DNA of 64,000 nt from positions 2,728,001 through 2,792,000 of the forward strand of contig NZ_AP019307.1 of assembly GCF_003945325.1 (NCBI RefSeq), in the 5' to 3' direction. Made by a program: the position numbers and the translations under genes. Shown here one piece after another: positions 1-64,000 of the stretch. The first letter of the stretch is position 1. Each line of letters begins with the position of its first letter. The DNA is from Nocardioides baekrokdamisoli (GTDB lineage Bacteria > Actinomycetota > Actinomycetes > Propionibacteriales > Nocardioidaceae). The notes beneath the pieces were generated by a model, which was not told the DNA's origin, did not search any database, and saw only the letters and a list, made by a program, of their open reading frames with translations.

Positions 1-632
1 TGAGGAATCTCAGTGGCGCGGTCAGGGTGCTCGGGGACAACTCGCCGCAATTGTTCTCGACCGTCGATGGCCTGTCGTCGCTCAGCACGACGTTGCGCAA
101 CAACGACGCACTGGTCAGCACCTTCCTGACTCGGCTTGCGGGGGTCTCGACCGAGCTCGGCGGGGAGAGTCAGAATCTGCAGCAGGCGTTGGCGGCGATC
201 GCTGACGCGCTGGGCACCGTCCAGTCGTTCGTCCACGACAACCGCGCTGCGCTCAAGGGCGACATCCAGCAGTTGACCACCACGGTGAAGGCTCTTGGCG
301 ATCAGCGGAAGACGTTGGGCCAGATCCTGCAGTTGGCCCCGTTGGGGTTGAACAACCTCACCGAGGCCTACGACAGCGTGACCGGCACCGAGGGGATCCG
401 ACTGCAGCTGGGCCCCGAGGGGACCGACGTCGGCAACCTGCTCTGTGGCGTCATCACCTCTGCCGGGATGCCCAACCCTGGCACCGCCTGCGACCTGCTA
501 CGCGCACTCCTGCCGGGCGGCACCAACCATGGGGTGAACCCGTCCTCCACCACGTCGAAGAGTTTCCCCCAAGCACCGTCGGCTGGTCTCGCGGGCATCC
601 TCGACCCTGCGCTGAAGGGGTTGTTGGGATGA
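1..632 (+). CDS. Mce family protein, MceD position (5' end outside window)
   Basis: This is the C-terminal part of an Mce protein; the frame is open to the first bases of the window, so the gene begins upstream. It shows the helical Mce segment with the typical NSPQLFSTVDGL stretch and heptad-like helices, then a short disordered tail. Mce proteins form the periplasm-spanning conduit of lipid importers. It is followed, with an ATGA overlap, by a lipoprotein Mce (MceE position) and then MceF, so it should be MceD. The downstream KstR-type steroid genes make an Mce4-like sterol importer likely. That substrate assignment is an inference from context; no YrbE permease gene is visible in the window. 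Confidence 0.85.
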   Translation, partial: RNLSGAVRVLGDNSPQLFSTVDGLSSLSTTLRNNDALVSTFLTRLAGVSTELGGESQNLQQALAAIADALGTVQSFVHDNRAALKGDIQQLTTTVKALGDQRKTLGQILQLAPLGLNNLTEAYDSVTGTEGIRLQLGPEGTDVGNLLCGVITSAGMPNPGTACDLLRALLPGGTNHGVNPSSTTSKSFPQAPSAGLAGILDPALKGLLG

Positions 633-1915
633 CGACACGATTGATTCGAGGAGTTGTCGCTGCGGTGGCGGGCATGGTCGCACTGACCGGCTGCCAGTTC
701 CACGGCGCGTACGACCTCCCGCTGCCCGGCAAGGTTGTCGGCTCGGGCGATGGCTATCACGTCAAGGCGATCTTCAGTGACGTCGTTGACGTGGTGCCGT
801 ACACCCACGTGATGGCGAACGACGTCCCGATCGGGCAGGTCGACTCCGTCACCCGGCTCGGTTGGAACGCCGAGGTCGACATGACGATCCGCAAGGACGT
901 CGTCCTGCCGGCCAATGCGATCGCCGACGTACGCCAGACCAGCCTGTTGGGTGAGAAGTTCATCGAACTGGACCCGCCGACGGGCACGGCATCGGTCGGT
1001 CGCCTCGCCGATGGTGCGACCATCCCGCTGGCTCAGACGTCCCGCAACCCGGAGGTCGAGGAAGTACTCGGGGCGCTCTCGAGCATCCTCAGCGGTGGTG
1101 GGGTCCAGCAGTTGAAGACGATCAGCACCGAGCTCAACAAGGCAATGGACGGCCGACAGGGCGATGTGCGCAGCGTGCTCAGCAGCCTCGACGTGCTGGT
1201 GACATCGCTCAATGGCCAGCGCGCGAACATCATCGAGGCACTGTCGGAGGTCAACAAGTTGACCAGGACGCTCAACAAGGAGCATGGCGTCGTTGCGAGC
1301 GCGTTGGATTCGTTCGGACCTGCACTGAAGGTGCTCAACCAGCAGCATCAGGACCTGATGACCATGCTGACTGCTCTGGACAGGCTCGGCAGGGTCGGCA
1401 CGAACGTGATCAGCCAGAGTCGGGCCAACATTGTTGCCGACCTGAAGGAACTCGGTCCTACCTTGAAGGGGCTGGCTGACGCCGGAAAGTCGCTGCCGCA
1501 GGGCTTGGTCATGCTGGCGACGTTCCCCTTCCCGAAGGAAGCGGCGACCTTGGCCAAGGGCGACTACTCGAACGCGTTGTTCCACATGGACTTCGACCTC
1601 AACAAGGCGCTCAGCGGGTCTCTGCACGGCGGCGATACGGGCCTGCCGAACGTGGGCCAGTTGTGCTCGGTCTACTCGAACGGCAGTTGTGCCCCGTTGA
1701 TGGCGGCGTTGTGCACCGTCACGGGTCTGACGCTGTTCTGTTCGCCGACGGCGGCGAAGTTGGGTTCGAGCGTGACCGGAGGAAAGAAGCCCACGACGGC
1801 TCCCGTCAATCCCCTTGACGGCCTCCTCGGCCCCGTGACGTCTGGTCTGTTGTCACCCAAGGGTCCGTTGGGCGGACTCCTGGGGCCGGGCACTGGGTTG
1901 GGAGGCCTGTTGTGA
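629..1915 (+). CDS. Mce family lipoprotein (MceE/LprN type)
   Basis: A 428-residue Mce protein with a lipoprotein signal: a short basic N-terminus, a hydrophobic stretch and a lipobox ending in LTGC, so Cys22 should be lipidated. The MCE/MlaD domain follows (about residues 40-120), then a long helical region with repeated Leu/Asn-rich heptads. The C-terminus (about 385-428) is a Gly/Leu/Pro low-complexity tail. The only lipoprotein among the Mce subunits is normally the fifth (MceE, LprN in mycobacteria), which fits its place between the MceD and MceF genes. The ATGA start overlaps the previous stop and GTGA overlaps the next gene, so it is translationally coupled in the importer operon. Confidence 0.9.
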   Translation: MTTRLIRGVVAAVAGMVALTGCQFHGAYDLPLPGKVVGSGDGYHVKAIFSDVVDVVPYTHVMANDVPIGQVDSVTRLGWNAEVDMTIRKDVVLPANAIADVRQTSLLGEKFIELDPPTGTASVGRLADGATIPLAQTSRNPEVEEVLGALSSILSGGGVQQLKTISTELNKAMDGRQGDVRSVLSSLDVLVTSLNGQRANIIEALSEVNKLTRTLNKEHGVVASALDSFGPALKVLNQQHQDLMTMLTALDRLGRVGTNVISQSRANIVADLKELGPTLKGLADAGKSLPQGLVMLATFPFPKEAATLAKGDYSNALFHMDFDLNKALSGSLHGGDTGLPNVGQLCSVYSNGSCAPLMAALCTVTGLTLFCSPTAAKLGSSVTGGKKPTTAPVNPLDGLLGPVTSGLLSPKGPLGGLLGPGTGLGGLL

Positions 1916-3027
1916 GTACCGGTTTGCGCATTCGGCTGTTTGCCTTCGTGATCCTCGCGGCCACCGGCATCGTCTTCGTCGCGGCGAACTATCTCGGTGC
2001 CTTCAACGTGCTGTTCGGGCGCCAGGTGTCGATGTACGTCGATCTGCCGCGGTCCGGGGGGCTTTACATCGGCAGCGAGGTCGACAATCGCGGCGTCAAG
2101 GTCGGCAAGGTCACGGACATGAGCCTGACCTCGACTGGCGTGCGTGTCACGATCCGGGTCGACAAGAATGCGGACATCCCGCTGTCGTCGGCACTGTCGG
2201 TGGCAGACCTCACCGCGGTGGGGGAGCAGTACCTCAACTTCAGCCCCACCAGCGCGTCGGGTCCGTACGCAACGGCGGGCCACGTGTTCTCCGGCACGGG
2301 AGCCAGCATCCCGGAAACGACGGACCAGCTGCTCCTCGACATCGACGGATTCGTACGCTCCGTGCCGATCGGGAGCCTGCAGACGACCGTCAGCGAATTG
2401 GGCAAGATGTTCAAGGGCAATGCGGACTCGCTCGGACAGATGGTCGACTCAGGCAGCAAGTTCATCAACACGGCCGCCGCTCACGAGCAGGCCACGATCG
2501 ACCTGATCAACTCGAGCACCACCGTGCTGAAGACGCAGGCGGCGCACGCCTCCGACATCGCGAACTTTGCCGCAGGGCTGGCGAAGTTCACCGGCGCACT
2601 GAGTGTGTCGGACACCAACCTTCGGACGGTCCTTGCGAACGGCGGGCCGGCGATCAGGGAAGCCGACGGACTCGTCAATGACCTGAGTGCCGTCGTACCG
2701 AGTTTCCTGGCCAATCTCATCCCGCTCAACCAGGTGGTCTCAGCCCATCTGCCGGCTCTCGAGCAGACGTTGGTGGTCTTGCCCCCGGTCATCGCCACCG
2801 GATTCACCGGTACGCCCGGCGACGGCTACGGGCACCTCAACATGCAGTTCTCCTACACGCTTGGAGTGTGTTCGGGCGCCGGGTATCTGCCGCACCCCTG
2901 GCCGAGCCCGCTCAACACCAGTGACCTGCCGCTGTTCCCGGCTCGCTGTGACGACCCGAAGGCGCAACCCAATTACACCGGTTCCGACGCGTTGCTGCAG
3001 CGTGGCGTCAACCTGACCCCGCGGTGA
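1912..3027 (+). CDS. Mce family protein, MceF position
   Basis: A 371-residue Mce protein starting at a GTG that overlaps the mceE stop. One N-terminal transmembrane anchor (about residues 7-28) is followed by the MCE/MlaD domain (YVDLPRSGGLYIGSEV and onward, about 40-120) and a helical region to about 270. The C-terminal part has several Cys and Pro residues. As the last of the six Mce subunits it belongs to the lipid-conducting assembly. Its neighbours, and the KstR operator just after the operon, support a role in sterol uptake, which is inferred rather than visible in the protein itself. Confidence 0.9.
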   Translation: MSTGLRIRLFAFVILAATGIVFVAANYLGAFNVLFGRQVSMYVDLPRSGGLYIGSEVDNRGVKVGKVTDMSLTSTGVRVTIRVDKNADIPLSSALSVADLTAVGEQYLNFSPTSASGPYATAGHVFSGTGASIPETTDQLLLDIDGFVRSVPIGSLQTTVSELGKMFKGNADSLGQMVDSGSKFINTAAAHEQATIDLINSSTTVLKTQAAHASDIANFAAGLAKFTGALSVSDTNLRTVLANGGPAIREADGLVNDLSAVVPSFLANLIPLNQVVSAHLPALEQTLVVLPPVIATGFTGTPGDGYGHLNMQFSYTLGVCSGAGYLPHPWPSPLNTSDLPLFPARCDDPKAQPNYTGSDALLQRGVNLTPR

Positions 3028-3041
3028 GGTAGAACGTTCCC

Positions 3042-3581
3042 ATGCTTCAAGCTTTACGGACCCGGATGAATCTGGTCCTCCTGGTGGCCGTCGCGCTCGC
3101 GCTGACGATGCTGATCCTGATCGTCACAGTCGGCACCAAGGCGGTTGGCGTGACGGCCAAGGGAGACGCCGAGCAGGGCCGGATCGACGCAGTGAAGAGC
3201 GTCGTCAGTGACGAGATCACTGCGCTGTTCAGCCCTGACTACCGGCACCTCGACACGTGGGCAGCTTCGGTCACCCGCAGCGTTTCGGGTGATTTCATCG
3301 ACTTCGTCAACTCGCAGATCGAAACCTCAAAAGCGAGGATCTACGCCGCGAAGATCATCGCAACCGGCGGAGTGGACGCGGTTGCCATCAATGACCTCAA
3401 GGCGACGACCGCCAAGGCCTTCGTGATGGCCCACGAGAACGAGACGAGCCCCTCCTTGAAGAAGGTTGCGGCGACGTCGAACTGTCCAGCCCAGACGCTC
3501 TGCTCGCCGTACGTCCTCGAGGTTGATGTCGTGCTCACGCCCGGGGGATGGAAGATCTCGAAGTGGGGACCCGTCGCATGA
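3042..3581 (+). CDS. Mce-associated membrane protein
   Basis: A 179-residue protein with one N-terminal transmembrane helix (about residues 10-32) and an exported domain with an NTF2-like or Mas-like alpha+beta pattern. Genes of this type follow mceF in nearly all actinobacterial mce operons (for example Rv3493c after mce4F) and are thought to stabilise the importer. It begins 14 bases after the mceF stop and ends in an ATGA overlap with the next gene. The function is assigned from position and architecture; no catalytic motif is visible. Confidence 0.8.
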   Translation: MLQALRTRMNLVLLVAVALALTMLILIVTVGTKAVGVTAKGDAEQGRIDAVKSVVSDEITALFSPDYRHLDTWAASVTRSVSGDFIDFVNSQIETSKARIYAAKIIATGGVDAVAINDLKATTAKAFVMAHENETSPSLKKVAATSNCPAQTLCSPYVLEVDVVLTPGGWKISKWGPVA

Positions 3582-4282
3582 TCGGCGTACGGCTGCGCTG
3601 CCCTGAATGCCAGGCCCGCGTATCGGCAAAGGCGCGCTGGTGCCCCGGGTGCGGTACGGAGCTTCCCCAGCCTGCAGTGCTTCCGGAGCCTGCGGAGCCA
3701 GAGGCGTTGGAAGAGTCTCCTGCGGCGGCGACGGGCACCGCCAGTTCGAAGCGAGCCAGTCTGTCTCCGCGGTCGTGGTCGGCGCCGCAGTGGGTGTCGG
3801 TGGTCCTCGCCGTCCTGCTGGTCGTGGTGCTTGCCGTCGGAGCGTTGGCGTTCTTTGCCGAGCGGAACTCGACGGTTGCGAGCAACAAGCAGCAGACCGC
3901 ATCGAGTGTTCGCGACGCCGTCCTGAGCCGTGCCTCCGAGGCGTCCATCAAGGCGTACACCGTCACAGCGGTGACGCATGAGAAGGACAACGCCGCCGCC
4001 GAGACGTTGATGACGGCGAAGATGGCTGCGAAGTATTCAGGCCAGGTGACCGCAGCACAGTGGAAGACCCTTGCTGCTGGTGGTGCGAAGCAGACATCCA
4101 AGGTTGCTGCCGACGGCGTCACCTCCATGACCAAGGACACCGCCCACGTGTTCGTGCTGATCGTCGTCTCGACGACGGCGAAGAACACGTCGTCGAACAG
4201 CGTCGTGGCCTATCGCTTGAACGTCACGCTGGTGGACCGTGGCGGCAACTGGTTGGTTGATGACATGAACGTCATCTTCTGA
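3578..4282 (+). CDS. Mce-associated protein with N-terminal zinc ribbon
   Basis: A 234-residue second Mce-associated protein. I start it at the ATG overlapping the previous stop (ATGA); an in-frame ATG 30 bases upstream would add ten residues inside the preceding gene. The cytoplasmic N-terminus is a zinc ribbon (CPEC, then CPGC twelve residues later). It is followed by a Pro/Ala/Glu-rich linker, one transmembrane helix (about residues 70-92) and an exported Mas-like domain. The zinc ribbon is unusual for this family and may contact a cytoplasmic partner. It is the last gene of the mce operon, with the KstR operator 42 bases downstream. Confidence 0.78.
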   Translation: MIGVRLRCPECQARVSAKARWCPGCGTELPQPAVLPEPAEPEALEESPAAATGTASSKRASLSPRSWSAPQWVSVVLAVLLVVVLAVGALAFFAERNSTVASNKQQTASSVRDAVLSRASEASIKAYTVTAVTHEKDNAAAETLMTAKMAAKYSGQVTAAQWKTLAAGGAKQTSKVAADGVTSMTKDTAHVFVLIVVSTTAKNTSSNSVVAYRLNVTLVDRGGNWLVDDMNVIF

Positions 4283-4323
4283 CCCCTCCAAGTACTGGCA
4301 GGCGGCCACCAGAGTCGCTAAAC

Positions 4324-4337
4324 TAGAACACGTTCTA
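4324..4337. promoter_or_regulatory. KstR operator before fdxD
   Basis: TAGAACACGTTCTA matches the KstR consensus TNNAACNNGTTNNA at every defined position. It lies 43 bases before fdxD and after the mce operon. It is the only KstR-type site here not located between divergent genes, and probably controls fdxD-hsd4A-fabG3. Confidence 0.85.
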
Positions 4338-4380
4338 CCTGAACATCTCTAGTACTGCGCGCACTGATCGGGGCGACTTC

Positions 4381-4593
4381 ATGAAGCTGTCTGTTGATTA
4401 CGACCTCTGTGAGTCGAACGCCTTGTGCGTCGGCATGGCTCCACAGATCTTCGATCTCGACGACGACGACAACCTGCTGATCGCCACTCACGACATCGGT
4501 GAAGCCGACGCCGCGTCCGTACGCCGCGCAGTCGCTGCGTGCCCACGCGCCGCGTTGTCGTTGAGTGACACCGTGCTGGACGAGACCGCATGA
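4381..4593 (+). CDS. fdxD: Ferredoxin, [3Fe-4S] type (FdxD-like)
   Basis: A 70-residue acidic ferredoxin. The cysteines visible are Cys10, Cys16 and Cys54 (the last followed by Pro). With Asn13 where a fourth ligand would be, this is the three-cysteine pattern of [3Fe-4S] or variant-cluster ferredoxins. Such proteins donate electrons to P450s and similar monooxygenases. In Mycobacterium tuberculosis fdxD sits beside hsd4A at the mce4 locus, and the same pair occurs here, though on the other side of the mce genes. It follows a KstR operator and overlaps hsd4A by ATGA. The partner oxygenase is not in the window. Confidence 0.88.
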   Translation: MKLSVDYDLCESNALCVGMAPQIFDLDDDDNLLIATHDIGEADAASVRRAVAACPRAALSLSDTVLDETA

Positions 4594-5495
4594 CCGACGC
4601 AACTCTGCCGCTGACCGGTCGGGTCGCGGTTGTCACTGGCGCGGGCGCAGGGCTCGGCCGCGCCGAGGCTCTGGCTCTTGCTGCGGCAGGCGCAGACGTC
4701 GTACTCAATGACCTCGAAGGGCGCGCGGACGAGGCGGCCGCCGAGATCAGCGCCCTCGGCCGCCGCGCCGTGATCGTGGCCGGCGACGTGGGGGAGCGCA
4801 GTACTGCTGACGCTCTGGTGGCTGCGGCCGTCGATGAGCTCGGCTCGCTCGACATCGTCGTCAACAATGCCGGCTTCACCCGTGACCGGATGATCTTCAA
4901 CCTGTCCGACGAAGAGTTCGACGCGGTGCTGCGCGTCCACCTGCGGGGACACTTCCTGCTCACCCGTAACGCCGCCGCGTACTGGCGCGGGCTCAGCAAG
5001 GAGACGGGTGCGCCGGTCTACGGCCGACTCATCAACACCGCGTCCGAGGCGTTCCTCTCCGGGTCTCCGGGTCAGGCGAACTATGCCGCAGCCAAGGCCG
5101 GAATCATGGCGCTCACACTGTCGGCAGCACGTGGCCTGGCCTCCAGCGGCGTACGCGCCAATGCGATCTGCCCGCGGGCGCGTACGGCCATGACCGCCCA
5201 GGTCTTCGGCGACGACACCTCGGGCAAGGCGGTCGACCCCTACTCGCCCGACCACGTCGCACCACTCGTGGCGTACTTGGCTTCGCCGGCCGCGGACTCG
5301 ATCAACGGCCAGTGCTTCGTCGTGTACGGCGGCATGGTGGCGCTGCTGGCGCCGCCGGTCGTCGAGCAGCGTTTCGACGCAGCCGGCGACGCCTGGGACC
5401 TTGCCGACCTCGACCACCAGATCGGCGGATTCTTCGCCGATCGGGACCCCGGACTCAGCTTCTCCGCTGACTCCGTCATGCGTCTGACCGTCTGA
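4590..5495 (+). CDS. hsd4A: Steroid side-chain SDR, Hsd4A-like
   Basis: A 301-residue classical short-chain dehydrogenase with the TGAGAGLG nucleotide-binding motif near the N-terminus, NNAG at about residue 90, and catalytic Ser plus YAAAK (about 165-170). The long C-terminal extension is as in the dehydrogenase unit of MFE-2 enzymes and Rv3502c (Hsd4A/ChsB1). That enzyme oxidises the 3-hydroxyacyl-CoA of the steroid side chain and has 17beta-hydroxysteroid dehydrogenase activity. Pairing with fdxD, an upstream KstR operator and the neighbouring mce operon support the assignment. The exact side-chain cycle it serves cannot be read from sequence. Confidence 0.85.
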   Translation: MTDATLPLTGRVAVVTGAGAGLGRAEALALAAAGADVVLNDLEGRADEAAAEISALGRRAVIVAGDVGERSTADALVAAAVDELGSLDIVVNNAGFTRDRMIFNLSDEEFDAVLRVHLRGHFLLTRNAAAYWRGLSKETGAPVYGRLINTASEAFLSGSPGQANYAAAKAGIMALTLSAARGLASSGVRANAICPRARTAMTAQVFGDDTSGKAVDPYSPDHVAPLVAYLASPAADSINGQCFVVYGGMVALLAPPVVEQRFDAAGDAWDLADLDHQIGGFFADRDPGLSFSADSVMRLTV

Positions 5496-5517
5496 CCCCG
5501 ATCACAAGGAAATCACC

Positions 5518-6273
5518 ATGACTCGTCTCCAGAACAAGGTCGCCATCGTCACCGGCGGCGCGCAGGGCCAGGGCGCCGCGATCGTACGATCGTTCGTCGC
5601 CGAAGGCGCCAAGGTCGTCATCGCCGATGTGGCTGTCGAGCCCGGCGAGGCGCTCGCCGCCGAGCTCGGCGCCGACGCGATCTTCGTCAAGCACGACGTC
5701 AGCTCCGAGGACTCCTGGACCGCGTTGGTCGAGGCCGCCACGGCAGCTTTCGGTGCGCCGAACGTGCTCGTCAACAACGCTGGCATCCTGCGATTCGGCG
5801 CCATCACCGAGACGTCGGTCGAGTTGTACGAGCAGGTCTTCCGGGTCAACCAGCTCGGTACCTTCCTGGGCATGAAGGCGGTCATTCCGTCGATGAAGCA
5901 GGCGGGCGGCGGATCGATCGTCAATGCGTCGTCGATCGAGGGCCTGGGCGGCATGGGCCACCTCGTCGCGTACTCCGCGACCAAGTTCGCGATCCGCGGC
6001 ATGACCAAGGTGGCCGCGATGGAGCTCGGCAGCTTCGGCATCCGGGTCAACTCGGTACACCCGGGCATGATCGACACCGGGATGACCCGTGAGCACGGTG
6101 GCGATCTGGCGATGGAGTTCGGCGCCTCCAAGGTGGCGCTGAAGCGCGTGGGGCTGCCGTCGGACGTCGCGCCGTTGTACGTTTATCTGGCAAGCGACGA
6201 GAGCGCGTACACCACTGGCGCGGAGATCGCCGTGGATGGTGGCGCGACAGCGACGCACTCCTTCGGCGGCTGA
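5518..6273 (+). CDS. 3alpha/20beta-hydroxysteroid dehydrogenase-like SDR (FabG3 type)
   Basis: A 251-residue classical SDR with TGGAQGQG, NNAG, the SSIEG serine region and YSATKF as catalytic Tyr/Lys. Overall it reads close to mycobacterial FabG3 (Rv2002) and Streptomyces 20beta-hydroxysteroid dehydrogenase, including the C-terminal DESAYTTGAE region. The likely reaction is NAD(H)-dependent interconversion of keto and hydroxy groups on the steroid. It has a Shine-Dalgarno AAGGAA and follows hsd4A by 22 bases, so it is probably co-transcribed from the KstR-controlled promoter. Substrate position and physiological direction are not determined. Confidence 0.78.
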   Translation: MTRLQNKVAIVTGGAQGQGAAIVRSFVAEGAKVVIADVAVEPGEALAAELGADAIFVKHDVSSEDSWTALVEAATAAFGAPNVLVNNAGILRFGAITETSVELYEQVFRVNQLGTFLGMKAVIPSMKQAGGGSIVNASSIEGLGGMGHLVAYSATKFAIRGMTKVAAMELGSFGIRVNSVHPGMIDTGMTREHGGDLAMEFGASKVALKRVGLPSDVAPLYVYLASDESAYTTGAEIAVDGGATATHSFGG

Positions 6274-6288
6274 GCCTGCAGACGGACC

Positions 6289-6327
6289 CAACGGCCTACC
6301 GCACACTCCCTCCGCGGTGGGCCGTTG
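6289..6327. terminator. Bidirectional hairpin terminator between fabG3-like gene and kstR
   Basis: CAACGGCCTACCGC and GCGGTGGGCCGTTG pair as a 14-bp stem (one G-T wobble) around an 11-base loop, exactly between two convergent genes. Confidence 0.75.
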
Positions 6328-6330
6328 TCG

Positions 6331-6942
6331 TCAGTCCTTGCCGACGAGCAGCAGCCTGACGGCGGTCTCCATCGACCGGAGCACGTCATCGGCGCCGCTG
6401 CGACCGGTCACCCAGCTGACCAGTGAGGCGAGCCAGACATCCGCGATGACGCGGATGACATCGGCTTCCTCCTGGGTCGGCTCGTGATCGAGCTCGCCGG
6501 TCATCGTGCGGGCGAAGAGCGAGGTCAGTTTGATGCCGACTTCGTGGATCTCGGTCTGCGCCGTGGAGTCGGCGAACATGAAGGCGCGTACGAGGGCCTC
6601 GGTGAGGTTCGCCCGGACCTGAAGGTTCTGGGTGGTGCGCTCGAGCACGAACATCACTCGACCGTACGGGGTGTCGCCGGGGACCTGGTGCGTACGCGAG
6701 ATCTCCTCGACCTGGTCGAACTCGCGGCTCAGGGCCGAGACGAGCAGGTGGATCTTCGAGGGGAAGTAGCGGTAGAGCGTGCCGAGCGCAACGCCTGCAG
6801 AGTCGGCGACGGTACGCATCTGGACGGCATCGAAGCCGCCCTCGGATGCGAGTTCGACGGTTGCGTCGAGGATCCGGGCGCGCCGCTCACGCTGCGCGAC
6901 GCTGCCGGCAGCTTCCTCCGGCACTGTGGCGTTCACACTCAT
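6331..6942 (-). CDS. kstR: KstR, TetR-family repressor of steroid catabolism
   Basis: A 203-residue TetR regulator. The N-terminal helix-turn-helix (about residues 18-65) contains ILDATVELASEGGFDAVQMR and GTLYRYFPSKIHLLVSAL, nearly the mycobacterial KstR (Rv3574) recognition region; the C-terminal ligand domain ends in a matching AVRLLL motif. KstR represses cholesterol genes and is released by a CoA thioester of an early side-chain intermediate. It is divergent to fadE34, the same pair as in M. tuberculosis, with two operators between them. A GGAGG Shine-Dalgarno precedes the ATG. At least eight matching operators in the window show what it controls. Confidence 0.95.
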   Translation of the reverse strand: MSVNATVPEEAAGSVAQRERRARILDATVELASEGGFDAVQMRTVADSAGVALGTLYRYFPSKIHLLVSALSREFDQVEEISRTHQVPGDTPYGRVMFVLERTTQNLQVRANLTEALVRAFMFADSTAQTEIHEVGIKLTSLFARTMTGELDHEPTQEEADVIRVIADVWLASLVSWVTGRSGADDVLRSMETAVRLLLVGKD

Positions 6943-6996
6943 GGGGCCCCTCCAGGTGAGTCTGTCGGATCAGGCTAGCCAACTTTTGCCACAAAG

Positions 6997-7010
6997 TGGA
7001 ACACGTTCTC
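6997..7010. promoter_or_regulatory. KstR operator, kstR side
   Basis: TGGAACACGTTCTC matches the KstR consensus except for the last base (C for A). It is 55 bases upstream of the kstR start and probably gives autoregulation together with the second site 37 bases away. Confidence 0.75.
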
Positions 7011-7033
7011 GCTGTGGCCTCCGTTACGATAAG

Positions 7034-7047
7034 TGAAACACGTTCTA
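7034..7047. promoter_or_regulatory. KstR operator, fadE34 side
   Basis: TGAAACACGTTCTA fits the consensus fully and ends 15 bases before the fadE34 start. An in-frame GTG at 7033 would place the start codon beside the operator, so it is not the translational start. Confidence 0.88.
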
Positions 7048-7062
7048 GTTTTGGAGGTTCCG

Positions 7063-9168
7063 GTGTCGATCGGTGTCACCCCTGATCATCAGGACCTGGC
7101 TGCTTCGGTCGTCGACTGGGCGCAGAGTCTGGCCGGGCTCGACGCCGTCCGCGGTGCTGAGGCGGACGTCGAAGCGACCTTTGGCGACGTGTGGAAGCAC
7201 GTGGCCGCCCACGGCCTTGCCTTGATCGCTGCGCCGGAGGGTGCGGGCGGCGGCGGAGGGTCTCTTCTGGACGCTGCGGTGGCTGTGTCCTCGGCAGCGG
7301 AGGAACTGCTCCCGGGCCCGGTCCTCTCGACCTCGGTGACCGGTGTGGTCGCCGGTGACATCGCTCCAGTGATGGCGACGCTTGCAACCGGTGGACGTGC
7401 GGCCGTCGGCCTGGTGGCGTCGCTCGAGATGGCCGAGCGGCTGACCGGGACGGTGTCGGTGGTACTCGATGCTCCTGGAGCCGACTGGTTCCTCCTTGGC
7501 GCTGGCGAGCGGTGGTTCGCGGTGCCGGCAGCAGGTGTCACCGTGCAAGCGTCGGTCGGCCTGGATCTGACCCGGCGGACCGGATCGGTCACTGTTGACG
7601 CTCCGCTGGCAGACGTCCACGAACTGTCAGCCTCTGGTGCGGACGTGCGGCGGGTGCTGGTCTCCTTTGCCGCGGCCGAGGCGGCTGGCGTCGCCCGACG
7701 CTGTCTGAAGATCGCAGTTGAGTACGCCGGGATCCGTGAGCAGTTCGGGCAGCCGATCGGGAAGTTCCAGGCGATCAAGCAGCTCTGTGCGCAGATGCTG
7801 GAGACGAGCGAGGCTGTCAATGCTGCCGCCTGGGACGTCGCTGCGGCCGCGACGAGCGGTCCGGAACAGTCGGCGTACGCCGCCGATGTCGCCGGGACAA
7901 TCGCGTTCGACGGGGCTGTCCGGGTTGCCCAGGACTGCATCCAGGTGCTCGGCGGCATCGGGTTCACCTTTGAGCACGAGGCTCACTTCTATCTGCGGCG
8001 CGCGACTGCACTGCGAGCGATCGTCGGCTCGGGCGACAGCTTCGCGCGATCGTTGGCCCAGCGTGCCGTCGGTGGGGTCCGCCGGGCCGTCGACATTGAC
8101 CTCGACGGTCAGGACGAGGCCGTACGCGCCGAGATCCGTGCGGTGGTCGGCACCGCTGCCATGGCGCCGGACTTCTGTCGTCGCCACGCGTTGGTCGACT
8201 CGGGTCTGATCGCGCCGCACTGGCCCGCTCCGTACGGGCGCAATGCCGGCCCGGTCGAGCAGATCGTCATCGACCAGGAACTGGCCGCCGCAGGGGTGAC
8301 CCTGCCCGACATCAAGATCGGTGGCTGGGCAGTGCCGACGATCCTGGCGCACGGCACTGACGCGCAGCGCGCGAAGTTCGTACGCCCGACCCTCTCCGGA
8401 GACATCGTCTGGTGCCAGCTGTTCAGCGAACCGGGAGCCGGGTCGGACCTGGCCTCGTTGCGTACGAAGGCGGTCCGGGTCGAGGGCGGCTGGTCGCTGA
8501 CCGGCCAGAAGGTCTGGACGTCGCTGGCGCAGCAGGCCGACTGGGCGATCTGCCTCGCACGGACGAACCCGGACGCACCGCAGCATGCCGGGATCACCTA
8601 CTTCCTGGTCGACATGCGATCCGCAGGACTCGATGTCCGTCCACTCCGGGAGTTGACCGGAGACGCGTTGTTCAACGAGGTGTTCCTCAACGACGTCTTC
8701 GTACCCGATGAGCTCGTCGTGGGGGAGGTCGACGGCGGATGGCGGTTGGCCCGCACAACGCTGGCCAACGAACGCGTCGCGATGGCGAGCACCAAGCTCG
8801 GGCTGAGCGTCGAGCGAGCGATCGAGCTGGTCGCATCCGGCTCTGACGCTGACCTGGCCCGGGTCGGGCGGATGGTCGCGCTGTCGACGGTCGGTTCGCT
8901 TCTGGATGTACGCACCACGCTGCGCTCACTCGCCGGACAAGGACCGGGTGCGGAGTCGAGCGTTGCGAAACTCCTCACGGTCCACGTCCGACAGACGGCC
9001 TCCGAACTGGTCGTCGACCTGCTCGGGCCGGCCGCACTGACCGACGATCCTCAGGTGGTCGCCGACGTCCACGAGATGCTGCTGACGCGGTGTCTGTCGA
9101 TCGCCGGCGGCACCACGCAGATCCTGCGGAACGTGGCCGCCGAGCGGATTCTCGGGCTCCCGCGCTGA
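7063..9168 (+). CDS. fadE34: Two-module acyl-CoA dehydrogenase, FadE34/ChsE3-like
   Basis: A 701-residue protein made of two acyl-CoA dehydrogenase modules. The N-terminal half carries FGQPIGKFQAIKQ and a GGIGFTFEHEAHFY segment near residue 300. The C-terminal half carries the flavin/substrate motif SEPGAGSDLASLRT and ends with GGTTQILRNVAAERILGLPR. Length and order match mycobacterial FadE34 (711 residues), which forms the alpha,beta double bond in a steroid-CoA with a shortened side chain. I use GTG at 7063 because GGAGG lies 5 bases before it and the KstR operator lies just upstream. Divergence from kstR is conserved with M. tuberculosis. Confidence 0.92.
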   Translation: MSIGVTPDHQDLAASVVDWAQSLAGLDAVRGAEADVEATFGDVWKHVAAHGLALIAAPEGAGGGGGSLLDAAVAVSSAAEELLPGPVLSTSVTGVVAGDIAPVMATLATGGRAAVGLVASLEMAERLTGTVSVVLDAPGADWFLLGAGERWFAVPAAGVTVQASVGLDLTRRTGSVTVDAPLADVHELSASGADVRRVLVSFAAAEAAGVARRCLKIAVEYAGIREQFGQPIGKFQAIKQLCAQMLETSEAVNAAAWDVAAAATSGPEQSAYAADVAGTIAFDGAVRVAQDCIQVLGGIGFTFEHEAHFYLRRATALRAIVGSGDSFARSLAQRAVGGVRRAVDIDLDGQDEAVRAEIRAVVGTAAMAPDFCRRHALVDSGLIAPHWPAPYGRNAGPVEQIVIDQELAAAGVTLPDIKIGGWAVPTILAHGTDAQRAKFVRPTLSGDIVWCQLFSEPGAGSDLASLRTKAVRVEGGWSLTGQKVWTSLAQQADWAICLARTNPDAPQHAGITYFLVDMRSAGLDVRPLRELTGDALFNEVFLNDVFVPDELVVGEVDGGWRLARTTLANERVAMASTKLGLSVERAIELVASGSDADLARVGRMVALSTVGSLLDVRTTLRSLAGQGPGAESSVAKLLTVHVRQTASELVVDLLGPAALTDDPQVVADVHEMLLTRCLSIAGGTTQILRNVAAERILGLPR

Positions 9169-9175
9169 TCGGCGC

Positions 9176-9215
9176 GTGTGGTTGAGCGGGGGCTATGACG
9201 CCCGCTCAACCACAC
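9176..9215. terminator. Bidirectional hairpin terminator between fadE34 and the esterase gene
   Basis: A perfect 15-bp stem (GTGTGGTTGAGCGGG with CCCGCTCAACCACAC) around a 10-base loop separates two convergent genes. It overlaps the last codons of the leftward gene. Confidence 0.8.
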
Positions 9216-10422
9216 GGCCGGCCAGCCAGGTCGCCCGGTGCCACTCGAGCCACCGGGTGACAGCTCGCAGGGCGTACTGGCTGCGCACCGAGGAGAAGAT
9301 CTCGAACGCGTGCTGGGCGCCGGGGAGTTCGGCGTAGGTCACGGTCGACGTGCTCACCTCCCGCAGGGCCTTGACGAAGGCGCGGGCCTGCGTGACCTCG
9401 ACGAGTGAGTCGTTGGCTCCGTGGAGGACGAAGAAGTCCGGTGCGTCAACGCGTACGTGCGCCAGCGGCGAGGCCTCGATGAAGTCGTCGAGATGCGTCT
9501 TCGGATCCTTCTTGAAGATCATCGGGCCGAGGAACTCGTCGCGCATCATCAGAGTGCCCTTGCTCCCGTTGAGGCCGGCCATGTCGTACACGCCGTAGAA
9601 GGGCACACAGCCGGCCACCGAGGTGTCCGCATCCTCGAAGCCCGGCTGGAACTGAGGGGCTTCGGTGAGGGCAGCGAGGGAGGAGAGGTGACCGCCGGCG
9701 CTGCCGCCGGTCAGGACGAGGTAGTCCGGGTCGCCGCCGTACGTCGCGATGTTGGCGCGTATCCAGGCGATCGCCTTCTTCACATCGACGATCTGTGCGG
9801 GCCAGACATGCTTGGGCGCCAGGCGGTAGTTGATCGACACGCACACCCAGCCGAGCTCGGCCATCATGTTCATCAACAGGAGCCCCTGCTGCTGCTTGTG
9901 GCCGATCATCCAACCGCCGCCATGGATCTGGATGAGCACCGGGGCCCGGTCCAGATCGACGTCGCGCGGACGGTAGATGTCGAGCAGTGCGCGCCGGCCA
10001 CCCTGGGTGTACGCGATGTTGCGGATCGACTCGACCTTGGCGTCGCGGAAGTTGAACGGCCGCGCGACCGCCGCGATCGGAATGCTGGCGTTCGGTGTGG
10101 GGTCGTACCCCTCGCCGAGGCCTTCGACCAGCGCATCCTCGACGATGCTCTGGACCCGGCTCCCCGACCGCACCAGGTAGCCCAGTACGCCGGCGGCACC
10201 GGCGCCGAGGGCGGCGTCGATCCAGCGCGTACGCCTCTTCGAGGACGCGACCTGGACCGCTGTGTCCGCGACCGAGGCGGCAAGGATCTGCGGCGCCAAC
10301 TCTGCCGTGAGCCAGCCCGCGAAGAATGCCTGCACCGAGGCGTACTTACCAGGAATGGGTCGAACTGCATTGGCGCCGAGCAGGATCAGGCCGAGCTGGC
10401 GGAGCCGGTACGTGGAGCTCAT
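9193..10422 (-). CDS. Alpha/beta-hydrolase esterase, LipC/HSL-like
   Basis: A 409-residue esterase of the hormone-sensitive-lipase type. It has the oxyanion motif HGGGW (about residue 167), nucleophile GGSAGG (about 237-242), an acid after HGANDS, and the catalytic His in QHAFE near the C-terminus. The first ~110 residues are an Ala-rich extension as in mycobacterial LipC/LipM. It is divergent from a wax-ester/DGAT-type acyltransferase, as in the Rv0220 (lipC)-Rv0221 pair. A KstR operator lies between them, so esterase and acyltransferase are likely to respond to steroid. The substrate (steryl ester, wax ester or triacylglycerol) is not known. Confidence 0.8.
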   Translation of the reverse strand: MSSTYRLRQLGLILLGANAVRPIPGKYASVQAFFAGWLTAELAPQILAASVADTAVQVASSKRRTRWIDAALGAGAAGVLGYLVRSGSRVQSIVEDALVEGLGEGYDPTPNASIPIAAVARPFNFRDAKVESIRNIAYTQGGRRALLDIYRPRDVDLDRAPVLIQIHGGGWMIGHKQQQGLLLMNMMAELGWVCVSINYRLAPKHVWPAQIVDVKKAIAWIRANIATYGGDPDYLVLTGGSAGGHLSSLAALTEAPQFQPGFEDADTSVAGCVPFYGVYDMAGLNGSKGTLMMRDEFLGPMIFKKDPKTHLDDFIEASPLAHVRVDAPDFFVLHGANDSLVEVTQARAFVKALREVSTSTVTYAELPGAQHAFEIFSSVRSQYALRAVTRWLEWHRATWLAGRVVERAS

Positions 10423-10454
10423 GGGAGGAGCGTACGACCCCTGAAGCGAACAAG

Positions 10455-10468
10455 TGGAACGCGTTCTA
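10455..10468. promoter_or_regulatory. KstR operator between lipC-like and WS/DGAT genes
   Basis: TGGAACGCGTTCTA fits the KstR consensus fully. It is 33 bases upstream of the esterase and 22 bases upstream of the acyltransferase. A TATGAT -10 box at 10478-10483 lies seven bases before the GTG of the acyltransferase, which suggests a leaderless transcript. Confidence 0.82.
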
Positions 10469-10489
10469 ATTTCACTCTATGATTCGATC

Positions 10490-11884
10490 GTGGATCGCCT
10501 CAGTGGACTCGACGCCAGCTTCCTCTACCTCGAGGACAACGCGCAGTTGATGCATGTCTGCGGCCTCATCGTGATCGACCCGACGACGATCCCCGGTGGA
10601 TATTCGTTCGAGGCGTTCAAGACCGAGTTGGGTCGGCGCGTACGCCCGATCCCGATGTTCCACCGCAAGCTGAAGTTCGTGCCCGGTCGTCTGGACCACC
10701 CGGTGTGGGTCGAGGATGTCGACTTCGACATCGAGCGACAGGTCCACCGCGTCGCGCTTCCAGCTCCCGGTGGTCGTGACGAGCTGTCCGAGCTGGCGGG
10801 CCACATCGCCGGCCTGCCGCTGGACCGCACCCGGCCGCTGTGGGAGATGTGGGTCATCGAGGGCCTGGAGAGCGGCCACATGGCCGTGATGTCCAAGATG
10901 CACCACGCCTCGGTCGACGGCGTGTCCGGCGCCAACATGATCTCCTACCTCTGCAGCCTCGAGCCCGACGCTCCGCCGCTGGACCCCGGGGCGACCGCGG
11001 GCGCTTCGATGAGGGTGCCCGGTGACGGTGAGCTGATCGCCCGCGCGGTCGGCAACACGCTTGCCAAGCCGGTCAACTTCGTGAAGATGCTCGCGCCGAC
11101 GGCCGCCATCCTGGTGACGAGCGCCCGCCGAGCCAGCGAGGGCAAGGCGATGGCTGCGCCGCTGACGGCACCGCGTACGTCCTTCAACGGAAACATCACC
11201 GGCCACCGTTCGATCGCGTACACCAAGATGTCCCTGGCCAAGATCAAGGAGATCCGCCACGCCGTCGAAGGTGCGACCGTCAACGACGTCGTCCTGGCGG
11301 TGAGCGGCGGCGCTCTGCGGCGCTACCTCGAGGAGCGCGGCGAACTCCCGACCACCTCGTTGCTGGCGACCGTGCCGGTGTCGGTCCGCTCCGAGTCCGA
11401 GGGAGGCGGCAGCAACAAGGTCTCCTCGCTGTTCACCCGTCTGCGCACCGACCTGGAGGACCCGGCTGAGCGGATCCAGGAGATCGCCAAGAGCAACGTG
11501 AACGCCAAGGAGCACCACGCGGCCATCCCGGCGGACACCCTGCAGGACTGGGCTCAGTTCGCTGCCCCGCGCGTGTTCGGCCTGGCGACCCGGGCGGTGT
11601 CCAGTTTCCGGCTCGCCGATCGCGGCCCGGTGATCCACAACCTGGTGATCTCCAACGTCCCGGGCCCGCCGGTCCCGCTGTACTTCATGGGCGGTCGGAT
11701 CGAGGCGCTCTATCCGCTCGGACCGATCTTCCACGGCGCCGGTCTCAACATCACCGTGATGAGCAACAACGGGATCATGGACGTCGGAATCATCGCCTGC
11801 CAGGAGCTCATGCCCCGGGCCTGGGACCTCGCCGACAGCTTCCCCGAGGAGCTCGAGGCGATGCACAAGGCGATCGTCGGCTGA
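10490..11884 (+). CDS. Wax ester synthase/diacylglycerol acyltransferase (WS/DGAT)
   Basis: A 464-residue WS/DGAT enzyme. The opening RLSGLDASFLYLED and the active-site HHASVDG (about residues 138-144) are diagnostic; the C-terminal half has the conserved PGPPVPLYFMG segment. The reaction is acyl transfer from acyl-CoA to a diacylglycerol or a fatty or steroid alcohol, at the membrane or lipid-droplet surface. I start at GTG 10490 because a GTG at 10454 would run through the KstR operator and the family normally begins at this point. No Shine-Dalgarno is seen, consistent with leaderless expression. KstR control links storage-lipid synthesis to sterol growth. Confidence 0.87.
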   Translation: MDRLSGLDASFLYLEDNAQLMHVCGLIVIDPTTIPGGYSFEAFKTELGRRVRPIPMFHRKLKFVPGRLDHPVWVEDVDFDIERQVHRVALPAPGGRDELSELAGHIAGLPLDRTRPLWEMWVIEGLESGHMAVMSKMHHASVDGVSGANMISYLCSLEPDAPPLDPGATAGASMRVPGDGELIARAVGNTLAKPVNFVKMLAPTAAILVTSARRASEGKAMAAPLTAPRTSFNGNITGHRSIAYTKMSLAKIKEIRHAVEGATVNDVVLAVSGGALRRYLEERGELPTTSLLATVPVSVRSESEGGGSNKVSSLFTRLRTDLEDPAERIQEIAKSNVNAKEHHAAIPADTLQDWAQFAAPRVFGLATRAVSSFRLADRGPVIHNLVISNVPGPPVPLYFMGGRIEALYPLGPIFHGAGLNITVMSNNGIMDVGIIACQELMPRAWDLADSFPEELEAMHKAIVG

Positions 11885-11885
11885 A

Positions 11886-12797
11886 TCAGCCTCGCGCTGC
11901 CGGCTGCCGATCGCGTACGCGTGCCGCCGTCGTGTTGACCGCCTGCAGGAACTGCGGGATGAAGGCCTCCGCCTGAAGGACGCATCCTGCGTGACCACAC
12001 GGTGCTTCGTGGACGGTCGAGTTCGGGATGAGAGCAGCGACCTTGCGCTGGCCGGACGCGGGAAGCACGTGGTCCTCGCTGGTCACGACGACTGCCGTCG
12101 GGACGTCGACGTACGGGAGCCAGCGCGTGGAGTGGAAGCGCCCGAGCGAGGCGACTGCCTGTCCGACCGCCCACGGGCTCGTACTCTTGAATTCTGCGAG
12201 CGCCCACTGGCCGACGTCGGTCTGCTCGATCTGCAGTGCTCCGGCCGCCGCGCTGGCCGCGCTGCGCAGCATCTTCGAGCGGGCCACGCTGTGCAGGATG
12301 CCCATCGCCAGTTCGGTGTACGCGTGGAAGAGCACCGTCGGGAGGTTGTTGCGGAAGTGATCGGTCGTCGCGCACAGCACCAGCCCGCCGACGGCGTCCG
12401 GGTGCTGACGCCAGAGCCGCTGGGCGACGATCGACCCCATCGAGAAGCCGGCCACGATCGGGTCGACGAGTTCGAGAGCGTCGATGACGGCGGCAGCGTC
12501 GTCAGCACAGTCGGAGATGAGGAAGCGCTCCGACGTGATCCCACGACCGTGCCAACGCTGGTCGAAGATGACGACGCGATAGCGCTTGTTGAGTTCCTCG
12601 ATCACCGGGAACCAGGTGAGGAGTCCGGTGCACCCGACGGCGTGCAGCAGTACTACCGTTCGGGCGTCAGGCGTGGGGCCGGGGAGGTCGGTGAGCCAGA
12701 CCCGACCACGGCGTGGGAGATCGAGCCAACGGCCCTCCGGCGGATCGAACTCCGGCAACTTCAACAGTTGGGCCAGTGCTGTCACAGGCGACCTCAC
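11886..12797 (-). CDS. Alpha/beta-hydrolase fold protein of unknown substrate
   Basis: A 303-residue alpha/beta hydrolase. Visible features are the oxyanion region HAVGCTG, DQRWHGRG, nucleophile elbow GFSMGS (about residue 117) and a C-terminal His in PCGHAGC. The start is GTG with AAGGAGG eight bases upstream. It is divergent from the side-chain operon across a KstR operator, so it is probably part of the regulon. It ends one base beyond the convergent acyltransferase stop. Steroid-ester or CoA-thioester hydrolysis are possibilities, but nothing in the sequence selects one. Confidence 0.8.
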   Translation of the reverse strand: MRSPVTALAQLLKLPEFDPPEGRWLDLPRRGRVWLTDLPGPTPDARTVVLLHAVGCTGLLTWFPVIEELNKRYRVVIFDQRWHGRGITSERFLISDCADDAAAVIDALELVDPIVAGFSMGSIVAQRLWRQHPDAVGGLVLCATTDHFRNNLPTVLFHAYTELAMGILHSVARSKMLRSAASAAAGALQIEQTDVGQWALAEFKSTSPWAVGQAVASLGRFHSTRWLPYVDVPTAVVVTSEDHVLPASGQRKVAALIPNSTVHEAPCGHAGCVLQAEAFIPQFLQAVNTTAARVRDRQPAARG

Positions 12798-12854
12798 GTG
12801 ACGTGCCTCCTTGGTTGCAGGGTCGTGGTCATGGCTCGCTCCCGTGCCCTAGAC

Positions 12855-12868
12855 TAGAACACGTTCCA
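12855..12868. promoter_or_regulatory. KstR operator between hydrolase and side-chain operon
   Basis: TAGAACACGTTCCA fits the KstR consensus fully. It lies 57 bases upstream of the leftward hydrolase and 76 bases upstream of the fused dehydrogenase. A 14-bp tandem duplication (TCCGGCACATAGGT, 12898-12925) lies between the operator and the dehydrogenase start. Confidence 0.85.
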
Positions 12869-12944
12869 GTTTTGTTTGTGACGTGGTGTTCGTGACGTCC
12901 GGCACATAGGTTCCGGCACATAGTTCTGATGCAGTGAGGTGGCC

Positions 12945-15062
12945 ATGTTCGATCGCAGTGAGACGGCCGATGCCGTACGCGGGGTGGTCAAGGATGTCCT
13001 CGCCCGCGAGGTCGAGTGGTCGGCCTTCGCCGACGCCGGGTTGCTCGAGTTCGGCGAGGACCTCGGGGTCACCGAGGTCGCAGCCGCGTTGTACGAACTC
13101 GGAGCAGCGGCTGCGGTCGATGTTCCGTACCTGGAGACAGCGAGCTGTGCCCTGCTGCTGAGCGAGATCGGCGGTCAGCACGAGTTGCTCGCTTCCGTCG
13201 CCGCGGGGACGGCGCGGTTGGCGCCGGGCCTACGCACTCGCGCCGGGTCGAGCACGCCGGCGTACGAGTCCGGCAAGGTCCGCGGGCAGATCCTCGGAGT
13301 GGCCGGGGCCGACTGGTTGCTGGTGCCCGCCACGTCCGCGGACGGCGAGGTTCTGCTGCTCGTGGAGGACGCGGCGGTGACGAGGGTCGAGAGCGCGACC
13401 TCGCGCGGGGCTCTCGAGGCCACGGTCGTCCTGGACGGTGCCGCCGACGTCATCGGTGACGCCGAGGCAGTGCGCCGACTGCGGGAGCTGGTGGCTGCCG
13501 GGCAGGTCAGCATCGCTGCCGGGCTCGTCGACGGGGCACGGGATCTGACCGCGAGCTACATCTCGGAGAGGGTCCAGTTCGGCCGCAAGCTCGCTGAGTT
13601 CCAGGCCGTCTCGCAGCAGATCGCTGATGTCTTCATCGCCTCCCGGACCCTGGGGCTCGCCGCCGAGAACCTGGTGTGGCGCCTCACCGATCGCTTGCCT
13701 GCTGCCGATGACCTCGCAGTCGCCGCGTACTGGGCGGCCTCGCAGGCACGTGCCGCGATCCAGACCTGTCACCACCTGCACGGCGGCATGGGTCTTGACA
13801 TCACCTACCCGCTGCCGCGCTACTCCGCGTGGGCCTCTGACGTGGCGGCCGCGCTCGGCGGAGCCGAGGGTGCGCTGGAGGGCGTACGCGTTGCCGACGC
13901 CGCTGTCGCCAATCTTGAACTGACCGTTGAGCAGCGAGACCTCAAGGCCGAGTTGCGTACGTACTTCGCTCAAGTGGTCTCCCCGGAGCAGCACCGGGAC
14001 ATGATGGTGAACCGTCACGGACCGAGCTACCGGACCGTCGTGCGCCAGCTCGGCGAGGATGGCTGGATGGGGGTCGGCTGGCCCACGAAGTTCGGCGGCA
14101 AGGGCCTCGGTGACATCGAGCAGACGATCTTCGCCAACGAGGCGATCCGGGCAGAGGTGCCGCTGCCGTCGGTGACCCTGCAGACCGTCGGCCCGACGCT
14201 GCAGACCTTCGGTACCGAGGAGCAGAAGGCACGCTTCCTGCCGTCGATCCTCGCGGGCGAGGTGCATTTCGCGATCGGCTACTCCGAGCCGGACGCCGGG
14301 ACCGATCTCGCCTCGCTGCGTACGTCGGCACGGCGCGACGGCGACCACTACGTCGTCAACGGTCAGAAGATGTTCACCACCGGCGGCCACGCCGCCGACT
14401 ACATCTGGCTGGCGGTGCGTACAGACCCCGACGCGCCCAAGCACAAGGGGATCTCGATCCTGATCGTCGACACGACGGACCCCGGGTTCTCGTGGACGCC
14501 GATCATCACTGCGGACGGTGCTCATCACGTCAACGCGACGTACTACAACGACGTACGCGTGCCGGTCGAGAACCTGGTCGGCGTCGAGAACGAGGGCTGG
14601 CGACTGATCACCGCGCAGCTCAACCACGAGCGGGTCATGCTCGGCCCGGCGGGCCGGCTCGAGGGTCTGCGTGACCGCGTGGTCGCGTGGGCCGAGGCGG
14701 CCGGCGTCGCAGACGAGACGGACGTACGCCGGGCGGTCGGCGAGGTGACCGCGGCCTTCCGGGTCAACGAACTCCTCAACTGGGAGGTCGCCCGGCAGGC
14801 GGCGAACGGCGGCCTGTCGGTCGCCGATGCCTCGGCATCGAAGGTGTTCGCCAGCGAGCAGGTACAGGTCCTGGGGCCGCAGTTGCTCGATGTCGTACGC
14901 CGCTACGGAGACCCGGCCGACGAGGCCACGGGCGAGTTGATCGAACTGCTCGACGCCCTCGGGAAGCGCAACCTCGTGCTGACCTTCGGTGGAGGGGTGA
15001 ACGAGGTGCAGCGTGAGCTGATCGCCCAGTTCGGCCTGAAGCTGCCGCGGGTGCCGCGATGA
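12945..15062 (+). CDS. Fused acyl-CoA dehydrogenase, FadE28-FadE29 (ChsE2-ChsE1) type
   Basis: A 705-residue protein with two acyl-CoA dehydrogenase modules. The N-terminal half (about 1-330) has VQFGRKLAEFQAVSQQIAD and CHHLHGGMGLDITYPL, as in FadE28. The C-terminal half (about 335-705) has YSEPDAGTDLASLRT and the FadE29-like ending GGGVNEVQRELIAQFGLKLP. In mycobacteria these are two genes forming an alpha2beta2 enzyme that desaturates the last three-carbon side chain (3-oxo-4-pregnene-20-carboxyl-CoA). The following hydratase and aldolase genes catalyse the next two steps. Start ATG 12945 has GAGG upstream; GTG 12939 is an alternative. It overlaps the next gene by ATGA. Confidence 0.87.
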   Translation: MFDRSETADAVRGVVKDVLAREVEWSAFADAGLLEFGEDLGVTEVAAALYELGAAAAVDVPYLETASCALLLSEIGGQHELLASVAAGTARLAPGLRTRAGSSTPAYESGKVRGQILGVAGADWLLVPATSADGEVLLLVEDAAVTRVESATSRGALEATVVLDGAADVIGDAEAVRRLRELVAAGQVSIAAGLVDGARDLTASYISERVQFGRKLAEFQAVSQQIADVFIASRTLGLAAENLVWRLTDRLPAADDLAVAAYWAASQARAAIQTCHHLHGGMGLDITYPLPRYSAWASDVAAALGGAEGALEGVRVADAAVANLELTVEQRDLKAELRTYFAQVVSPEQHRDMMVNRHGPSYRTVVRQLGEDGWMGVGWPTKFGGKGLGDIEQTIFANEAIRAEVPLPSVTLQTVGPTLQTFGTEEQKARFLPSILAGEVHFAIGYSEPDAGTDLASLRTSARRDGDHYVVNGQKMFTTGGHAADYIWLAVRTDPDAPKHKGISILIVDTTDPGFSWTPIITADGAHHVNATYYNDVRVPVENLVGVENEGWRLITAQLNHERVMLGPAGRLEGLRDRVVAWAEAAGVADETDVRRAVGEVTAAFRVNELLNWEVARQAANGGLSVADASASKVFASEQVQVLGPQLLDVVRRYGDPADEATGELIELLDALGKRNLVLTFGGGVNEVQRELIAQFGLKLPRVPR

Positions 15063-16450
15063 CCAGCACCGCTCAGGACACCACGCCGCACGACGACGTG
15101 ATGGATCTGGTCGCACCGATGCTGGAGCGCGGGCCGACCGAGCCGCGCCTGGCGCTGGACGAGGTCAACCTGCCGATGATCCGCCACTGGCTCGAGGCGA
15201 TCGGTGAAACTGATCCCCGCTTCTCGGGACCGGACGCGGTCGCGCCGCCCGCGATGGCGCAGGTCTGGACGATGTACGGGCTCGATCCGCACCGCCCATC
15301 GCACGACCCGCTGCACGGGACGATGCAGATCCTGGACAAGGCCGGGTTCACCTCGGTGCTCGGGACGAACTGTGACCAGACGTACGCGCGATTCCTGCTG
15401 CCCGGTGAGCGCACGGCGATCACGTCGCGGCTGACCTCCGTCGTCGGTCCCAAGCAGACCGGGGTCGGGACCGGCTACTTCGTGACCACCGAGAACACCT
15501 GGTGGGTGGGCGACGAGGCCGTCGCGACGATGACGTTCCGGGTGCTCAAGTTCAAGCCGGGTACGGCCGCCGCTGCCGCGCCGAAGATCGATCGGACCTT
15601 GGCCGTACGCCCGGTCCGCAACCGCGACAACGAATTCTTCTTCGAGGGCGCCGCGCTCGGCGAGGTGCGGATCCAGAAGTGCAACGCCTGCGGCGTGCTG
15701 CGGCACCCTCCGGGTCCGATGTGCCCGTCGTGCCACGCCGCCGATCGCGGCTACGTGGTCGCTTCCGGTCTCGGAACGGTGTTCTCCGAGATCACCCACC
15801 ATGCGCCGGCGATCCCCGGCCGGGCCCTGCCGTTGCGGATCGTCCTGGTCGATCTCGACGAGGGCGTACGCATGGTGGGTGTCCACCTCGGGGACGAAGC
15901 ACCCGAGATCGGTACGCGCGTGCGCGCGGTCTTCGACCGCATCGACGACGACCTCACCCTCGTCGCATGGGAGCCCGCCGCCTCCGCCGAAACCCGACAG
16001 ATGTCAGCCGAAACCCGACAACTGTCAGGTCGAGATGCGGAGATTGTCACCGATCTGGTCGTCCACGACCTGCCGGCGTGGGAGGTGCCGATCACCCCGA
16101 CGCTGGTCGTGTCGACCGCGCTCGCCACCCGCGACTTCCAGGACGTGCACCATGACCGCGACCTCGCGGTGAAGCGAGGATCGAAGGACATCTTCCTCAA
16201 CATCCTGAGTACGACGGGGCTGGTGCAGCGGTTCGTCGGCGAATGGGCGCGTGAGCGTTTCGGGGCGGACGTACGCATCACTGCCTGCGCCCTGCGGCTC
16301 GGCGCGCCGGCGTACCCGGGCGACACGCTCACCTTCACAGGCGACGTGGTCACTGACGACGGTCGCGAGGTTGTCGTCGACGTGGTCGGGGCGGTGTCGC
16401 TCGGCAACCACGTGAATGCGCGCGTGACACTGGTCAGGGGAGAGGCATGA
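15059..16450 (+). CDS. Fused steroid enoyl-CoA hydratase ChsH2-ChsH1
   Basis: A 463-residue protein joining two normally separate subunits. Residues ~1-170 are a MaoC/hotdog domain. Residues ~200-308 are the DUF35 part: zinc ribbon CNAC/CPSC (about 205-222), then an OB-fold, as in ChsH2 (Rv3542c). Residues ~325-463 are a second hotdog domain with RDFQDVHHDRDLA, as in ChsH1 (Rv3541c). ChsH1-ChsH2 hydrates 3-oxo-4,17-pregnadiene-20-carboxyl-CoA, and the DUF35 part docks the Ltp2 aldolase encoded next. The junction (residues ~310-323) is two 7-residue copies, AETRQMS and AETRQLS, encoded by a 21-bp tandem repeat found elsewhere in the window. It overlaps both neighbours by ATGA. Confidence 0.88.
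   Translation: MTSTAQDTTPHDDVMDLVAPMLERGPTEPRLALDEVNLPMIRHWLEAIGETDPRFSGPDAVAPPAMAQVWTMYGLDPHRPSHDPLHGTMQILDKAGFTSVLGTNCDQTYARFLLPGERTAITSRLTSVVGPKQTGVGTGYFVTTENTWWVGDEAVATMTFRVLKFKPGTAAAAAPKIDRTLAVRPVRNRDNEFFFEGAALGEVRIQKCNACGVLRHPPGPMCPSCHAADRGYVVASGLGTVFSEITHHAPAIPGRALPLRIVLVDLDEGVRMVGVHLGDEAPEIGTRVRAVFDRIDDDLTLVAWEPAASAETRQMSAETRQLSGRDAEIVTDLVVHDLPAWEVPITPTLVVSTALATRDFQDVHHDRDLAVKRGSKDIFLNILSTTGLVQRFVGEWARERFGADVRITACALRLGAPAYPGDTLTFTGDVVTDDGREVVVDVVGAVSLGNHVNARVTLVRGEA
15986..16037 (+). repeat. Dispersed GCCGAAACCCGACA repeat, two 21-bp units, inside a coding fusion
   Basis: Two tandem 21-bp units begin at 15986 and 16007, each starting GCCGAAACCCGACA and ending TGTCA, then GGTCGAGATG. 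They lie in frame at the ChsH2/ChsH1 junction. The same unit occurs at 35197-35262, 44696-44827 and 45543-45586. Confidence 0.85.
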
Positions 16451-17625
16451 GCATCGGGTTCAGCGGAGTGGCGGCCATCGCAGGCATCGGGGCCACCGAG
16501 TTCTCCAAGGAGTCCGGCCGCTCCGAGCTGCAGTTGTCTGCCGAGGCGACCCTGGCGGCGCTGGCGGACGCGGGCCTTGCGCCGAGCGACGTCGACGGTC
16601 TGGTCACCTTCACGATGGACAACTCCTCGGAGATCGCGCTCGCCCGCGAGCTCGGCATGGGCGACCTGCGCTTCTTCAGCCGGATCAACTACGGCGGCGG
16701 AGCGGCGTGCGGCACGGTGCAGCAGGCCGCGATGGCGGTGGCGACCGGCGTGGCCGACGTCGTCGTGGCGTACCGAGGCTTCAACGAGCGGTCGGGTCAG
16801 CGCTTCGGGCAGGTGCAGAGCTGGGCGGCGACCCAGGTCAACACCAACGGTCTCGACAACGCCTGGACGTACCCGCACGGTCTCTCGACCCCGGCCGCGA
16901 CGGTCGCGATGCAGGCGCGTCGTTACATGCACGAGTACGGCGCGACTTCGGAAGACTTCGGGCGCGTGGCGGTTGCCGACCGGCGTCACGCCGCGACGAA
17001 TCCGGCCGCGTTCTTCCACGGGAAGCCGATCACGCTGGAGGACCACCAGGCCTCACGACTGATCGCCGACCCGCTGCGACTCCTTGACTGCTGCCAGGAA
17101 TCCGATGGTGCGGTCGCGATCGTGGTGACGACGACCGAGCGCGCCCGCGACCTCGCCCAGGGGGGCGTACCGATCCTCGCCGCCGCTCAGGGGAGCGCGG
17201 CCGATCAGTTCGTGATGACCTCCTACTACCGCGATGACATCGGGGTGCCCGAGATCGGCGTCGTGGGGCGGGAACTGTGGCGACAGTCCGGCCTAGGGCC
17301 GGCGGACATGCAGACGGCGGTGTTGTACGACCACTTCACGCCGTATGTGCTGATGCAGCTCGAGGAGCTCGGCTTCTGCGGTCGCGGTGAGGCTCCTGGC
17401 TTCATTGCCGACGGCGCGATCGAACTGGGTGGGCGGCTGCCGATCAACACCCATGGCGGGCAGCTCGGGGAGGCGTACATCCACGGCATGAACGGCATTG
17501 CCGAGGGCGTACGCCAGTGCCGTGGGACCTCGGTGAATCAGGTCGATGCGGTCGAGCATGTACTCGTCACTGCCGGCACGGGTGTGCCAACCAGTGGGCT
17601 GATCCTCGGCACCCGCGAACCGTGA
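16447..17625 (+). CDS. ltp2: Steroid side-chain aldolase Ltp2 (thiolase fold)
   Basis: A 392-residue thiolase-fold protein of the SCP2/lipid-transfer subfamily, like Rv3540c (Ltp2, 386 residues). It keeps the fold landmarks (GIGATEFSKESGRSE at the N-terminus, YGGGAACGTVQQA, and NTHGGQLGEAYIHGMNG near 335) but should act as a retro-aldolase rather than a thiolase. It releases propionyl-CoA and androstenedione from 17-hydroxy-3-oxo-4-pregnene-20-carboxyl-CoA. It needs the DUF35 domain of ChsH2 as partner, encoded immediately upstream with an ATGA overlap. It is the last gene of the operon, closed by a hairpin terminator. Confidence 0.9.
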   Translation: MSIGFSGVAAIAGIGATEFSKESGRSELQLSAEATLAALADAGLAPSDVDGLVTFTMDNSSEIALARELGMGDLRFFSRINYGGGAACGTVQQAAMAVATGVADVVVAYRGFNERSGQRFGQVQSWAATQVNTNGLDNAWTYPHGLSTPAATVAMQARRYMHEYGATSEDFGRVAVADRRHAATNPAAFFHGKPITLEDHQASRLIADPLRLLDCCQESDGAVAIVVTTTERARDLAQGGVPILAAAQGSAADQFVMTSYYRDDIGVPEIGVVGRELWRQSGLGPADMQTAVLYDHFTPYVLMQLEELGFCGRGEAPGFIADGAIELGGRLPINTHGGQLGEAYIHGMNGIAEGVRQCRGTSVNQVDAVEHVLVTAGTGVPTSGLILGTREP

Positions 17626-17631
17626 GGTTTT

Positions 17632-17670
17632 CAGGCCCGAATCGTGATGATCGTTCACGGTTCGGGCCTG
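17632..17670. terminator. Bidirectional hairpin terminator after ltp2
   Basis: CAGGCCCGAATCGTGA pairs with TCACGGTTCGGGCCTG (one wobble) around TGATCGT, between two convergent genes. Confidence 0.78.
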
Positions 17671-17689
17671 CAACTTTCACGGTTTGGCG

Positions 17690-18532
17690 TCAGGCTCGGA
17701 CGCGCGCGGCGAGCTTGTCGAGGTAGCGCAGGACGTCGTCGGGCTCGGCGTCGGGCACACCCCAGATGAGCTCGTGGGCCTCGGCGCGCTCCCAGTCCGC
17801 GTACTCCTCCTCGGTGGGTCGCTTGTAGACGAGGATCCTGACCTCTGGCTCGCCGTCACGTCCCGCGTCGACCCATTCACGTCGCAGCAGCGCGGCGCGG
17901 TCGGCGATCTCGACCTCGCGCGGCGTTGTCATCCAGCCGTCGGCGTGCTGGGCGATCCAGCGCATCGTCTGCGGACCGCCGCCGGCTCCGACCACGACGG
18001 GGATCCGGCCGCGCGCCGGCTTGGGGTACGCCCAACTCGGCCCGAACGACACGAACTCGCCGTCGTACGACGCCTCCTCCTCCGACCACAGCGCCCGCAT
18101 CGCCTCGAGGTATTCGCGCAGGACGGTCCGACGACGATCAGCCGGCACGTGGTGGTCGGCGAGTTCGTCGGTGTTCCAGCCGAACCCGACACCGATGCTC
18201 AGGCGCCCGTCGGACAGGTGGTCGAGTGTCGCCAGCGACTTTGCCAGCGTGATCGGGTCCGACTCCACCGGCAGGGCCACGGCAGTCGAGAGCCCGATCC
18301 GCGATGTCACCGCCGCACAGGTCGCCAACGACACCCACGGGTCCAGCGTGCGCAGGTATCGATCGTCGGGCAGTTCCTTGGACCCGGAGGGGTGCAGAGC
18401 GTCGCGGCGAACCGGGATGTGGGTGTGCTCCGGCACGTAGATCGTGTCGAATCCTCGCTCCTCAGCGGCGATCGCGAGAGCGGCGGGACGGATCCCTCGG
18501 TCAGAGGTGAAAAGCACGATTCCGTGGCGCAT
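17690..18532 (-). CDS. LLM-class F420-dependent oxidoreductase
   Basis: A 280-residue luciferase-like monooxygenase-superfamily protein. Visible features are an ERGFDTIYVPEHTHIPV N-terminal segment, SRIGLSTAV, LDHLSDGRLSIGVGFGWN, and the Gly-rich PVVVGAGGGP near residue 185, as in Rv2161c-type F420 enzymes. The cofactor is therefore probably reduced F420 rather than flavin. It is divergent from an SDR gene across a KstR operator, so it may be steroid-induced. Related genes lie in mycobacterial cholesterol clusters, but the reaction is unknown. No partner reductase is nearby. Confidence 0.8.
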   Translation of the reverse strand: MRHGIVLFTSDRGIRPAALAIAAEERGFDTIYVPEHTHIPVRRDALHPSGSKELPDDRYLRTLDPWVSLATCAAVTSRIGLSTAVALPVESDPITLAKSLATLDHLSDGRLSIGVGFGWNTDELADHHVPADRRRTVLREYLEAMRALWSEEEASYDGEFVSFGPSWAYPKPARGRIPVVVGAGGGPQTMRWIAQHADGWMTTPREVEIADRAALLRREWVDAGRDGEPEVRILVYKRPTEEEYADWERAEAHELIWGVPDAEPDDVLRYLDKLAARVRA

Positions 18533-18565
18533 GGACCCACCTTAGAAGTCATGGCGCCAGAAAAC

Positions 18566-18579
18566 TAGAACGTGTTACA
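18566..18579. promoter_or_regulatory. KstR operator between the LLM and SDR genes
   Basis: TAGAACGTGTTACA fits the KstR consensus. A -10-like TACATT at 18576-18581 overlaps its right end and is seven bases before the SDR ATG, which predicts a leaderless, KstR-blocked promoter. Confidence 0.83.
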
Positions 18580-18587
18580 TTTTTGGA

Positions 18588-19388
18588 ATGATCCTGAATC
18601 TCTTTAAGTTGGATGGTCGGGCAGCGGTCGTGACCGGCGCAGGACGCGGCATCGGTGCGGCCTCCGCCATCGGTCTGGCCCAGGCCGGCGCCGACGTGGT
18701 CATCTCGGCCCGACACGGCTCCCAGCTGCAGGTCGTGGCCGATCAGATCGAGGCGCTCGGTCGCCGTGCGATCATCGTCAAGGCGGATCTCTCCGACCTC
18801 GATGCGGCAGCCTCGCTCGCCGATATCGCGCGTACGGAGTTCGGGCGACTCGACGTGGTCGTCAACAACGTCGGCGGCACGATCCCGAACACGTTGCTGG
18901 ACACCGACGCCGCCTATCTCGAGGAGGCGTTCCACTTCAACGTCTCGACCGCACACGCACTCACCCGCGCTGCCGTACCGCACATGCTTGAGGCAGGCGG
19001 CGGCTCGGTCATCAACATCACCTCCGCCGTCGGCCGACTCGCCGGCCGCGGCTACCTGGCGTACGGCACCGCCAAGGGCGCGCTGGCGCACTACACCCGC
19101 CTCGCTGCACGTGATCTCAGCCCCTCGATCCGCGTCAACGCGATCGCGGTCGGCTCGGTGCAGACGAGCGCGCTCGACTTTGTGACCCAGGACGAGAACA
19201 CGAAGGCGGCGATGGAGGCAGGTACGCCGCTCGGCCGGATCGGCACCACCGACGACATCGCAGCTGCCGTGCTTTACCTGGCCAGCCCGGCCGGGTCGTT
19301 CCTGACCGGGAAGGTGCTCGAGGTCGACGGCGGACTCCAGGAGCCGAACCTGGATCTCAACCTGCCCGACCTCAAGGCTGCCCTGTGA
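18588..19388 (+). CDS. Short-chain dehydrogenase of the KstR regulon, unknown substrate
   Basis: A 266-residue classical [11 protein letters not shown] dinucleotide motif at about residue 16, NNVGG in place of the usual NNAG, catalytic Ser in ITSAVG and YGTAKG as Tyr/Lys. The C-terminal DGG motif is typical of SDRs with acyl or steroid substrates. Its start sits directly behind a KstR operator and -10 box, and it overlaps the next gene by four bases, so the two form an operon. It is likely to oxidise or reduce a steroid hydroxyl or keto group. The position on the substrate is unknown. Confidence 0.8.
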
Positions 19389-20467
19389 GCGCGCCGCTGC
19401 GCGTGGTCGCCTGGTCGACTGGAACGGTCGGCAAGCACGTCATCGCGGGCATCGACGCCCGGCCGGATCTGGAGCTCGTTGGACTCTGGGTCAGCAACCC
19501 CGACAAGGTCGGGATCGACGCCGGTCGACTCGCCGAGCTCCACCGCGACCTCGGCGTCGCCGCCACCAACGACAAGCAGGCGTTGTACGCGCTGAAGCCC
19601 GACTGCATCGTGCACAGCGCGATGACCGATGACCGTCTCTTCGATGCGATGGAGGATCTCATTGAGTTCCTCGAGCAAGGCATCAACGTGGTCTCGAGTG
19701 GCCCGGTGCTGCTCTGCTACCCGAACGGCCTCGGGCTGGACGCGTACGTCGACCGCATCAATGCCGCCGGTGCTGCCACCGGTGCGAGCCTGCACGTGAA
19801 CGGCATCGACCCCGGCTGGGCGAACGACGTCCTCCCTCTGGCGACCTCGAGCCTGGCATTGCGGATCGACGAGGTCCGGGTCAGCGAGATCGCGGACTAC
19901 GCGACGTACTACCAACCCGTGGTGATGGGCGACATCTACGGCTTCGGCAAGCCGATGGACTACCCGGCCATGCTGTGGCAGCCGGGCATCCTGACCACGG
20001 CCTGGGGCCCGGTCGTACGCCAGCTCGCAGCCGGGCTGGACGTCGAACTCGATGCCGACCTCATCGAGAAGGTGGAGCGGGTCGCCGCGGATGCGGATCT
20101 CTCGACGGTCAGCGTCGAAATCGCGGCCGGGACCATGGCCGCTGTCCGTTTCCAAGTGATCGGCACCGTCAACGGCACCCCGCGGATCGTGCTCGACCAC
20201 GTCACGCGTACGCACCCCGATCAGTGCCCCGAATGGCCGACTCCGGCCTCGGGGGATGGCTGCTACCGCGTGGAGTTCACTGGCGAGCCGATGATGCGGA
20301 TGGAGTTCACCCATCACGGTGAGCACGGTGACCACAACGTGAGCGGCATGATCGTCACCGCGATGCGTCTGGTGAACAGCGCGCATGCGGTCGTGGGGGC
20401 GAAGCCCGGTCTGCTGACGGCGCTCGATCTCCCGACGGTTTCCGGCAGGGGTCTGGTCACCCGCTGA
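19385..20467 (+). CDS. DapB-fold NAD(P)-dependent oxidoreductase, unknown function
   Basis: A 360-residue protein with an N-terminal Rossmann domain ([14 protein letters not shown], then [13 protein letters not shown]) related to dihydrodipicolinate reductase and 2,4-diaminopentanoate dehydrogenase. The C-terminal half resembles the DapB-like substrate domain, with [16 protein letters not shown]. It is not a true DapB: it is about 100 residues longer and no lysine-pathway gene is near. Translational coupling with the preceding SDR behind a KstR operator implies a steroid-related job. No specific reaction can be deduced. A strong terminator follows. Confidence 0.75.
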
Positions 20468-20501
20468 GCGACGTCCGGCTCGGAGGCCTCAGCGCGGAGC
20501 C

Positions 20502-20594
20502 GCGTACCCGGTGATACACCGAAGTCGGTGTGCCGGGGCCGCGCTCCGTGTGCGGGAGGTCCGTCGCCGGACTTCGGTGTATCCGTGGGTACGC
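20502..20594. repeat. Long interrupted inverted repeat after the DapB-fold gene
   Basis: The arms are 25 bases: GCGTACCC, 3 unpaired bases, GATACACCGAAGTC; then, after a 43-base G+C-rich loop, GACTTCGGTGTATC, 3 bases, GGGTACGC. Twenty-two base pairs are perfect. It stands directly before a normal hairpin terminator, so it is not needed as one. It could be a MITE-like remnant, a structured RNA end or an attenuated second terminator. Confidence 0.7.
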
Positions 20595-20597
20595 AAC

Positions 20598-20642
20598 ACG
20601 AAACGAGGGAGTGCTGCCATCGGCAGCACTCCCTCGTTTCGT
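20598..20642. terminator. Strong bidirectional hairpin terminator
   Basis: A perfect 21-bp stem begins with ACGAAACGAGGGAGTGCTGC and closes a 3-base loop ATC. It lies between the convergent DapB-fold gene and hsd4B, with short A and T runs at the two stem bases. Confidence 0.9.
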
Positions 20643-20647
20643 TTCCC

Positions 20648-21514
20648 TCAGGCGAGGGTCAGGACGATGTCCGAGAGTGCGGGGCGACCGTCTCCGACAG
20701 TGGCCGAGGCCACGATCCGGCCGTCCTCGAGCCACCCGTTGATCGACAACGTCTCCCCGGGGAGGACCACGCCGGTGAAGCGTCCGGCGAAGCCGCGTAC
20801 CCGCGACGCGTCGCCGTCCAGGAGCGCGTCGGTGAGTTCGCGCAGGACGATTCCGTACGTGCAGAGTCCGTGCAGGATCGGCGCCGGGAATCCTGCTCCC
20901 TTGGCGAACGCAGGGTCGGCATGCAGCGGGTTGCGGTCGCCGCAGAGGCGGTAGAGCAGTGCCTGGTTCGGCGCGACCGAGTAGGTGACGGCAGCGTCAG
21001 CAGCGCGGTCCGGCAGGGCCACCGCGGTCGACTCGCCGCGCGAGCCGCCCCATCCGCCTTCGCCCTTGACGAAGATCGAGGAGCGTACGCGCCACAGCTC
21101 GGTGCCGGCCTCGGACCGGGCCACGCCCTCCTGCCAGATGATCGCGGCACTGCCCTTGTCCCAGACATCGGTGATGCGACGGGTCAGGGTGGCGGTGCCC
21201 GACGTCGGGATCGGGCCGGAGACGGTGACTTCCTGGGCGCCGTGGACGACCTGGGCGAGGTTGATGTCGCACCCGGGGAGGTCCAGCGGTGGCGGGTCGG
21301 TCATGTGGAACGTCGGGACGACCACACCGAACGACGGCAACACCTGGAGGGCCGCATCGTCCAGCGTGTAACGCAACGATGCCGGATCCACCTGATCACC
21401 CGGGCGCGAGGATGCGCCGAGGCCGAGGTGGTAGAGCAGCACGTCCGAGGACGTCCAGGAGAAGCTCAGCGGTTCGAGCTCAGCGCCGATGGCGACGGAC
21501 GGGTCGATCGGCAT
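20648..21514 (-). CDS. hsd4B: Steroid 2-enoyl-CoA hydratase, Hsd4B-like (MaoC)
   Basis: A 288-residue double-hotdog MaoC hydratase. The second hotdog carries the R-specific hydratase motif YRLCGDRNPLHADPAFAKGAGF (Asp and His catalytic, about residues 188-210). Length and position next to kstD match Rv3538 (286 residues), a hydratase for steroid side-chain enoyl-CoA; the dehydrogenase partner would be the Hsd4A-like SDR at 4.6 kb. It overlaps the kstD stop by one base and is the last gene of this two-gene operon. The exact acyl chain length is an inference from the family. Confidence 0.87.
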   Translation of the reverse strand: MPIDPSVAIGAELEPLSFSWTSSDVLLYHLGLGASSRPGDQVDPASLRYTLDDAALQVLPSFGVVVPTFHMTDPPPLDLPGCDINLAQVVHGAQEVTVSGPIPTSGTATLTRRITDVWDKGSAAIIWQEGVARSEAGTELWRVRSSIFVKGEGGWGGSRGESTAVALPDRAADAAVTYSVAPNQALLYRLCGDRNPLHADPAFAKGAGFPAPILHGLCTYGIVLRELTDALLDGDASRVRGFAGRFTGVVLPGETLSINGWLEDGRIVASATVGDGRPALSDIVLTLA

Positions 21515-23205
21515 CAGTTGCCCTCCGAGGCGATGTCTTCTGCGGCCAGGTACCCGAACACCATGGCGGGACCAATCGTCGCGCCGGGCCCGGCGTACGT
21601 GTTGCCCATGACGGCCGCGGAGCAGTTGCCGGCCGCGTACAGGCCGGGGATGACCGAACCATCGGCGCGCAGGACGCGGGCGCGCTCGTCGGTGACGAGG
21701 CCGCCCTTGGTGCCGAGGTCGCCGGGCACGATCTTGACGGCGTAGAACGGCGCCTGGTCGATCCGGTGCAGGGACGGGTTCGGGCCCACCGTCGGGTCGG
21801 CGTAGTAGCGGTCGTAGGCGCTCTCGCCGCGGTGGAAGTCCTCGTCGACGCCGCTCTCGGCGAATCCGTTGAAGCGGGTCAGCGTGGCGGCCAGCGCTTC
21901 GGTCGGCATGTCGAGTTGCTGAGCCAGCGACTCAATGGTGCCAGCCTTCTTGACCACGCCGTGCTTGAGCCAGTGACCCGGGAACGGCATCCGTGCGGTG
22001 AGGCCGGCGAACAGATACCGGTTGCGGTAGCGCTGGTCGATGATCATCCAGGCGGGTACGTGGGAGATGCCGGTGGCCTCACCCTTGTAGATCTCGTGGG
22101 TGGCCTCAACGTAGGGGAGTGCCTCGTTCATGAATCGCTGACCGGCGCTGTTGACGATGATGGAGCCGGGGAGGTTGCGCTCCGCGAGGCAGAACCACGG
22201 GCCGCGGGGGAGCGGGATCGTCGGACCCCACCAGGCGTCGTCCATCAGTGCTACTTCGGCACCGACGGCGATGCCGCTCTCGATGCCGGCACCGGTGTTG
22301 TTCGCCGAGGCGGTGCTCCATGCGGGGTCGGTCGGTGCGGGCAGGTACTTCTCGCGCAGCTCGGCGTTCTTCTCGAATCCGCCGCTGCCGAGGATGACAC
22401 CGCGGCGGGCTCGCCAGATCTCCTCGGTGACGGTGCCGTCCGATGCCGTCCGGGTGACGCGTACGCCGGCGACCCGACCGTCCTCGATCAGCAGTCCTGC
22501 GAGGTCGGCGCCGTACTCGACCGGAACACCGGCGTCCAGCAGGCCCTTGCGGAGCCCGATCACGAGTGCCATGCCCATCGCGTACATCCGTCGGCCGAGG
22601 AGCTGGGCGACGACGCGGTTGAACAGCACCTTGAACATCGTCAGCGGCCCGCGGATCGTACGCAGTCCAAGGCTGATCTTGCGGAAGTCGGCCTGGGTGA
22701 CGATCAGGTTCGCGGGCGCCTTCGTGTACGGGGCGTGCAGTCGGTCCAGCTCGTCGCCGATGATCCGGCCGTCCATCGGGACCGGCTCGACGGAGCGTCC
22801 GTCGGAGCGGCCACCCGGCTGCTCGGGAAGGTAGTCGGAGTACTGCGGCACCCACTTGAACCGCACCGGCGTCTTGGCGCGTACGAAGTCCATGACCTCG
22901 GGACCGCGGTCGATGAAGGTGTCGCGGCGGATCTTGGTGGAGCCGTCGCCGACAATCGAGTCGAGGTAGAGTTTGGACTGGTCGGCGTCGTCCGCGGCGA
23001 CCTGACCGGCGTCGCGCAGGGCGTAGTTGCCGGGGATCCAGACTCCGCCGCCGGAGCGGGCGGTCGAGCCGCCGAACGACTCACTCTTCTCCAGCACGAC
23101 AGTGGAGAGACCGCGGTCTGCGGCGGCGAGGGCGGCGGTCAGGCCGGCGCCTCCAGCGCCAACCACGACGACGTCAACAGTGCGGTCCAGGGGCGTGGGT
23201 TCCAT
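21514..23205 (-). CDS. kstD: 3-ketosteroid Delta1-dehydrogenase
   Basis: A 563-residue FAD enzyme, the same length as M. tuberculosis KstD. The N-terminal FAD motif is VVVVGAGGAGLTAALAAADR, then GGSTARSGGGVWIPGN. The C-terminal FAD-binding and active-site segment is YAAGNCSAAVMGNTYAGPGA, which contains the Tyr and Gly known to act in catalysis and oxyanion stabilisation. It introduces the 1,2-double bond in ring A of 3-keto-4-ene steroids, which together with 9alpha-hydroxylation opens ring B. Its ATG follows GGAGG, and a KstR operator lies 30 bases upstream, shared with divergent hsaE. The 9alpha-hydroxylase genes are not in the window. Confidence 0.95.
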   Translation of the reverse strand: MEPTPLDRTVDVVVVGAGGAGLTAALAAADRGLSTVVLEKSESFGGSTARSGGGVWIPGNYALRDAGQVAADDADQSKLYLDSIVGDGSTKIRRDTFIDRGPEVMDFVRAKTPVRFKWVPQYSDYLPEQPGGRSDGRSVEPVPMDGRIIGDELDRLHAPYTKAPANLIVTQADFRKISLGLRTIRGPLTMFKVLFNRVVAQLLGRRMYAMGMALVIGLRKGLLDAGVPVEYGADLAGLLIEDGRVAGVRVTRTASDGTVTEEIWRARRGVILGSGGFEKNAELREKYLPAPTDPAWSTASANNTGAGIESGIAVGAEVALMDDAWWGPTIPLPRGPWFCLAERNLPGSIIVNSAGQRFMNEALPYVEATHEIYKGEATGISHVPAWMIIDQRYRNRYLFAGLTARMPFPGHWLKHGVVKKAGTIESLAQQLDMPTEALAATLTRFNGFAESGVDEDFHRGESAYDRYYADPTVGPNPSLHRIDQAPFYAVKIVPGDLGTKGGLVTDERARVLRADGSVIPGLYAAGNCSAAVMGNTYAGPGATIGPAMVFGYLAAEDIASEGN

Positions 23206-23234
23206 TGATCCTCCGGGTCGGGCTACGCAAAAAC

Positions 23235-23248
23235 TGTAACACGTTCTA
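23235..23248. promoter_or_regulatory. KstR operator between kstD and hsaE
   Basis: TGTAACACGTTCTA fits the consensus. A TAGTAT -10 box (23247-23252) overlaps its right end and is seven bases before the hsaE ATG, so hsaE is probably leaderless. Confidence 0.88.
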
Positions 23249-23258
23249 GTATTGCGCC

Positions 23259-24062
23259 ATGCCTGCTCAAACCGTGCTCACTGACGAAGTCCGCAGGGAG
23301 GTCGCCCGCGCTCTCGCCGACGCTGAAGCCACGCGTACGGCCATCGCGCCGCTGCGCGAAACCTGGCCGGCGCTGGACGTGGTCGACGCGTACGAGATCC
23401 AACTGCTCAACATCCGCCGGCGCCTCGCCGCCGGCGCGACGATCAAGGGTCACAAGGTGGGCCTGTCGTCGCTGGCGATGCAGCAGATGATGAACGTCGA
23501 CGAGCCGGACTACGGCCACCTGCTGTCGGACATGGAGTGCCTCGAGGGCACGCCGATCAGCGCTGGCGCGTACTGCATGCCGCGTGTCGAGGTGGAGGTC
23601 GCGTTCATTCTCGGCGAGACCCTGCCGGGCGAGGGGTGCACCGAGGCCGACGTGTTGCGGGCGACCGAATGGGTGGCACCGTCGATCGAGCTCATCGACT
23701 CCCGGATCCAGAACTGGAACATCAAGATCGGCGACACCATCGCCGACAACGCCTCGAGCGCCGGTTACATCCTCGGCCCCGAGCGCGTGCGGCCGAGCGA
23801 CATCGACCTGCGGACGATCGAGGCCCGGCTGCGCTGCAACGGCGAGCAGGTCGCCGAAGGCCGCTCGGACGCCGTGCTCGGCAACCCGGTCACCGCGGTC
23901 GCGTGGCTTGCCCGCAAGGTCGCGTCCTTCGGCGTGACGCTGGAGGCCGGCCACGTGATCCTCCCGGGCAGCGTGCACCGCGCCATCGACGCCCGCCCGG
24001 GTGACAACTTCGAAGCCGAGTTCGACGGACTCGGCACCGTACGACTGAACTTCACTGACTGA
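23259..24062 (+). CDS. hsaE: 2-hydroxyhexa-2,4-dienoate hydratase HsaE
   Basis: A 267-residue member of the MhpD/HpcG hydratase and decarboxylase family. Visible landmarks are GHKVGLSS (about residue 67), the acidic metal-binding EVEVAFIL (about 111) and the C-terminal [13 protein letters not shown]. It hydrates the dienoate released from rings A/B by HsaD to 4-hydroxy-2-oxohexanoate. It heads the conserved hsaE-hsaG-hsaF operon, divergent from kstD as in mycobacteria. No Shine-Dalgarno precedes the ATG, but a -10 box seven bases upstream explains this as a leaderless start. Confidence 0.92.
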
Positions 24063-24070
24063 GGGTGATC

Positions 24071-24976
24071 ATGGGTAAAGCAACTGCCGCCATCGTCGGA
24101 CCGGGGAACATCGGTACCGACCTGCTCTACAAACTCCTGCGCAGCGACGTCATCGAGCCGCGCTGGATGATCGGCGTCGACCCCGCCAGCGAGGGGCTGA
24201 AGCTCGCTGCCGACCAGGGCCTGATCTCCACCCATGAAGGTGTCGACTGGCTCCTGAAGCAGGACGAACTGCCCGACATGATCTTCGAGGCCACGTCGGC
24301 GTACGTGCACCGCGAGTACGCACCGCGCTACCGCGAGGCGGGCATCCGGGCGATCGACCTGACCCCGGCGGCAGTCGGCCCGGCGGTCATCCCGCCGGTC
24401 AACGGCCAGGCCCACCTGGACGCCGACAACGTCAACATGATCACGTGTGGTGGCCAGGCCACCATCCCGATGGTCTACGCAGTCTCCCGGGTGGCGCCGG
24501 TCCCGTACGCGGAGATCGTCGCCTCGGTCTCCAGTGCCAGTGCCGGCCCCGGCACCCGCGCCAACATCGACGAGTTCACCCGGACGACCAGTCGCGGTGT
24601 CCGCGAGATCGGCGGAGCGGTCGACGGTAAGGCGATCATCATCCTCAACCCGGCCGAGCCGCCGATGATCATGCGTGACACGATCTTCTGCGCCGTCTCC
24701 CCGGACGCCGATCGCGACGCGATCGCCCAGTCGGTCCATGACATGGAGCGGGCTGTCCAGCAGTACGTGCCGGGCTACCGGCTCCTCCAGGAGCCGCAGT
24801 TCGACGATGCCTCCGAGGCCACCCGCGGCCACACCAAGGTGAGCATCTTCGTCGAGGTCGAGGGCGCGGGGGACTACCTCCCGCCGTACGCCGGCAACCT
24901 CGACATCATGACCGCCGCCGCCACCAAGGTCGGCGAAGACATCGCCCGTTCGATCCTGATGGGAGCCTCGCGATGA
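24071..24976 (+). CDS. hsaG: Acylating aldehyde dehydrogenase HsaG
   Basis: A 301-residue CoA-acylating aldehyde dehydrogenase like Rv3535c and DmpF. The Rossmann motif is [15 protein letters not shown]; the catalytic Cys is in [12 protein letters not shown] (about residue 126). It converts propanal from the HsaF aldolase to propionyl-CoA using NAD+ and CoA, in a complex with HsaF that channels the aldehyde. I choose ATG 24071 (GAGGG five bases upstream) over GTG 24065. It overlaps hsaF by ATGA, in keeping with assembly of the pair. Confidence 0.93.
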
Positions 24977-26076
24977 GCAACGTCACCACCACCGAGACCA
25001 ACGTCCTCGCCCGCCGCTGGGCCGACGTCGCCGCTGACAACCAGCGGACCGAGCAGACCACCGGCCTGGACCTGCGGCTGACCGACACCTGTCTGCGAGA
25101 TGGCTCGCACCACAAGCGGCACCAGTTCGTGCCCCAGGAGGTGCGCGACATCGTCGGCGCTCTGGATGCGTCCGGCATCCCCGTCATCGAGGTCACCCAC
25201 GGTGACGGCCTGGGCGGCTCGAGCTTCAACTACGGCTTCTCCAAGACGCCGGAGCAGGAGTTGATCAAGCTCGCCGCCGAGACGGCGAAGCGCGCCAAGA
25301 TCGCGTTCCTGATGCTCCCGGGCGTCGGCACGAAGGACGACATCCGTGCGGCGCAGGACAACGGTGGTCAGATCTGCCGCATCGCGACCCACTGCACCGA
25401 GGCGGACACCTCGCGCCAGCACTTCAAGCTCGCCCGCGAGCTCGGTCTGGAGACTGTCGGCTTCCTGATGATGAGCCACACCCAGTCGCCGGAGACGCTG
25501 GCCAAGCAGGCCCGGATCATGGTCGACGCGGGCTGCCAGTGCGTCTACGTCGTCGACTCGGCCGGTGCCCTGATCATGGAGGGCGTCGGCGACCGGGTCT
25601 CGGCCGTACTCGCCGAGATCGATGGTGAGGCCACCGTCGGCTTCCACGGCCACGAGAACCTCGGCCTCGGTGTCGCCAACACCGTCGTTGCCGCGCGTGC
25701 CGGCGCGACCCAGATCGACGGGTCCGTGCGTCGCTTCGGCGCAGGTGCGGGCAACACCCCGCTCGAGGCGTTCATCGGTGTCTCCGACAAGCTCGGCTGG
25801 TCGACCGGTGTCGACTTCCTGCAGATCGTCGATGCGGCCGAGGATGTCGTACGCCCGGTCATGCCGGAGGAGTGCACGCTCAACCGGATGACGCTGATGA
25901 TGGGGTACGCCGGGGTCTACTCCTCGTTCCTCAAGCACGCGGGCAACGCGGCGGATCGTTACGGCGTCAGCGGCGCCCAGATCCTGCTCGAGGCCGGTGC
26001 GCGCAAGCTGATCGGCGGCCAGGAGGACCAGCTGATCGACATCGCGCTGATGCTGAAGGCGAAGCAGGATGCGTGA
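24973..26076 (+). CDS. hsaF: 4-hydroxy-2-oxoacid aldolase HsaF
   Basis: A 367-residue DmpG-type aldolase. The HMGL-like barrel has [16 protein letters not shown] (catalytic Arg and metal Asp, about residue 36) and metal ligands in GFHGHENLG (about 215-221); the C-terminal communication domain contacts the dehydrogenase. It splits 4-hydroxy-2-oxohexanoate into pyruvate and propanal, which HsaG oxidises. The N-terminus is about 20 residues longer than in M. tuberculosis HsaF. It is the last hsa gene of this operon; a repeated hairpin element follows the stop. Confidence 0.93.
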
Positions 26077-26088
26077 CTGAGCGAGGTC

Positions 26089-26146
26089 AAGCGAGCGCTC
26101 GCGCTCGCTTGTGCCGAGCGAGGGAATGCAGCCAGCCGAAGGCTGG
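26089..26146. repeat. Repeated hairpin element after hsaF
   Basis: AAGCGAGCG pairs with CGCTCGCTT around CTCG (26089-26110). The box GCTTGTGCCGAGCGAGGG continues with AATGC, and then comes a hairpin CCAGCC-GAA-GGCTGG (26132-26146). A diverged second copy of box plus GAA-loop hairpin lies at 44762-44798 with a different stem. It may terminate the hsaEGF transcript. Confidence 0.75.
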
Positions 26147-26176
26147 CCGGCCAATGCCTGACGGAGGTGACACCGC

Positions 26177-26959
26177 GTGAGTGCGGTCCTGGTCACCGGC
26201 GCCGCCGGCGGTCTGGGCGCGGCCGTGGTCGAGCTCTTCGCCGACCGCGGATGGACCGTGTACGCGGCGGACGTCGTGGAGCCGACTGTTCGCGCCCGTG
26301 TCGTCCCGCTGGTCCTCGACGTCACCTCGGACGAAAGCGTCGCGGCTGCGGTCGCCTCGGTCCCCGCGTTGGACTGTGTGATCAACTTCGCGGGCGTCCT
26401 GGGCATCGGCCCGTTGATGGACATTCCCGCCGAGCGGTTCGGCCGCGTACTCGACATCAATGTCGTCGGGACGCACCGCGTCAACCGGGCGTTCTTCGGG
26501 CTGGTGCATGCCTCCGGTGGTCGGATCATCAACATCTCCTCGGAGACCGGGTGGCAGCGCGCGTTGCCGATGAACGGCCCGTATGCGACCAGCAAGCATG
26601 CGATCGAGGCGTACTCGGATGCACTGCGACGTGAACTCATGTTTGTCGGGGTCGATGTCGTCGTGATCCAACCCGGTCCGTTCCGGACCGCGATGACCGG
26701 CGGGATCGAGGCGGCGTTCCAGGCCGCGACCGTGCCGGGTTCGCCGTTCGAGCGGCTGGCTCGCAAGGTCGGCCGGATGGCGGCGGGCGAGCAGGCGAAG
26801 GCGCATGATCCGGCTGTCCTGGCCGAGGTCATCTGGCAGGCCGCAACCGCTGCCAAACCGAAGGCTCGCTACTCGGTGAAGCCCGACCCTGCACGAACTC
26901 TCATGCATCGCCTGCCGACCTCCGTGGTCGACCGGTTGCTCAAGAAGACGCTCGGCTGA
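26177..26959 (+). CDS. Short-chain dehydrogenase, unknown substrate
   Basis: A 260-residue SDR with TGAAGGLG at the N-terminus, a short NFAG in place of NNAG, Ser in ISSETG and YATSKH as catalytic Tyr/Lys. The C-terminal third is divergent, with basic residues and a long helix, like SDRs of the 17beta-HSD/retinol-dehydrogenase type. The start is GTG with GGAGG nine bases upstream. It follows hsaF by 100 bases across a hairpin element, so partial read-through from the KstR promoter is possible. It converges on a hydrolase gene four bases away. No firm function. Confidence 0.75.
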   Translation: MSAVLVTGAAGGLGAAVVELFADRGWTVYAADVVEPTVRARVVPLVLDVTSDESVAAAVASVPALDCVINFAGVLGIGPLMDIPAERFGRVLDINVVGTHRVNRAFFGLVHASGGRIINISSETGWQRALPMNGPYATSKHAIEAYSDALRRELMFVGVDVVVIQPGPFRTAMTGGIEAAFQAATVPGSPFERLARKVGRMAAGEQAKAHDPAVLAEVIWQAATAAKPKARYSVKPDPARTLMHRLPTSVVDRLLKKTLG

Positions 26960-26962
26960 CGC

Positions 26963-27913
26963 TCACCGAGTCCGCGCAGCTGCCTCCACAGCAGAGGCGA
27001 ACATCGCCGGATTCGCCAGCATCGACAAGTGCCCTGCGTCCTTGATGATGTACACCGGCGGATGCCCGAGGTTCGCGATGGCTCCCTGGAGGGTTCCGCC
27101 TTCCTGATCGCCGTCGCCCCAGATGATCTCGGTCGGCACCGCGATCGAGGAGATCTCGTCGGTGGTGAGGCCGTAGCTGTCCCCGCCGAACCAGCTGTGC
27201 AGCGCGTCGACCGCGGATCGTTGACCGAGAGGTCGCACCCATTGCTTCGCCAGAGCCGGCGTCAGTCCCGGGCAAGGGTTGCCGCACACGGATCTGATCA
27301 TCGACTCGGCGCCGGACGGCCACCGCGCCATGATGCGTGTCACCGACGTCAGGTAGGGCGTGGCGCTGGCGAACGCGTGCAACACCCATCGAACGGCGTC
27401 GTTGCCGATCGGGATCGGGCGAGCGTCTCCGTCAGCAAAGACGACGCCGCTCACTGCCTGCCGATGGTCGAGCGCCAGCCTGGCGGTCACCGCGGCTCCC
27501 ATCGAATGGCCGACGAGGAGTGGCCTGGGGAGGTGCAGCGCGCCGATGAAGCCGTCGAGGAGTTCGGCCTGACCGGTGAGCGTGATCGGGCTGATGTCGC
27601 GGGTGTATCCGTACCAGGACATGTCGAGGGCGTAGACGCGATGGTTCCTCGCCAGGAGCGGTCCGACGTTCTGCCACACGATCGACGATTCGAAGGCGCC
27701 GGGTACGAGCACGATCGGCGAGCCGTGCGTACCCCAGTGCTGATAGTGCACCGAGGCGTCCCCGACGCGTACGTAACTGCCGAAGCCGGGTTCGATCTCG
27801 TTCGGCGGCACCGTCATCCGGTTGTAGACGAACGACGCGGCGGTGACCGTCAGGATCAGGACGATCACTACGCGGCCGATCCGCCGAAGCCAGATCCGGA
27901 TGCGTTGTCCCAC
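26963..27913 (-). CDS. Membrane-anchored alpha/beta hydrolase
   Basis: A 316-residue alpha/beta hydrolase with one N-terminal transmembrane helix (about residues 14-32), so the domain is probably outside the membrane. The nucleophile elbow is GHSMGA (about 140), the acid follows IIWGDGD, and the catalytic His is in DAGHLSM near the end. I start at GTG 27913 because AAGGAG lies nine bases upstream; an in-frame ATG at 27976 would add 21 residues but has no ribosome site. It is divergent from hsaA across a KstR operator. An external esterase for steroid esters is a possibility, not shown. Confidence 0.72.
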   Translation of the reverse strand: MGQRIRIWLRRIGRVVIVLILTVTAASFVYNRMTVPPNEIEPGFGSYVRVGDASVHYQHWGTHGSPIVLVPGAFESSIVWQNVGPLLARNHRVYALDMSWYGYTRDISPITLTGQAELLDGFIGALHLPRPLLVGHSMGAAVTARLALDHRQAVSGVVFADGDARPIPIGNDAVRWVLHAFASATPYLTSVTRIMARWPSGAESMIRSVCGNPCPGLTPALAKQWVRPLGQRSAVDALHSWFGGDSYGLTTDEISSIAVPTEIIWGDGDQEGGTLQGAIANLGHPPVYIIKDAGHLSMLANPAMFASAVEAAARTR

Positions 27914-28004
27914 CGTTCGCTGCTCCTTCCGAGATGAGGTGTCGCGAGAGCGACGGATCCAGCGCGGCACCTGCATGTCGCGCAGCCTATTGCTGGACCG
28001 AAAC

Positions 28005-28018
28005 TAGAACCTGTTCTA
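28005..28018. promoter_or_regulatory. KstR operator between hydrolase and hsaA
   Basis: TAGAACCTGTTCTA is an exact consensus site and almost a perfect palindrome. A TAGTAT -10 box (28017-28022) overlaps it; transcription would begin near 28029, leaving a short leader with the AGGAG site of hsaA. Confidence 0.88.
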
Positions 28019-28050
28019 GTATTGCGGTAACACCTACCAGGAGAAGCCGA

Positions 28051-29217
28051 ATGTCCCACGAAGTTCTCGACGGCGTACGCGACCTGCTCCCGACCATCCG
28101 CGAGCGTGCGGACGAGGCGGAGCGACTGCGCGTCATCCCTGAGGCGTCCATCAAGGACCTCGAGTCGACCGGATTCTTCCGTCTGCTGCAGCCGAAGCTC
28201 TACGACGGCTTCGAGGCCGACCCGATCGACTTCTACACCGCCGTGCGCGAGATCGCCGGTGCCTGCGGGTCGACCGGCTGGGTCTCCAGCGTGCTCGGCG
28301 TGCACCCCTGGCAGGTGGCGCTCTTCGCCAAGGACGCGCAGGAGGCAGTCTGGGGTGCGGACACCTCCGCCCGGCTGTCGTCCTCGTACGCGCCGACCGG
28401 CAAGGCGATCGTGGCCGACGGTGGCTACACACTGTCTGGCAAGTGGAGCTTCTCATCCGGTTCGGACCACGCGCAGTGGGTGCTGCTCGGTGGCCTGGTC
28501 TTCAACGCCGAGGGTCAGATCGTCGACTTCAAGACGTTCATGATCCCGCGCTCGGACTACGAGATCCTCGACGTCTGGAACGTCGTCGGCCTGCGTGGCA
28601 CCGGCTCGAACGACATCGTCGTCAACGACGTCTTCGTGCCGGAGGCCTTCACGTTGTCGATGTCGGACACCGGTCGTTGCTACGGCCCCGGCCAGGAAGT
28701 CAACACCTCCGACCTCTACAAGCTGCCGTTCCACTCGCTCTTCACCAGCACGATCACGACCCCGATCGTCGGCATGGCGTACGGCGCGTACGCCGAGCAC
28801 GTCGACATGCAGCAGAAGCGCGTACGCGCTGCCTATCTCGGTGAGAAGGCGTCGCTGGACCCGTTCGCGGCGGTACGCATCGCGCGGGCGTCCTCGGACA
28901 TCGACGCCGCCTGGGCGCTGCTGGTCAACAACATCCGCGAGGAGCAGGCCCTGGTCGCCAAGGGCGAGAAGATCCCGCTCTCGCTGCGGCTGAAGGTCCG
29001 TCGCGACCAGGTCGTGGGCACCCAGCGTTCGATCGACGCGATCGACGCCCTGTTCGAGGCCTCCGGCGGCCGCGCGCTGGCGGAGGGTACGTACCTCCAG
29101 CGGGCCTGGCGCGACGCCCACGCCGGCCGTGTCCACGCTGCCAACGACCCCGAGCGCGCGCTGCAGATGTACGGCGCCTCGGAGTTCGGCCACAAGGTCG
29201 ACCCCGGGATGTACTGA
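28051..29217 (+). CDS. hsaA: 3-HSA hydroxylase, oxygenase subunit HsaA
   Basis: A 388-residue flavin-dependent monooxygenase with the acyl-CoA dehydrogenase fold. Recognisable segments include EIAGACGSTGWVSSVLGVHP, GKWSFSSGSDHAQWVLLGG and DVWNVVGLRGTGSNDIVV, as in Rv3570c. It hydroxylates the phenolic ring of 3-HSA to the catechol 3,4-DHSA using reduced flavin supplied by HsaB. The ATG at 28051 has AGGAG upstream and lies behind a KstR operator and promoter. It is the first gene of hsaA-hsaD-hsaC-hsaB, the same order as in M. tuberculosis. Confidence 0.94.
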   Translation: MSHEVLDGVRDLLPTIRERADEAERLRVIPEASIKDLESTGFFRLLQPKLYDGFEADPIDFYTAVREIAGACGSTGWVSSVLGVHPWQVALFAKDAQEAVWGADTSARLSSSYAPTGKAIVADGGYTLSGKWSFSSGSDHAQWVLLGGLVFNAEGQIVDFKTFMIPRSDYEILDVWNVVGLRGTGSNDIVVNDVFVPEAFTLSMSDTGRCYGPGQEVNTSDLYKLPFHSLFTSTITTPIVGMAYGAYAEHVDMQQKRVRAAYLGEKASLDPFAAVRIARASSDIDAAWALLVNNIREEQALVAKGEKIPLSLRLKVRRDQVVGTQRSIDAIDALFEASGGRALAEGTYLQRAWRDAHAGRVHAANDPERALQMYGASEFGHKVDPGMY

Positions 29218-29221
29218 CCCC

Positions 29222-30103
29222 ATGTCATTGGAAGGCACAGTGTTCGCGAAGGAAGACGTACGCCGGTCGGCGAAGGCCGGGGACATCACGCTGAACTACT
29301 ACGAAGCGGGCGAGCAGGGCGATCGGCTCCCGTTCGTGCTGCTGCACGGCGGCGGGCCCGGCGCCTCGGCGTGGAGCAACTTCGGCTCCGCGCTGCCGCG
29401 CTTCGCGACCAACTTCCGCACCCTGCTGGTCGACCAGCCGGGCTTCGGGCAGTCCGACAAGCCGACTGTGGGTGCCAACTACTTCCGCCACTCGGCGGAC
29501 TACCTCGTCAAGCTGCTCGACGAGTTGCAGATCGAGAAGGTTCACCTGCTCGGCAACTCGCTCGGCGGCGGCACCGCCACCCGGTTCGCGCTGTCGTACC
29601 CGGACCGGGTCGGCCGGTTGGTACTGATGGGCCCGGGTGGCCTGTCGCTCAATCTGTTCCACGCCGACCCCACCGAGGGCGTTCAGCGCCTCATGGAGTT
29701 CAGCATGGACCCGACCCGTGAGCGGCTCCGGGCGTTCATCTCCAGCATGGTGGTCAACCAGTCGCTGGTCACTGACGAACTGATCGAGGAGCGCTTCGCC
29801 GATGCGACCGCTCCCGGTTCGATGGAAGCGATGCGGTCGATGGGCGCATCGTTCTGGAACCCGGAGTGGGCCGAGGACGGCATGCTCTGGCGCGAGGTCC
29901 ACGCGATTCGCAAGCCAACCCTGCTCACCTGGGGTCGCGAGGATCGCGTCAACCCGCTCGACGGGGCCCTGGTCGCTCTCAAGCAGATCCCGCGGGCGCA
30001 GTTGCATGTGTTCCCCAACTGCGGCCACTGGGCACAGATCGAGGCGGCCGAGGAGTTCGCCCAGGTCTGCACCACCTTCCTCCTCGCCCACAAGGAGCGC
30101 TGA
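29222..30103 (+). CDS. hsaD: 4,9-DSHA hydrolase HsaD (meta-cleavage product hydrolase)
   Basis: A 293-residue alpha/beta hydrolase of the C-C bond (MCP) type. It shows LLHGGGPGASAWSNF (oxyanion), nucleophile GNSLGG (about residue 110), Asp in WGREDRVNPL and His in NCGHWAQIE (about 268). It cleaves the ring-opened steroid 4,9-DSHA into HIP (9,17-dioxo-1,2,3,4,10,19-hexanorandrostan-5-oic acid) and 2-hydroxyhexa-2,4-dienoate, the substrate of HsaE. The start is the ATG four bases after the hsaA stop; it overlaps hsaC by one base. Confidence 0.94.
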   Translation: MSLEGTVFAKEDVRRSAKAGDITLNYYEAGEQGDRLPFVLLHGGGPGASAWSNFGSALPRFATNFRTLLVDQPGFGQSDKPTVGANYFRHSADYLVKLLDELQIEKVHLLGNSLGGGTATRFALSYPDRVGRLVLMGPGGLSLNLFHADPTEGVQRLMEFSMDPTRERLRAFISSMVVNQSLVTDELIEERFADATAPGSMEAMRSMGASFWNPEWAEDGMLWREVHAIRKPTLLTWGREDRVNPLDGALVALKQIPRAQLHVFPNCGHWAQIEAAEEFAQVCTTFLLAHKER

Positions 30104-30999
30104 TGGTCATCGACATCAAGTCCATGGGCTACGTACGCGTGGCCTCGACGGACCTGGCTGCCTGGCAGCTGTTCGCGGAGAAGGTCCTGGGGCTGGCCGC
30201 CGGACGTGGTCCGACCGAGGGCAACCTCTACTACCGGATCGACGAGGTCTCCGCCCGTCTGATCGTGTTCCCCTCCGACGTGGACGAGTTGTCGGCCACT
30301 GGGTGGGAGCTGGCCGACCACGCCGCGCTGCAGGACGCCCGTGAGCACCTCAGCAAGGCCGGCGTCGCCTTCGAGGAGGGCACGGCCGAGGAGCTGGCTG
30401 AGCGTCGCGTGCAGGAGCTCGTACGCTTCCGCGACCCGTTCGACAACGTCTTCGAGTTGTTCCACGGCATCACCTACGAATCGCGCCCGGTGGTCACCCC
30501 GTACGCGGCGAAGTTCGTCACCGGGATCCAGGGGATGGGCCACATCGTCGTGCCGGTGAGCGACGACGTGGAGGCTCTGCGTTTCTACCGCGACGTCCTC
30601 GGATTCGCGCTGCGCGACTCGATGTCGATGCCCGGCGAGTTCGTCGGGAAGCCGGCCGGGTCGAAGATCTGGCTGCGGTTCCTCGGGGTCAACCCGCGCC
30701 ACCACAGCCTCGCGTTCCTGCCGATGCCCAACGCCAGCAAGTGCGTCCACATCATGCTCGAGGTCGACAAGCTCGACGACGTCGGTCGCGCGCTGGAGCG
30801 CGTACGCAAGTACAAGGCGCCGTTGTCGGCCACGCTCGGTCGTCACATGAACGACGAGATGGTCTCCTTCTACGTGAAGTCGCCGGCCGGGTTCGACATC
30901 GAATTCGGCTGCGAGGGCCTGCAGGTGGACGAGAACCGGTGGGTCGCGCGCGAGTCGACCGCCGTGTCGTACTGGGGACACGTCTTCGGTGGGCACTGA
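30103..30999 (+). CDS. hsaC: 3,4-DHSA extradiol dioxygenase HsaC
   Basis: A 298-residue type I extradiol dioxygenase with two vicinal-oxygen-chelate modules. The iron ligands are visible in the second module: His in GMGHIVVPV (about residue 146), His in PRHHSLAF (about 206) and Glu in FDIEFGCEG (about 268). It opens the catecholic A ring of 3,4-DHSA by meta-cleavage using Fe(II) and O2. The start ATG overlaps the hsaD stop (TGATG). The protein has the length and motif order of M. tuberculosis HsaC (Rv3568c). Confidence 0.95.
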   Translation: MVIDIKSMGYVRVASTDLAAWQLFAEKVLGLAAGRGPTEGNLYYRIDEVSARLIVFPSDVDELSATGWELADHAALQDAREHLSKAGVAFEEGTAEELAERRVQELVRFRDPFDNVFELFHGITYESRPVVTPYAAKFVTGIQGMGHIVVPVSDDVEALRFYRDVLGFALRDSMSMPGEFVGKPAGSKIWLRFLGVNPRHHSLAFLPMPNASKCVHIMLEVDKLDDVGRALERVRKYKAPLSATLGRHMNDEMVSFYVKSPAGFDIEFGCEGLQVDENRWVARESTAVSYWGHVFGGH

Positions 31000-31003
31000 C
31001 ACG

Positions 31004-31630
31004 ATGTCGACCCACAGCGCGGACATCCCCGAGGGGATGAACCCCGATGCGGCAGCGCAGTGGCCGCCTCGGGAGTTGATCGACTCGTTCCTCGGGTCGT
31101 TCGACGAGGGGCTGTGGCCGGGGGAGGCCACGGCCTTTCCGACCGATGACCCGGAGGCGGTTGCGGCCGCGCGGCAGTTCCGGGACACGCTCTCGCACTT
31201 CGCGTCCGGGGTCACCGTGATCACCTCGGTCTCCGACGATGAGCCGGTGGGCATGACCTGCCAGTCGTTCGCGAGCGTGTCGTTGCACCCGCCGATGGTG
31301 ATGTTCATCCCGGCGAAGACCTCCAGGGCGTGGCCGAAGATGCAGCGAGCGGGGCACTTCACCGTGAACTTCCTCGCCGCCGACCAGCAGCAGGTCTCGA
31401 ACACCTTCGCCACCCGCGACGCCGACAAGTTCGCAGGAGTCGACTGGACTCCCGGAGTCACCGGCGCACCGGTGCTGCCGGGCGTACTCGGGCACATCGA
31501 CTGCACCGTGCACGCGGCCTACGAGGTCGGCGATCACTACGTGGTCATCGGCAAGGTCCAGGACCTCTCGGTCGACAGTGACCAGCCGCCGTTGCTGTTC
31601 TACCGCGGCGCGTACCGCACCACCGACTAG
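31004..31630 (+). CDS. hsaB: Flavin reductase HsaB, partner of HsaA
   Basis: A 208-residue flavin:NAD(P)H reductase of the HpaC-like split-barrel family. Visible segments are FRDTLSHFASGVTVIT, PVGMTCQSFASVSLHPPMV and VDSDQPPLLFYRGAY, as in Rv3567c. It supplies reduced flavin to HsaA. The first ~50 residues (Asp/Pro/Trp-rich) are an extension compared with the 187-residue mycobacterial enzyme. I choose ATG 31004, four bases after the hsaC stop; GTG 30989 would overlap hsaC and is the alternative. It closes the conserved hsaADCB set. Confidence 0.92.
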   Translation: MSTHSADIPEGMNPDAAAQWPPRELIDSFLGSFDEGLWPGEATAFPTDDPEAVAAARQFRDTLSHFASGVTVITSVSDDEPVGMTCQSFASVSLHPPMVMFIPAKTSRAWPKMQRAGHFTVNFLAADQQQVSNTFATRDADKFAGVDWTPGVTGAPVLPGVLGHIDCTVHAAYEVGDHYVVIGKVQDLSVDSDQPPLLFYRGAYRTTD

Positions 31631-31642
31631 CAGGGGTTCTCG

Positions 31643-33100
31643 ATGAAACTGGGCAAGCGGGCTGTCATTCTCGGCGGAAGCATGGCCGGGCTGAGTGCCG
31701 CCGGCGCGGTCGCTCCGTACGTCGACGAAGTCATCATCCTCGAGCGAGACGAACTGCCTGCAGAGGCGCAGCACCGGCGGGGCGTGCCGCAGAGCAAGCA
31801 TCCGCATTTCCTGCTGAACTCGGGACGCCGTGCGATCAATGCGCTCTTCCCGGGGTATGAAGACGATCTGATCGCGGCCGGCGGGATGCCGTTGACCGCG
31901 TCGATGGACACCGCCTACCTCGAGGGCCCGGGTTGGGCGCCGCGCAAGCAGGGCGCGCTCACCATGGTGTACGGATCACGCCTGCTGATCGAGCGTGTGC
32001 TGCGTGATCGCGTACGCGCTCTCCCCGGCGTGGTCTTCCGCGAAGGGGTCACGGTCACGGGCATCGAGACCAAGGACGGTCGCGTCGTCGGTGTGCGGTT
32101 CGCAGGCGCCTCCGGGGAGGAACGACTTGAGGCCGACCTCGTCGTGGATGCGCTGGGACGTGGATCGTCTGTCTCCGACTGGCTGGTGGCTGCTGGCGGG
32201 GCCGAGCCTCCGGTCAAGACACTGGACGCCAAGGTCACCTACGTGTCGCGCTGGTACGACATCCCCGACCCGAAGACACGGTCCGCCTCCTGGTGGTGGC
32301 AGCACATGGTGCTCATGCCCTCGCAGGAGAAGGACGATCATCCGGACGAGCACGACTACCTGGTCAACTTCTTCCCGATCGAGGGCAACCGGAGCATCGC
32401 GTGCTTCGGGTCCTGGGGCCTGCCGATGCCGAAGACGACTGAGGAATTCGAGGCGTCCGCCGACCGACTGCGGACGCCGCAGTTCAAGGCCGCGATGACG
32501 GCCTCGGAACCCACCTCTGAGGTGCACCTGACGCGCTCGACGGGCAACAAGTGGCGCCGGTACGACCGGCTGCCGAAGGCGCCTCTCGGGGTCGTCTTCG
32601 TCGGCGACTCGATCTGTGCCTTCAACCCGTTCTACGGGCAGGGGATGAGTTCGGCCGCGATCTCGGCACGGCTGCTCCGTGAGCGGTTGGACGCGGCATC
32701 CGCCCTGGACGAGCGTTTCTTCGCCGACTTCCTCAAGCGGCAGGCCAAGGAGTTCCAGGTGCCGTGGGGGATGGCGATGGCTCGCGACCGCGGGTACGAG
32801 TGCGCCACCGGCACCGAAGTGGCACCGGCCTGGGTACGCCGCATCCTGGCTGCAATGACCTGGCCGATGTTCAACCTGATCACTGGCGCAGCCCGTGAGG
32901 ATGCGGTCATCGATGAGCACTTCGCCCGCGTCTTCAACATGGACGAGTCGATCGTCGCGATGATGCTCAACCCGAGGGTGCTGTTCGGGTTCGCGCGCTA
33001 CAAGCTGAGGGCGTGGTTCCGCCGCGAGCGGATCCCGTACGGCTTCGACGGGCAGGCCGAGCCGCCGGGCACCAACTGGACGCCCGGGCTGGCCTCGTGA
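31643..33100 (+). CDS. FAD-dependent oxidoreductase/monooxygenase-like protein, unknown role
   Basis: A 485-residue flavoprotein. The N-terminal ILGGSMAGLSAAGAVAPYV is a FAD-binding Rossmann motif, followed by the RRGVPQSKHPHFLLNSGRR segment seen in a family of FAD hydroxylase-like proteins. The second FAD motif GVVFVGDSICAFNPFYGQGM lies at about residue 315. The C-terminal ~110 residues are helical and basic. It begins 12 bases after hsaB and overlaps the next gene by GTGA, so it is co-transcribed with the catechol pathway. It is not part of the known hsa set. It could be a hydroxylase or a reductase acting on a steroid or quinone; nothing decides this. Confidence 0.78.
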   Translation: MKLGKRAVILGGSMAGLSAAGAVAPYVDEVIILERDELPAEAQHRRGVPQSKHPHFLLNSGRRAINALFPGYEDDLIAAGGMPLTASMDTAYLEGPGWAPRKQGALTMVYGSRLLIERVLRDRVRALPGVVFREGVTVTGIETKDGRVVGVRFAGASGEERLEADLVVDALGRGSSVSDWLVAAGGAEPPVKTLDAKVTYVSRWYDIPDPKTRSASWWWQHMVLMPSQEKDDHPDEHDYLVNFFPIEGNRSIACFGSWGLPMPKTTEEFEASADRLRTPQFKAAMTASEPTSEVHLTRSTGNKWRRYDRLPKAPLGVVFVGDSICAFNPFYGQGMSSAAISARLLRERLDAASALDERFFADFLKRQAKEFQVPWGMAMARDRGYECATGTEVAPAWVRRILAAMTWPMFNLITGAAREDAVIDEHFARVFNMDESIVAMMLNPRVLFGFARYKLRAWFRRERIPYGFDGQAEPPGTNWTPGLAS

Positions 33101-34167
33101 GCGCCACCTGCGATCCGGCCGCCCAGCAGGTCACGGCTCATCTGGGCTTCGACTGTCACCACGTGAGTTCGGTCGTGTCGGTCCGCAACCCGTTCGCGCT
33201 GACCAACTGGACGATGCCGATCCTCGAGTTGTTGATCATCGCCGGGGCGGTCTTCGCGCTGGTGCATGCGATACGCCGCTATCGCCAGGGCGATCCGGTC
33301 AACCTCGCGCTCTGGTTCGCGCCGCTGGTCTATCTGATGGTGACCGAGCCGCCGCTCTACTTCCCCGAGTGGTTCGGTCTGGACCATCGCTTCGGCTTCA
33401 TCTTCGCCCACAACCTCTTCACCGTGCAGTTCATGTGGGATCGACTGCCGCTCTACATCGTCGCCTTCTACCCGGCGCTGGCTCAGTTGGCGTACGAACT
33501 GGTGCGCGTGCTCGGCGTCTTCCGACGCGGCCCTCTGGCCGGATCCGTCGCGGTCGCGTTCGTGTGCCAGGTGTTCTACGAGATCTTCGACCAGCTCGGG
33601 CCGCAGCTGAAGTGGTGGGCCTGGAATGACGGCAACGTCGAGGTCAATCACCCGATGATGGCGTCGGTCCCGCTCAACAGCATGGTGTTGTTCGCGTCGG
33701 CGTCCTTCGGCGTACTGACCTATCTGGTGGTGCGCCTGACGGCGGGTCGCCGTGGTTGGTCGTTGACGTGGCGGATCCTTCTCGCCGGCGTTCTGGCCCC
33801 ACCGTCGATGGCGCTGGCCGGCATCCCGTCAGGGGCCTTCCGTGGCCATGTCGAAGGGCAGGCGTGGGCTCTCGGGATCGAGCTCGGACTCATCTGGATT
33901 GTCGGCGTGTGGGTGTTGTTCAAGGCCGTCAGGCGTCCCGCTGGCGAGGTGGACGCACGGTTCGCCCGGGCCTACCCGGCTGCGTACCTGGTGGTGCTGG
34001 CCGTGCTCTGGGTCGGCGCCCTGCCGGCGTACTTCGGTGCCGTGCACGGGCTGACGAGTGGCGGGACACCCATCGGCAGCGGTCCGTACGTCCTGGCGTG
34101 CTTCGCGGCGGCGACCGTGCTGGTCGCAGCCGTGTTCCGGGCCGGTCGGACTCAGGCGTCTGCCTAG
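33097..34167 (+). CDS. Polytopic membrane protein, unknown function
   Basis: A 356-residue protein with about eight predicted transmembrane helices (for example near residues 35-52, 66-80, 130-147, 180-200, 215-235, 250-268, 290-310 and 325-345). The Cys-rich N-terminus (CDPAAQQV, then GFDCHHVS) and acidic/aromatic loops such as EPPLYFPEWFG do not match a transporter family I know. It starts at a GTG overlapping the stop of the flavoprotein (GTGA) and ends overlapping the convergent fadE33 by four bases. The coupling suggests that it works with the flavoprotein. Confidence 0.75.
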   Translation: MSATCDPAAQQVTAHLGFDCHHVSSVVSVRNPFALTNWTMPILELLIIAGAVFALVHAIRRYRQGDPVNLALWFAPLVYLMVTEPPLYFPEWFGLDHRFGFIFAHNLFTVQFMWDRLPLYIVAFYPALAQLAYELVRVLGVFRRGPLAGSVAVAFVCQVFYEIFDQLGPQLKWWAWNDGNVEVNHPMMASVPLNSMVLFASASFGVLTYLVVRLTAGRRGWSLTWRILLAGVLAPPSMALAGIPSGAFRGHVEGQAWALGIELGLIWIVGVWVLFKAVRRPAGEVDARFARAYPAAYLVVLAVLWVGALPAYFGAVHGLTSGGTPIGSGPYVLACFAAATVLVAAVFRAGRTQASA

Positions 34168-35198
34168 AGGCTGATCAGCGCGCGGTGCTCGTGGGGCTGG
34201 CCGAACAGTTGCCCCAGTGCGTGGGCTCGCTTGAACACCAGATGAGCGTCGTGCTCCCAGGTGATGCCAATGCCGCCATGAAGCTGAATCGTCTCGGCGC
34301 CGATGTGGCTCAGGGCGTCCGAGCAGTACGCCGCTGCGGAATGGATCATCGTCGGATCCGTCGTCGCGGCGTCGACTGCCGATCGAGCCATCTCGACGCG
34401 TACGAGCATGTCGGCCATCCGGTGCTTGAGCGCCTGGAACGATCCGATGGGGCGACCGAACTGGACGCGCTCCTTGGCGTACGCGACGGTCATGTCGAGT
34501 CCGCGCCGAGCCGCTCCTACCTGCAGAGCGGCGACGGTCAGACAGCCGGCGTCGTGGGCACGTGAGAGTGCTTCTGACGCGTCGTCGACGACGAGCGTTG
34601 CGGGGGCGTCGTCGAATGTGAGGTTGGCCAGACGGAGCGTGGGATCCATCGCCGGGGTCTGCGTACGAGCGACGTCTGCCGGGTCGACAGACACGAGGGC
34701 GACGCCATCTCCGGTGCGCGCAGCGGCGATGAGGACCGTGGCGATGTCGCCGTCGAGGACGTACTCGATCGTGCCGGAGACCCGACCGTCGACGTAGGTC
34801 AGTGGCTCGTCGACGTCGGTCGACGCCGAGGTCGTGGTGGCCGATGCCAGAGTGGCCACTTCGCCGCCGGCGATCCGTTCGAGCAACGACTCGGTGCCGG
34901 GCGTCGTGATCAGGGCAGCCGAGGCGATCAGCGACGACACCAGCGGGAGTGGCGCGAGGGCGTACCCGATCTCCTCGGCGACGACGAGCGCCTCGGCGAG
35001 TGAGAAGCCAGCACCGCCCGCCTCCTCCGGGATCGGGAGTGCCGCGACGCCGACCTGCTCGCAGAGCAACTGCCAGAGTGACGCGTCATGGCCGACCGGT
35101 GACTCCATCGCCACCCGGACGGCGGCGCTGTCGGAGCGCTTCGCGAGCAGGCTGCGTACGGTCGCGGCCAGCTCCTCCTGCTCGGGAGTGCGTGTCAT
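34164..35198 (-). CDS. fadE33: Acyl-CoA dehydrogenase subunit, FadE33-like
   Basis: A 344-residue acyl-CoA dehydrogenase family protein. The N-terminal helical domain runs to about residue 105, the beta domain (VDGRVSGTIEYVLDG and onward) to about 215, and the C-terminal helices carry YAKERVQFGRPIGSFQALKHRMADM and QLHGGIGITWEHDAHLVFKRA. In mycobacteria FadE31, FadE32 and FadE33 are encoded together and act on propionyl-type intermediates of the C/D rings. The start ATG overlaps the FadE32-like stop (ATGA) and lies inside a repeat unit. It ends the fadD3 operon and converges with the membrane-protein gene. Confidence 0.87.
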   Translation of the reverse strand: MTRTPEQEELAATVRSLLAKRSDSAAVRVAMESPVGHDASLWQLLCEQVGVAALPIPEEAGGAGFSLAEALVVAEEIGYALAPLPLVSSLIASAALITTPGTESLLERIAGGEVATLASATTTSASTDVDEPLTYVDGRVSGTIEYVLDGDIATVLIAAARTGDGVALVSVDPADVARTQTPAMDPTLRLANLTFDDAPATLVVDDASEALSRAHDAGCLTVAALQVGAARRGLDMTVAYAKERVQFGRPIGSFQALKHRMADMLVRVEMARSAVDAATTDPTMIHSAAAYCSDALSHIGAETIQLHGGIGITWEHDAHLVFKRAHALGQLFGQPHEHRALISL

Positions 35199-35920
35199 GA
35201 CGGAATCCGGGTTTCGGCGTGCCGGGTGTCGGGTTTCGGCGTGGCGGATGTCGGGTTTCGGCGGGCCAGGAGAGAGGCGAGGATCCGCTCGCGGTGCCAC
35301 TGTGGAGAGCCGCCGAGGTGCTTCAGATCGAGGACGCGTTGCATCCAGATCGAGATGTCGCACTCGAGCGTGTAGCCGATGGCGCCGTGGACCTGCAGGG
35401 CGGCGCGGGACGCCCGGTACGCGGCGTCGTACGCCCCGACCTTGGCCGCTGAGACGGCTTGTTCACCGGGCGCGCAAGCCGCGCCGAACACCAGCGGCCG
35501 AGCGAAGTCCAGGGCGATCCGCACGTCGGCCAGTTGGTGCTTGATCGCCTGGTAGGAGCCGATCTCACGACCGAACTGGCGGCGCTGCTTCACGTAGGTG
35601 ACGGAGTCGGCCAGCAGTCGCTCTCCGGCGCCGAGCAGGTACGCGGCGTTCGCGAGTACGCCGAGGTCGGTCGCGTCGAAATGCGCAGACGGCACCGGTA
35701 CGGCGTGCCGCCCCAGCACTTCGAAGACCGCGGCGACCTCGACCGGACCGAGGTCCGGATCGCCGACGCCTTGCTGTTCCAACCGAGCCCACAAGGTGTC
35801 AGCGGCTGTGCTGTCGCCGCCTGCCGCCGCACGGTTGACGGCGGGCGTGTCACTGGTCACGAGCAGGCGGTCGAGCGAGTCGGCGAATGCCTGCTGCTCC
35901 TCGGTCAGGATGAACTCCAT
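35195..35920 (-). CDS. Compact acyl-CoA dehydrogenase subunit, FadE32-like, apparently lacking the beta domain
   Basis: A 241-residue protein between fadE31 and fadE33, where fadE32 (about 319 residues) is expected. The N-terminal helical part is present (MEFILTEEQQAFADSLDRL to about residue 90), and so is the C-terminal helical domain (VTYVKQRRQFGREIGSYQAIKH, then QVHGAIGYTLECDISIWMQR). The ~90-residue central beta domain is missing without a frameshift. The C-terminus (RRNPTSATPKPDTRHAETRI) is encoded by a three-unit dispersed repeat. It overlaps both neighbours. It may be a structural, non-flavin partner of FadE31, or a decaying subunit. Confidence 0.8.
   Translation of the reverse strand: MEFILTEEQQAFADSLDRLLVTSDTPAVNRAAAGGDSTAADTLWARLEQQGVGDPDLGPVEVAAVFEVLGRHAVPVPSAHFDATDLGVLANAAYLLGAGERLLADSVTYVKQRRQFGREIGSYQAIKHQLADVRIALDFARPLVFGAACAPGEQAVSAAKVGAYDAAYRASRAALQVHGAIGYTLECDISIWMQRVLDLKHLGGSPQWHRERILASLLARRNPTSATPKPDTRHAETRIPS
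35197..35262 (-). repeat. Dispersed GCCGAAACCCGACA repeat, three 22-bp units
   Basis: On the minus strand three tandem 22-bp units occupy 35241-35262, 35219-35240 and 35197-35218. Each begins GCCGAAACCCG. The last contributes all but the final base of the overlapping stop of the FadE32-like gene and ATG of fadE33. The family also occurs at 15986, 44696 and 45543. Confidence 0.88.
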
Positions 35921-37041
35921 CAGCCCTTCGCCTCCCTCGGCAGGCCGAGGATCCGCTCGGCGACGATGTTGCGTTGGATCTCGTTGGTCCCGGCGTAGAT
36001 GGGGCCGGCGAGGGAGAACAGATACCCGTCGCGCCACCGCCGGTCGTCCGGTGCCAACTCGAGCGCGGTCTCGTGCAGCGCGATGTCGAGCTCGGACCAC
36101 CACACCTTGTTGACCGATCCGGCGGCACCCATGTCGCCGCCGCCCGCCAGTCGGGTGACGGTGCCCCAGGTGTAGAGCCGGTACGCCTCGGCGCCGATCC
36201 AGGCGTCCACGACGGCGTTCGCGAAGGCAGGCTCCGGGGCCGTGGCGTACAGGTCCACGAGTCGGTCGGCAGCCGCGCAGAAGCGTCCGGGGGAGCGCAG
36301 CGACAGGCCGCGCTCGTTGCCGGCCGTCGACATCGCCACCCGCCACCCGTCGCCGGGCGCACCGAGTACGTCCGAGTCCGGGACGAACACGTCGTCGAAG
36401 AAGATCTCTGCGAAGCCGGGTTCCCTGTCGAGTTGTGGGATCGGACGTACGGTCACGCCGTCGGCATCCAGCGGGAACAGGAAATAGGTCAGGCCGGCGT
36501 GGCGTGCGGCCGTCGGGTCCGAGCGGAACAGGCCGAAACCCCAGTGTGCGTACGCGGCGCGCGAGGACCAGGTCTTCTGTCCGTTGAGGTGCCAGCCACC
36601 CTCGACCCGGGTGGCCGTCGACCGCAGCGACGCCAGGTCGGAACCGGCCTCCGGCTCGGACCAGGCCTGAGCCCAGATGCGCTCACCGGTGGCCATCGAG
36701 GGGAGGAAGCGAGCCTGCTGTTCGGCCGTACCGTGGTCGAAGATGATCGGCGCGAGCAGGAAGATCCCGTTCTGGGAGACCCGTCCCGGGGCGCCTGCGC
36801 GGTAGTACTCCTCCTCGAAGATCACCCACTCCACGAGTGAGGCGCCACGGCCGCCGTACTCCTCCGGCCACGACACCACTGACCAGCGTGCCGCGGAGAG
36901 CTTGGCCTCCCACTCCTGGTGGGCGAGGAAACCTTCTGCGGAGTCCATCGACGGCAGCGGTTCGGTGGGTACGTTCGCCTCGAGCCAGGCGCGGGCCTCG
37001 GCCTGGAAGGCGAGTTCGGATTCGGAGAGATCGAGGTTCAC
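35920..37041 (-). CDS. fadE31: Acyl-CoA dehydrogenase FadE31-like
   Basis: A 373-residue full-length acyl-CoA dehydrogenase (FadE31 has 377). The flavin/substrate motif AQAWSEPEAGSDLASLRS is at about residue 125, WHLNGQKTWSSRA follows, and the C-terminal flavin motif is YAGTNEIQRNIVAERILGLP. It is the flavin-carrying subunit of the FadE31-32-33 group that desaturates an acyl-CoA late in C/D-ring catabolism. The start is a GTG overlapping the echA stop (GTGA) and the stop overlaps the FadE32-like start. The precise substrate has not been settled in any organism that I know of. Confidence 0.88.
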   Translation of the reverse strand: MNLDLSESELAFQAEARAWLEANVPTEPLPSMDSAEGFLAHQEWEAKLSAARWSVVSWPEEYGGRGASLVEWVIFEEEYYRAGAPGRVSQNGIFLLAPIIFDHGTAEQQARFLPSMATGERIWAQAWSEPEAGSDLASLRSTATRVEGGWHLNGQKTWSSRAAYAHWGFGLFRSDPTAARHAGLTYFLFPLDADGVTVRPIPQLDREPGFAEIFFDDVFVPDSDVLGAPGDGWRVAMSTAGNERGLSLRSPGRFCAAADRLVDLYATAPEPAFANAVVDAWIGAEAYRLYTWGTVTRLAGGGDMGAAGSVNKVWWSELDIALHETALELAPDDRRWRDGYLFSLAGPIYAGTNEIQRNIVAERILGLPREAKG

Positions 37042-37901
37042 GAGCCGGCCTGCTCCTTGTTCCGCGCAGCCATCGACTTCGCGTCGAGTCCGCCGAGCGA
37101 GTCCGTCGAGGTCTCCGCGTTGTGCGCGTGCGCGAAGTGGTGCAGCCCGAAGACCGAATCCATGCCGGCGCGCAGCCCCTGCAGGTCCTCGGCCTGGTTG
37201 ACGGCCTTCTTGGTGAGCGCGAGTCCGAAGCGCGGCATCGCGGAGATCCGTTCGGCCATCGCCACGACCGTCGACTCGAGGTCGGCTCGGGGCACGACCT
37301 GGTTGACCATGCCCAACTCCAGCGCACGGGTCGCGCTGAACCTGTCGCCGGTGAAGAGGAACTCCTTCGCGGCACGCGGGTTCATCACCCACGGGTGGGC
37401 GAAGTATTCGACACCCGGGATCCCCATCCGGACGACCGGGTCGGAGAAGAACGCGTCGTCGGAGGCGATGATGAAGTCGCACGACCAAGCGAGCATGAGA
37501 CCGCCCGCGATGCAGGCGCCGTGCACCATCGCGATGACGGGCTTCGGGACTTCGCGCCAGCGTCGGCACATGCCCATGTAGACCTCGGACTCGCGGGCCC
37601 AGCGCAGGTCGCCGCCCTCCTTGTCGACGTGGGTCCAGTGGATGACGGCCTTGCGCTCGTACTCGACGTCAACGTCGCGCCCGGGCGTACCGATGTCGTG
37701 ACCGGCGCAGAAGTGGTCGCCGTTGCCCGACAGCACGATCACCTTGACGTCGTCGTCGTCGGTGGCGCGCTGGAGCGCGGCGTCCAGGGCGTACGTCATC
37801 ACCGAGTTCTGCGCGTTGCGGTACTCGGGTCGGTTGAGGCGGATCCGGGCGATGCTGCCCGTGACCTCGTAGGTCACTGCCTCTGTGCTGTGCTCAGTCA
37901 T
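37038..37901 (-). CDS. Enoyl-CoA hydratase/isomerase family protein of the HIP cluster
   Basis: A 287-residue crotonase-fold protein with SGNGDHFCAGHDIG (first oxyanion segment, about residue 60) and HGACIAGGLMLAWSCDFIIAS (second, about 127-147). An acidic residue usual for catalysis is seen in VRMGIPGVEYFAHP as the Glu of GVEY. It sits between fadD3 and fadE31 with overlaps at both ends. A hydratase for an enoyl-CoA made by FadE30 or FadE31 is likely. It is distinct from the EchA20-like ring-opening enzyme at the right end of the window. Confidence 0.85.
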   Translation of the reverse strand: MTEHSTEAVTYEVTGSIARIRLNRPEYRNAQNSVMTYALDAALQRATDDDDVKVIVLSGNGDHFCAGHDIGTPGRDVDVEYERKAVIHWTHVDKEGGDLRWARESEVYMGMCRRWREVPKPVIAMVHGACIAGGLMLAWSCDFIIASDDAFFSDPVVRMGIPGVEYFAHPWVMNPRAAKEFLFTGDRFSATRALELGMVNQVVPRADLESTVVAMAERISAMPRFGLALTKKAVNQAEDLQGLRAGMDSVFGLHHFAHAHNAETSTDSLGGLDAKSMAARNKEQAGS

Positions 37902-39489
37902 CCGAGCTCCTCAGTTCGTTCTTGAGTACCTTGCCCGCGAGGTTGCGGGGGAGAGCGTCGACAAAGGCGACCGTACGCGGCGCCTTGAAGTTGGCGAGGT
38001 GTTCGCGGGCGTACGCGATCACTGCGGCCTGATCGAGCAGGGCGTCGGGATCGGCGACGGGGCGGCGTACGACGAAGGCCTTGCCGATCTCACCGAGACG
38101 CTCATCTGGTACGCCGATGACGGCCACGTCCGCGATCCCGGCGTGGCGGGCCAGGATCTGCTCGATCTCCGCCGGATAGACGTTGAAACCGCCGCAGATG
38201 TACATGTCCTTGAGGCGGTCGGTGATCCGCAGGTATCCGTCGGCGTCCACCACGCCGACGTCGCCGGTACGCAGCCAGCCGTCCGGGTCGATCGCCTCAG
38301 CCGTGGCCTCGGGGTCGTCTAGGTAGCCGCGCATCACCATCGGACCGCGCAACTGCACTTCGCCCTCCTCGCCGGCGACGAGGACGACTCCGGTTTCGTG
38401 GTCGACGATCCGCATCTCCAGGCCGTCCACCGCTCGACCGCAACTGGTCGCGATCAACTCGTTGGCATCACCCGGGCGGCACATGGTGGCCACGCAGCAC
38501 TCCGTCATGCCGAACGCTGTGATGACCATCTCGAACGAGAGGTCGGTCTGCAGTCGCTCGACCAACGCAACCGGCACGCTCGCTGCGCCGGTGTTGGCGA
38601 AACGCAGGCTCGAAGTGTCCGTCGAGGTGAAGTCCGGGTGGTCGAGCAGGCCCTGGAAGATCGCCGGAGCGCCGGGGAGCACCGTGATCCGTTCGCGCGC
38701 GATCAGCGCGAGGAGTTCGCCGGGTTCGAATGTGGCAGCGGGATGGATCGCGCAGCCGCGGAGGAGACCGACGATCAGCCCGACCTTGTAACCGTAGGAG
38801 TGGAAGAACGGGCTGACCACGAGGTAGCGGTCCTCGGCCGTGACCTGACCGATCGCACTCCAGACCTCGGCTGCGGCGATGGTCTGCCGGTGTGCGGTCT
38901 CGACGCCTTTGGATCGGCCGGTGGTGCCGGAGGTGAACAGGATGTCGGCGATGTCGTCGGGTCGGACGGCGTCGGCCCGCGCCTCGACCTCGGCCATCTC
39001 GTGCGCATCAGCGTGCGCTCCAGCCCCCGCTGGTGCGCACGAGGCGATCTGCTCGAAGGTCAGGACAGCTGCCACCGACGCGAGGGCGGAGACCTCTCGC
39101 AACTCGGCGGAGAGGGTACGTCCGAGGAAGCCGTCGTCGACCACCACGATCTGCGCGGCGGTCCGCTCGATCAGGTCGGAAGCCTCATGGGCGGTGTATC
39201 TGCTGTTGAGGGGGACCAGTTGGCCACCCGCGTACGTGGCTGCCAGGGCGGCAATCACCCAGCTGATCTTGTTGGGACCCCACACGGCGACGCGGCCACC
39301 GGGCTGGAGACCGAGGGCCAGATAGCCCCGCGCGGTGTCCTGGACGAGCGCGTGCAGCTGCGAGAAGGTGAGGGTGACGTCGCCCTCAACCAGTGCGGTG
39401 CGGTCGCCGAACTCCCGCGCGGCGCGGCGCAGCACGCCGGGCAACGTGCCGGGCAGGGTGCCGGACGCAGTGCCGGAGATCGGGCTCAT
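37894..39489 (-). CDS. fadD3: HIP-CoA ligase FadD3
   Basis: A 531-residue ANL-superfamily ligase. The AMP-binding P-loop is ILFTSGTTGRSKGVE (about residue 188). It also shows FGMTECC, the GWLRTGDVGVVDADGYLRITDR hinge and a C-terminal Lys in NLAGKVLKNEL. Position beside fadE30, ipdF, kstR2 and fadA6 matches FadD3 (Rv3561), which activates HIP to HIP-CoA at the start of C/D-ring degradation. The N-terminus has a small Ser/Gly/Thr-Leu-Pro repeat (SGTASGTLPGTLPG) and is about 20 residues longer than in mycobacteria. AAGGAG precedes the ATG. Confidence 0.93.
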   Translation of the reverse strand: MSPISGTASGTLPGTLPGVLRRAAREFGDRTALVEGDVTLTFSQLHALVQDTARGYLALGLQPGGRVAVWGPNKISWVIAALAATYAGGQLVPLNSRYTAHEASDLIERTAAQIVVVDDGFLGRTLSAELREVSALASVAAVLTFEQIASCAPAGAGAHADAHEMAEVEARADAVRPDDIADILFTSGTTGRSKGVETAHRQTIAAAEVWSAIGQVTAEDRYLVVSPFFHSYGYKVGLIVGLLRGCAIHPAATFEPGELLALIARERITVLPGAPAIFQGLLDHPDFTSTDTSSLRFANTGAASVPVALVERLQTDLSFEMVITAFGMTECCVATMCRPGDANELIATSCGRAVDGLEMRIVDHETGVVLVAGEEGEVQLRGPMVMRGYLDDPEATAEAIDPDGWLRTGDVGVVDADGYLRITDRLKDMYICGGFNVYPAEIEQILARHAGIADVAVIGVPDERLGEIGKAFVVRRPVADPDALLDQAAVIAYAREHLANFKAPRTVAFVDALPRNLAGKVLKNELRSSDD

Positions 39490-39524
39490 CTCGCTCCTTC
39501 AGGCCATCCGCAGGCGCTAGGCCA

Positions 39525-39542
39525 ACCAAACAGTTGCTTGGT
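39525..39542. promoter_or_regulatory. Candidate KstR2-type operator between fadD3 and fadE30
   Basis: ACCAAACAGTTGCTTGGT is an imperfect 18-bp palindrome (outer ACCAA/TTGGT) in the 102-base divergent gap. The outer half-sites resemble AnCAAG/CTTGnT of mycobacterial KstR2, but the spacing is six bases rather than two. Confidence 0.55.
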
Positions 39543-39591
39543 AGGCTACTTTAACCGCACGCTGGCAACCGGGGAAGGAGGGCCGCCTGAG

Positions 39592-40782
39592 ATGACGTCG
39601 ATCGATGTTCGTACCGAGATCCGTGGATGGCTGGACCGCGAGCTCGGCACTGCCGCAACCGATGGGCCGTACGCGTCCCTGCGTGGCGCCGGTGGGCCCG
39701 GCCGCGAGGACGAGGCCTTCGAGGAACGTCGCGGCTGGAACCGCCACCTCGCCGAGAACGGCTGGACCTGCCTTGGCTGGCCCGTCGAGTACGGCGGCCG
39801 CGGGCTGTCGGTCGACGAGCAGGTCGTCTTCTACGAGGAGTACGCCGGCGCCGACGCGCCGCACAAGGTCAACCACCTGGGCGAGGAACTGCTCGGGCCG
39901 ACCCTGATCGCCTTCGGGACCGAGGCGCAGAAGCAGCGCTTCCTGCCCGGCATCCGCAACGTGACCGAACTCTGGTGCCAGGGCTACTCCGAGCCCGGCG
40001 CCGGCTCGGACCTCGCCAACGTGCAGACCAAGGCTCGCCTCGATGGTGACGAATGGGTCATCGACGGTCAGAAGGTCTGGACCTCGAACGCGATGGAGGC
40101 CGACTGGATCTTCGTCGTCGCGCGCACCGAGCCGGGTTCCCAGCGGCACCACGGCCTCTCGTTCCTGCTCGTCCCGTTGGACCAGCCGGGGATCGAGGTG
40201 CGACCGATCCGGCAGCTGACCGGCGGTTCGGAGTTCAACGAGGTGTTCTTCACCGGAGCCCGCACCGAGGCCGATCTGGTCGTCGGGGGTGTCGGCAACG
40301 GGTGGCGAGTCGCCATGGGTCTGCTGGGCTTCGAGCGCGGCGTGTCGGTGTTGGGGCAGCAGGTCGGTTTCGCCCGCGAGTTCGCGGACGTCGTCGACCT
40401 GGCTCGGACCAACGGTGCGATCAACGACCCGGTCCTGCGCGACCGGTTGGCCGACCTCAAGGTCGAGCTCGACGTGATGCGGGCCAACGCAGCGCGGATG
40501 CTCGCCGGGGTCGAGGGCGGGTCCGGATCGGACGCCGGCGGTGGCGCGGCCTCCATCGCGAAACTCGTCTGGGCCAACTGGCACCAGAAGCTCGGCGAGA
40601 CCGCCATGGCGATCGCCGGCCCGGCGTCCCTCACGGCCGAGGCGCCCTACGAGCTGGATCGCTTCCAGCGTCTCTTCCTCTTCGCGCGTGCCGACACGAT
40701 CTACGGCGGCAGCGACGAGATCCAGCGCAACATCCTGGCCGAGCGCGTACTCGGCCTGCCCAGAGAACCCAAGGGAGCCTGA
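39592..40782 (+). CDS. fadE30: Acyl-CoA dehydrogenase FadE30-like
   Basis: A 396-residue acyl-CoA dehydrogenase with QGYSEPGAGSDLANVQTKA (about residue 135), WVIDGQKVWTSNA and the C-terminal YGGSDEIQRNILAERVLGLPRE. FadE30 (Rv3560c) dehydrogenates the propionate side chain of the HIP-CoA intermediate, directly after FadD3. The ATG at 39592 has AAGGAGG ten bases upstream. It is divergent from fadD3 over a shared palindrome and overlaps ipdF by TGATG, as in the mycobacterial fadE30-ipdF-kstR2 arrangement. Confidence 0.92.
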   Translation: MTSIDVRTEIRGWLDRELGTAATDGPYASLRGAGGPGREDEAFEERRGWNRHLAENGWTCLGWPVEYGGRGLSVDEQVVFYEEYAGADAPHKVNHLGEELLGPTLIAFGTEAQKQRFLPGIRNVTELWCQGYSEPGAGSDLANVQTKARLDGDEWVIDGQKVWTSNAMEADWIFVVARTEPGSQRHHGLSFLLVPLDQPGIEVRPIRQLTGGSEFNEVFFTGARTEADLVVGGVGNGWRVAMGLLGFERGVSVLGQQVGFAREFADVVDLARTNGAINDPVLRDRLADLKVELDVMRANAARMLAGVEGGSGSDAGGGAASIAKLVWANWHQKLGETAMAIAGPASLTAEAPYELDRFQRLFLFARADTIYGGSDEIQRNILAERVLGLPREPKGA

Positions 40783-41585
40783 TGACCATCCATCGCGAGG
40801 AACAGCCCACTCCGGCGTACGTCCCGGCCCACGGCCTGCTCAAGGACAAGGTCGTCGTCGTGACGGCGGCGGCCGGCGCTGGCATCGGCGCCGCGGTCGT
40901 ACGCCGTGTGCTCGAGGAGGGCGCGAAGGCAGTCGTCCTCGGCGACACTCACGAACGACGCCTGGAAGAGGCGCGGGCGGAACTCGCGGCCGACTTCGGT
41001 GAGGACCGCGTACGCGCCCTGGTCTGCGACGTCACCGACGAGGAGCAGGTCGTCGCCCTGATCGATGCAGCTGACGAGTTCGGTGGCGTCGAGGTGATGA
41101 TCAACAACGCGGGCCTCGGTGGCACGGCTTCGGTGCTCGAGATGACCGACGACCAGTGGTCCAAGGTCCTCGACATCACCCTCACCGGGACGTTCCGATG
41201 CATCCGGTACGCCGGGGCGAAGATGCGCGACACCGGCAAGGGCGGCGTGATCGTCAACAACGCCTCCGTCATCGGGTGGCGCGCTCAGGAGGGTCAGGCG
41301 CACTACGCCGCGGCGAAGGCCGGCGTGATGGCGCTGACCCGCTGCTCTGCGCTCGACCTCGCGCCCCATGGGATCCGGGTCAACGCGGTCTCGCCGTCGC
41401 TGGCGATGCACCCGTTCCTGGCCAAGGTGACCAGTGACGAACTGCTCGCCGAGCTCAAGCAGCGCGAAGCCTTCGGTCGCGCCGCCGAACCGTGGGAGGT
41501 GGCCAACGTGATGGTCTTCCTCGCCAGTGACTACAGCTCGTACATGACCGGTGAGGTCCTGTCCGTGAGCAGCCAGCACGCATGA
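40782..41585 (+). CDS. ipdF: 5-hydroxy-HIP-CoA dehydrogenase IpdF-like SDR
   Basis: A 267-residue classical SDR: VVVTAAAGAGIG as the nucleotide motif (the usual first Gly is Ala), NNAG at about residue 107, VNNASVIGWRAQEGQAHYAAAKAG with the catalytic Ser and Tyr/Lys. Position between fadE30 and kstR2 matches Rv3559c (IpdF), which oxidises the hydroxyl of 5-OH-HIP-CoA. The N-terminal extension HREEQPTPAYVPAHGLL is typical of IpdF. It overlaps its neighbours by one and four bases. Confidence 0.9.
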   Translation: MTIHREEQPTPAYVPAHGLLKDKVVVVTAAAGAGIGAAVVRRVLEEGAKAVVLGDTHERRLEEARAELAADFGEDRVRALVCDVTDEEQVVALIDAADEFGGVEVMINNAGLGGTASVLEMTDDQWSKVLDITLTGTFRCIRYAGAKMRDTGKGGVIVNNASVIGWRAQEGQAHYAAAKAGVMALTRCSALDLAPHGIRVNAVSPSLAMHPFLAKVTSDELLAELKQREAFGRAAEPWEVANVMVFLASDYSSYMTGEVLSVSSQHA

Positions 41586-42175
41586 GTACGACCGGGGCAG
41601 CGGTCAGCCGGCGCGAGGAGCTCCTCGGCATCGCCGCCCGGCTGTTCGCGACCCAGGGGTACACGAACACCACGGTGCGTCACATCGCCGACGCCGCCGG
41701 GATCCTGTCCGGTTCGCTCTATCACCACTTCGACTCCAAGGAGTCGATGGTCGACGAGATCCTCCGCGAGTTCCAGAACGAATTGTTCGGGCAGTACGAG
41801 GCGATCCTCGCCAGCACCGACGACGCCCGAGCGAAGCTCGAGGCGGCCGTCCGGGTCTCCTTCGAAGCCATCGACCAGCACCCGTTCGAGGTTGCGATCT
41901 TCCAGAACGACGCGGACTACCTGGGTGGCGTTGAACGCTTCGGCTATCTGGCCGAACGCAACCAGCAGTCGCGTGAGGTCTGGGTGACGTTGCTGCGCGA
42001 GGGCATCGCCAGTGGTGCCCTGCGCCCCGACCTCGACGTCGACCTCACCTACCGCTTCATCCGGGACACCGTCTGGGTGGCCGTGAAGTGGTACCGACCG
42101 GGCGGGAAGCTCACCCACACGGCCGTGGCCGATCAGTATCTGACCATTCTGCTCGACGGGATCGCTCATGCCTGA
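41582..42175 (+). CDS. kstR2: KstR2, TetR-family repressor of HIP catabolism
   Basis: A 197-residue TetR regulator. The helix-turn-helix contains NTTVRHIADAAGILSGSLYHHF and SKESMVDEIL, and the ligand domain ends with TYRFIRDTVWVAVKWYRPGGKLT; both stretches read almost like Rv3557c. KstR2 represses the C/D-ring genes and is released by HIP-CoA. It is the third gene of the fadE30 operon with ATGA coupling to ipdF, giving negative feedback. Downstream lie three phased palindromes that may be its target at fadA6, although they differ from the mycobacterial motif. Confidence 0.93.
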   Translation: MSTTGAAVSRREELLGIAARLFATQGYTNTTVRHIADAAGILSGSLYHHFDSKESMVDEILREFQNELFGQYEAILASTDDARAKLEAAVRVSFEAIDQHPFEVAIFQNDADYLGGVERFGYLAERNQQSREVWVTLLREGIASGALRPDLDVDLTYRFIRDTVWVAVKWYRPGGKLTHTAVADQYLTILLDGIAHA

Positions 42176-42249
42176 CGCCATGGGTGCCAGCCGATTTTCC
42201 GCGTTGGCCGCCGTCGATCGAGTCCAGTGTCCGAGGGGTGTCCGCCAAT

Positions 42250-42331
42250 CTTCCGAACGTTCGGAAGGCACTCCGGGTCATCTTCCGAACGTTCGGAAAC
42301 CGCTCCGCGCCATCTTCCGAACGTTCGGAAG
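42250..42331. promoter_or_regulatory. Three identical palindromes at 32-bp period before fadA6
   Basis: TTCCGAACGTTCGGAA occurs at 42251-42266, 42283-42298 and 42315-42330, all perfect. Each could also form a 7-bp hairpin with loop ACGT. The spacers are similar (CTCCGnGnCAT). The 32-bp period is close to three helical turns, so the sites face the same side of DNA. They lie in the 203-base gap between kstR2 and fadA6. Confidence 0.8.
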
Positions 42332-42378
42332 GTCCAGACAGGGCACGTTCTCACACAGCCGTGCCGAATCGAGGAACC

Positions 42379-43527
42379 ATGCCTGAAGCCTTCATCATCG
42401 ACGCCGTGCGTACGCCGGTCGGACGCCGCGGCGGCTCGCTCGCCGGCATGCACTCCGCCGACCTCGGAGCGCACTCCCTGTCCGCACTGATGACCCGTAC
42501 CGGGGTCGACCCGAGCGCCGTCGACGACGTGATCATGGGCTGCTGCGACACCATCGGCTCGCAGGCCGGCGATGTCGCGCGTACGGCCTGGCTCACCGCC
42601 GGGCTGCCGGACGAGGTGCCCGGTGTGACGATCGATCGCCAGTGTGGCTCGTCCCAGCAGGCTGTGCACTTCGCGGCCCAGGGCGTCATGTCTGGCACCC
42701 AGGACCTCGTGGTGGCCGGCGGACTGCAGAACATGTCTGCGATCCCGATCTCGGCCGCGATGCTGGTGGCTGACCAGTACGGCTTCACCACGCCGTTCGC
42801 TGAGTCCCCGGGTTGGCGCGCACGGTACGGCGACGTCGAGGTGTCGCAGTTCAACTCCGCCGAGATGATCGCCGAGAAGTGGGACATCAGCCGCGAGGAC
42901 ATGGAGGCGTTCGCGTACGCCTCGCACCAGCGGGCACGTACCGCGATCGCGGAGGGTCGCTTCGCGAACGAGATCGCGCCGGTCGGAGACTTCGCGGTCG
43001 ACGAGTGCCCCCGCGAGACCTCTCTGGAGAAGATGGCGGCCCTCAACCCGCTGGCTCCCGGTGGCCGGATCACGGCCGCAGTTGCCTCCCAGATCTCGGA
43101 CGCGTCCTCGGCGATGCTGATCGCCTCCGAGGCAGCCGTCGCCACCCACGGCCTCACGCCGCGGGCGCGGATCCACCACCTCTCGGTCCGCGGGGATGAC
43201 CCGATCTGGATGCTGACCGGACCGATCCGGGCCACCGAGTACGCGTTGAAGAAGGCCGGGATGTCGATCGACGACATCGACCTCTTCGAGTGCAACGAGG
43301 CGTTCGCCTCGGTCGTGCTGGCGTGGATGAAGGAGACCGGGGCGCCGCACGAGAAGGTCAACGTCAACGGGGGCGGCATCGCGCTCGGGCACCCGATCGG
43401 GGCCACGGGAACCCGCCTGATGACGACGCTTCTCAACGAGCTCGAGCGCACCGGTGGCCGCTACGGCCTGCAGACGATGTGCGAGGGCGGCGGTCAGGCC
43501 AACGTCACGATCATCGAGCGGCTGTGA
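42379..43527 (+). CDS. fadA6: Steroid C/D-ring thiolase FadA6
   Basis: A 382-residue thiolase. Catalytic Cys in TIDRQCGSSQQAVHF (about residue 88), NEAFASVVLAW, His in GGGIALGHPIGATGTR (about 342) and the second Cys in LQTMCEGGGQANVT (about 371). FadA6 (Rv3556c, 386 residues) cleaves acetyl-CoA from the C/D-ring intermediates. The start ATG has GAGG upstream and is preceded by a 203-base region with three phased palindromes, so it may have its own regulated promoter. It overlaps the next gene by GTGA. Confidence 0.93.
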   Translation: MPEAFIIDAVRTPVGRRGGSLAGMHSADLGAHSLSALMTRTGVDPSAVDDVIMGCCDTIGSQAGDVARTAWLTAGLPDEVPGVTIDRQCGSSQQAVHFAAQGVMSGTQDLVVAGGLQNMSAIPISAAMLVADQYGFTTPFAESPGWRARYGDVEVSQFNSAEMIAEKWDISREDMEAFAYASHQRARTAIAEGRFANEIAPVGDFAVDECPRETSLEKMAALNPLAPGGRITAAVASQISDASSAMLIASEAAVATHGLTPRARIHHLSVRGDDPIWMLTGPIRATEYALKKAGMSIDDIDLFECNEAFASVVLAWMKETGAPHEKVNVNGGGIALGHPIGATGTRLMTTLLNELERTGGRYGLQTMCEGGGQANVTIIERL

Positions 43528-44831
43528 CGGCCCCGTCGGCGTTCGCGCCTGCCCAACTGGGGCCGGTGACGCTGCGCAACCGGATCATCAAGTCGGCGAC
43601 CTTCGAGGGGCGTACGCCCGACGGCCTGGTGACCGACGAACTCATCGACTACCACCTCGCGCCGAGCCGCGGGGGAGTCGGACTCACGACGGTCGCCTAC
43701 CTCGCGATCGCGCCCGAAGGGCGTACGCACGGCGAACAGATCGTCGTCGGATCGTGGTCCGCGCCGGGGCTGGCGCGACTCACGGATGCGATCCATGAGA
43801 CCGGCGCGAAGATCTCCGGCCAACTCGGCCACGCCGGCCCGGTCGCAAACGGCCGCTCCAACCGCCACCGGGCGATCTCGGCCTCGTCGATGCCGTCGCC
43901 GCTGAGCATGCAGATGATCCGCGGCGCCACGGAGAGTGACATCACCCGGATCACCTACGACTATGTACGCGCCGCACGCATCCTCGTCGACGCCGGCTTT
44001 GACGTGCTCGAGGTCCATCTCGCGCACAGCTATTTGTTGAGCGCGTTCCTGGCGCCCGGACTGAACCGGCGGCGCGATCGTTGGGGCGGATCGCTCGAGA
44101 ACCGGGCCCGCTTCGCGCGTCAGGTCGTACGCGCCGTGCGGGATGAGGTCGGCGACGAGGTCGCGGTCATCGCCAAACTCGGGATGAGCGACGGTTCCCC
44201 GGCAGGGGTGTCGGTGCCCGAGAGCATCGAGGTCGCACAGTGGTTGCAGCAGGACGGTGGCCTCGACGCGATCGAACTGAGCGCCGGCAGCTCGCTCCTG
44301 AACCCGATGTATCTCTTCCGTGGCGACGTGCCACTGAAGGAGTTCGCCGCGCAGATGCCCGGGCCTGTGCGCCTCGGTCTCAAGACCCCGATGGGCCGGA
44401 CCTTCTTCCGTGCGTACGAGTTCCGCGAGGCGTTCCTGCGCGAGAACGCGCTCAAGTTCCGCGCCGCGGTCTCGATGCCGCTGGTCCAGCTCGGCGGAAT
44501 CAATGACCGGGCCACGATCGATCAGTCGATGGCCGACGGGTTCGAATTCGTCGCCATGGCCCGGGCGCTGCTGCGCGAACCCGACCTGGTCTCCCGGCTC
44601 GCCGCTGACGAGACGGGGCACGGGCTGTGCATCCACTGCAACCAGTGCATGCCCACCATCTACACCGGCACTCGCTGCACGCAGCTCCCGCTCCTGCCGA
44701 AACCCGACATCCGTCAGCCCGAGACGACCGGAGTGAGGCCGAGCGCCGCGCGTGCGCGAGCGCTTGCGCCGAACGAGGGAGTGCCGCGCGAAGCGCGGCC
44801 GACCCGACGTCCGTCAGGTCGAGATGGATAG
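43524..44831 (+). CDS. Old-Yellow/FadH-type FMN oxidoreductase with repeat-derived tail
   Basis: A 435-residue TIM-barrel flavoprotein of the NADH:flavin oxidoreductase family. FMN-side landmarks are RNRIIKSATFEG at the N-terminus, GQLGHAGPVAN, AHSYLLSAFLAPGLNRR and WGGSLENRARF. The metal-type Cys cluster CIHCNQCMP near the end recalls 2,4-dienoyl-CoA reductase, but the second reductase domain of FadH is absent. It is coupled to fadA6 by GTGA, so it may reduce an unsaturated C/D-ring CoA ester. The last ~45 residues (from PKPDIRQPETTG) are encoded by the dispersed repeat and its hairpin box and probably replace the original end. Confidence 0.82.
   Translation: MTAPSAFAPAQLGPVTLRNRIIKSATFEGRTPDGLVTDELIDYHLAPSRGGVGLTTVAYLAIAPEGRTHGEQIVVGSWSAPGLARLTDAIHETGAKISGQLGHAGPVANGRSNRHRAISASSMPSPLSMQMIRGATESDITRITYDYVRAARILVDAGFDVLEVHLAHSYLLSAFLAPGLNRRRDRWGGSLENRARFARQVVRAVRDEVGDEVAVIAKLGMSDGSPAGVSVPESIEVAQWLQQDGGLDAIELSAGSSLLNPMYLFRGDVPLKEFAAQMPGPVRLGLKTPMGRTFFRAYEFREAFLRENALKFRAAVSMPLVQLGGINDRATIDQSMADGFEFVAMARALLREPDLVSRLAADETGHGLCIHCNQCMPTIYTGTRCTQLPLLPKPDIRQPETTGVRPSAARARALAPNEGVPREARPTRRPSGRDG
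44696..44827 (+). repeat. Dispersed repeat: two units flanking a hairpin box
   Basis: One unit begins at 44696 (GCCGAAACCCGACATCC) and a shorter one at 44798 (GCCGACCCGACGTCC), followed by GGTCGAGATG as at 16028. Between them is the box GCTTGCGCCGAACGAGGG (44762 on) and the hairpin CCGCGC-GAA-GCGCGG (44784-44798), related to the element after hsaF. Confidence 0.82.
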
Positions 44832-44840
44832 TTTGGCCTG

Positions 44841-45536
44841 ATGCGCGAGCCGAACCCGATCAGGTCAGCTGCCACAGTCATCGTCGTACGCGACGGAGCA
44901 GCTGGGCTCGAGACGTTGTTGTTGCGCCGCCACTCCGACATCGCCTTCCACGGCGGCTCCTGGGTCTTCCCCGGCGGCCGGATCGACGCGGCCGACTACG
45001 GCTCCACGGAGCTTCCGTCGGACCCGATGTCGGATGGCCACGAACCCGCAGCTCGAGTGGCCGGGGTACGCGAGGCCAACGAGGAAGCCGGGCTCGTACT
45101 CGATCCGGGCGAACTAGTGCCGTTCTCGCACTGGACCACCCCCGCACTGCGGGTCAAGCGGTACGCGACGTGGTTCTTCGTGGTCGCCGCGCCTGTCGGT
45201 GAGGTCACGGTGGACGGGTCCGAGATCACCGATCATCGGTGGATGTCTCCGCTCGCGGCGCTCGACGCGCGCGACAGTGGCGAGATCGAGTTGCCGCCGC
45301 CGACATACGTGACCCTTCGCCGGCTGGCCAGCTCCTCGACCGTCGCCGAGGTGCTCAAAGAAGCCGCCGACGCTCCCTATCTGCGTTTCGAACCGCACAT
45401 CCACCTCGTCGAGGGCGGCTTCGTCTCGATCTACGAGGGCGACGCTGCGTACGAGGACGACTCGCGCCTCGATGCCGAGGCACCGAGGCATCGCCTGTAC
45501 GCGGTCAACCCGATCTGGCGCTACGAGCGCACCTGA
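44841..45536 (+). CDS. Nudix hydrolase, NUDT7/NUDT19-like
   Basis: A 231-residue Nudix protein. The box is FPGGRIDAADY with an inserted loop, then AARVAGVREANEEAGL, which gives the conserved RExxEExGL core (about residues 74-86). The insertion between the Gly and Glu parts, and the length, are as in the NUDT19/NUDT7 group, which hydrolyses CoA and acyl-CoA esters. A role in CoA turnover during steroid catabolism would fit the position after fadA6 and the FMN enzyme but is not shown. It starts nine bases after the repeat-extended upstream gene and ends beside another repeat. Confidence 0.8.
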   Translation: MREPNPIRSAATVIVVRDGAAGLETLLLRRHSDIAFHGGSWVFPGGRIDAADYGSTELPSDPMSDGHEPAARVAGVREANEEAGLVLDPGELVPFSHWTTPALRVKRYATWFFVVAAPVGEVTVDGSEITDHRWMSPLAALDARDSGEIELPPPTYVTLRRLASSSTVAEVLKEAADAPYLRFEPHIHLVEGGFVSIYEGDAAYEDDSRLDAEAPRHRLYAVNPIWRYERT

Positions 45537-45542
45537 CTCACC

Positions 45543-45586
45543 GCCGAGACCCGGCATCCGTCACGCCGAGACCTGGCGTCTGTCAG
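45543..45586 (+). repeat. Dispersed repeat, two 22-bp units between Nudix and cupin genes
   Basis: Units begin at 45543 (GCCGAGACCCGGCATCC) and 45565 (GCCGAGACCTGGCGTCT). They are the most diverged copies. The stop codon of the leftward cupin gene (45583-45585) lies inside the second unit. Confidence 0.78.
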
Positions 45587-46038
45587 CCCCGGTACGGCTC
45601 TGTGGCGTACCGCGACATGATCGCGAGGATCTGCGCCGGATCCATCCGCCCGTCAGGCCCCGGCGGAAGGTCGGCGAGTTCGCGGAAGTAGTTGATGTAC
45701 CGCTCCGGGGTGACGGTGCAGAGCAGCGTCGCGGGCGCGGACGAGTCCGCATTGGCGAACGTGTGCGGGTCCCCGATCGGAGCCGTCACCAGACTGCCGG
45801 CGGGTGCGAGCAAGGTGTCGGCGCCGCTGGTGAACAACACGGTCCCGCTGACGACGAAGAACGTCTCGTCGTGCTCGCGGTGTACGTGCTGCGGCGGGCC
45901 GCCCCATCCCGGCGCGAGCTCGCACTCGACCATGCCGATCCGCTTGTTGGTCGCGGTCCCATCGCTCAGGACGCGGAACTGGCACCCGGCGGCGACGAAG
46001 CTTTCGCCGGTCCCGGGCGCCGACAAGGTGACTGTCAT
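45583..46038 (-). CDS. Cupin-domain protein
   Basis: A 151-residue single-domain cupin. Metal-ligand type motifs are visible: PQHVHREHDETFFVVSG (His, His and Glu, about residues 50-66) and the second cupin motif APIGDPHTFAN (about 92-102). I start at ATG 46038 with GGAG upstream, because an upstream ATG lies over the divergent promoter. It is divergent from a TetR gene over a palindromic operator, so that regulator probably controls it. The enzymatic or binding role is unknown. The stop falls in a repeat unit. Confidence 0.78.
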   Translation of the reverse strand: MTVTLSAPGTGESFVAAGCQFRVLSDGTATNKRIGMVECELAPGWGGPPQHVHREHDETFFVVSGTVLFTSGADTLLAPAGSLVTAPIGDPHTFANADSSAPATLLCTVTPERYINYFRELADLPPGPDGRMDPAQILAIMSRYATEPYRG

Positions 46039-46056
46039 GAGATCTCCTTCGAAATA

Positions 46057-46068
46057 AGACACGTGTCT
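46057..46068. promoter_or_regulatory. Candidate operator of the divergent TetR regulator
   Basis: AGACACGTGTCT is a perfect 12-bp palindrome between the cupin and TetR genes. A related, weaker AGACA-TC-TGTAT follows at 46076. Confidence 0.6.
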
Positions 46069-46097
46069 CATATCAAGACATCTGTATCATCGACTCC

Positions 46098-46712
46098 ATG
46101 GGCGACCCAGTCAACCCCCGACCTTCGGCGCGGGAACGTACGCGGCACCTGCTGCTTGAGACCGCACGCGCGATGATCGCCGCCGGCGAACCGGTCTCCG
46201 TGCAGTCGCTGGCCGAGCGCGCCGGTGTCTCCCGTGCGACCGCGTACCGCTACTTCACCAACGCCGACAGCATTGTCCTCAACGCGAGCCTGCCGGCCGC
46301 CGACAACCCGTTCCGCGACCCGCAGTGGGAGCCCCCGGGCTCGGGGGAGTACGCGGACCTGCCGATTCGGATGGGGCAGGTGGTCGTGGCGACGTCTGAG
46401 TGGGCCTTCGACCATGCCAACGAGTTGCGGTCGGTGCTGGCGGCGAGCCTGTCGCCCGACAGCGCGACGCGCGGGATGTCCCGGGTCGGCAAACTCAACC
46501 GCGGCCGATGGATCGACTCTGTGCTCGCAGACCTGCCGCCCGACATCGATCCTGAGACCAGGCAACGCCTGACCAATGCGCTCATGCCGCTCTTCGGAGC
46601 TGACGCGGTCGTCTGGACGACAGATGCCGCGGAACTCGACCGCGACCAAGCGATCGATCAGCTGCGCTGGACTGCCGAAACACTCGTCCGGGCCGTCCTG
46701 GCTCAGTCCTGA
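46098..46712 (+). CDS. TetR-family regulator
   Basis: A 204-residue TetR protein. The helix-turn-helix is clear: TRHLLLETARAMIAAGEPVS, then LAERAGVSRATAYRYFTNAD (about residues 15-60). The C-terminal domain is unassigned. It is divergent from the cupin gene, with the AGACACGTGTCT palindrome in the 59-base gap, so it very likely represses itself and the cupin. Ligand unknown. Its last ten bases overlap the convergent VOC gene. Confidence 0.85.
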   Translation: MGDPVNPRPSARERTRHLLLETARAMIAAGEPVSVQSLAERAGVSRATAYRYFTNADSIVLNASLPAADNPFRDPQWEPPGSGEYADLPIRMGQVVVATSEWAFDHANELRSVLAASLSPDSATRGMSRVGKLNRGRWIDSVLADLPPDIDPETRQRLTNALMPLFGADAVVWTTDAAELDRDQAIDQLRWTAETLVRAVLAQS

Positions 46713-47260
46713 GGCCGCGGTGACATGAAGGCGATCGCCGGACTGATCCCGATCGACTCGCCACGCAGCGTCGTGATCCGACGCCCCGGCTGGACCGCGT
46801 CCTTGATGCGCCCGACCCGGTCACCCAGGTGCAGAGCCAGCGCATCGATGTCATCGACGCGGAACGTGATGCCCCAGAAGCTGTCGTCGCCCGACGCCGG
46901 TTCGTGCGGACCGATGACCTCGAGGATCACCTCGCCGAGCCTCAGGAACAGTTGCCTGAACGCACCTGCGTCACGCTCACGCAGTACTTCCAAACCGTAC
47001 GCGTCCCGCAACCTCTGCGCGGTGCGTACGAGATCGGTCGACATGAGTACGACGTGGTCGATCTGGGTGACGTGGTTGGGGTGCGCCGGCGCGCGATCCG
47101 GGGCTTCTGCATCCACCACAGTCCATCCGGTGATCCCGGTGCCGTCGCCACCGAACCGAAGCCGCACGGTCCCGACCTGACAGACATCACCCTCGATCGC
47201 GAACCCCAGTGCCTGCCAGGCATCGGCGGAGTCGGCGATCTGGACCTCTTCGATGATCAC
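46703..47260 (-). CDS. VOC-family (glyoxalase/dioxygenase fold) protein
   Basis: A 185-residue vicinal-oxygen-chelate protein. The domain begins around ITQIDHVVLMSTDL-type sequence (here VTQIDHVVLMSTDLVRT, about residue 65) and continues to LRLGEVILEVIGPHE, with a first half that reads as a degenerate VOC module. Metal residues cannot be assigned with confidence. The start is a GTG with a weak ribosome site. It stands alone between a convergent TetR gene and a lipoprotein gene. Function unknown. Confidence 0.72.
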   Translation of the reverse strand: MIIEEVQIADSADAWQALGFAIEGDVCQVGTVRLRFGGDGTGITGWTVVDAEAPDRAPAHPNHVTQIDHVVLMSTDLVRTAQRLRDAYGLEVLRERDAGAFRQLFLRLGEVILEVIGPHEPASGDDSFWGITFRVDDIDALALHLGDRVGRIKDAVQPGRRITTLRGESIGISPAIAFMSPRPQD

Positions 47261-47290
47261 CTGGCGACCGTATCTGGTGCTGGCGGAGCA

Positions 47291-47914
47291 TCAGTGGAAG
47301 CGGACGCCCCGGACGAGGCGATCAACCTCCGTGGCAAGGCCCGGCGAGCCGGAGGCGTTGTAACAGACGTCGATGTCGAACTCGGAGAGCGATCCTGCGG
47401 GGCTGCGTCCCGGGGTCGGCGGGTACGCCTTCAGGGTTTCGGTCGCAGTGGCGCCTGCCGGACAGTCCTGGGTGGCTGCGTACACCTTGATCTCGACGCG
47501 CTGGCCGTCGACGACGGTGTCGGTCCGCCCCGCACGGTTGTTCGGAACGAACTGGCTCCCGCTGACCGTCACGATGACGCCGCCGGGGGAGAGAGTGGAG
47601 ATCGGGCCGCGGCAGGAGACTGCCGTGACGCCACCCGACTTCGTCGTCACGCACGGGTTGTGCGGAGTCTGGTTGGTGAAGTACCCCACCGTTCCCCACG
47701 GAGCAGGCGTCGGCGGCGGTGGTGGGACGAAGCGCCACGCTCTCGGGTGCTGCACGCTCGCGGCGGTGAACGTATTGAAGGGAGTGGTCGTCCAACCCGC
47801 TGGCGTGACCGTGACAACCGGTGTGCTCGTGGTGTGCGCAGAAGGCGATGGCGAGCCGCAGCCGCTGACGGCCAACGCGAGGAGCGATCCGCTCAGGAGA
47901 AGACAACGATTCAT
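47291..47914 (-). CDS. Secreted lipoprotein, unknown function
   Basis: A 207-residue lipoprotein. The signal peptide MNRCLLLSGSLLALAVSGC ends in a lipobox with Cys19, followed by a Ser/Thr/Pro-rich linker. The mature domain has four further cysteines (NPCVTTK, VSCRG, QDCPAG, DVCYN), likely two disulfides. Start ATG 47914 has GGAGG seven bases upstream. I recognise no family. It is an exported, membrane-anchored protein with no operon partner. Confidence 0.78.
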   Translation of the reverse strand: MNRCLLLSGSLLALAVSGCGSPSPSAHTTSTPVVTVTPAGWTTTPFNTFTAASVQHPRAWRFVPPPPPTPAPWGTVGYFTNQTPHNPCVTTKSGGVTAVSCRGPISTLSPGGVIVTVSGSQFVPNNRAGRTDTVVDGQRVEIKVYAATQDCPAGATATETLKAYPPTPGRSPAGSLSEFDIDVCYNASGSPGLATEVDRLVRGVRFH

Positions 47915-48044
47915 GATTCCTCCGGTGCAGATCATGCGGGTACAAGCCTAGGACGCCGTATGAGGATGCCTTCGTTCCATCGCGGGCTGTCCAACTCGAT
48001 CCGCCCACCCGCAACCGGCTTCGCGCAACGGGCAGACTGGGGTC

Positions 48045-48278
48045 ATGGTGAGCGCCCTCCTGTCCGTGACGTTCGCGTGCGGAGTGGTCATCGCGGTCTC
48101 GCATGTCCTCAACCGCAGCTTCGTCGCGCCGGTCTATGACGTGGTCGCGAATCTCCTGGCGTTCGTGTGCGCTGCGTCCGCGTCGGCCCTGCTTCACCAC
48201 TGGCTTCCCGCAGCACTGTCGGTGGCGGCAGTGGCGTGCTGGCTCGTGCTCGCCCGGCGTACCGCTGCAGCTCTCTGA
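48045..48278 (+). CDS. Small membrane protein
   Basis: A 77-residue hydrophobic protein with two or three predicted transmembrane helices (about 4-20, 32-50 and 52-70) and a basic C-terminus. Its family is not recognised. It is 31 bases upstream of a doxX gene in the same direction, which suggests co-expression. Confidence 0.55.
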   Translation: MVSALLSVTFACGVVIAVSHVLNRSFVAPVYDVVANLLAFVCAASASALLHHWLPAALSVAAVACWLVLARRTAAAL

Positions 48279-48309
48279 TCGACCACCTCAATCTCTGACC
48301 GGAGCACAC

Positions 48310-48681
48310 ATGAACACCATCCTCTGGATCGGCGCGGGAATCCTCGCGTCGGCATTCCTGGCCGCAGGCCTGACGAAGGCCACGCAGCCGAAGGAGAAGC
48401 TCGCGCCGAACATGGCGTGGGTGGAGGACTACTCGTCCCGAGCCGTACGCCTCATCGGCATCGCGGAGATCGTCGGTGCGGTGGGGCTGATCCTGCCGGC
48501 GGCAGTGAGGGTAGCCGTCTGGCTCACACCGCTTGCAGCGGCAGCCCTCGCCGTGACGATGCTCCTCGGAGCGGCCGCGCACGTACGCCGCGGCGAGATC
48601 GCGCTCGCCATCCCGTCCGGTGTCCTCTTCGTCCTCACCGCAGCGGTCGCGATCCTGCGATTCGGTCCGTACGCCTTCTGA
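48310..48681 (+). CDS. DoxX family membrane protein
   Basis: A 123-residue protein with four transmembrane helices and the DoxX-family pattern: ASAFLAAGLTKATQP near the N-terminus, RLIGIAEIVGAVGLILP (about 48-64) and GEIALAIPSGVLFVLTA. DoxX-like proteins occur in the membrane with roles in redox and stress responses. Here the start ATG follows GGAG. No steroid connection is evident. Confidence 0.82.
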   Translation: MNTILWIGAGILASAFLAAGLTKATQPKEKLAPNMAWVEDYSSRAVRLIGIAEIVGAVGLILPAAVRVAVWLTPLAAAALAVTMLLGAAAHVRRGEIALAIPSGVLFVLTAAVAILRFGPYAF

Positions 48682-48710
48682 GATCCGGACGACGGCCGTA
48701 GTGTCAAGGC

Positions 48711-48932
48711 GTGCTGGAGATCCGCCCCAACTGCGAGCGCTGCGATCGCGACCTCAAGCCGGATGCGGTCGCGTACATCTGCACCTTTGAGTGCACCTGG
48801 TGCCCCTCGTGCGTGGACGGGTTCGAGGGCCGACGGTGCCCGAACTGCAACGGCAATCTCGAACGGCGCCCGATCCGGCCGGCAGCCTTGTTGGCGCAGC
48901 ATCCGGCCAGCACGGTACGCGTCACAAGTTGA
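48711..48932 (+). CDS. DUF1272 zinc-ribbon protein
   Basis: A 73-residue protein with cysteine pairs CERC, CTFEC/CPSC and CPNC; the opening LEIRPNCERCDRDL is the signature of DUF1272. It probably binds one or two zinc ions. Starts at GTG. Function unknown, but the family is widespread as a stand-alone gene. Confidence 0.8.
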   Translation: MLEIRPNCERCDRDLKPDAVAYICTFECTWCPSCVDGFEGRRCPNCNGNLERRPIRPAALLAQHPASTVRVTS

Positions 48933-48954
48933 GCCGGCCGGTTAGGGTCCAGGA

Positions 48955-49431
48955 GTGCCGAGTTTCATCCCCACGCCATCCGACGATCCCGTATCCGAGC
49001 GCCTGCTCACCGCGTACTTCACCTCACGCGCACTCGGGTTCACGACGCACCCGGACGGCTACCGGATCACCCACCCCGACCCGGCGTGGTTCACGCCGCC
49101 GGCTGGGGTGTTCCTTGTCGTGGAGGACGACGACGGGCGCCCGGTCGGTTGCGGTGGCGTCCGGCGCATCGACGACATCGACGAGGCCACCACGTACGAG
49201 ATCAAGCACCTGTGGCTCGATCCGGAGACACGCGGACGGGGCTGGTCCCGGCCGCTGATGACGGAGCTCGAGCAGCAGGCCCGGGGGTTCGGGGCGGAGC
49301 TGATGGTGCTCGACACGAACGAGTCGTTGACCGCCGCCCAACACCTCTACCGATCCTCGGGTTATGAGGAGACAACGGCGTACAACCTCAACAAGAACGC
49401 CACCCACTGGTTCCGGAAACGCCTCGACTGA
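48955..49431 (+). CDS. GNAT-family N-acetyltransferase
   Basis: A 158-residue GNAT protein. The acetyl-CoA site is visible as LWLDPETRGRGWSRPLM (the R-G-R-G-W motif, about residues 83-98) with the following VLDTNESLTAAQHLYRSSGY. Substrate unknown. Starts at GTG, 22 bases after the DUF1272 gene. Confidence 0.8.
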   Translation: MPSFIPTPSDDPVSERLLTAYFTSRALGFTTHPDGYRITHPDPAWFTPPAGVFLVVEDDDGRPVGCGGVRRIDDIDEATTYEIKHLWLDPETRGRGWSRPLMTELEQQARGFGAELMVLDTNESLTAAQHLYRSSGYEETTAYNLNKNATHWFRKRLD

Positions 49432-49574
49432 GTGCTCGACCACCACCCGAAAGCCAGCGGCCACGCAACGTTCATCGGGGCATCCTCGGGACGTAAGCCG
49501 TACCCACGAGGCTCGGTGTGGCTCCTGGCGTGGAGCTCCCCGAAGCGCGGCTCCGGGGTCTCGGGAGGAGCATC

Positions 49575-51389
49575 ATGATTCGTCGTTTGATTCCGGGCGC
49601 CGCTGCAGCCGTTGTTGCCGCTGGCCTGCTGGTCATCTCGTCGCCGGCAGCCCCGCCGGCGCTCGCCGCAGTGAGCGGCAACCTGATCGTCAACCCGGGT
49701 GCCGAGAGCGGCGAGTGCAGCGTCAACGGCCTCCAGGGCGAGACCCTTCCTGGCTGGACGATCACGAACGGCATGCCGACCAACGTCTGCTACGGAACTG
49801 CCGGTGGCTTCCCGACGAGTACGACGCCCGGGGCGCCGAGTCGCGGGAACACGTTCTTCGCCGGCGGTGGCACTGGCAACGCGACCATGGAGCAGTCGGT
49901 CGACGTGTCGTCCGCCGCCACCGCCATCGATGCCGGCGGGGTGACGTACAACCTCTCCGGCTGGCTCGGCGGATGGTCGAGCCAGAATGACACCGCCGGA
50001 GTGCAGGCGACGTTCCTGAACGCCTCCGGGACGAGCGTGGGCACCGCGCAACTTGCGGCGGTGACGGCGTCGGATCGCGGCAACACGACCGAGTTCCTGC
50101 AGCGCACCGCCACGGCTGCCGTCCCGGCAGGCACGCGTACGGTCCGCGTCGACGTCAACTACGTCTGGTCGGGCGGCAGCACCACCGACGGGTACGTCGA
50201 CAACCTGTCCCTGACGCTGTCCACCACGGTCACGCAGCCCACGCTGAGCGCGCCGGCCTCGTCGGTGCCCGGCTTCGACCACGTGTTCCTCATCTACATG
50301 GAGAACGAGAACGGCTTCCAGCAGTCGGTCGACGGGAACAACTACATCTACGGCAACGCGGCGGCGCCGTACATCAACAACACCCTGGTGCCGATGGGTA
50401 CGCGGCTCAACAACCTCTACGGCACCACGCATCCCAGCGACCCGAACTATCTCGCTCTGGCGGGCGGGTCGGTGTCCGGTCAGACGAGCAACCCGGCGGT
50501 GGGCAGTGTCAACGCGACCAACCTCGCCGACCGTGCAGAGGCGGCTGGCAAGACCTGGAAGGCGTACAACCAGGGTGCGAACGGCACCTGCGACCTGACC
50601 ACCCACGGGTCCACGTACCCCGACGACGAACCGTTCACCCTCTACAACGATGTCGCGAACAACAGCACCCGTTGCAACAGCCACATCATGCCGCTGACGC
50701 AGCTGTCGACGGATCTCTCCTCAGCCTCCACCACGCCGAACTTCTCGTGGATCGCTGCCGACGACTACTACGACATGGAGGCTGGCGGCATCGCACCCGG
50801 TGACACGTGGTTGAGCCAGACGCTGCCGACGATCTTCAACTCACCAGCCTGGAAGACGCAGCGTTCGCTGCTGATCGTCACCTGGGACGAGGGCTACACG
50901 AAGTCGTACGGACCGAATTACCCCAACGAGGTCGCCGGCGTCATGATCGGCTCGCCCGGGACGGTGAAGGCTGGTGCGACCAGCACGACGCGCTACAACC
51001 AGTACAGCATCGGCCGGACGATCGAGAACGCGCTCGGGCTCTCCCCGATGACCCCGAACGACACGTACGCGCAGCCGATCAACGACGTCTGGGGTCAGTC
51101 GACCAGCCCGACGCTCAGCACGACCACGCCGTCGGTCACGAACGGATCCTCGATCACGTTCAACTACACGACGCCTGCCGCGACGAACAGTTCGACCAAC
51201 TGGGTCGGGATCTACAAGCAGGGGAACACGCCGGGCAATCAGGCTTCCACCGACTGGAAATACACCGCCGGCACCAGCGGCTCGGTCACCTTCACGGCCA
51301 ACTACGGGCCCGGGACCTATCAGGTCTACTACCTGTACAACGACGGCTACACCGTGCTCGCAGGTCCGATCACGGTCACGCTCAACTAG
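49575..51389 (+). CDS. Secreted phosphoesterase (phospholipase C/acid phosphatase family)
   Basis: A 604-residue exported protein. There is a Sec signal peptide (hydrophobic about 6-30, cleavage near ALA). Next is a beta-sandwich of DUF642 or carbohydrate-binding type (NLIVNPGAESGECSVNG, about 40-230). The phosphoesterase domain (about 235-510) has FDHVFLIYMENENGF, the metal-site region YGTTHPSDPNYLALAGGS, and TWDEGYTKSYGPN. The C-terminal ~90 residues are a beta domain (STNWVGIYKQGN). The family includes acid phosphatases and phospholipases C. GGGAGGAG precedes the ATG. It stands alone; phosphate or phospholipid scavenging is likely. Confidence 0.85.
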   Translation: MIRRLIPGAAAAVVAAGLLVISSPAAPPALAAVSGNLIVNPGAESGECSVNGLQGETLPGWTITNGMPTNVCYGTAGGFPTSTTPGAPSRGNTFFAGGGTGNATMEQSVDVSSAATAIDAGGVTYNLSGWLGGWSSQNDTAGVQATFLNASGTSVGTAQLAAVTASDRGNTTEFLQRTATAAVPAGTRTVRVDVNYVWSGGSTTDGYVDNLSLTLSTTVTQPTLSAPASSVPGFDHVFLIYMENENGFQQSVDGNNYIYGNAAAPYINNTLVPMGTRLNNLYGTTHPSDPNYLALAGGSVSGQTSNPAVGSVNATNLADRAEAAGKTWKAYNQGANGTCDLTTHGSTYPDDEPFTLYNDVANNSTRCNSHIMPLTQLSTDLSSASTTPNFSWIAADDYYDMEAGGIAPGDTWLSQTLPTIFNSPAWKTQRSLLIVTWDEGYTKSYGPNYPNEVAGVMIGSPGTVKAGATSTTRYNQYSIGRTIENALGLSPMTPNDTYAQPINDVWGQSTSPTLSTTTPSVTNGSSITFNYTTPAATNSSTNWVGIYKQGNTPGNQASTDWKYTAGTSGSVTFTANYGPGTYQVYYLYNDGYTVLAGPITVTLN

Positions 51390-52474
51390 CAGCGGGGCGC
51401 CAGATGCCTCGGGGCCGCCGGCAGCCGCACGCTGACGTGTAGCCCGCCGCCCGGGCGCGGGCGCAGTGTGAGGGTGCCGTTGTGTGCCTCGGCGATGCGC
51501 TGGACGACAGCGAGCCCGAGTCCGACGCCCGCCTGGTCGTGGTGGACCCGTTCGGTTCCTCGGTGGAAGGGCTCGGTGAGTTGGGCCACCACGTGCGGAT
51601 CGACGAGCGGTCCGGTGTTCTCGACGACGAATTCCACATGAGTGGGGTGCGTACTCGTGGCGATCTGTACGGTGCCGTGCTTGGGGAGATTGTGCACGAT
51701 CGCGTTGTGGATGAGGTTGACGGCCAGTTGGGTGATCAGCGCCGCCGACCCCGAGGTGTACGCGGCGTCCGTCGAGGCTTCGATGCGGATACCGTTCCTC
51801 GCCGCGACGGGAAGAAGGGCTTCCACTGCTTCGTCGGATGCAAGCGACAGGTCCACCACCTCAGAGGTGAATGCCCCCTGTTCGGCCCGGCTCAGCAGGA
51901 GGAGAGCCTCGGTGAGTTCGATGGCTCGGTTGTTCACCGACTGCAGACGTTCCAGGAATTCGTCACCCACCGCCGCTGGGTCCCTGCGAGCCACTTCGAG
52001 CATCGTCCTCGTGATGGCGAGGGGCGTACGCAACTCGTGCGAGGCGTTGGCTGCGAAACGCTGCTGTTCGGCCACATGGTCTTCAAGACGGGCGAGCATG
52101 ATGTCGAAGGCGTCGGCCAACTCCCGGAACTCATCGCGCGGGCCTTCCAACGCGATCCGATGGGTCAGCGATCCCGCCGAGGCGAGTCGGGTGGCTTCGG
52201 CGATTCGGTTCAGGGGAGCGAGCATGCGGCCGGCGAGGAGCCAGCCTCCGCTGAGCCCGAAGAGCAGCAGGAACCCCAGAGCCGTGGCCGCGAACGGTGC
52301 CGCCTGTCGGACGAGGATCGTCTTGTAGCCCGGGATGAAGATCAGCCCGTTGTGGCGGGCGTGGATGAGGAACTCCCAGGCGGCGAGCAGCAGGATGGCT
52401 CCGGCGACCATGAGGAAGCCGGCGTAGCTGAGGGTCAGTTTGAGGCGGGCGCTGAGGCCCCACGACCTAGTCAC
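51386..52474 (-). CDS. Two-component sensor histidine kinase
   Basis: A 362-residue kinase with two transmembrane helices (about 15-33 and 58-78) separated by a short ~24-residue external loop. A HAMP domain (about 80-132), HisKA with the phospho-acceptor in FAANASHELRTPLA (about residue 146), and an HATPase domain (N box NLIHNAIVH, G box GVGLGLAVV) follow. The short loop suggests sensing in the membrane, as in cell-wall-stress kinases and VanS types. It overlaps the response regulator by eight bases and converges with the phosphoesterase. Confidence 0.88.
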   Translation of the reverse strand: MTRSWGLSARLKLTLSYAGFLMVAGAILLLAAWEFLIHARHNGLIFIPGYKTILVRQAAPFAATALGFLLLFGLSGGWLLAGRMLAPLNRIAEATRLASAGSLTHRIALEGPRDEFRELADAFDIMLARLEDHVAEQQRFAANASHELRTPLAITRTMLEVARRDPAAVGDEFLERLQSVNNRAIELTEALLLLSRAEQGAFTSEVVDLSLASDEAVEALLPVAARNGIRIEASTDAAYTSGSAALITQLAVNLIHNAIVHNLPKHGTVQIATSTHPTHVEFVVENTGPLVDPHVVAQLTEPFHRGTERVHHDQAGVGLGLAVVQRIAEAHNGTLTLRPRPGGGLHVSVRLPAAPRHLAPRC

Positions 52475-53150
52475 CGGGCGACCGCTCGAGGGCCACGTCG
52501 ATCCGGTAGCCGACGCCGGGAATCGTGGCGATCAGCCACGGTTCGCCCAGGCGTTTGCGAAGCGCGGAGACGGTGATCCGTACGGCGTTGGTGAAGGGAT
52601 CGGCGTTCTCATCCCAGGCGCGCTCGAGGAGTTCCTCCGCACTGATCACGCCGCCTTCGGCCCCGACGAGGACTTCGAGTACGGCGAACTGCTTGCGGGT
52701 CAACGCGACGTACCTGCCGTCTCTGTAGACCTCGCGACGGAACGGGTCGAGGCGGAGCCCGGCGATCTCGCGTACCGGAGGCCGACTGTGCGCGCGGCGG
52801 CGATCGAGGGCCCGCAGCCGCAGTACCAGTTCCTGGAGTTCGAACGGCTTCGTCAGATAGTCGTCCGCACCGAGTTCGAAGCCCGAGGCCTTGTCGTCCA
52901 ACCGATCTGCGGCGGTCAGCATCAGGATCGGCATGCCGGTCCCGGAGGCGACGATGCGGCCGGCGACCTCATCGCCCGAAGGGCCCGGAATGTCCCGATC
53001 GAGCACGGCGATGTCGTAACTGTTGACCGACAACATCTCCAAGGCGGTGTCACCGTCTCCGGCGACGTCGGCTGCGATCGCCTCAAGGCGCAGTCCGTCA
53101 CGGATCGCGTTCGCCAGCAGCGGCTCATCCTCGACGACCAATACGCGCAC
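52467..53150 (-). CDS. OmpR/PhoB-family response regulator
   Basis: A 227-residue regulator. The receiver domain has VVEDEP, the phospho-acceptor Asp in AVLDRDIPG (about residue 51), and LTKPF (Lys about 100); the C-terminal winged helix has TRKQFAVLEVLV and NAVRITVSALRKRL. I start at GTG 53150 (VRVLVVEDEP); a longer frame reads through the promoter region. It is coupled to the kinase. The CATATCG direct repeats just upstream are a plausible binding site that would also serve the divergent vanY-vanZ-like genes. Confidence 0.88.
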   Translation of the reverse strand: MRVLVVEDEPLLANAIRDGLRLEAIAADVAGDGDTALEMLSVNSYDIAVLDRDIPGPSGDEVAGRIVASGTGMPILMLTAADRLDDKASGFELGADDYLTKPFELQELVLRLRALDRRRAHSRPPVREIAGLRLDPFRREVYRDGRYVALTRKQFAVLEVLVGAEGGVISAEELLERAWDENADPFTNAVRITVSALRKRLGEPWLIATIPGVGYRIDVALERSPGD

Positions 53151-53172
53151 GGTCCGATCGTAGGGAACCCGG

Positions 53173-53190
53173 CATATCGCCGACATATCG
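53173..53190. promoter_or_regulatory. Candidate OmpR-type binding site: CATATCG direct repeat
   Basis: CATATCG occurs at 53173-53179 and 53184-53190, 11 bp apart (one helical turn), the usual spacing for tandem binding by OmpR/PhoB regulators. It lies between the response regulator and the divergent peptidase gene. Confidence 0.6.
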
Positions 53191-53237
53191 AAAACTGCAT
53201 ACCCCCCGACAACAGGCGTCCGCGTTGACTCGCTGCC

Positions 53238-53867
53238 ATGACCAAACACGCGGCAGGTTCCCGCAAAAGGCAGCGCCCCCGCGGCGCCACCGTTGCAGCC
53301 GTCCTCGGAGTGGCCATCGCGCTGGGCGCCCTGGGGTACGCGACGGTGGTCTCGGTTCCCAGCCTCGCCTCATCGGCGCGGAGCGAGTCGGGACTGACCG
53401 ACACGGGCGGACTGAGCGCCGCCGACGGAGTCATTCCCGGCACGGTCAGCATTTTCAACGAGACGTACGCCGGCATCACCCACCTCAAGCCCGACATGCT
53501 GGCGTCCCTGCGCAAAGCCGCCAAGGCGGCCGGCGACGAGGGCATCGAGATCGATGTCACCAGTGGTTGGCGTTCGAAGGCGTACCAGCAGAAGCTCTTC
53601 AACCAGGGCATCAAGGAGTACGGATCCGAGCAAGCGGCCGCTCAGTGGGTGGCCCGTCCGGGCACGTCGATCCATGAGGCAGGGGACGCAGTCGACGTCA
53701 GCGGCTCCGGGGCGCAGGCGTGGTTGGTGCAGAACGGGCGGTTGTACGGCCTGTGCCAGATGTACGCCAATGAGCCGTGGCACTTCGAATGGCGGCCGGC
53801 GGCCATCGAGAGCGGTTGCCCGGAGATCTACACCAACCCCGGCCAGGACCCGAGGCTCGCGCAATGA
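53238..53867 (+). CDS. VanY-like D-Ala-D-Ala carboxypeptidase (peptidase M15)
   Basis: A 209-residue membrane-anchored M15 peptidase. There is an N-terminal transmembrane anchor or signal (about 17-37). The catalytic domain has SGWRSKAYQQ, zinc ligands in SIHEAGDAVDV (His and Asp, about residues 145-152) and the third ligand in EPWHFEWR (about 180). It trims the terminal D-Ala from peptidoglycan pentapeptides. It is coupled by ATGA to a VanZ-like gene and divergent from a two-component system, an arrangement like the accessory part of glycopeptide-resistance clusters. No vanH, vanA or vanX genes are present. Confidence 0.85.
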   Translation: MTKHAAGSRKRQRPRGATVAAVLGVAIALGALGYATVVSVPSLASSARSESGLTDTGGLSAADGVIPGTVSIFNETYAGITHLKPDMLASLRKAAKAAGDEGIEIDVTSGWRSKAYQQKLFNQGIKEYGSEQAAAQWVARPGTSIHEAGDAVDVSGSGAQAWLVQNGRLYGLCQMYANEPWHFEWRPAAIESGCPEIYTNPGQDPRLAQ

Positions 53868-54451
53868 TCTGGGCGGAGGTAGCGGCGCGGATGTCTCCGA
53901 TGGACGGCTGCGCCTGGTTCCTGACGTTCAGCGGCGCAGTGACCACGGCGGTCGTCGTGGCTCCCTTCCTGCCCGTGCTGATGTGCCTGCTGGCCGCCAT
54001 CCGCAGGCTCCGCGGCCGCGCACCTGGAGCGGCCTTGCGTACCGCGGTGCTGGATGTGGGCCTGATCTACGCGACGGTCGTGCCGATCTGGCTCACGATG
54101 GTTCCCGGAGGTCATCCAGGGCTCGTCGTCCATCCGTGGACCGACATCCCGACGATGCCGCACGACGCACTCCTGGGAAACCTGCTGCTCCTGGCCGGGA
54201 TCGGGTTCTTCGTGCCGATGCGCTTCCGTCTGATGTCCTCGGTGACACTCACGACCTTGCTGGCCATGGCGATCTCGTGCGCCATCGAGACGTGCCAGTA
54301 CGTATTGCCCATCGGTCGCGTCGCCTCGATCGACGATGTCATTCTCAACACGAGCGGTGCGGCCGTCGCCGCGATCCTCGCCGTACCGTGGTGGGCGAGG
54401 CGACCGTGGGCCCGTTCGGTGCCGGCACATGTGTTCCTGCCGTCGGTCTGA
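53864..54451 (+). CDS. VanZ-like membrane protein
   Basis: A 195-residue protein with about five transmembrane helices. The VanZ-family signature is visible in the C-terminal half: GNLLLLAGIGFFVPMRF, then AISCAIETCQYVLPIGRVASIDDVILNTSGA. VanZ proteins protect against lipoglycopeptides such as teicoplanin by an unknown mechanism. The start ATG overlaps the stop of the VanY-like gene (ATGA). The function here is inferred from family and pairing. Confidence 0.83.
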   Translation: MIWAEVAARMSPMDGCAWFLTFSGAVTTAVVVAPFLPVLMCLLAAIRRLRGRAPGAALRTAVLDVGLIYATVVPIWLTMVPGGHPGLVVHPWTDIPTMPHDALLGNLLLLAGIGFFVPMRFRLMSSVTLTTLLAMAISCAIETCQYVLPIGRVASIDDVILNTSGAAVAAILAVPWWARRPWARSVPAHVFLPSV

Positions 54452-54487
54452 CTGCCGACGACGGCGACGCTCAAGTGATGGAGTCGG

Positions 54488-54868
54488 CTAACGGGCGAAT
54501 GTGCGCAGGAACGCCACGCCGTCGGCGGTGACACCGGCGTGGACCTGATTCGCCATCGTGATTGCCGCGGCCCGGTCGGCGGCTCTCATTCGGCAATGCT
54601 CGCCGCTGTCGGCCTCGATGTCCACGACCCAGCGATCGCGCAGTAGGTGCTTCTGGATCAGGCCCGGCGCGTACGTGTAGTCGACGTATGTCCCCACGGG
54701 ATTCGTGAGCACGGCCGGCGGTCCCCAGGAGCGCTGCCACCGCCGAAGTCTGTCGACGGCGGGCTCCACCCGGATCGTGACTCGTACGTGGTCCGGTCCG
54801 AGGGCGTCGGGCAGCTCTCCAGCGCCCGGCGAGACAACCGAGTACGGAGTCGGGTCGTCGGAGCTCAC
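54488..54868 (-). CDS. Hypothetical protein
   Basis: A ~126-residue protein without a recognised domain; it has mixed alpha/beta composition with VRVTIRVEPAVDRLRRW and WVVDIEADSGEHCRMRAADRAAAITMA. I use GTG 54868; TTG 54880 is an alternative start. It converges with the vanZ-like gene and is divergent from a small membrane protein. Not essential to any pathway seen here. Confidence 0.55.
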   Translation of the reverse strand: MSSDDPTPYSVVSPGAGELPDALGPDHVRVTIRVEPAVDRLRRWQRSWGPPAVLTNPVGTYVDYTYAPGLIQKHLLRDRWVVDIEADSGEHCRMRAADRAAAITMANQVHAGVTADGVAFLRTFAR

Positions 54869-54914
54869 CGATGTAGTCAATCAGGGCGGTGGGCGAGTCG
54901 GCTACCGTCGCGGT

Positions 54915-55136
54915 ATGCGGCACCGGCTCCTGGTTCGAGTGGTGCTGATTGCAGCCAGTTGGTGCGTCGGCGCGCTGGTGGCGAAGGTCGGGTTGTGGTG
55001 GTCCGACCATTACCCGAAGAGTCCGACGATCGAACTCTGGTACCAGGTCCTGATCTTCTTTTCGTTAGCGGTGGCCGTCGGCGGATCCACGCTGGCCATC
55101 CGGGCAACCAGGCGCCATCGAAATTCGATGAATTGA
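54915..55136 (+). CDS. Small membrane protein
   Basis: A 73-residue protein with two transmembrane helices (about 7-25 and 42-60) and a basic C-terminus ending RATRRHRNSMN. No family recognised. It ends 100 bases before the cholesterol oxidase gene. Confidence 0.5.
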   Translation: MRHRLLVRVVLIAASWCVGALVAKVGLWWSDHYPKSPTIELWYQVLIFFSLAVAVGGSTLAIRATRRHRNSMN

Positions 55137-55236
55137 TCCGTGTTCGGACGTACGTGAATTGAAAAGAGGTGTCTTCCGGGAGTTCTGGCGCGGTGCTAGG
55201 TTCCAGCGAGGGGCGGGCTTCCTGGAGGAGACACGA

Positions 55237-57039
55237 ATGTCCCATGGCAATCAGAAGGCACCTGTTCCGGAAACGTCATTGTCGGCCATGGGCCGACGAA
55301 GTTTCCTCACCACAGCCTCGGCTCTGAGTTTCGGCGCGACCGGAATTCTGGTGGGTCGAAATTGGCACCAAGGCTCCGCCGCACAATCGACGGCAATACG
55401 GCTCGTCGGCGATTCGTGCACATTGACCCCTCCGGCCGGATTTCCGCAGGGCATTCCGCTCTATCAACAGGGTTATCGGAACTGGTCGGAGGAGACGATT
55501 GTCGACGACGTCTGGACGTGCGCGCCGTCCAATGCGGCCGACGTCGTCGCAGTCGCCAACTGGGCGGTCGGGGCCGGTTATCGGATCCGGCCTCGGGGAT
55601 TCATGCACAACTGGGCCCCGTTCACGGTGTCCAACAGTGAGAGCTGCTCGAGTCCCGTGGTCCTGCTCGACACCACCACGTGCATGGTGTCGATGGAACT
55701 CATCACCGGACCTCCGCCGGCCGTCAAGGTGGGGCCGGGCGCCACGATGGAGGCAATCCTCGGCTTCCTGGAGGGCAACAACGCTGGCCTCGCGTCCGTA
55801 CCCGCTGTCGGTCAGATCACCATCGGCGGTGCGATGGCGATCGACGCCCACGGCGCATGTGTCCCGGCGGACGGCGAGACTCCGTTGGCCGGCCAGGCGT
55901 ACGGGTCCATCAGCAACCTGGTGCTGTCGCTCGACGCGGTGGTCTGGAACAGCACGACCAGTGCGTACGAGGTGCAGACGTTCACTCGTAGCGACCCACG
56001 GACCAAGGCGCTCCTGACCCATCTGGGACGTACGTTCGTCACCTCGATCACCCTGCAGGCATCGGCCAACCAGAACCTGCGGTGTCAGAGCTACACGGAT
56101 GTCTCGGCGGCCACGCTCTTTGCTCCGCCCGCGACCGCCGGGAGCCGGAGTTTCGCTGCGTACATCGCGAAGGCGGGCCGGGTCGAGGCGATCCTCTATC
56201 CGTTCACCAGCAACCCGTGGCTGAAAGTGTGGAGCGTCTGCCCGAACAAGCCGCTGCTCTCGCGCCACACGACGACGCCGTACAACTACGTCTTCTCCGA
56301 CATCATCCCGCAGTCGGTCGCGATCCTGGTCAACGAGATCATCGGCGGGAACCCGTCAGCGGCTCCCGCGTTGGGGGCAGCGGAGTACGCGGCGACGGTG
56401 AGCGGACTGACAGCCTTCCTGGACTACGACCTTTGGGGTCCGGCCAAGAACACGCAGCTGTACATCCAGGCCTCGACGCTGCGTCTGGCCGAGGGAGGCG
56501 GCGCAGTCCTGTGTCGTCGTGCCGATATCCAGCGCGTCGTCAGCGAGTTCTACGCGAAGTACTCCTCGCTGATGGCGTCGTACCAACAAGCCGGCAAGTA
56601 CCCGATGAACGGACCGATCGAGATCCGAGTCTCGGGTCTCGACCACGGCTCGGCGGTGCAGGCGACCGGCGCCGAGCCACCGAGCATCTCAGCCCTCCTC
56701 GAGCGGACCGATCACCCGGAATGGGACTCAGCGGTCTGGACGAACATGCTCACGATCCCGGGGACGCCGTACGCGTACGACTTCTACACCGAGATGGGCA
56801 ACTGGGCCCGGACGAACTACGCGAGCTACGCCGCCGTACGCGTCGAGTGGTCGAAAGGATGGGCGCACACCACCGCCGGGCCATGGACCGACACCAACGC
56901 CCTCACCCAGACGATCCCGAACGACTTCCGGGTTGCCCGTACGTCCAGCCAGAACTGGGACTGGGCGCTCGGCGTGTACGACACGCTCGACCCGCACCGG
57001 ATCTTCACCAGTCCGTTGCACGACGTGTTGACGCCCTGA
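55237..57039 (+). CDS. Exported class II cholesterol oxidase (VAO/BSCO type)
   Basis: A 600-residue flavoprotein with a Tat signal (MGRRSFLTTASALSFG, twin arginines at about residues 21-22). The FAD-binding domain of the vanillyl-alcohol-oxidase family follows: DDVWTCAPSNAADVVAVANW, then RPRGFMHNW, whose His corresponds to the residue covalently linked to FAD in Brevibacterium class II cholesterol oxidase. Next come VGPGATMEAILGFLE and ITIGGAMAIDAHG. The C-terminal half is the cholesterol-oxidase substrate domain. It would oxidise cholesterol to cholest-4-en-3-one outside the cell, with H2O2 as by-product. GGAGGAG precedes the ATG. No KstR site is seen upstream. Confidence 0.85.
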   Translation: MSHGNQKAPVPETSLSAMGRRSFLTTASALSFGATGILVGRNWHQGSAAQSTAIRLVGDSCTLTPPAGFPQGIPLYQQGYRNWSEETIVDDVWTCAPSNAADVVAVANWAVGAGYRIRPRGFMHNWAPFTVSNSESCSSPVVLLDTTTCMVSMELITGPPPAVKVGPGATMEAILGFLEGNNAGLASVPAVGQITIGGAMAIDAHGACVPADGETPLAGQAYGSISNLVLSLDAVVWNSTTSAYEVQTFTRSDPRTKALLTHLGRTFVTSITLQASANQNLRCQSYTDVSAATLFAPPATAGSRSFAAYIAKAGRVEAILYPFTSNPWLKVWSVCPNKPLLSRHTTTPYNYVFSDIIPQSVAILVNEIIGGNPSAAPALGAAEYAATVSGLTAFLDYDLWGPAKNTQLYIQASTLRLAEGGGAVLCRRADIQRVVSEFYAKYSSLMASYQQAGKYPMNGPIEIRVSGLDHGSAVQATGAEPPSISALLERTDHPEWDSAVWTNMLTIPGTPYAYDFYTEMGNWARTNYASYAAVRVEWSKGWAHTTAGPWTDTNALTQTIPNDFRVARTSSQNWDWALGVYDTLDPHRIFTSPLHDVLTP

Positions 57040-57047
57040 CCAGGCGA

Positions 57048-57311
57048 TCAGGAGAGGTTCAGCGGCCCACCGGTCGTATGGCGCGCAGTGTGGAGTTCCA
57101 TCTCCTGCTGACAGCGCCGACGCCCCTGGACGCCTCCAAAGATCAGAATCCACGCCCCAGCCTCCACCGCCAGTCCGCCAACGATGCCGGTCGGGCGCGG
57201 ATGCTCTGCAAAGAACGCGAGGGCGCCGATCACGAGCACCGCGCCCAGGAAGATCAGGTACTTGAACAGCTTGGCGAGGTCCTCGAGTGCCTCAGTCACC
57301 CTGTCACCCAT
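57048..57311 (-). CDS. Small membrane protein
   Basis: An 87-residue protein with an amphipathic N-terminus (VTEALEDLAKLFKY), two transmembrane helices (about 18-36 and 42-62) and a basic tail. I start at ATG 57311 (MGDRVTE); a longer frame is possible. It converges with the cholesterol oxidase gene. No family recognised. Confidence 0.5.
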   Translation of the reverse strand: MGDRVTEALEDLAKLFKYLIFLGAVLVIGALAFFAEHPRPTGIVGGLAVEAGAWILIFGGVQGRRRCQQEMELHTARHTTGGPLNLS

Positions 57312-57853
57312 CCGTAAGCCGCCCATCGGAGACTTCGCGCTCGGTCGGTTCCGGCGCCGCGACGATCTGACCAACTCCGAGACCGTTCACCATTGCCATC
57401 CCCGAAACAGTCGGGCAGCGATGTTGCTGCCGACACTACGAGTGTGTCGTCTGATGCGCCGAGTCAGTAGGGGCCAGCGCCTAGCGCCTGTAGTCAGTTC
57501 GGGCCAGCCGCAGGCTGGCCACGCCAGTGGTGCCTCCAGCTCGCGTTCTGCTGGCTGGGATCAAGGGAGCGAGTCGGCCACAACCTGGTGCGGTCTACCA
57601 CTGCCCGATGGACGACGGCAGTTTCGTTCAGATCTGGTTCCTCACCGCAAGCGGCGATGCCAGTATCCGAATCGGGCTGCGCGGGTGTGTGTTCTATCTG
57701 CCGCCCCGGTCGGATCTGGGCGTCTGGCCCGCCGCCATGGCGTCGACGCACTAGCGGCACATGAGGACGGACTGCACCGTCCAACCAAGAGGCCGTTTCC
57801 TCAAGGGCCAGGGCGATTGTCGCAGTTGCCGGTGCGTTCCCTATGCTCCGCGC
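57312..57853. other. Region without a confident gene
   Basis: About 540 bases between a small membrane-protein gene and the DUF4193 gene. Short open frames exist on both strands but lack ribosome sites and recognisable domains. A perfect hairpin GGCCAGCC-GCA-GGCTGGCC lies at 57502-57520. Confidence 0.5.
57502..57520. repeat. Perfect 8-bp hairpin
   Basis: GGCCAGCC, loop GCA, GGCTGGCC. The stem contains the CCAGCC/GGCTGG stem of the element after hsaF (26132-26146), but the adjoining box is absent. Confidence 0.6.
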
Positions 57854-58150
57854 ATGGCCGCCGACGCTGACGATCCCCGCCCTGATGTAGCTGAGCAGAA
57901 CGCACAGTCCCTCGAGGAACTCCACGCAAGCACTCGCGATGACTCCAAATCGCATGCTGTCGACGTTGATGAAACCGAGGCCGCCGAGAGCTTCGAACTT
58001 CCCGGTGCCGACCTCTCCGATGTTGAACTCGCAGTTGAGGTCGTTCCTGAACAGCAGGATGAGTTCACATGCATGAGCTGCTTCCTGGTTCATCACCGCA
58101 CGCAATTGGCTGATGCCAAGAAGATGATCTGTCGCGACTGCACGAGCTAG
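57854..58150 (+). CDS. DUF4193 domain protein
   Basis: A 98-residue acidic protein. SLEELHAS, then DETEAAESFELPGADLSDVELAVEVVPEQQDEFTC and CMSCFLVHHRTQL...CRDC, make a clear match to the actinobacterial DUF4193 family with a C-terminal zinc-binding Cys pair set. I use ATG 57854 as start. This is a conserved, probably constitutive gene of unknown role (inserted dots mark skipped residues). Confidence 0.82.
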   Translation: MAADADDPRPDVAEQNAQSLEELHASTRDDSKSHAVDVDETEAAESFELPGADLSDVELAVEVVPEQQDEFTCMSCFLVHHRTQLADAKKMICRDCTS

Positions 58151-58222
58151 ACGCTTCTGGGGACGCCGGTCATCAGGGACGGCACCGCGCCGCACCGACT
58201 GTTCGTCACGAACTGAGGCAGA

Positions 58223-58672
58223 TCAGTGCGTTTCGCCCTGGACCGATAGGTCACGTGCGCCAAGTGCGACCAGACGATGTCTGACGTCGGTCTCAACACC
58301 CTCACTGACCCACACTGAGGCCAGGGCAGCTTTGAGAGCCGGCACTCGTGCAGCGGTCTGCTCCACTTCATTGATCACGCTGGCGCCATGACCGCGATGC
58401 GACAACAGATCCTCTAACGGACCAGCCCCGACCCAGTCGAGTTCCTCAGGCACCGCGGCCGCCGCTGCGGCGAGCACTGCGAGCACCTCAACCACTCCAG
58501 GCTCCGCGGTGCGCGTCATCTCGTCGATGAACGTGCCAGCGGGTCCGGTCGATTCGGAACGTGACTCGATCAACCAATCGTCTGCCCAGGTCCGACGGGA
58601 CCGCCACCGCGTCACGGCGCCGAGGACGTCAACGACCTCCACAGAACCGTTGCGGAGACATCGCGCTGACAT
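58223..58672 (-). CDS. DUF6869-like hypothetical protein
   Basis: About 149 residues. The central region EVLAVLAAAAAAVPEELDWV followed by GAGPLEDLLSHRG resembles small actinobacterial proteins of the DUF6869 type, with an N-terminal segment WADDWLIESRSES. The start is uncertain. No neighbour suggests a function. Confidence 0.5.
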   Translation of the reverse strand: MSARCLRNGSVEVVDVLGAVTRWRSRRTWADDWLIESRSESTGPAGTFIDEMTRTAEPGVVEVLAVLAAAAAAVPEELDWVGAGPLEDLLSHRGHGASVINEVEQTAARVPALKAALASVWVSEGVETDVRHRLVALGARDLSVQGETH

Positions 58673-58771
58673 TGGGCAAGGCTCTCACTTCGGCGCTGAC
58701 GTCTGCAGCGCATTTCGACCTGGCCGCGGCAGATCAGCGCGTTTGCGTGCAGCGAGTGGGAGGCTTCGATC

Positions 58772-59101
58772 ATGGGAGGTAGCCGGGGTTTGGAAGCTCG
58801 TATGGCCGCGATGCAGGCAGCGGCTGAGCGGGTCGTCAAGGATCGACGTCGCATGAGTCGTGCGGACGCCGAAGACATTGTTCGGATGGAGTTCGAACGC
58901 CGTGGGGTCGAACTTCCAAACGATTCCGTTGAGCGGATCGCGCTGATGTTTCACAGGTCACCGGCATGGCCGTTTCTGCACCCTTTGAAGGCGCGCCGCG
59001 AGCGACGCCGGTGGGCCGTACAGGCGCAACTTGCGGCCGATGAGTGCAACCGTCCGCCTGCGGACGGCCCGACCGTCCGGTCCCAACCGCCGCGGTCGTA
59101 A
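58772..59101 (+). CDS. Hypothetical protein
   Basis: A 109-residue basic protein. It is highly charged and helical, with RMSRADAEDIVRMEFERRGVE and RRERRRWAVQAQLAADECNR, and may bind DNA or RNA. GGGAGG nine bases before the ATG supports expression. No family recognised. Confidence 0.5.
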   Translation: MGGSRGLEARMAAMQAAAERVVKDRRRMSRADAEDIVRMEFERRGVELPNDSVERIALMFHRSPAWPFLHPLKARRERRRWAVQAQLAADECNRPPADGPTVRSQPPRS

Positions 59102-59187
59102 ACGGCCCGAGTCTTGCCGGTCGCGGCAGATCCGATCATTGTTCGCAGGAACGGCCGGCAAGTGGCACGGTCGCGGTCGGCTCCTCA

Positions 59188-59215
59188 GAGAGTGGCACAT
59201 TTGCGTGCCACTCTC
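59188..59215. terminator. Hairpin, probable terminator
   Basis: GAGAGTGGCAC pairs perfectly with GTGCCACTCTC around ATTTGC, between the convergent hypothetical genes. Confidence 0.6.
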
Positions 59216-59264
59216 GCTCTTCGCGACGCGCTCATCGGCGGATTCGCGATCATCCGGGCGGACG

Positions 59265-59660
59265 TTAACGCTCCCACCAGGTGCGTTCCGCCTTGACCCA
59301 CTCGCGCCCAGCGACCACTTCAATCGGGATTCGGCGCAGCCGAAGGATCACCACGACAGTCAAGATCCAGGTGAGCCATAGAAAGAACGCTCCCATCAGG
59401 ACTCCGAAGATCACGGCGAAGAACGGGCCTGATCCACCCGCAGAGTCGATGATCCAGGCAGTGAGCCCGCTCAGGGAGCCGGCGCCAAGCAGGTAAACCA
59501 GCTGACCGACGCCGACGCGGCCCCGTTGGGCGCCGCGCACCCAACCGCGACAGGCAGTCCGGATCAGCCACGCTTGTACGTTCCTGGCTCCATGATCACA
59601 CCCGGCACCTGCCGCCCGATCTCGGCACGATCGTGAGCCAGCAGCGGCAGATGAGGGCAC
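59265..59660 (-). CDS. Hypothetical membrane protein
   Basis: Up to 131 residues; the likely start is an internal GTG (in RGWVRGAQRG). Two transmembrane helices are predicted (LVYLLGAGSLSGLTAWII and FFAVIFGVLMGAFFLWLTWI), followed by a basic, Trp-containing tail. No family recognised. Confidence 0.45.
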   Translation of the reverse strand: MPSSAAAGSRSCRDRAAGAGCDHGARNVQAWLIRTACRGWVRGAQRGRVGVGQLVYLLGAGSLSGLTAWIIDSAGGSGPFFAVIFGVLMGAFFLWLTWILTVVVILRLRRIPIEVVAGREWVKAERTWWER

Positions 59661-59695
59661 TTCGCAGCTCGCCTAAGTCGGCGTCGGTCCCGGCT

Positions 59696-60445
59696 CTATG
59701 ACGGACCCCACTGGTTTGCTGTTTTGCGTCCGCACTTGTCGCCGTTCAGTCGGCAGTTCGCGTAATTTGCATCGAGGTACTTCATCTCGTCGATAAACAT
59801 CGGCGCCGGGTAGTTGAACGTCGATCGTGCGATGCCGAGGTAGTAAGTCCCGTCCGGCTCCAGCAATTGCGCGTAGAACGAGTAGTAGGTCTGGCCGTTC
59901 GGTCCGCTCGCCGGCACGATTCCCTTCATCTGCTGCAGTTGGCTGGGCAGAACTCCAGCGGTGACAACGCCTGGCTCCATGTTGGCCACAGGTTTGGCAG
60001 GCACGCCGAGGCTGGACTCCACGCGCGCAACCGTCTGTGCGAACGCAAGCCCCTTTGCTGCCGTGGGGAATTTGATGGCAACGGTGTCAATGTCAAGGAC
60101 ATAGTCGCCTTTCGGGTTGATCTCCTCCTTGAAGGTCAGTCGGTAGTCGACCCGAGCGGCACTGTCGCCCCCATTCGAGGCGAGTGCTGCCGAGAACGCA
60201 CCCGAGGGTTTCAACACCTTTTCGACATCCGCGATGCTCAAGACTCCCTGCTGCGTCCCAGTCGTGACGGAAACGACCGCATCCGTATTGGGTGGCGGCA
60301 TGTGACCGAACGACGTTTCGGACTGCAGCACTGGCAACGTGGCCAGAAGGCGTTCGCCTTCACTGTGGGCGCCTGCGCCGCTCGCTGAGCATGCCGAGAC
60401 CAGCGCTATCGACGCGAGCGTGGTCGCAATGGCTCGAAGGCCCAT
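59696..60445 (-). CDS. Lipoprotein, unknown function
   Basis: A 249-residue lipoprotein. Start ATG 60445 gives MGLRAIATTLASIALVSAC, a signal with a lipobox ending at Cys19. The mature part has an alternating beta pattern (VDYRLTFKEEI, DYVLDIDTVAIKFP) and two cysteines near the C-terminus (NCRLNGDKCG), probably a disulfide. A frame extending to 60508 lacks a signal at its start and is less likely. Family not recognised. Confidence 0.7.
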   Translation of the reverse strand: MGLRAIATTLASIALVSACSASGAGAHSEGERLLATLPVLQSETSFGHMPPPNTDAVVSVTTGTQQGVLSIADVEKVLKPSGAFSAALASNGGDSAARVDYRLTFKEEINPKGDYVLDIDTVAIKFPTAAKGLAFAQTVARVESSLGVPAKPVANMEPGVVTAGVLPSQLQQMKGIVPASGPNGQTYYSFYAQLLEPDGTYYLGIARSTFNYPAPMFIDEMKYLDANYANCRLNGDKCGRKTANQWGPS

Positions 60446-60595
60446 GGATGGGAATCTAGTCGCGCGGCGCGAGTCCGCGGAAGGCACGCCTGCCGACTCG
60501 CCTGGCACCTAGCGCATCTGATCGGGACGAGTGATGACCGTACTCATCTCGACAGAGAGTGCGCTTCCGCACTATTCCGCGCGCGAGGGCAAACC

Positions 60596-61663
60596 TCAGA
60601 CGACCAAACCACCCAATCGCCGCAGCTCCGCAGCAGCCTGCGTCACTACGCGATCGATCAGTTCCTCACACGTGGGTAGGTCGTTGATTATGCCGACCAC
60701 CTGCCCAGAGGCGAGGACGCCGGCAGAAGGGTCGCCTTCGACGAGGCCGGCCTTGAGCATCACCGGGGTGTTCGCGGCGAGCGCCATCTGACCGAGCGAG
60801 CGGCCGGAGGCGTGCTTCATGGCACGACCATCGGCGGCCATCTGGCGCCAGGACATCCCGGCTTCCTTCTTGAAGGCCAGGGTGCGGCGTACGGTCGGGC
60901 CCAGTCGTTTGAGCGCGGAGGATTCCTCGACCGAGTCGACCAAGGGCGTACGCAGCATCCGGTGGGGCATGCCGTCGACCTTCGCGGTGACGACCGTGCC
61001 GTCGAGGCCGGCTTCGAGGTAGCGCTGCTTGACCGCTTCGGGGACGGTGGAGTCGGCGGTCAGCAGGAAGCGCGTACCCATGCCGACACCGGCCGCGCCG
61101 TAGGCCAGGGCGGCGGCGAGCCCGCGACCGTCGAAGAAGCCGCCCGCTGCGATGACCGGGATGTCGACGGCGTCGAGCACGCTCGGGAGCAGCAGGGTCG
61201 TCGGGACGGCGCCGGTGTGGCCGCCGCCTTCGCCGCCCTGGAGCATCACGGCGTCGGCACCCCACGAGGCGACCTTCTCGGCATGCCGTGCCGCGCCGAT
61301 CGAGGGGATGACGACGATGCCGTGATCCTTGAGCCGAGCGATCAGGTCCTGCTTCGGCGCCAGCGCGAACGACGCCACCTTCACGCCGTACTTGATGAGC
61401 AGTTCGCAGCGGTCGAGAGCGTCGCCGGCGTCGGCCCGCAGGTTCACGCCGAACGGCGCGTCCGTACGCTCCTTGACCTCGACGATCGCCTTCTCGAGTT
61501 CGGCCAGCGACATCGTCGCTGACGCCAGGATGCCGAGACCACCGGCGCGTGCGGTGCCGGTGACCAGGCGCGGCCCGGCGACCCAGCCCATGCCGGTCTG
61601 CACGACCGGGTGCTTGATCCCGACGAGTTCCGTCAGGGGAGTACGCAGCATCTGCTCGATCAT
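60596..61663 (-). CDS. ipdC: Flavin-dependent IpdC, steroid C/D-ring catabolism
   Basis: A 355-residue TIM-barrel flavoprotein of the nitronate-monooxygenase-like family, exactly the length of Rv3553 (IpdC). Landmarks: HPVVQTGMGWVAGPRLVTG (N-terminal FMN region), ADAVMLQGGEGGGHTGAVPT (about 148-167) and IPVIAAGGFFDGRGLAAALA. IpdC acts on a 5-hydroxy-HIC-CoA-type intermediate before ring C opening. It overlaps ipdB by ATGA. The gene order ipdC-ipdB-ipdA-echA20 on this strand is that of the mycobacterial KstR2 regulon. Confidence 0.92.
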   Translation of the reverse strand: MIEQMLRTPLTELVGIKHPVVQTGMGWVAGPRLVTGTARAGGLGILASATMSLAELEKAIVEVKERTDAPFGVNLRADAGDALDRCELLIKYGVKVASFALAPKQDLIARLKDHGIVVIPSIGAARHAEKVASWGADAVMLQGGEGGGHTGAVPTTLLLPSVLDAVDIPVIAAGGFFDGRGLAAALAYGAAGVGMGTRFLLTADSTVPEAVKQRYLEAGLDGTVVTAKVDGMPHRMLRTPLVDSVEESSALKRLGPTVRRTLAFKKEAGMSWRQMAADGRAMKHASGRSLGQMALAANTPVMLKAGLVEGDPSAGVLASGQVVGIINDLPTCEELIDRVVTQAAAELRRLGGLVV

Positions 61664-62418
61664 GGGTTCGGTACCTCTCGCTCGCGCAGACCCCGCGGGT
61701 CGAGCATCTCCCGGATCAACATGAGCTCGCCGACGGACGGCTCGCGCGTGGTCGGCACGTCGCCCGACACATGGATCTCGAACGCTGACGCGGCCTGGAC
61801 GTCCTCGACCGTGACGCCCGGGTGCAGCGACAGCAGCCGCACGGTGTCATCGGGACCGCCGACGTCGTAGACGCCGAGATCGGTGACGATCCGGTGGATG
61901 TCGTTGTACTTGGCGGCCGCCGGTCCGGCTTCGCGAGCGAGTTTCGGGCCGACGCCGGTGACGACGTCGACCTTCTCGACGAACACGCGCGAGGACTGCT
62001 TCGGCACCCAGTACGACGTGCGGTTGTTGACCGTGTTGCCGGGGGCACCGCGCGAGCCGAGGAGCTGCCTTTTCGGCTGCTCGAACGGACCGATCGCGGA
62101 GATGTTCTGGTTGCCGTGACGGTCCACCTGGGTCGCTCCCATCATCACGTGACGCTTGCCGTACGCGACCACGTCGAAGACCCGGCGGAACGGGATCCAG
62201 CCCTCGACGACATCGCCCTTGGCGTACAACGGCGGCACGCCGGCGAGGAACAACGACTCTCCGTCGCTGATCGCCAGATCGGGGTTGGAGGTGAGCTTCG
62301 CCAGGCGTACGCCGAGCATCGGCATGGTGCCCATGGGGGAGCCGAAGATCTCGCCGTCGTCCTTGAAGGCGTCCGCGATGGCGGCGGCGCAGATCTCTGC
62401 GCGGGTCACGTCTGTCAT
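61660..62418 (-). CDS. ipdB: Steroid ring-C hydrolase subunit IpdB
   Basis: A 252-residue protein of the CoA-transferase beta-subunit fold (M. tuberculosis IpdB has 250). Segments include IFGSPMGTMPMLGVRLAKLT, GATQVDRHGNQNISAIGPFE and LSLHPGVTVEDVQAAS. With IpdA it forms a heterotetramer that hydrolyses the last carbocyclic ring (ring C) of the steroid-CoA, not a CoA transfer. It overlaps ipdA by ATGA. Confidence 0.93.
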   Translation of the reverse strand: MTDVTRAEICAAAIADAFKDDGEIFGSPMGTMPMLGVRLAKLTSNPDLAISDGESLFLAGVPPLYAKGDVVEGWIPFRRVFDVVAYGKRHVMMGATQVDRHGNQNISAIGPFEQPKRQLLGSRGAPGNTVNNRTSYWVPKQSSRVFVEKVDVVTGVGPKLAREAGPAAAKYNDIHRIVTDLGVYDVGGPDDTVRLLSLHPGVTVEDVQAASAFEIHVSGDVPTTREPSVGELMLIREMLDPRGLREREVPNP

Positions 62419-63302
62419 GCCTGCTCCTTCGTGAACTCAGCGACGGCTGCCTGGTACGCGGCCTCGTCGCCGCTGAGGAAGCGCGCCTTGAACGCGGCCC
62501 AGTCCTCCGGGTCCGCGGTCGAGGCGGCGTAGTGCTTCTGGAACTTCTCGTCGCGCTCGTAGTCGGGCGTACACGTCGTGAAGTGCGCCCCGTTCGGGGT
62601 CTCGACGACGCCGGTGACCATCGTGCGGTGCAGGAGTACGCGCTGCACCGGGGTGTCGACCGTGAGTCCGGCGGTGTCGACGATCTGCTCGCACGACACG
62701 TACGCGCGGTCGGCGGCCATGCAGAACAGGTCATCGAAGTACGGGTCCGGGCCGAGATAGCTGGCGTTCCCGTGCACGTCGGCGCGGTTCAGGTGCACCA
62801 TAGCGACGTCCAGCTTGAGCGCCGGGACCGCGACGAACTCCTCGTGATCGCCGTTCGCGTCCGCGTACGGGCTCTTCACGAGCTTGAGCTCGGGGTTGTT
62901 GCGAAGCACATCCGACCCGAGCCCGGCCCGCATCGGCAGGAACGGAAGGCGCTGCGCAGCCGCCTGCAGCCCGGTGTTGAACATCCCCTCGTCCCACTCG
63001 TGGATGACCGGGATCGTGCGGTTCTGGCGAGCCTGCTGGAACAGCGGCTCCAATGGGATCGAGTCCAGCGAGACGAAGGCGTACGTCAGCGACCTGATCT
63101 TGCCGGCCTCGGCCAACAGGCCGACGTCCGCGCCGCCCCAGCTGACGATGTCGAGGTCCTTGAGGTCCGATCGCAGGATGGCGCGTACGAGGGCCATCGG
63201 CTTGCGCCGCGGGCCCCACCCGCCGATGCCGATCGTCATGCCGTCGCGGAGTTCGGCGACGACCTGGTCGATCGTCATCTCCTTGTTGCTGGGCTTGCTC
63301 AC
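62415..63302 (-). CDS. ipdA: Steroid ring-C hydrolase subunit IpdA
   Basis: A 295-residue CoA-transferase alpha-subunit-fold protein (292 in M. tuberculosis). Recognisable parts are DGMTIGIGGWGPRRKPMALV, VSWGGADVGLLAEAGKIR, NRADVHGNASYLGPDPYFDD and VDTPVQRVLLHRTMVTGVVE. It pairs with IpdB to cleave ring C of the COCHEA-CoA intermediate. It overlaps the echA20-like gene by ATGA, so the four genes form one operon whose promoter lies to the right of the window. Confidence 0.93.
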   Translation of the reverse strand: MSKPSNKEMTIDQVVAELRDGMTIGIGGWGPRRKPMALVRAILRSDLKDLDIVSWGGADVGLLAEAGKIRSLTYAFVSLDSIPLEPLFQQARQNRTIPVIHEWDEGMFNTGLQAAAQRLPFLPMRAGLGSDVLRNNPELKLVKSPYADANGDHEEFVAVPALKLDVAMVHLNRADVHGNASYLGPDPYFDDLFCMAADRAYVSCEQIVDTAGLTVDTPVQRVLLHRTMVTGVVETPNGAHFTTCTPDYERDEKFQKHYAASTADPEDWAAFKARFLSGDEAAYQAAVAEFTKEQA

Positions 63303-64000
63303 TTCTGTCCTGCCTTGTTGGTTCCAGCGCTGTGTGCACTCTTTGCCGTTCCGGCAAAGGCGTCACGGAGCTCGTCCGAGACGCCGGCGAGGTTGAGTTC
63401 GAAGGTGAAGCCCTGCTCGAACCGGTAGCTCTTGTTGACGTCCACCGGCTCGATGCCGTTGAGCGCCTCCTTCGCCGCGCGGATCACCCGGGTGTCCTTG
63501 TCGGCGATGTCGCGGGCGACCTCGAGCGCGGTGTCGAGGAGCTGGTCCTGGGGGACCAGTCGGTAGACCGAGCCGAAGCGGTGCAGATCAGCGGCGGAGA
63601 TGGTCTTCGCGGTGAAGTAGAGCGCGCGCATCATCTGCTGGGGGACCAGGCGAGCCATGTGGGTGGCTGCGCCGAGAGCGCCCTGCTTGACCTCGGGGAC
63701 GCCGAAGTACGCGTCCTCGCTCGCGACCACGATGTCGGCGTTGCCGACCAGGCCGACGCCTCCGCCGATGCAGAATCCGTTGACCGCGGCGATCACCGGG
63801 ACGCTGCACTCGTACACAGCCTTGAAGGCGGCGTAGCAGCCCTTGTTGGCACCGATCAGCGCGTCGAACCCGGTGGTGTGCTGCATCTCCTTGATGTCGA
63901 CGCCGGCGTTGAAGCCCTTGCCCTCGGCCCGCAGGATGACGACCTTGGTCGCCATGTCCTTGCTGGCCTCGTCGAGCGCAGTAGCGACATCGAACCAGCC
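63299..64000 (-). CDS. echA20: EchA20-like crotonase, steroid ring-D hydrolase (5' end outside window)
   Basis: The last 233 residues of a crotonase-fold protein; the reading frame remains open at the window end (GWFDVATALDEASKD precedes the internal Met). The oxyanion segments are RAEGKGFNAGVDIKEMQ and VNGFCIGGGVGLVGNADIVV, followed by FGVPEVKQGALGAATHMARLVP. EchA20 (Rv3550) opens ring D of HIEC-CoA by hydrolysis, just before IpdAB. Its place upstream of ipdA with an ATGA overlap is the same as in mycobacteria. Confidence 0.9.
   Translation of the reverse strand, partial: GWFDVATALDEASKDMATKVVILRAEGKGFNAGVDIKEMQHTTGFDALIGANKGCYAAFKAVYECSVPVIAAVNGFCIGGGVGLVGNADIVVASEDAYFGVPEVKQGALGAATHMARLVPQQMMRALYFTAKTISAADLHRFGSVYRLVPQDQLLDTALEVARDIADKDTRVIRAAKEALNGIEPVDVNKSYRFEQGFTFELNLAGVSDELRDAFAGTAKSAHSAGTNKAGQK

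Follow-up and report, generated by a model that had tools for sequence, protein, structure and literature searches.

Our analysis of a 64,000-nucleotide stretch of the Nocardioides baekrokdamisoli genome (the window) revealed a fused ChsH2-ChsH1 gene with copies of a dispersed 22-bp repeat inside the linker between its two halves. We infer that the fusion probably predates the repeat found here, and that the repeat came later into an already existing flexible linker. Homology points to a putative single-chain steroid side-chain hydratase as the product of this gene, and on the sequences compared a fusion of this kind is frequent among these bacteria and shared by many relatives.

The gene is a single frame in which hotdog, zinc ribbon/OB (DUF35) and hotdog domains follow one another, as originally predicted, and Pfam and solved-structure matches agree on this order (Table 1). 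Pfam placed FAS1_DH_region at residues 35-158, zf-ChsH2 at 195-228 and OB_ChsH2_C at 232-293, and detected MaoC at residues 342-438 with 27.2 bits, barely above the cut-off of 27. The zinc-ribbon cysteines C208, C211, C222 and C225 were nearly invariant in the alignment, and D359 and H364 of the ChsH1 part, which we take to be the Asp/His dyad after positioning them by eye on 4wnb_B, were invariant across 52 rows. An AlphaFold2 model of the protein gave pLDDT values of at least 90 at 300 of the 463 residues, and its low values at residues 314-332 indicate that the linker is probably disordered. The protein also includes the peptide stretch AETRQMSAETRQLS.

The gene lies in an igr-type neighbourhood (ChsE pair, Ltp2) in which the ChsE pair, too, forms a single chain: residues 333-705 of the 707-aa dehydrogenase match 6wy8_B (Tcur3483) and residues 119-315 match 6wy8_A (Tcur3481). 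An ATGA is shared with each neighbour (15059-15062 and 16447-16450), and no terminator-like sites were found in 12000-18600. The three domains, the Asp/His positions, the four zinc-ribbon cysteines and the adjoining Ltp2-type gene are all held in common with the ChsH1-ChsH2 hydratase (4wnb, 4w78; DUF35 in 6ok1), an enzyme known from Mycobacterium tuberculosis and Thermomonospora curvata. That enzyme, however, consists of two chains forming a heterotetramer, whereas the window encodes one chain in one open frame, with a linker that is predicted to be disordered and is partly repeat-encoded. According to PMC11321319, ChsH3, CasD and CasQ have two MaoC domains per chain, and they thereby resemble the window protein in carrying a hotdog pair in one polypeptide, but lack the DUF35 domain. 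A ChsH2-ChsH1 fusion is not described in the literature searched, which included PMC12502768 and PMC7807495 and lay mostly outside subscription journals.

Table 1. Positions in the window of the fusion gene, its parts, its neighbours and the repeat units.
Feature	Position	Strand	Description
Double acyl-CoA dehydrogenase, 707 aa	12939..15062	+	ChsE-type subunits joined in one chain
ChsH2-ChsH1 fusion gene	15059..16450	+	463 aa, one open frame, ATG start
N-terminal hotdog (ChsH2 MaoC-like)	15092..15583	+	residues 12-175; 4wnb_A, E=2.2e-48
DUF35, zinc ribbon + OB domain	15605..15991	+	residues 183-311; 6ok1_B ChsH2(DUF35), E=5.9e-25
Repeat unit 1	15986..16006	+	reads AETRQMS; begins at residue 310, where the DUF35 match ends
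Linker, residues 314-332	15998..16054	+	pLDDT < 50 (AlphaFold2 model)
Repeat unit 2	16007..16027	+	reads AETRQLS; 21 bp past unit 1
Third unit, diverged (GTCGAGATGCGGAGATTGTCA)	16029..16049	+	22 bp past unit 2
C-terminal hotdog (ChsH1-like)	16070..16432	+	residues 338-458; 4wnb_B, E=7.3e-33
Ltp2-type thiolase-fold protein	16447..17625	+	next gene, ATGA overlap; NF005892 lipid-transfer protein, 693 bits
Three repeat units	35198..35262	-	in-frame C-terminal tail of 35195-35920
Repeat unit	44696..44716	+	C-terminal part of 43524-44831, 115 nt ahead of its stop
Repeat unit	45543..45563	+	6 nt past the stop codon of 44841-45536

The dispersed repeat family is real. Its pattern matched six times in the window at up to 3 mismatches (0.07 expected), and the whole genome holds 100 copies (57 + 43) against one in the control; 208 other genomes of the genus hold 0-1 copies each, with exactly one copy in 14. 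Counting copies with at most 3 mismatches on the same strand and up to 70 bp apart, successive copies were separated by 22 bp in 42 instances, by 44 bp in two and by 21 bp in one, the last being the step within the linker. In 36 of 55 cases an array begins 0-6 nt past the stop of a gene on its own strand, compared with 2.9% for a random intergenic control, and across the genome the repeat lies inside genes in two linkers, three C-terminal parts and one antisense loop. In the window, 1 of the 66 called genes has unit-like sequence directly past its stop; the repeat is therefore not a general 3' feature. Two placements made in the original prediction hold up: the two codon-aligned 21-bp units of the linker (15986-16027) were located there, and the family was found, correctly in substance, at three other gene ends. 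That prediction mentioned neither the diverged third unit of the linker nor the period of 22 elsewhere in the family. A count by eye gave 5 differences in 21 positions between this third unit, GTCGAGATGCGGAGATTGTCA, and the third unit of an array at 471622, GTCGAGACCCGACGTTTGTCA, which was picked for comparison afterwards.

A role of the arrays as RNA hairpins or terminators was rejected: five single-orientation arrays fold like their shuffles (z from -0.1 to -1.8). Strong folding was seen in two stretches that contain inverted pairs (z -14.8 and -5.9), and the linker also folds better than its shuffles (z -3.5). A REP-type transposase as mover of the repeat was likewise discarded, the Y1 transposase profile (PF01797) having no match in this genome in a search whose positive control found matches in 5 of 14 control rings.

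All five of the nearest full-length homologues (82-84% identity) have the same fusion, without AETRQ units. Five genomes of the genus in which the genes are fully fused (G005, G054, G112, G135 and G224) have linkers that differ from that of the window, and their repeat copy numbers are 0, 0, 0, 1 and 0, respectively. Nine more fused loci, of the Aeromicrobium type and from other family members, have linkers unlike the window repeat, and the linkers of more distant fused relatives are still unrelated to it. A search for family-like peptides in 118 linkers (from 120 proteins, two of them without the anchor motif) matched the window's own linker and that of P0032, with patterns that were picked after the linkers had been read, so that these counts are descriptive and do not constitute a test; the ETRQ of P0032 sits within an unrelated 10-residue repeat. 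The nearest relatives (P0002-P0007, known as proteins only) may hold diverged repeat units in their linkers, and a 7-residue period is present in those of P0004 and P0006.

A second repeat-bearing fusion in this genome, CobB-CobC (846 aa), has two in-sense repeat units in its linker. Among the other listed homologues, 118 of 119 have domains of both halves, the exception being P0130, which is partial, and the length filter behind this list conceals split CobB and CobC. The idea of CobB-CobC as a private, repeat-made fusion was ruled out, the fusion being widespread among the listed homologues. Its linker stretch, 81 residues long here, measures 39-68 in 24 relatives, with 54 for the two nearest. 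P0122 has a long CobC loop (72 residues) resembling the repeat-bearing loop here (77 residues), against 59-68 in another 22 proteins. In both P0122 and P0130 the CobB-CobC linker also looks similar to the stretch that the repeat encodes here. Because diverged-repeat-like linkers and such a CobC loop occur in near relatives, the arrival of the repeat may be older than this species.

These comparisons bear on the proposal of the original prediction that repeat expansion may have caused the ChsH2-ChsH1 fusion. It had named the same fusion with a repeat-unrelated linker in relatives as the result that would speak against it; such fusions were sought and found, and with 0-1 copies in the fused genomes the proposal is not supported. 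In that scenario an array past the chsH2 stop would have expanded or shifted the frame, bypassing the stop and reading chsH2 into chsH1, and the prevalence of arrays in sense directly past stops would be consistent with it, as would the position of the linker array, which lies in sense exactly where a ChsH2 stop would fall. The three genes with an array as translated C-terminal tail could represent an intermediate, and a 22-bp unit would shift the frame and hence be able to bypass a stop. Of the five linkers from fused Gordonia genes, four contain repeat-like DNA, set against 25 junctions of split genes that were read; however, no repeat is evident in G389, one of the fused Gordonia, and the others carry different ones. 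Given also that both repeat-bearing fusions of this genome are widespread elsewhere and that the family is abundant in 1 of 209 genomes of the genus, we consider a repeat-driven fusion unlikely.

Phylogenetic analysis placed the window in an all-fused clade of 14 rows (the window and 13 proteins), although the 38 proteins in the tree were chosen from full-length matches and are fused by selection, so that this clade is silent on split relatives. A wider clade of 53 rows included 15 loci, 8 fully fused, 6 FS and 1 SF, in an unrooted ChsH2-ChsH1 tree that makes gain and loss of the fusion indistinguishable. A single clade for all fused rows, a group defined after the first tree had been viewed, was rejected (p-AU 4e-48). 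Rows with a separate ChsH1 (L144, L077, L071, L085, L145 and L082) are interspersed among the fused rows, indicating that such changes happen, as would be required had a fused ancestor split in the window lineage, received the repeat past the chsH2 stop and then re-fused. This course of events needs two additional steps, and no split row lies close to the window, albeit among near rows chosen as full-length proteins; we regard it as very improbable. An artefact of assembly or sequencing, in which the data would have missed a stop or frameshift separating the halves, is more improbable still, as no support for it was found, the assembly is a single contig with 98.69% completeness, and the same fusion recurs in many other genomes and proteins.

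An older fusion followed by later arrival of the repeat thus remains our preferred reading. A single chain would comprise the two hotdog halves together with the DUF35 module, which docks the Ltp2 aldolase, so that the subunits would be made 1:1, beside ChsE and Ltp2. The older fusion would have joined DUF35 to ChsH1 through a flexible linker of low conservation. Into this linker the 22-bp tandem repeat, whose other copies lie mostly directly past stops, would later have moved, and the need to keep the frame would have set one linker step at 21 bp. The linker would then serve as a landing site that tolerates the repeat, and it is one of two repeat-bearing fusion linkers in this genome.

A 22-bp stop-anchored repeat is not described in the literature searched, in which subscription journals are mostly not represented, but several known families resemble it in part. 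Rickettsia palindromic elements (PMC10969869) are dispersed too and, as in the window, can be translated in frame as part of a gene, but they are about 150 bp long and palindromic, whereas the window repeat has a tandem unit of 22 bp and shows no such fold in single-orientation arrays. Mycobacterial MIRUs (PMC2734929, PMC12548453) are likewise dispersed tandem repeats at gene borders; their units, however, measure 40-100 bp, and they are described as inserting at coupled start codons, while the window repeat has a 22-bp unit and lies mostly past stops. REP families, including the GTAG REPs, whose ends often supply a stop codon and some of which lie inside ORFs (PMC3733652), share with the window repeat a location mostly downstream of genes. 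Unlike REP/TnpA-REP systems, the window repeat has no palindromic fold in single-orientation arrays and no Y1 transposase match in the genome.

It is conceivable, though we hold it to be somewhat doubtful, that actinobacterial fusion enzymes systematically have their linkers rebuilt out of the dispersed repeat that happens to be active in a given lineage, with stop-anchored repeats supplying new protein sequence. The route would then be graded, from past the stop to a translated C-terminal tail and on to a linker; a lineage-private 22-bp family would serve here, with frame selection leaving the 21-bp step, and unrelated repeats would serve in Gordonia and N. jensenii. The observations themselves offer a countable case of repeat DNA becoming protein, with dozens of stop-flanking sites, three C-terminal parts and two linkers in one genome, and the same ChsH2-ChsH1 linker filled by unrelated repeats in other genera. 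They make the origin of linkers and C-terminal tails testable by genome comparison. Gordonia and N. jensenii do contain different local repeats inside their ChsH2-ChsH1 linkers. In the search for dispersed copies of linker repeats, the seven genomes other than N. jensenii (G135) mostly showed no excess (G005, 17 versus 10 in the control). In N. jensenii (G135), GTGGTTGAGGANGCC gave 20 matches, three of them the linker's own, versus 5 in the control, a difference that is weak alone, and GTGGTTGAGGANGCC was not retained as a dispersed repeat. One further copy of GTGGTTGAGGANGCC, at L155, agrees with the linker over about 40 bp as judged by eye.

The original prediction of a single ChsH2-ChsH1 polypeptide holds: positions 15059-16450 form an open frame of 463 residues encoding, in series, the ChsH2 hotdog, a zinc ribbon with OB fold (DUF35) and the ChsH1 hotdog, with ATGA overlaps to the upstream gene for a 707-aa double acyl-CoA dehydrogenase and to the downstream Ltp2 type gene. 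The two 21-bp units in the linker between DUF35 and the ChsH1 hotdog also lie where predicted and are codon-aligned, and the window contains six matches to the repeat pattern (0.07 expected). An AlphaFold2 model (52 rows) gave a mean pLDDT of 86.9 and a pTM of 0.69, with pLDDT >= 90 at 300 of 463 residues and < 50 at residues 314-332. The hydratase most likely works as the two-chain form does; judging from 4wnb and 6ok1, the linker would give the ChsH1 half room to pair with the hotdog of ChsH2, with the aldolase held by DUF35. Folding of the linker RNA (window 15980-16050) beat shuffles (z -3.5; single test), and five arrays behind stops differ in this respect.

The further proposal, that a repeat expanding over the ChsH2 stop fused the two genes, was not supported by direct comparison of linkers. 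The five closest full-length homologues (82-84%) all have the fusion, and their linkers lack AETRQ, the repeat's linker peptide; the same holds for the proteins of five same-genus genomes (G005, G054, G112, G135 and G224), which carry 0-1 repeat copies each. The best explanation, which we consider probable, is that the fusion is older and that the repeat later occupied an existing linker; our confidence is tempered because the fused clade around the window partly reflects the choice of proteins, and because a diverged repeat may sit in near relatives. This linker comparison is stronger evidence than the position of the window on the tree, where it clusters with 13 fused proteins (97, starred) that were themselves selected from full-length hits; the wider 53-row clade includes 15 loci, eight fully fused, six with ChsH1 separate and one mixed.

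Gene fusion of this kind is already known and is frequent in these bacteria. Among 121 classified loci (the window and L031-L150, several sharing a genome), 30 encode the hotdog, DUF35 and second hotdog in one chain, 60 have a fused ChsH2 with ChsH1 separate, 29 have three separate genes and two show the other mixed state. All 29 three-gene loci belong to genomes tool-assigned to the window's genus, and an excerpt of a published account (PMC7807495) gives a three-gene set for N. simplex. Searches matched 14 of 215 genomes in the genus (1e-60; the window's own included) and 24 of 341 in the family (1e-120); 16 further family loci were read, 10 fused and six split. The gene was present in all 59 Gordonia genomes, of which 30 read at DNA level comprised five fused and 25 split. 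An unrooted quick-method tree was built from 138 rows, namely the window, 99 of the 120 loci and 38 of the remaining 119 listed proteins. On it the fully fused state needs 12 changes, eight of these forced by starred branches; a careful-method analysis of 68 rows needs 11 changes between fused and split ChsH1, nine forced. A single clade for the fused rows was rejected on the latter. Repeated fusion and repeated splitting are indistinguishable here, because the tree is unrooted and the deep, long-branched rows L121, L122 and L130 are fused too.

The repeat family is largely particular to this genome, with 100 copies of the 21-mer at <=3 mismatches (one in the control) and zero or one copy in each of 208 other genus genomes, 14 of which carry one. 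Same-strand steps of <=70 bp comprised 42 of 22 bp, two of 44 bp and one of 21 bp, the last being the ChsH linker. For 55 same-strand arrays, we used a codon model of our own to call genes, both in the window and in 38 fetched stretches, and extended array starts backwards across more degenerate units before measuring the distance to the stop. In sense, 36 arrays begin 0-6 nt downstream of the stop codon of a called gene on the same strand, compared with 2.9% of 20,000 random intergenic placements, although individual placements may be wrong since the gene caller is simple. The remaining 19 include five in sense within called genes (see table), two that follow a stop by 9 and 11 nt, and 12 that are more distant, antisense in a gene or without such a gene nearby. 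Several convergent gene pairs have one array per gene, forming long inverted repeats. Behind repeat units near positions 2490179, 2772696, 2831224, 2926543 and 534334 of G000:C1 lies a second element common to these places (GCCGAGACGACCGGAGTGAGG...), which is also present in the tail of the FMN oxidoreductase gene.

Repeat units of the ChsH linker and arrays translated in sense (window coordinates unless prefixed; G000, own genome; L, fetched stretches)
Feature	Coordinates	Strand	Coordinates in fetched stretch
ChsH linker (array), first unit, AETRQMS	15986-16006		
ChsH linker (array), second unit, AETRQLS	16007-16027		
Third, diverged unit after these two	16029-16049		
CobB-CobC protein (846 aa), array in linker	G000:C1:533176-535716	-	L218:1977-4517
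Acyl-CoA dehydrogenase domain protein, array in C-terminal part	35195-35920		
FMN oxidoreductase, array in C-terminal part	43524-44831		
Phosphodiesterase-like gene, array in C-terminal part			L214:2624-3445

The CobB-CobC linker contains two in-sense units with the 22-bp step kept between them, and an antisense unit pair is read within a loop of the CobC half. Both halves' domains occur in all but one (P0130, named partial) of 119 other listed CobB-CobC homologues, from a search whose length filter was biased against split genes. In this genome the linker stretch runs to 81 residues, compared with 54 in the two nearest homologues and 39-68 across 24 relatives. In the near homologue P0122, the CobC loop is similarly long, at 72 residues (77 in this genome, 59-68 in 22 others), and the linker peptide resembles the repeat-encoded one, which counts against a very recent arrival of the repeat. 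The repeat in both fusions thus sits in a linker that relatives share, and its ancestor may already have been in both linkers of near kin. The ChsH linkers of P0002 and P0003 and the CobB-CobC linkers of P0122 and P0130 contain similar peptides (EESVAHDL, DQESVAHDL; EESVVADL, DQDSVAPNL), a hint of a related repeat in both linkers of near relatives.

We propose that the repeat reaches sites directly behind stops, by whatever route, that arrays would then grow by 22-bp steps, and that it would be retained in coding sequence only if in frame and tolerated by the protein. The 21-bp step of the ChsH linker fits such frame retention, but as a single case, the CobB-CobC linker keeping its 22-bp step.

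Repeats also occupy fused linkers in other lineages. In Gordonia, the G252 linker contains two copies of a REP-like repeat (131 pattern matches in that genome) and a 21-bp unit (eight matches, control 0), and G423 contains the same REP-like repeat twice (110 matches); this pattern had no match in G390, G389, G437 or G383. The G253 linker contains a 21-bp tandem with four matches, one of which is the linker itself; G390 has a similarly built tandem, and no repeat was evident in the G389 linker. In N. jensenii (L065/L143, G135), GTGGTTGAGGA occurs three times in tandem in the linker, with one more matching copy elsewhere; its pattern count was 20 including the linker, against five in the control. 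Across 118 protein linkers, REP-like peptides were found in 17 and tandem duplication in 17, by patterns picked post hoc from linkers already read. What merits pursuit is the stop-anchored repeat family, along with the filling of fusion linkers by repeats across several lineages. A split Gordonia locus, L201, has an in-frame tandem duplication within the DUF35 domain of ChsH2, in its C-terminal part.

Window genes 7063-9168 and 12939-15062 each encode two acyl-CoA dehydrogenases in one chain. Adjacent pairs like the latter are encoded as a single frame in 15 of the 79 long loci examined, window counted, including both Gordonia with fused ChsH in that set.
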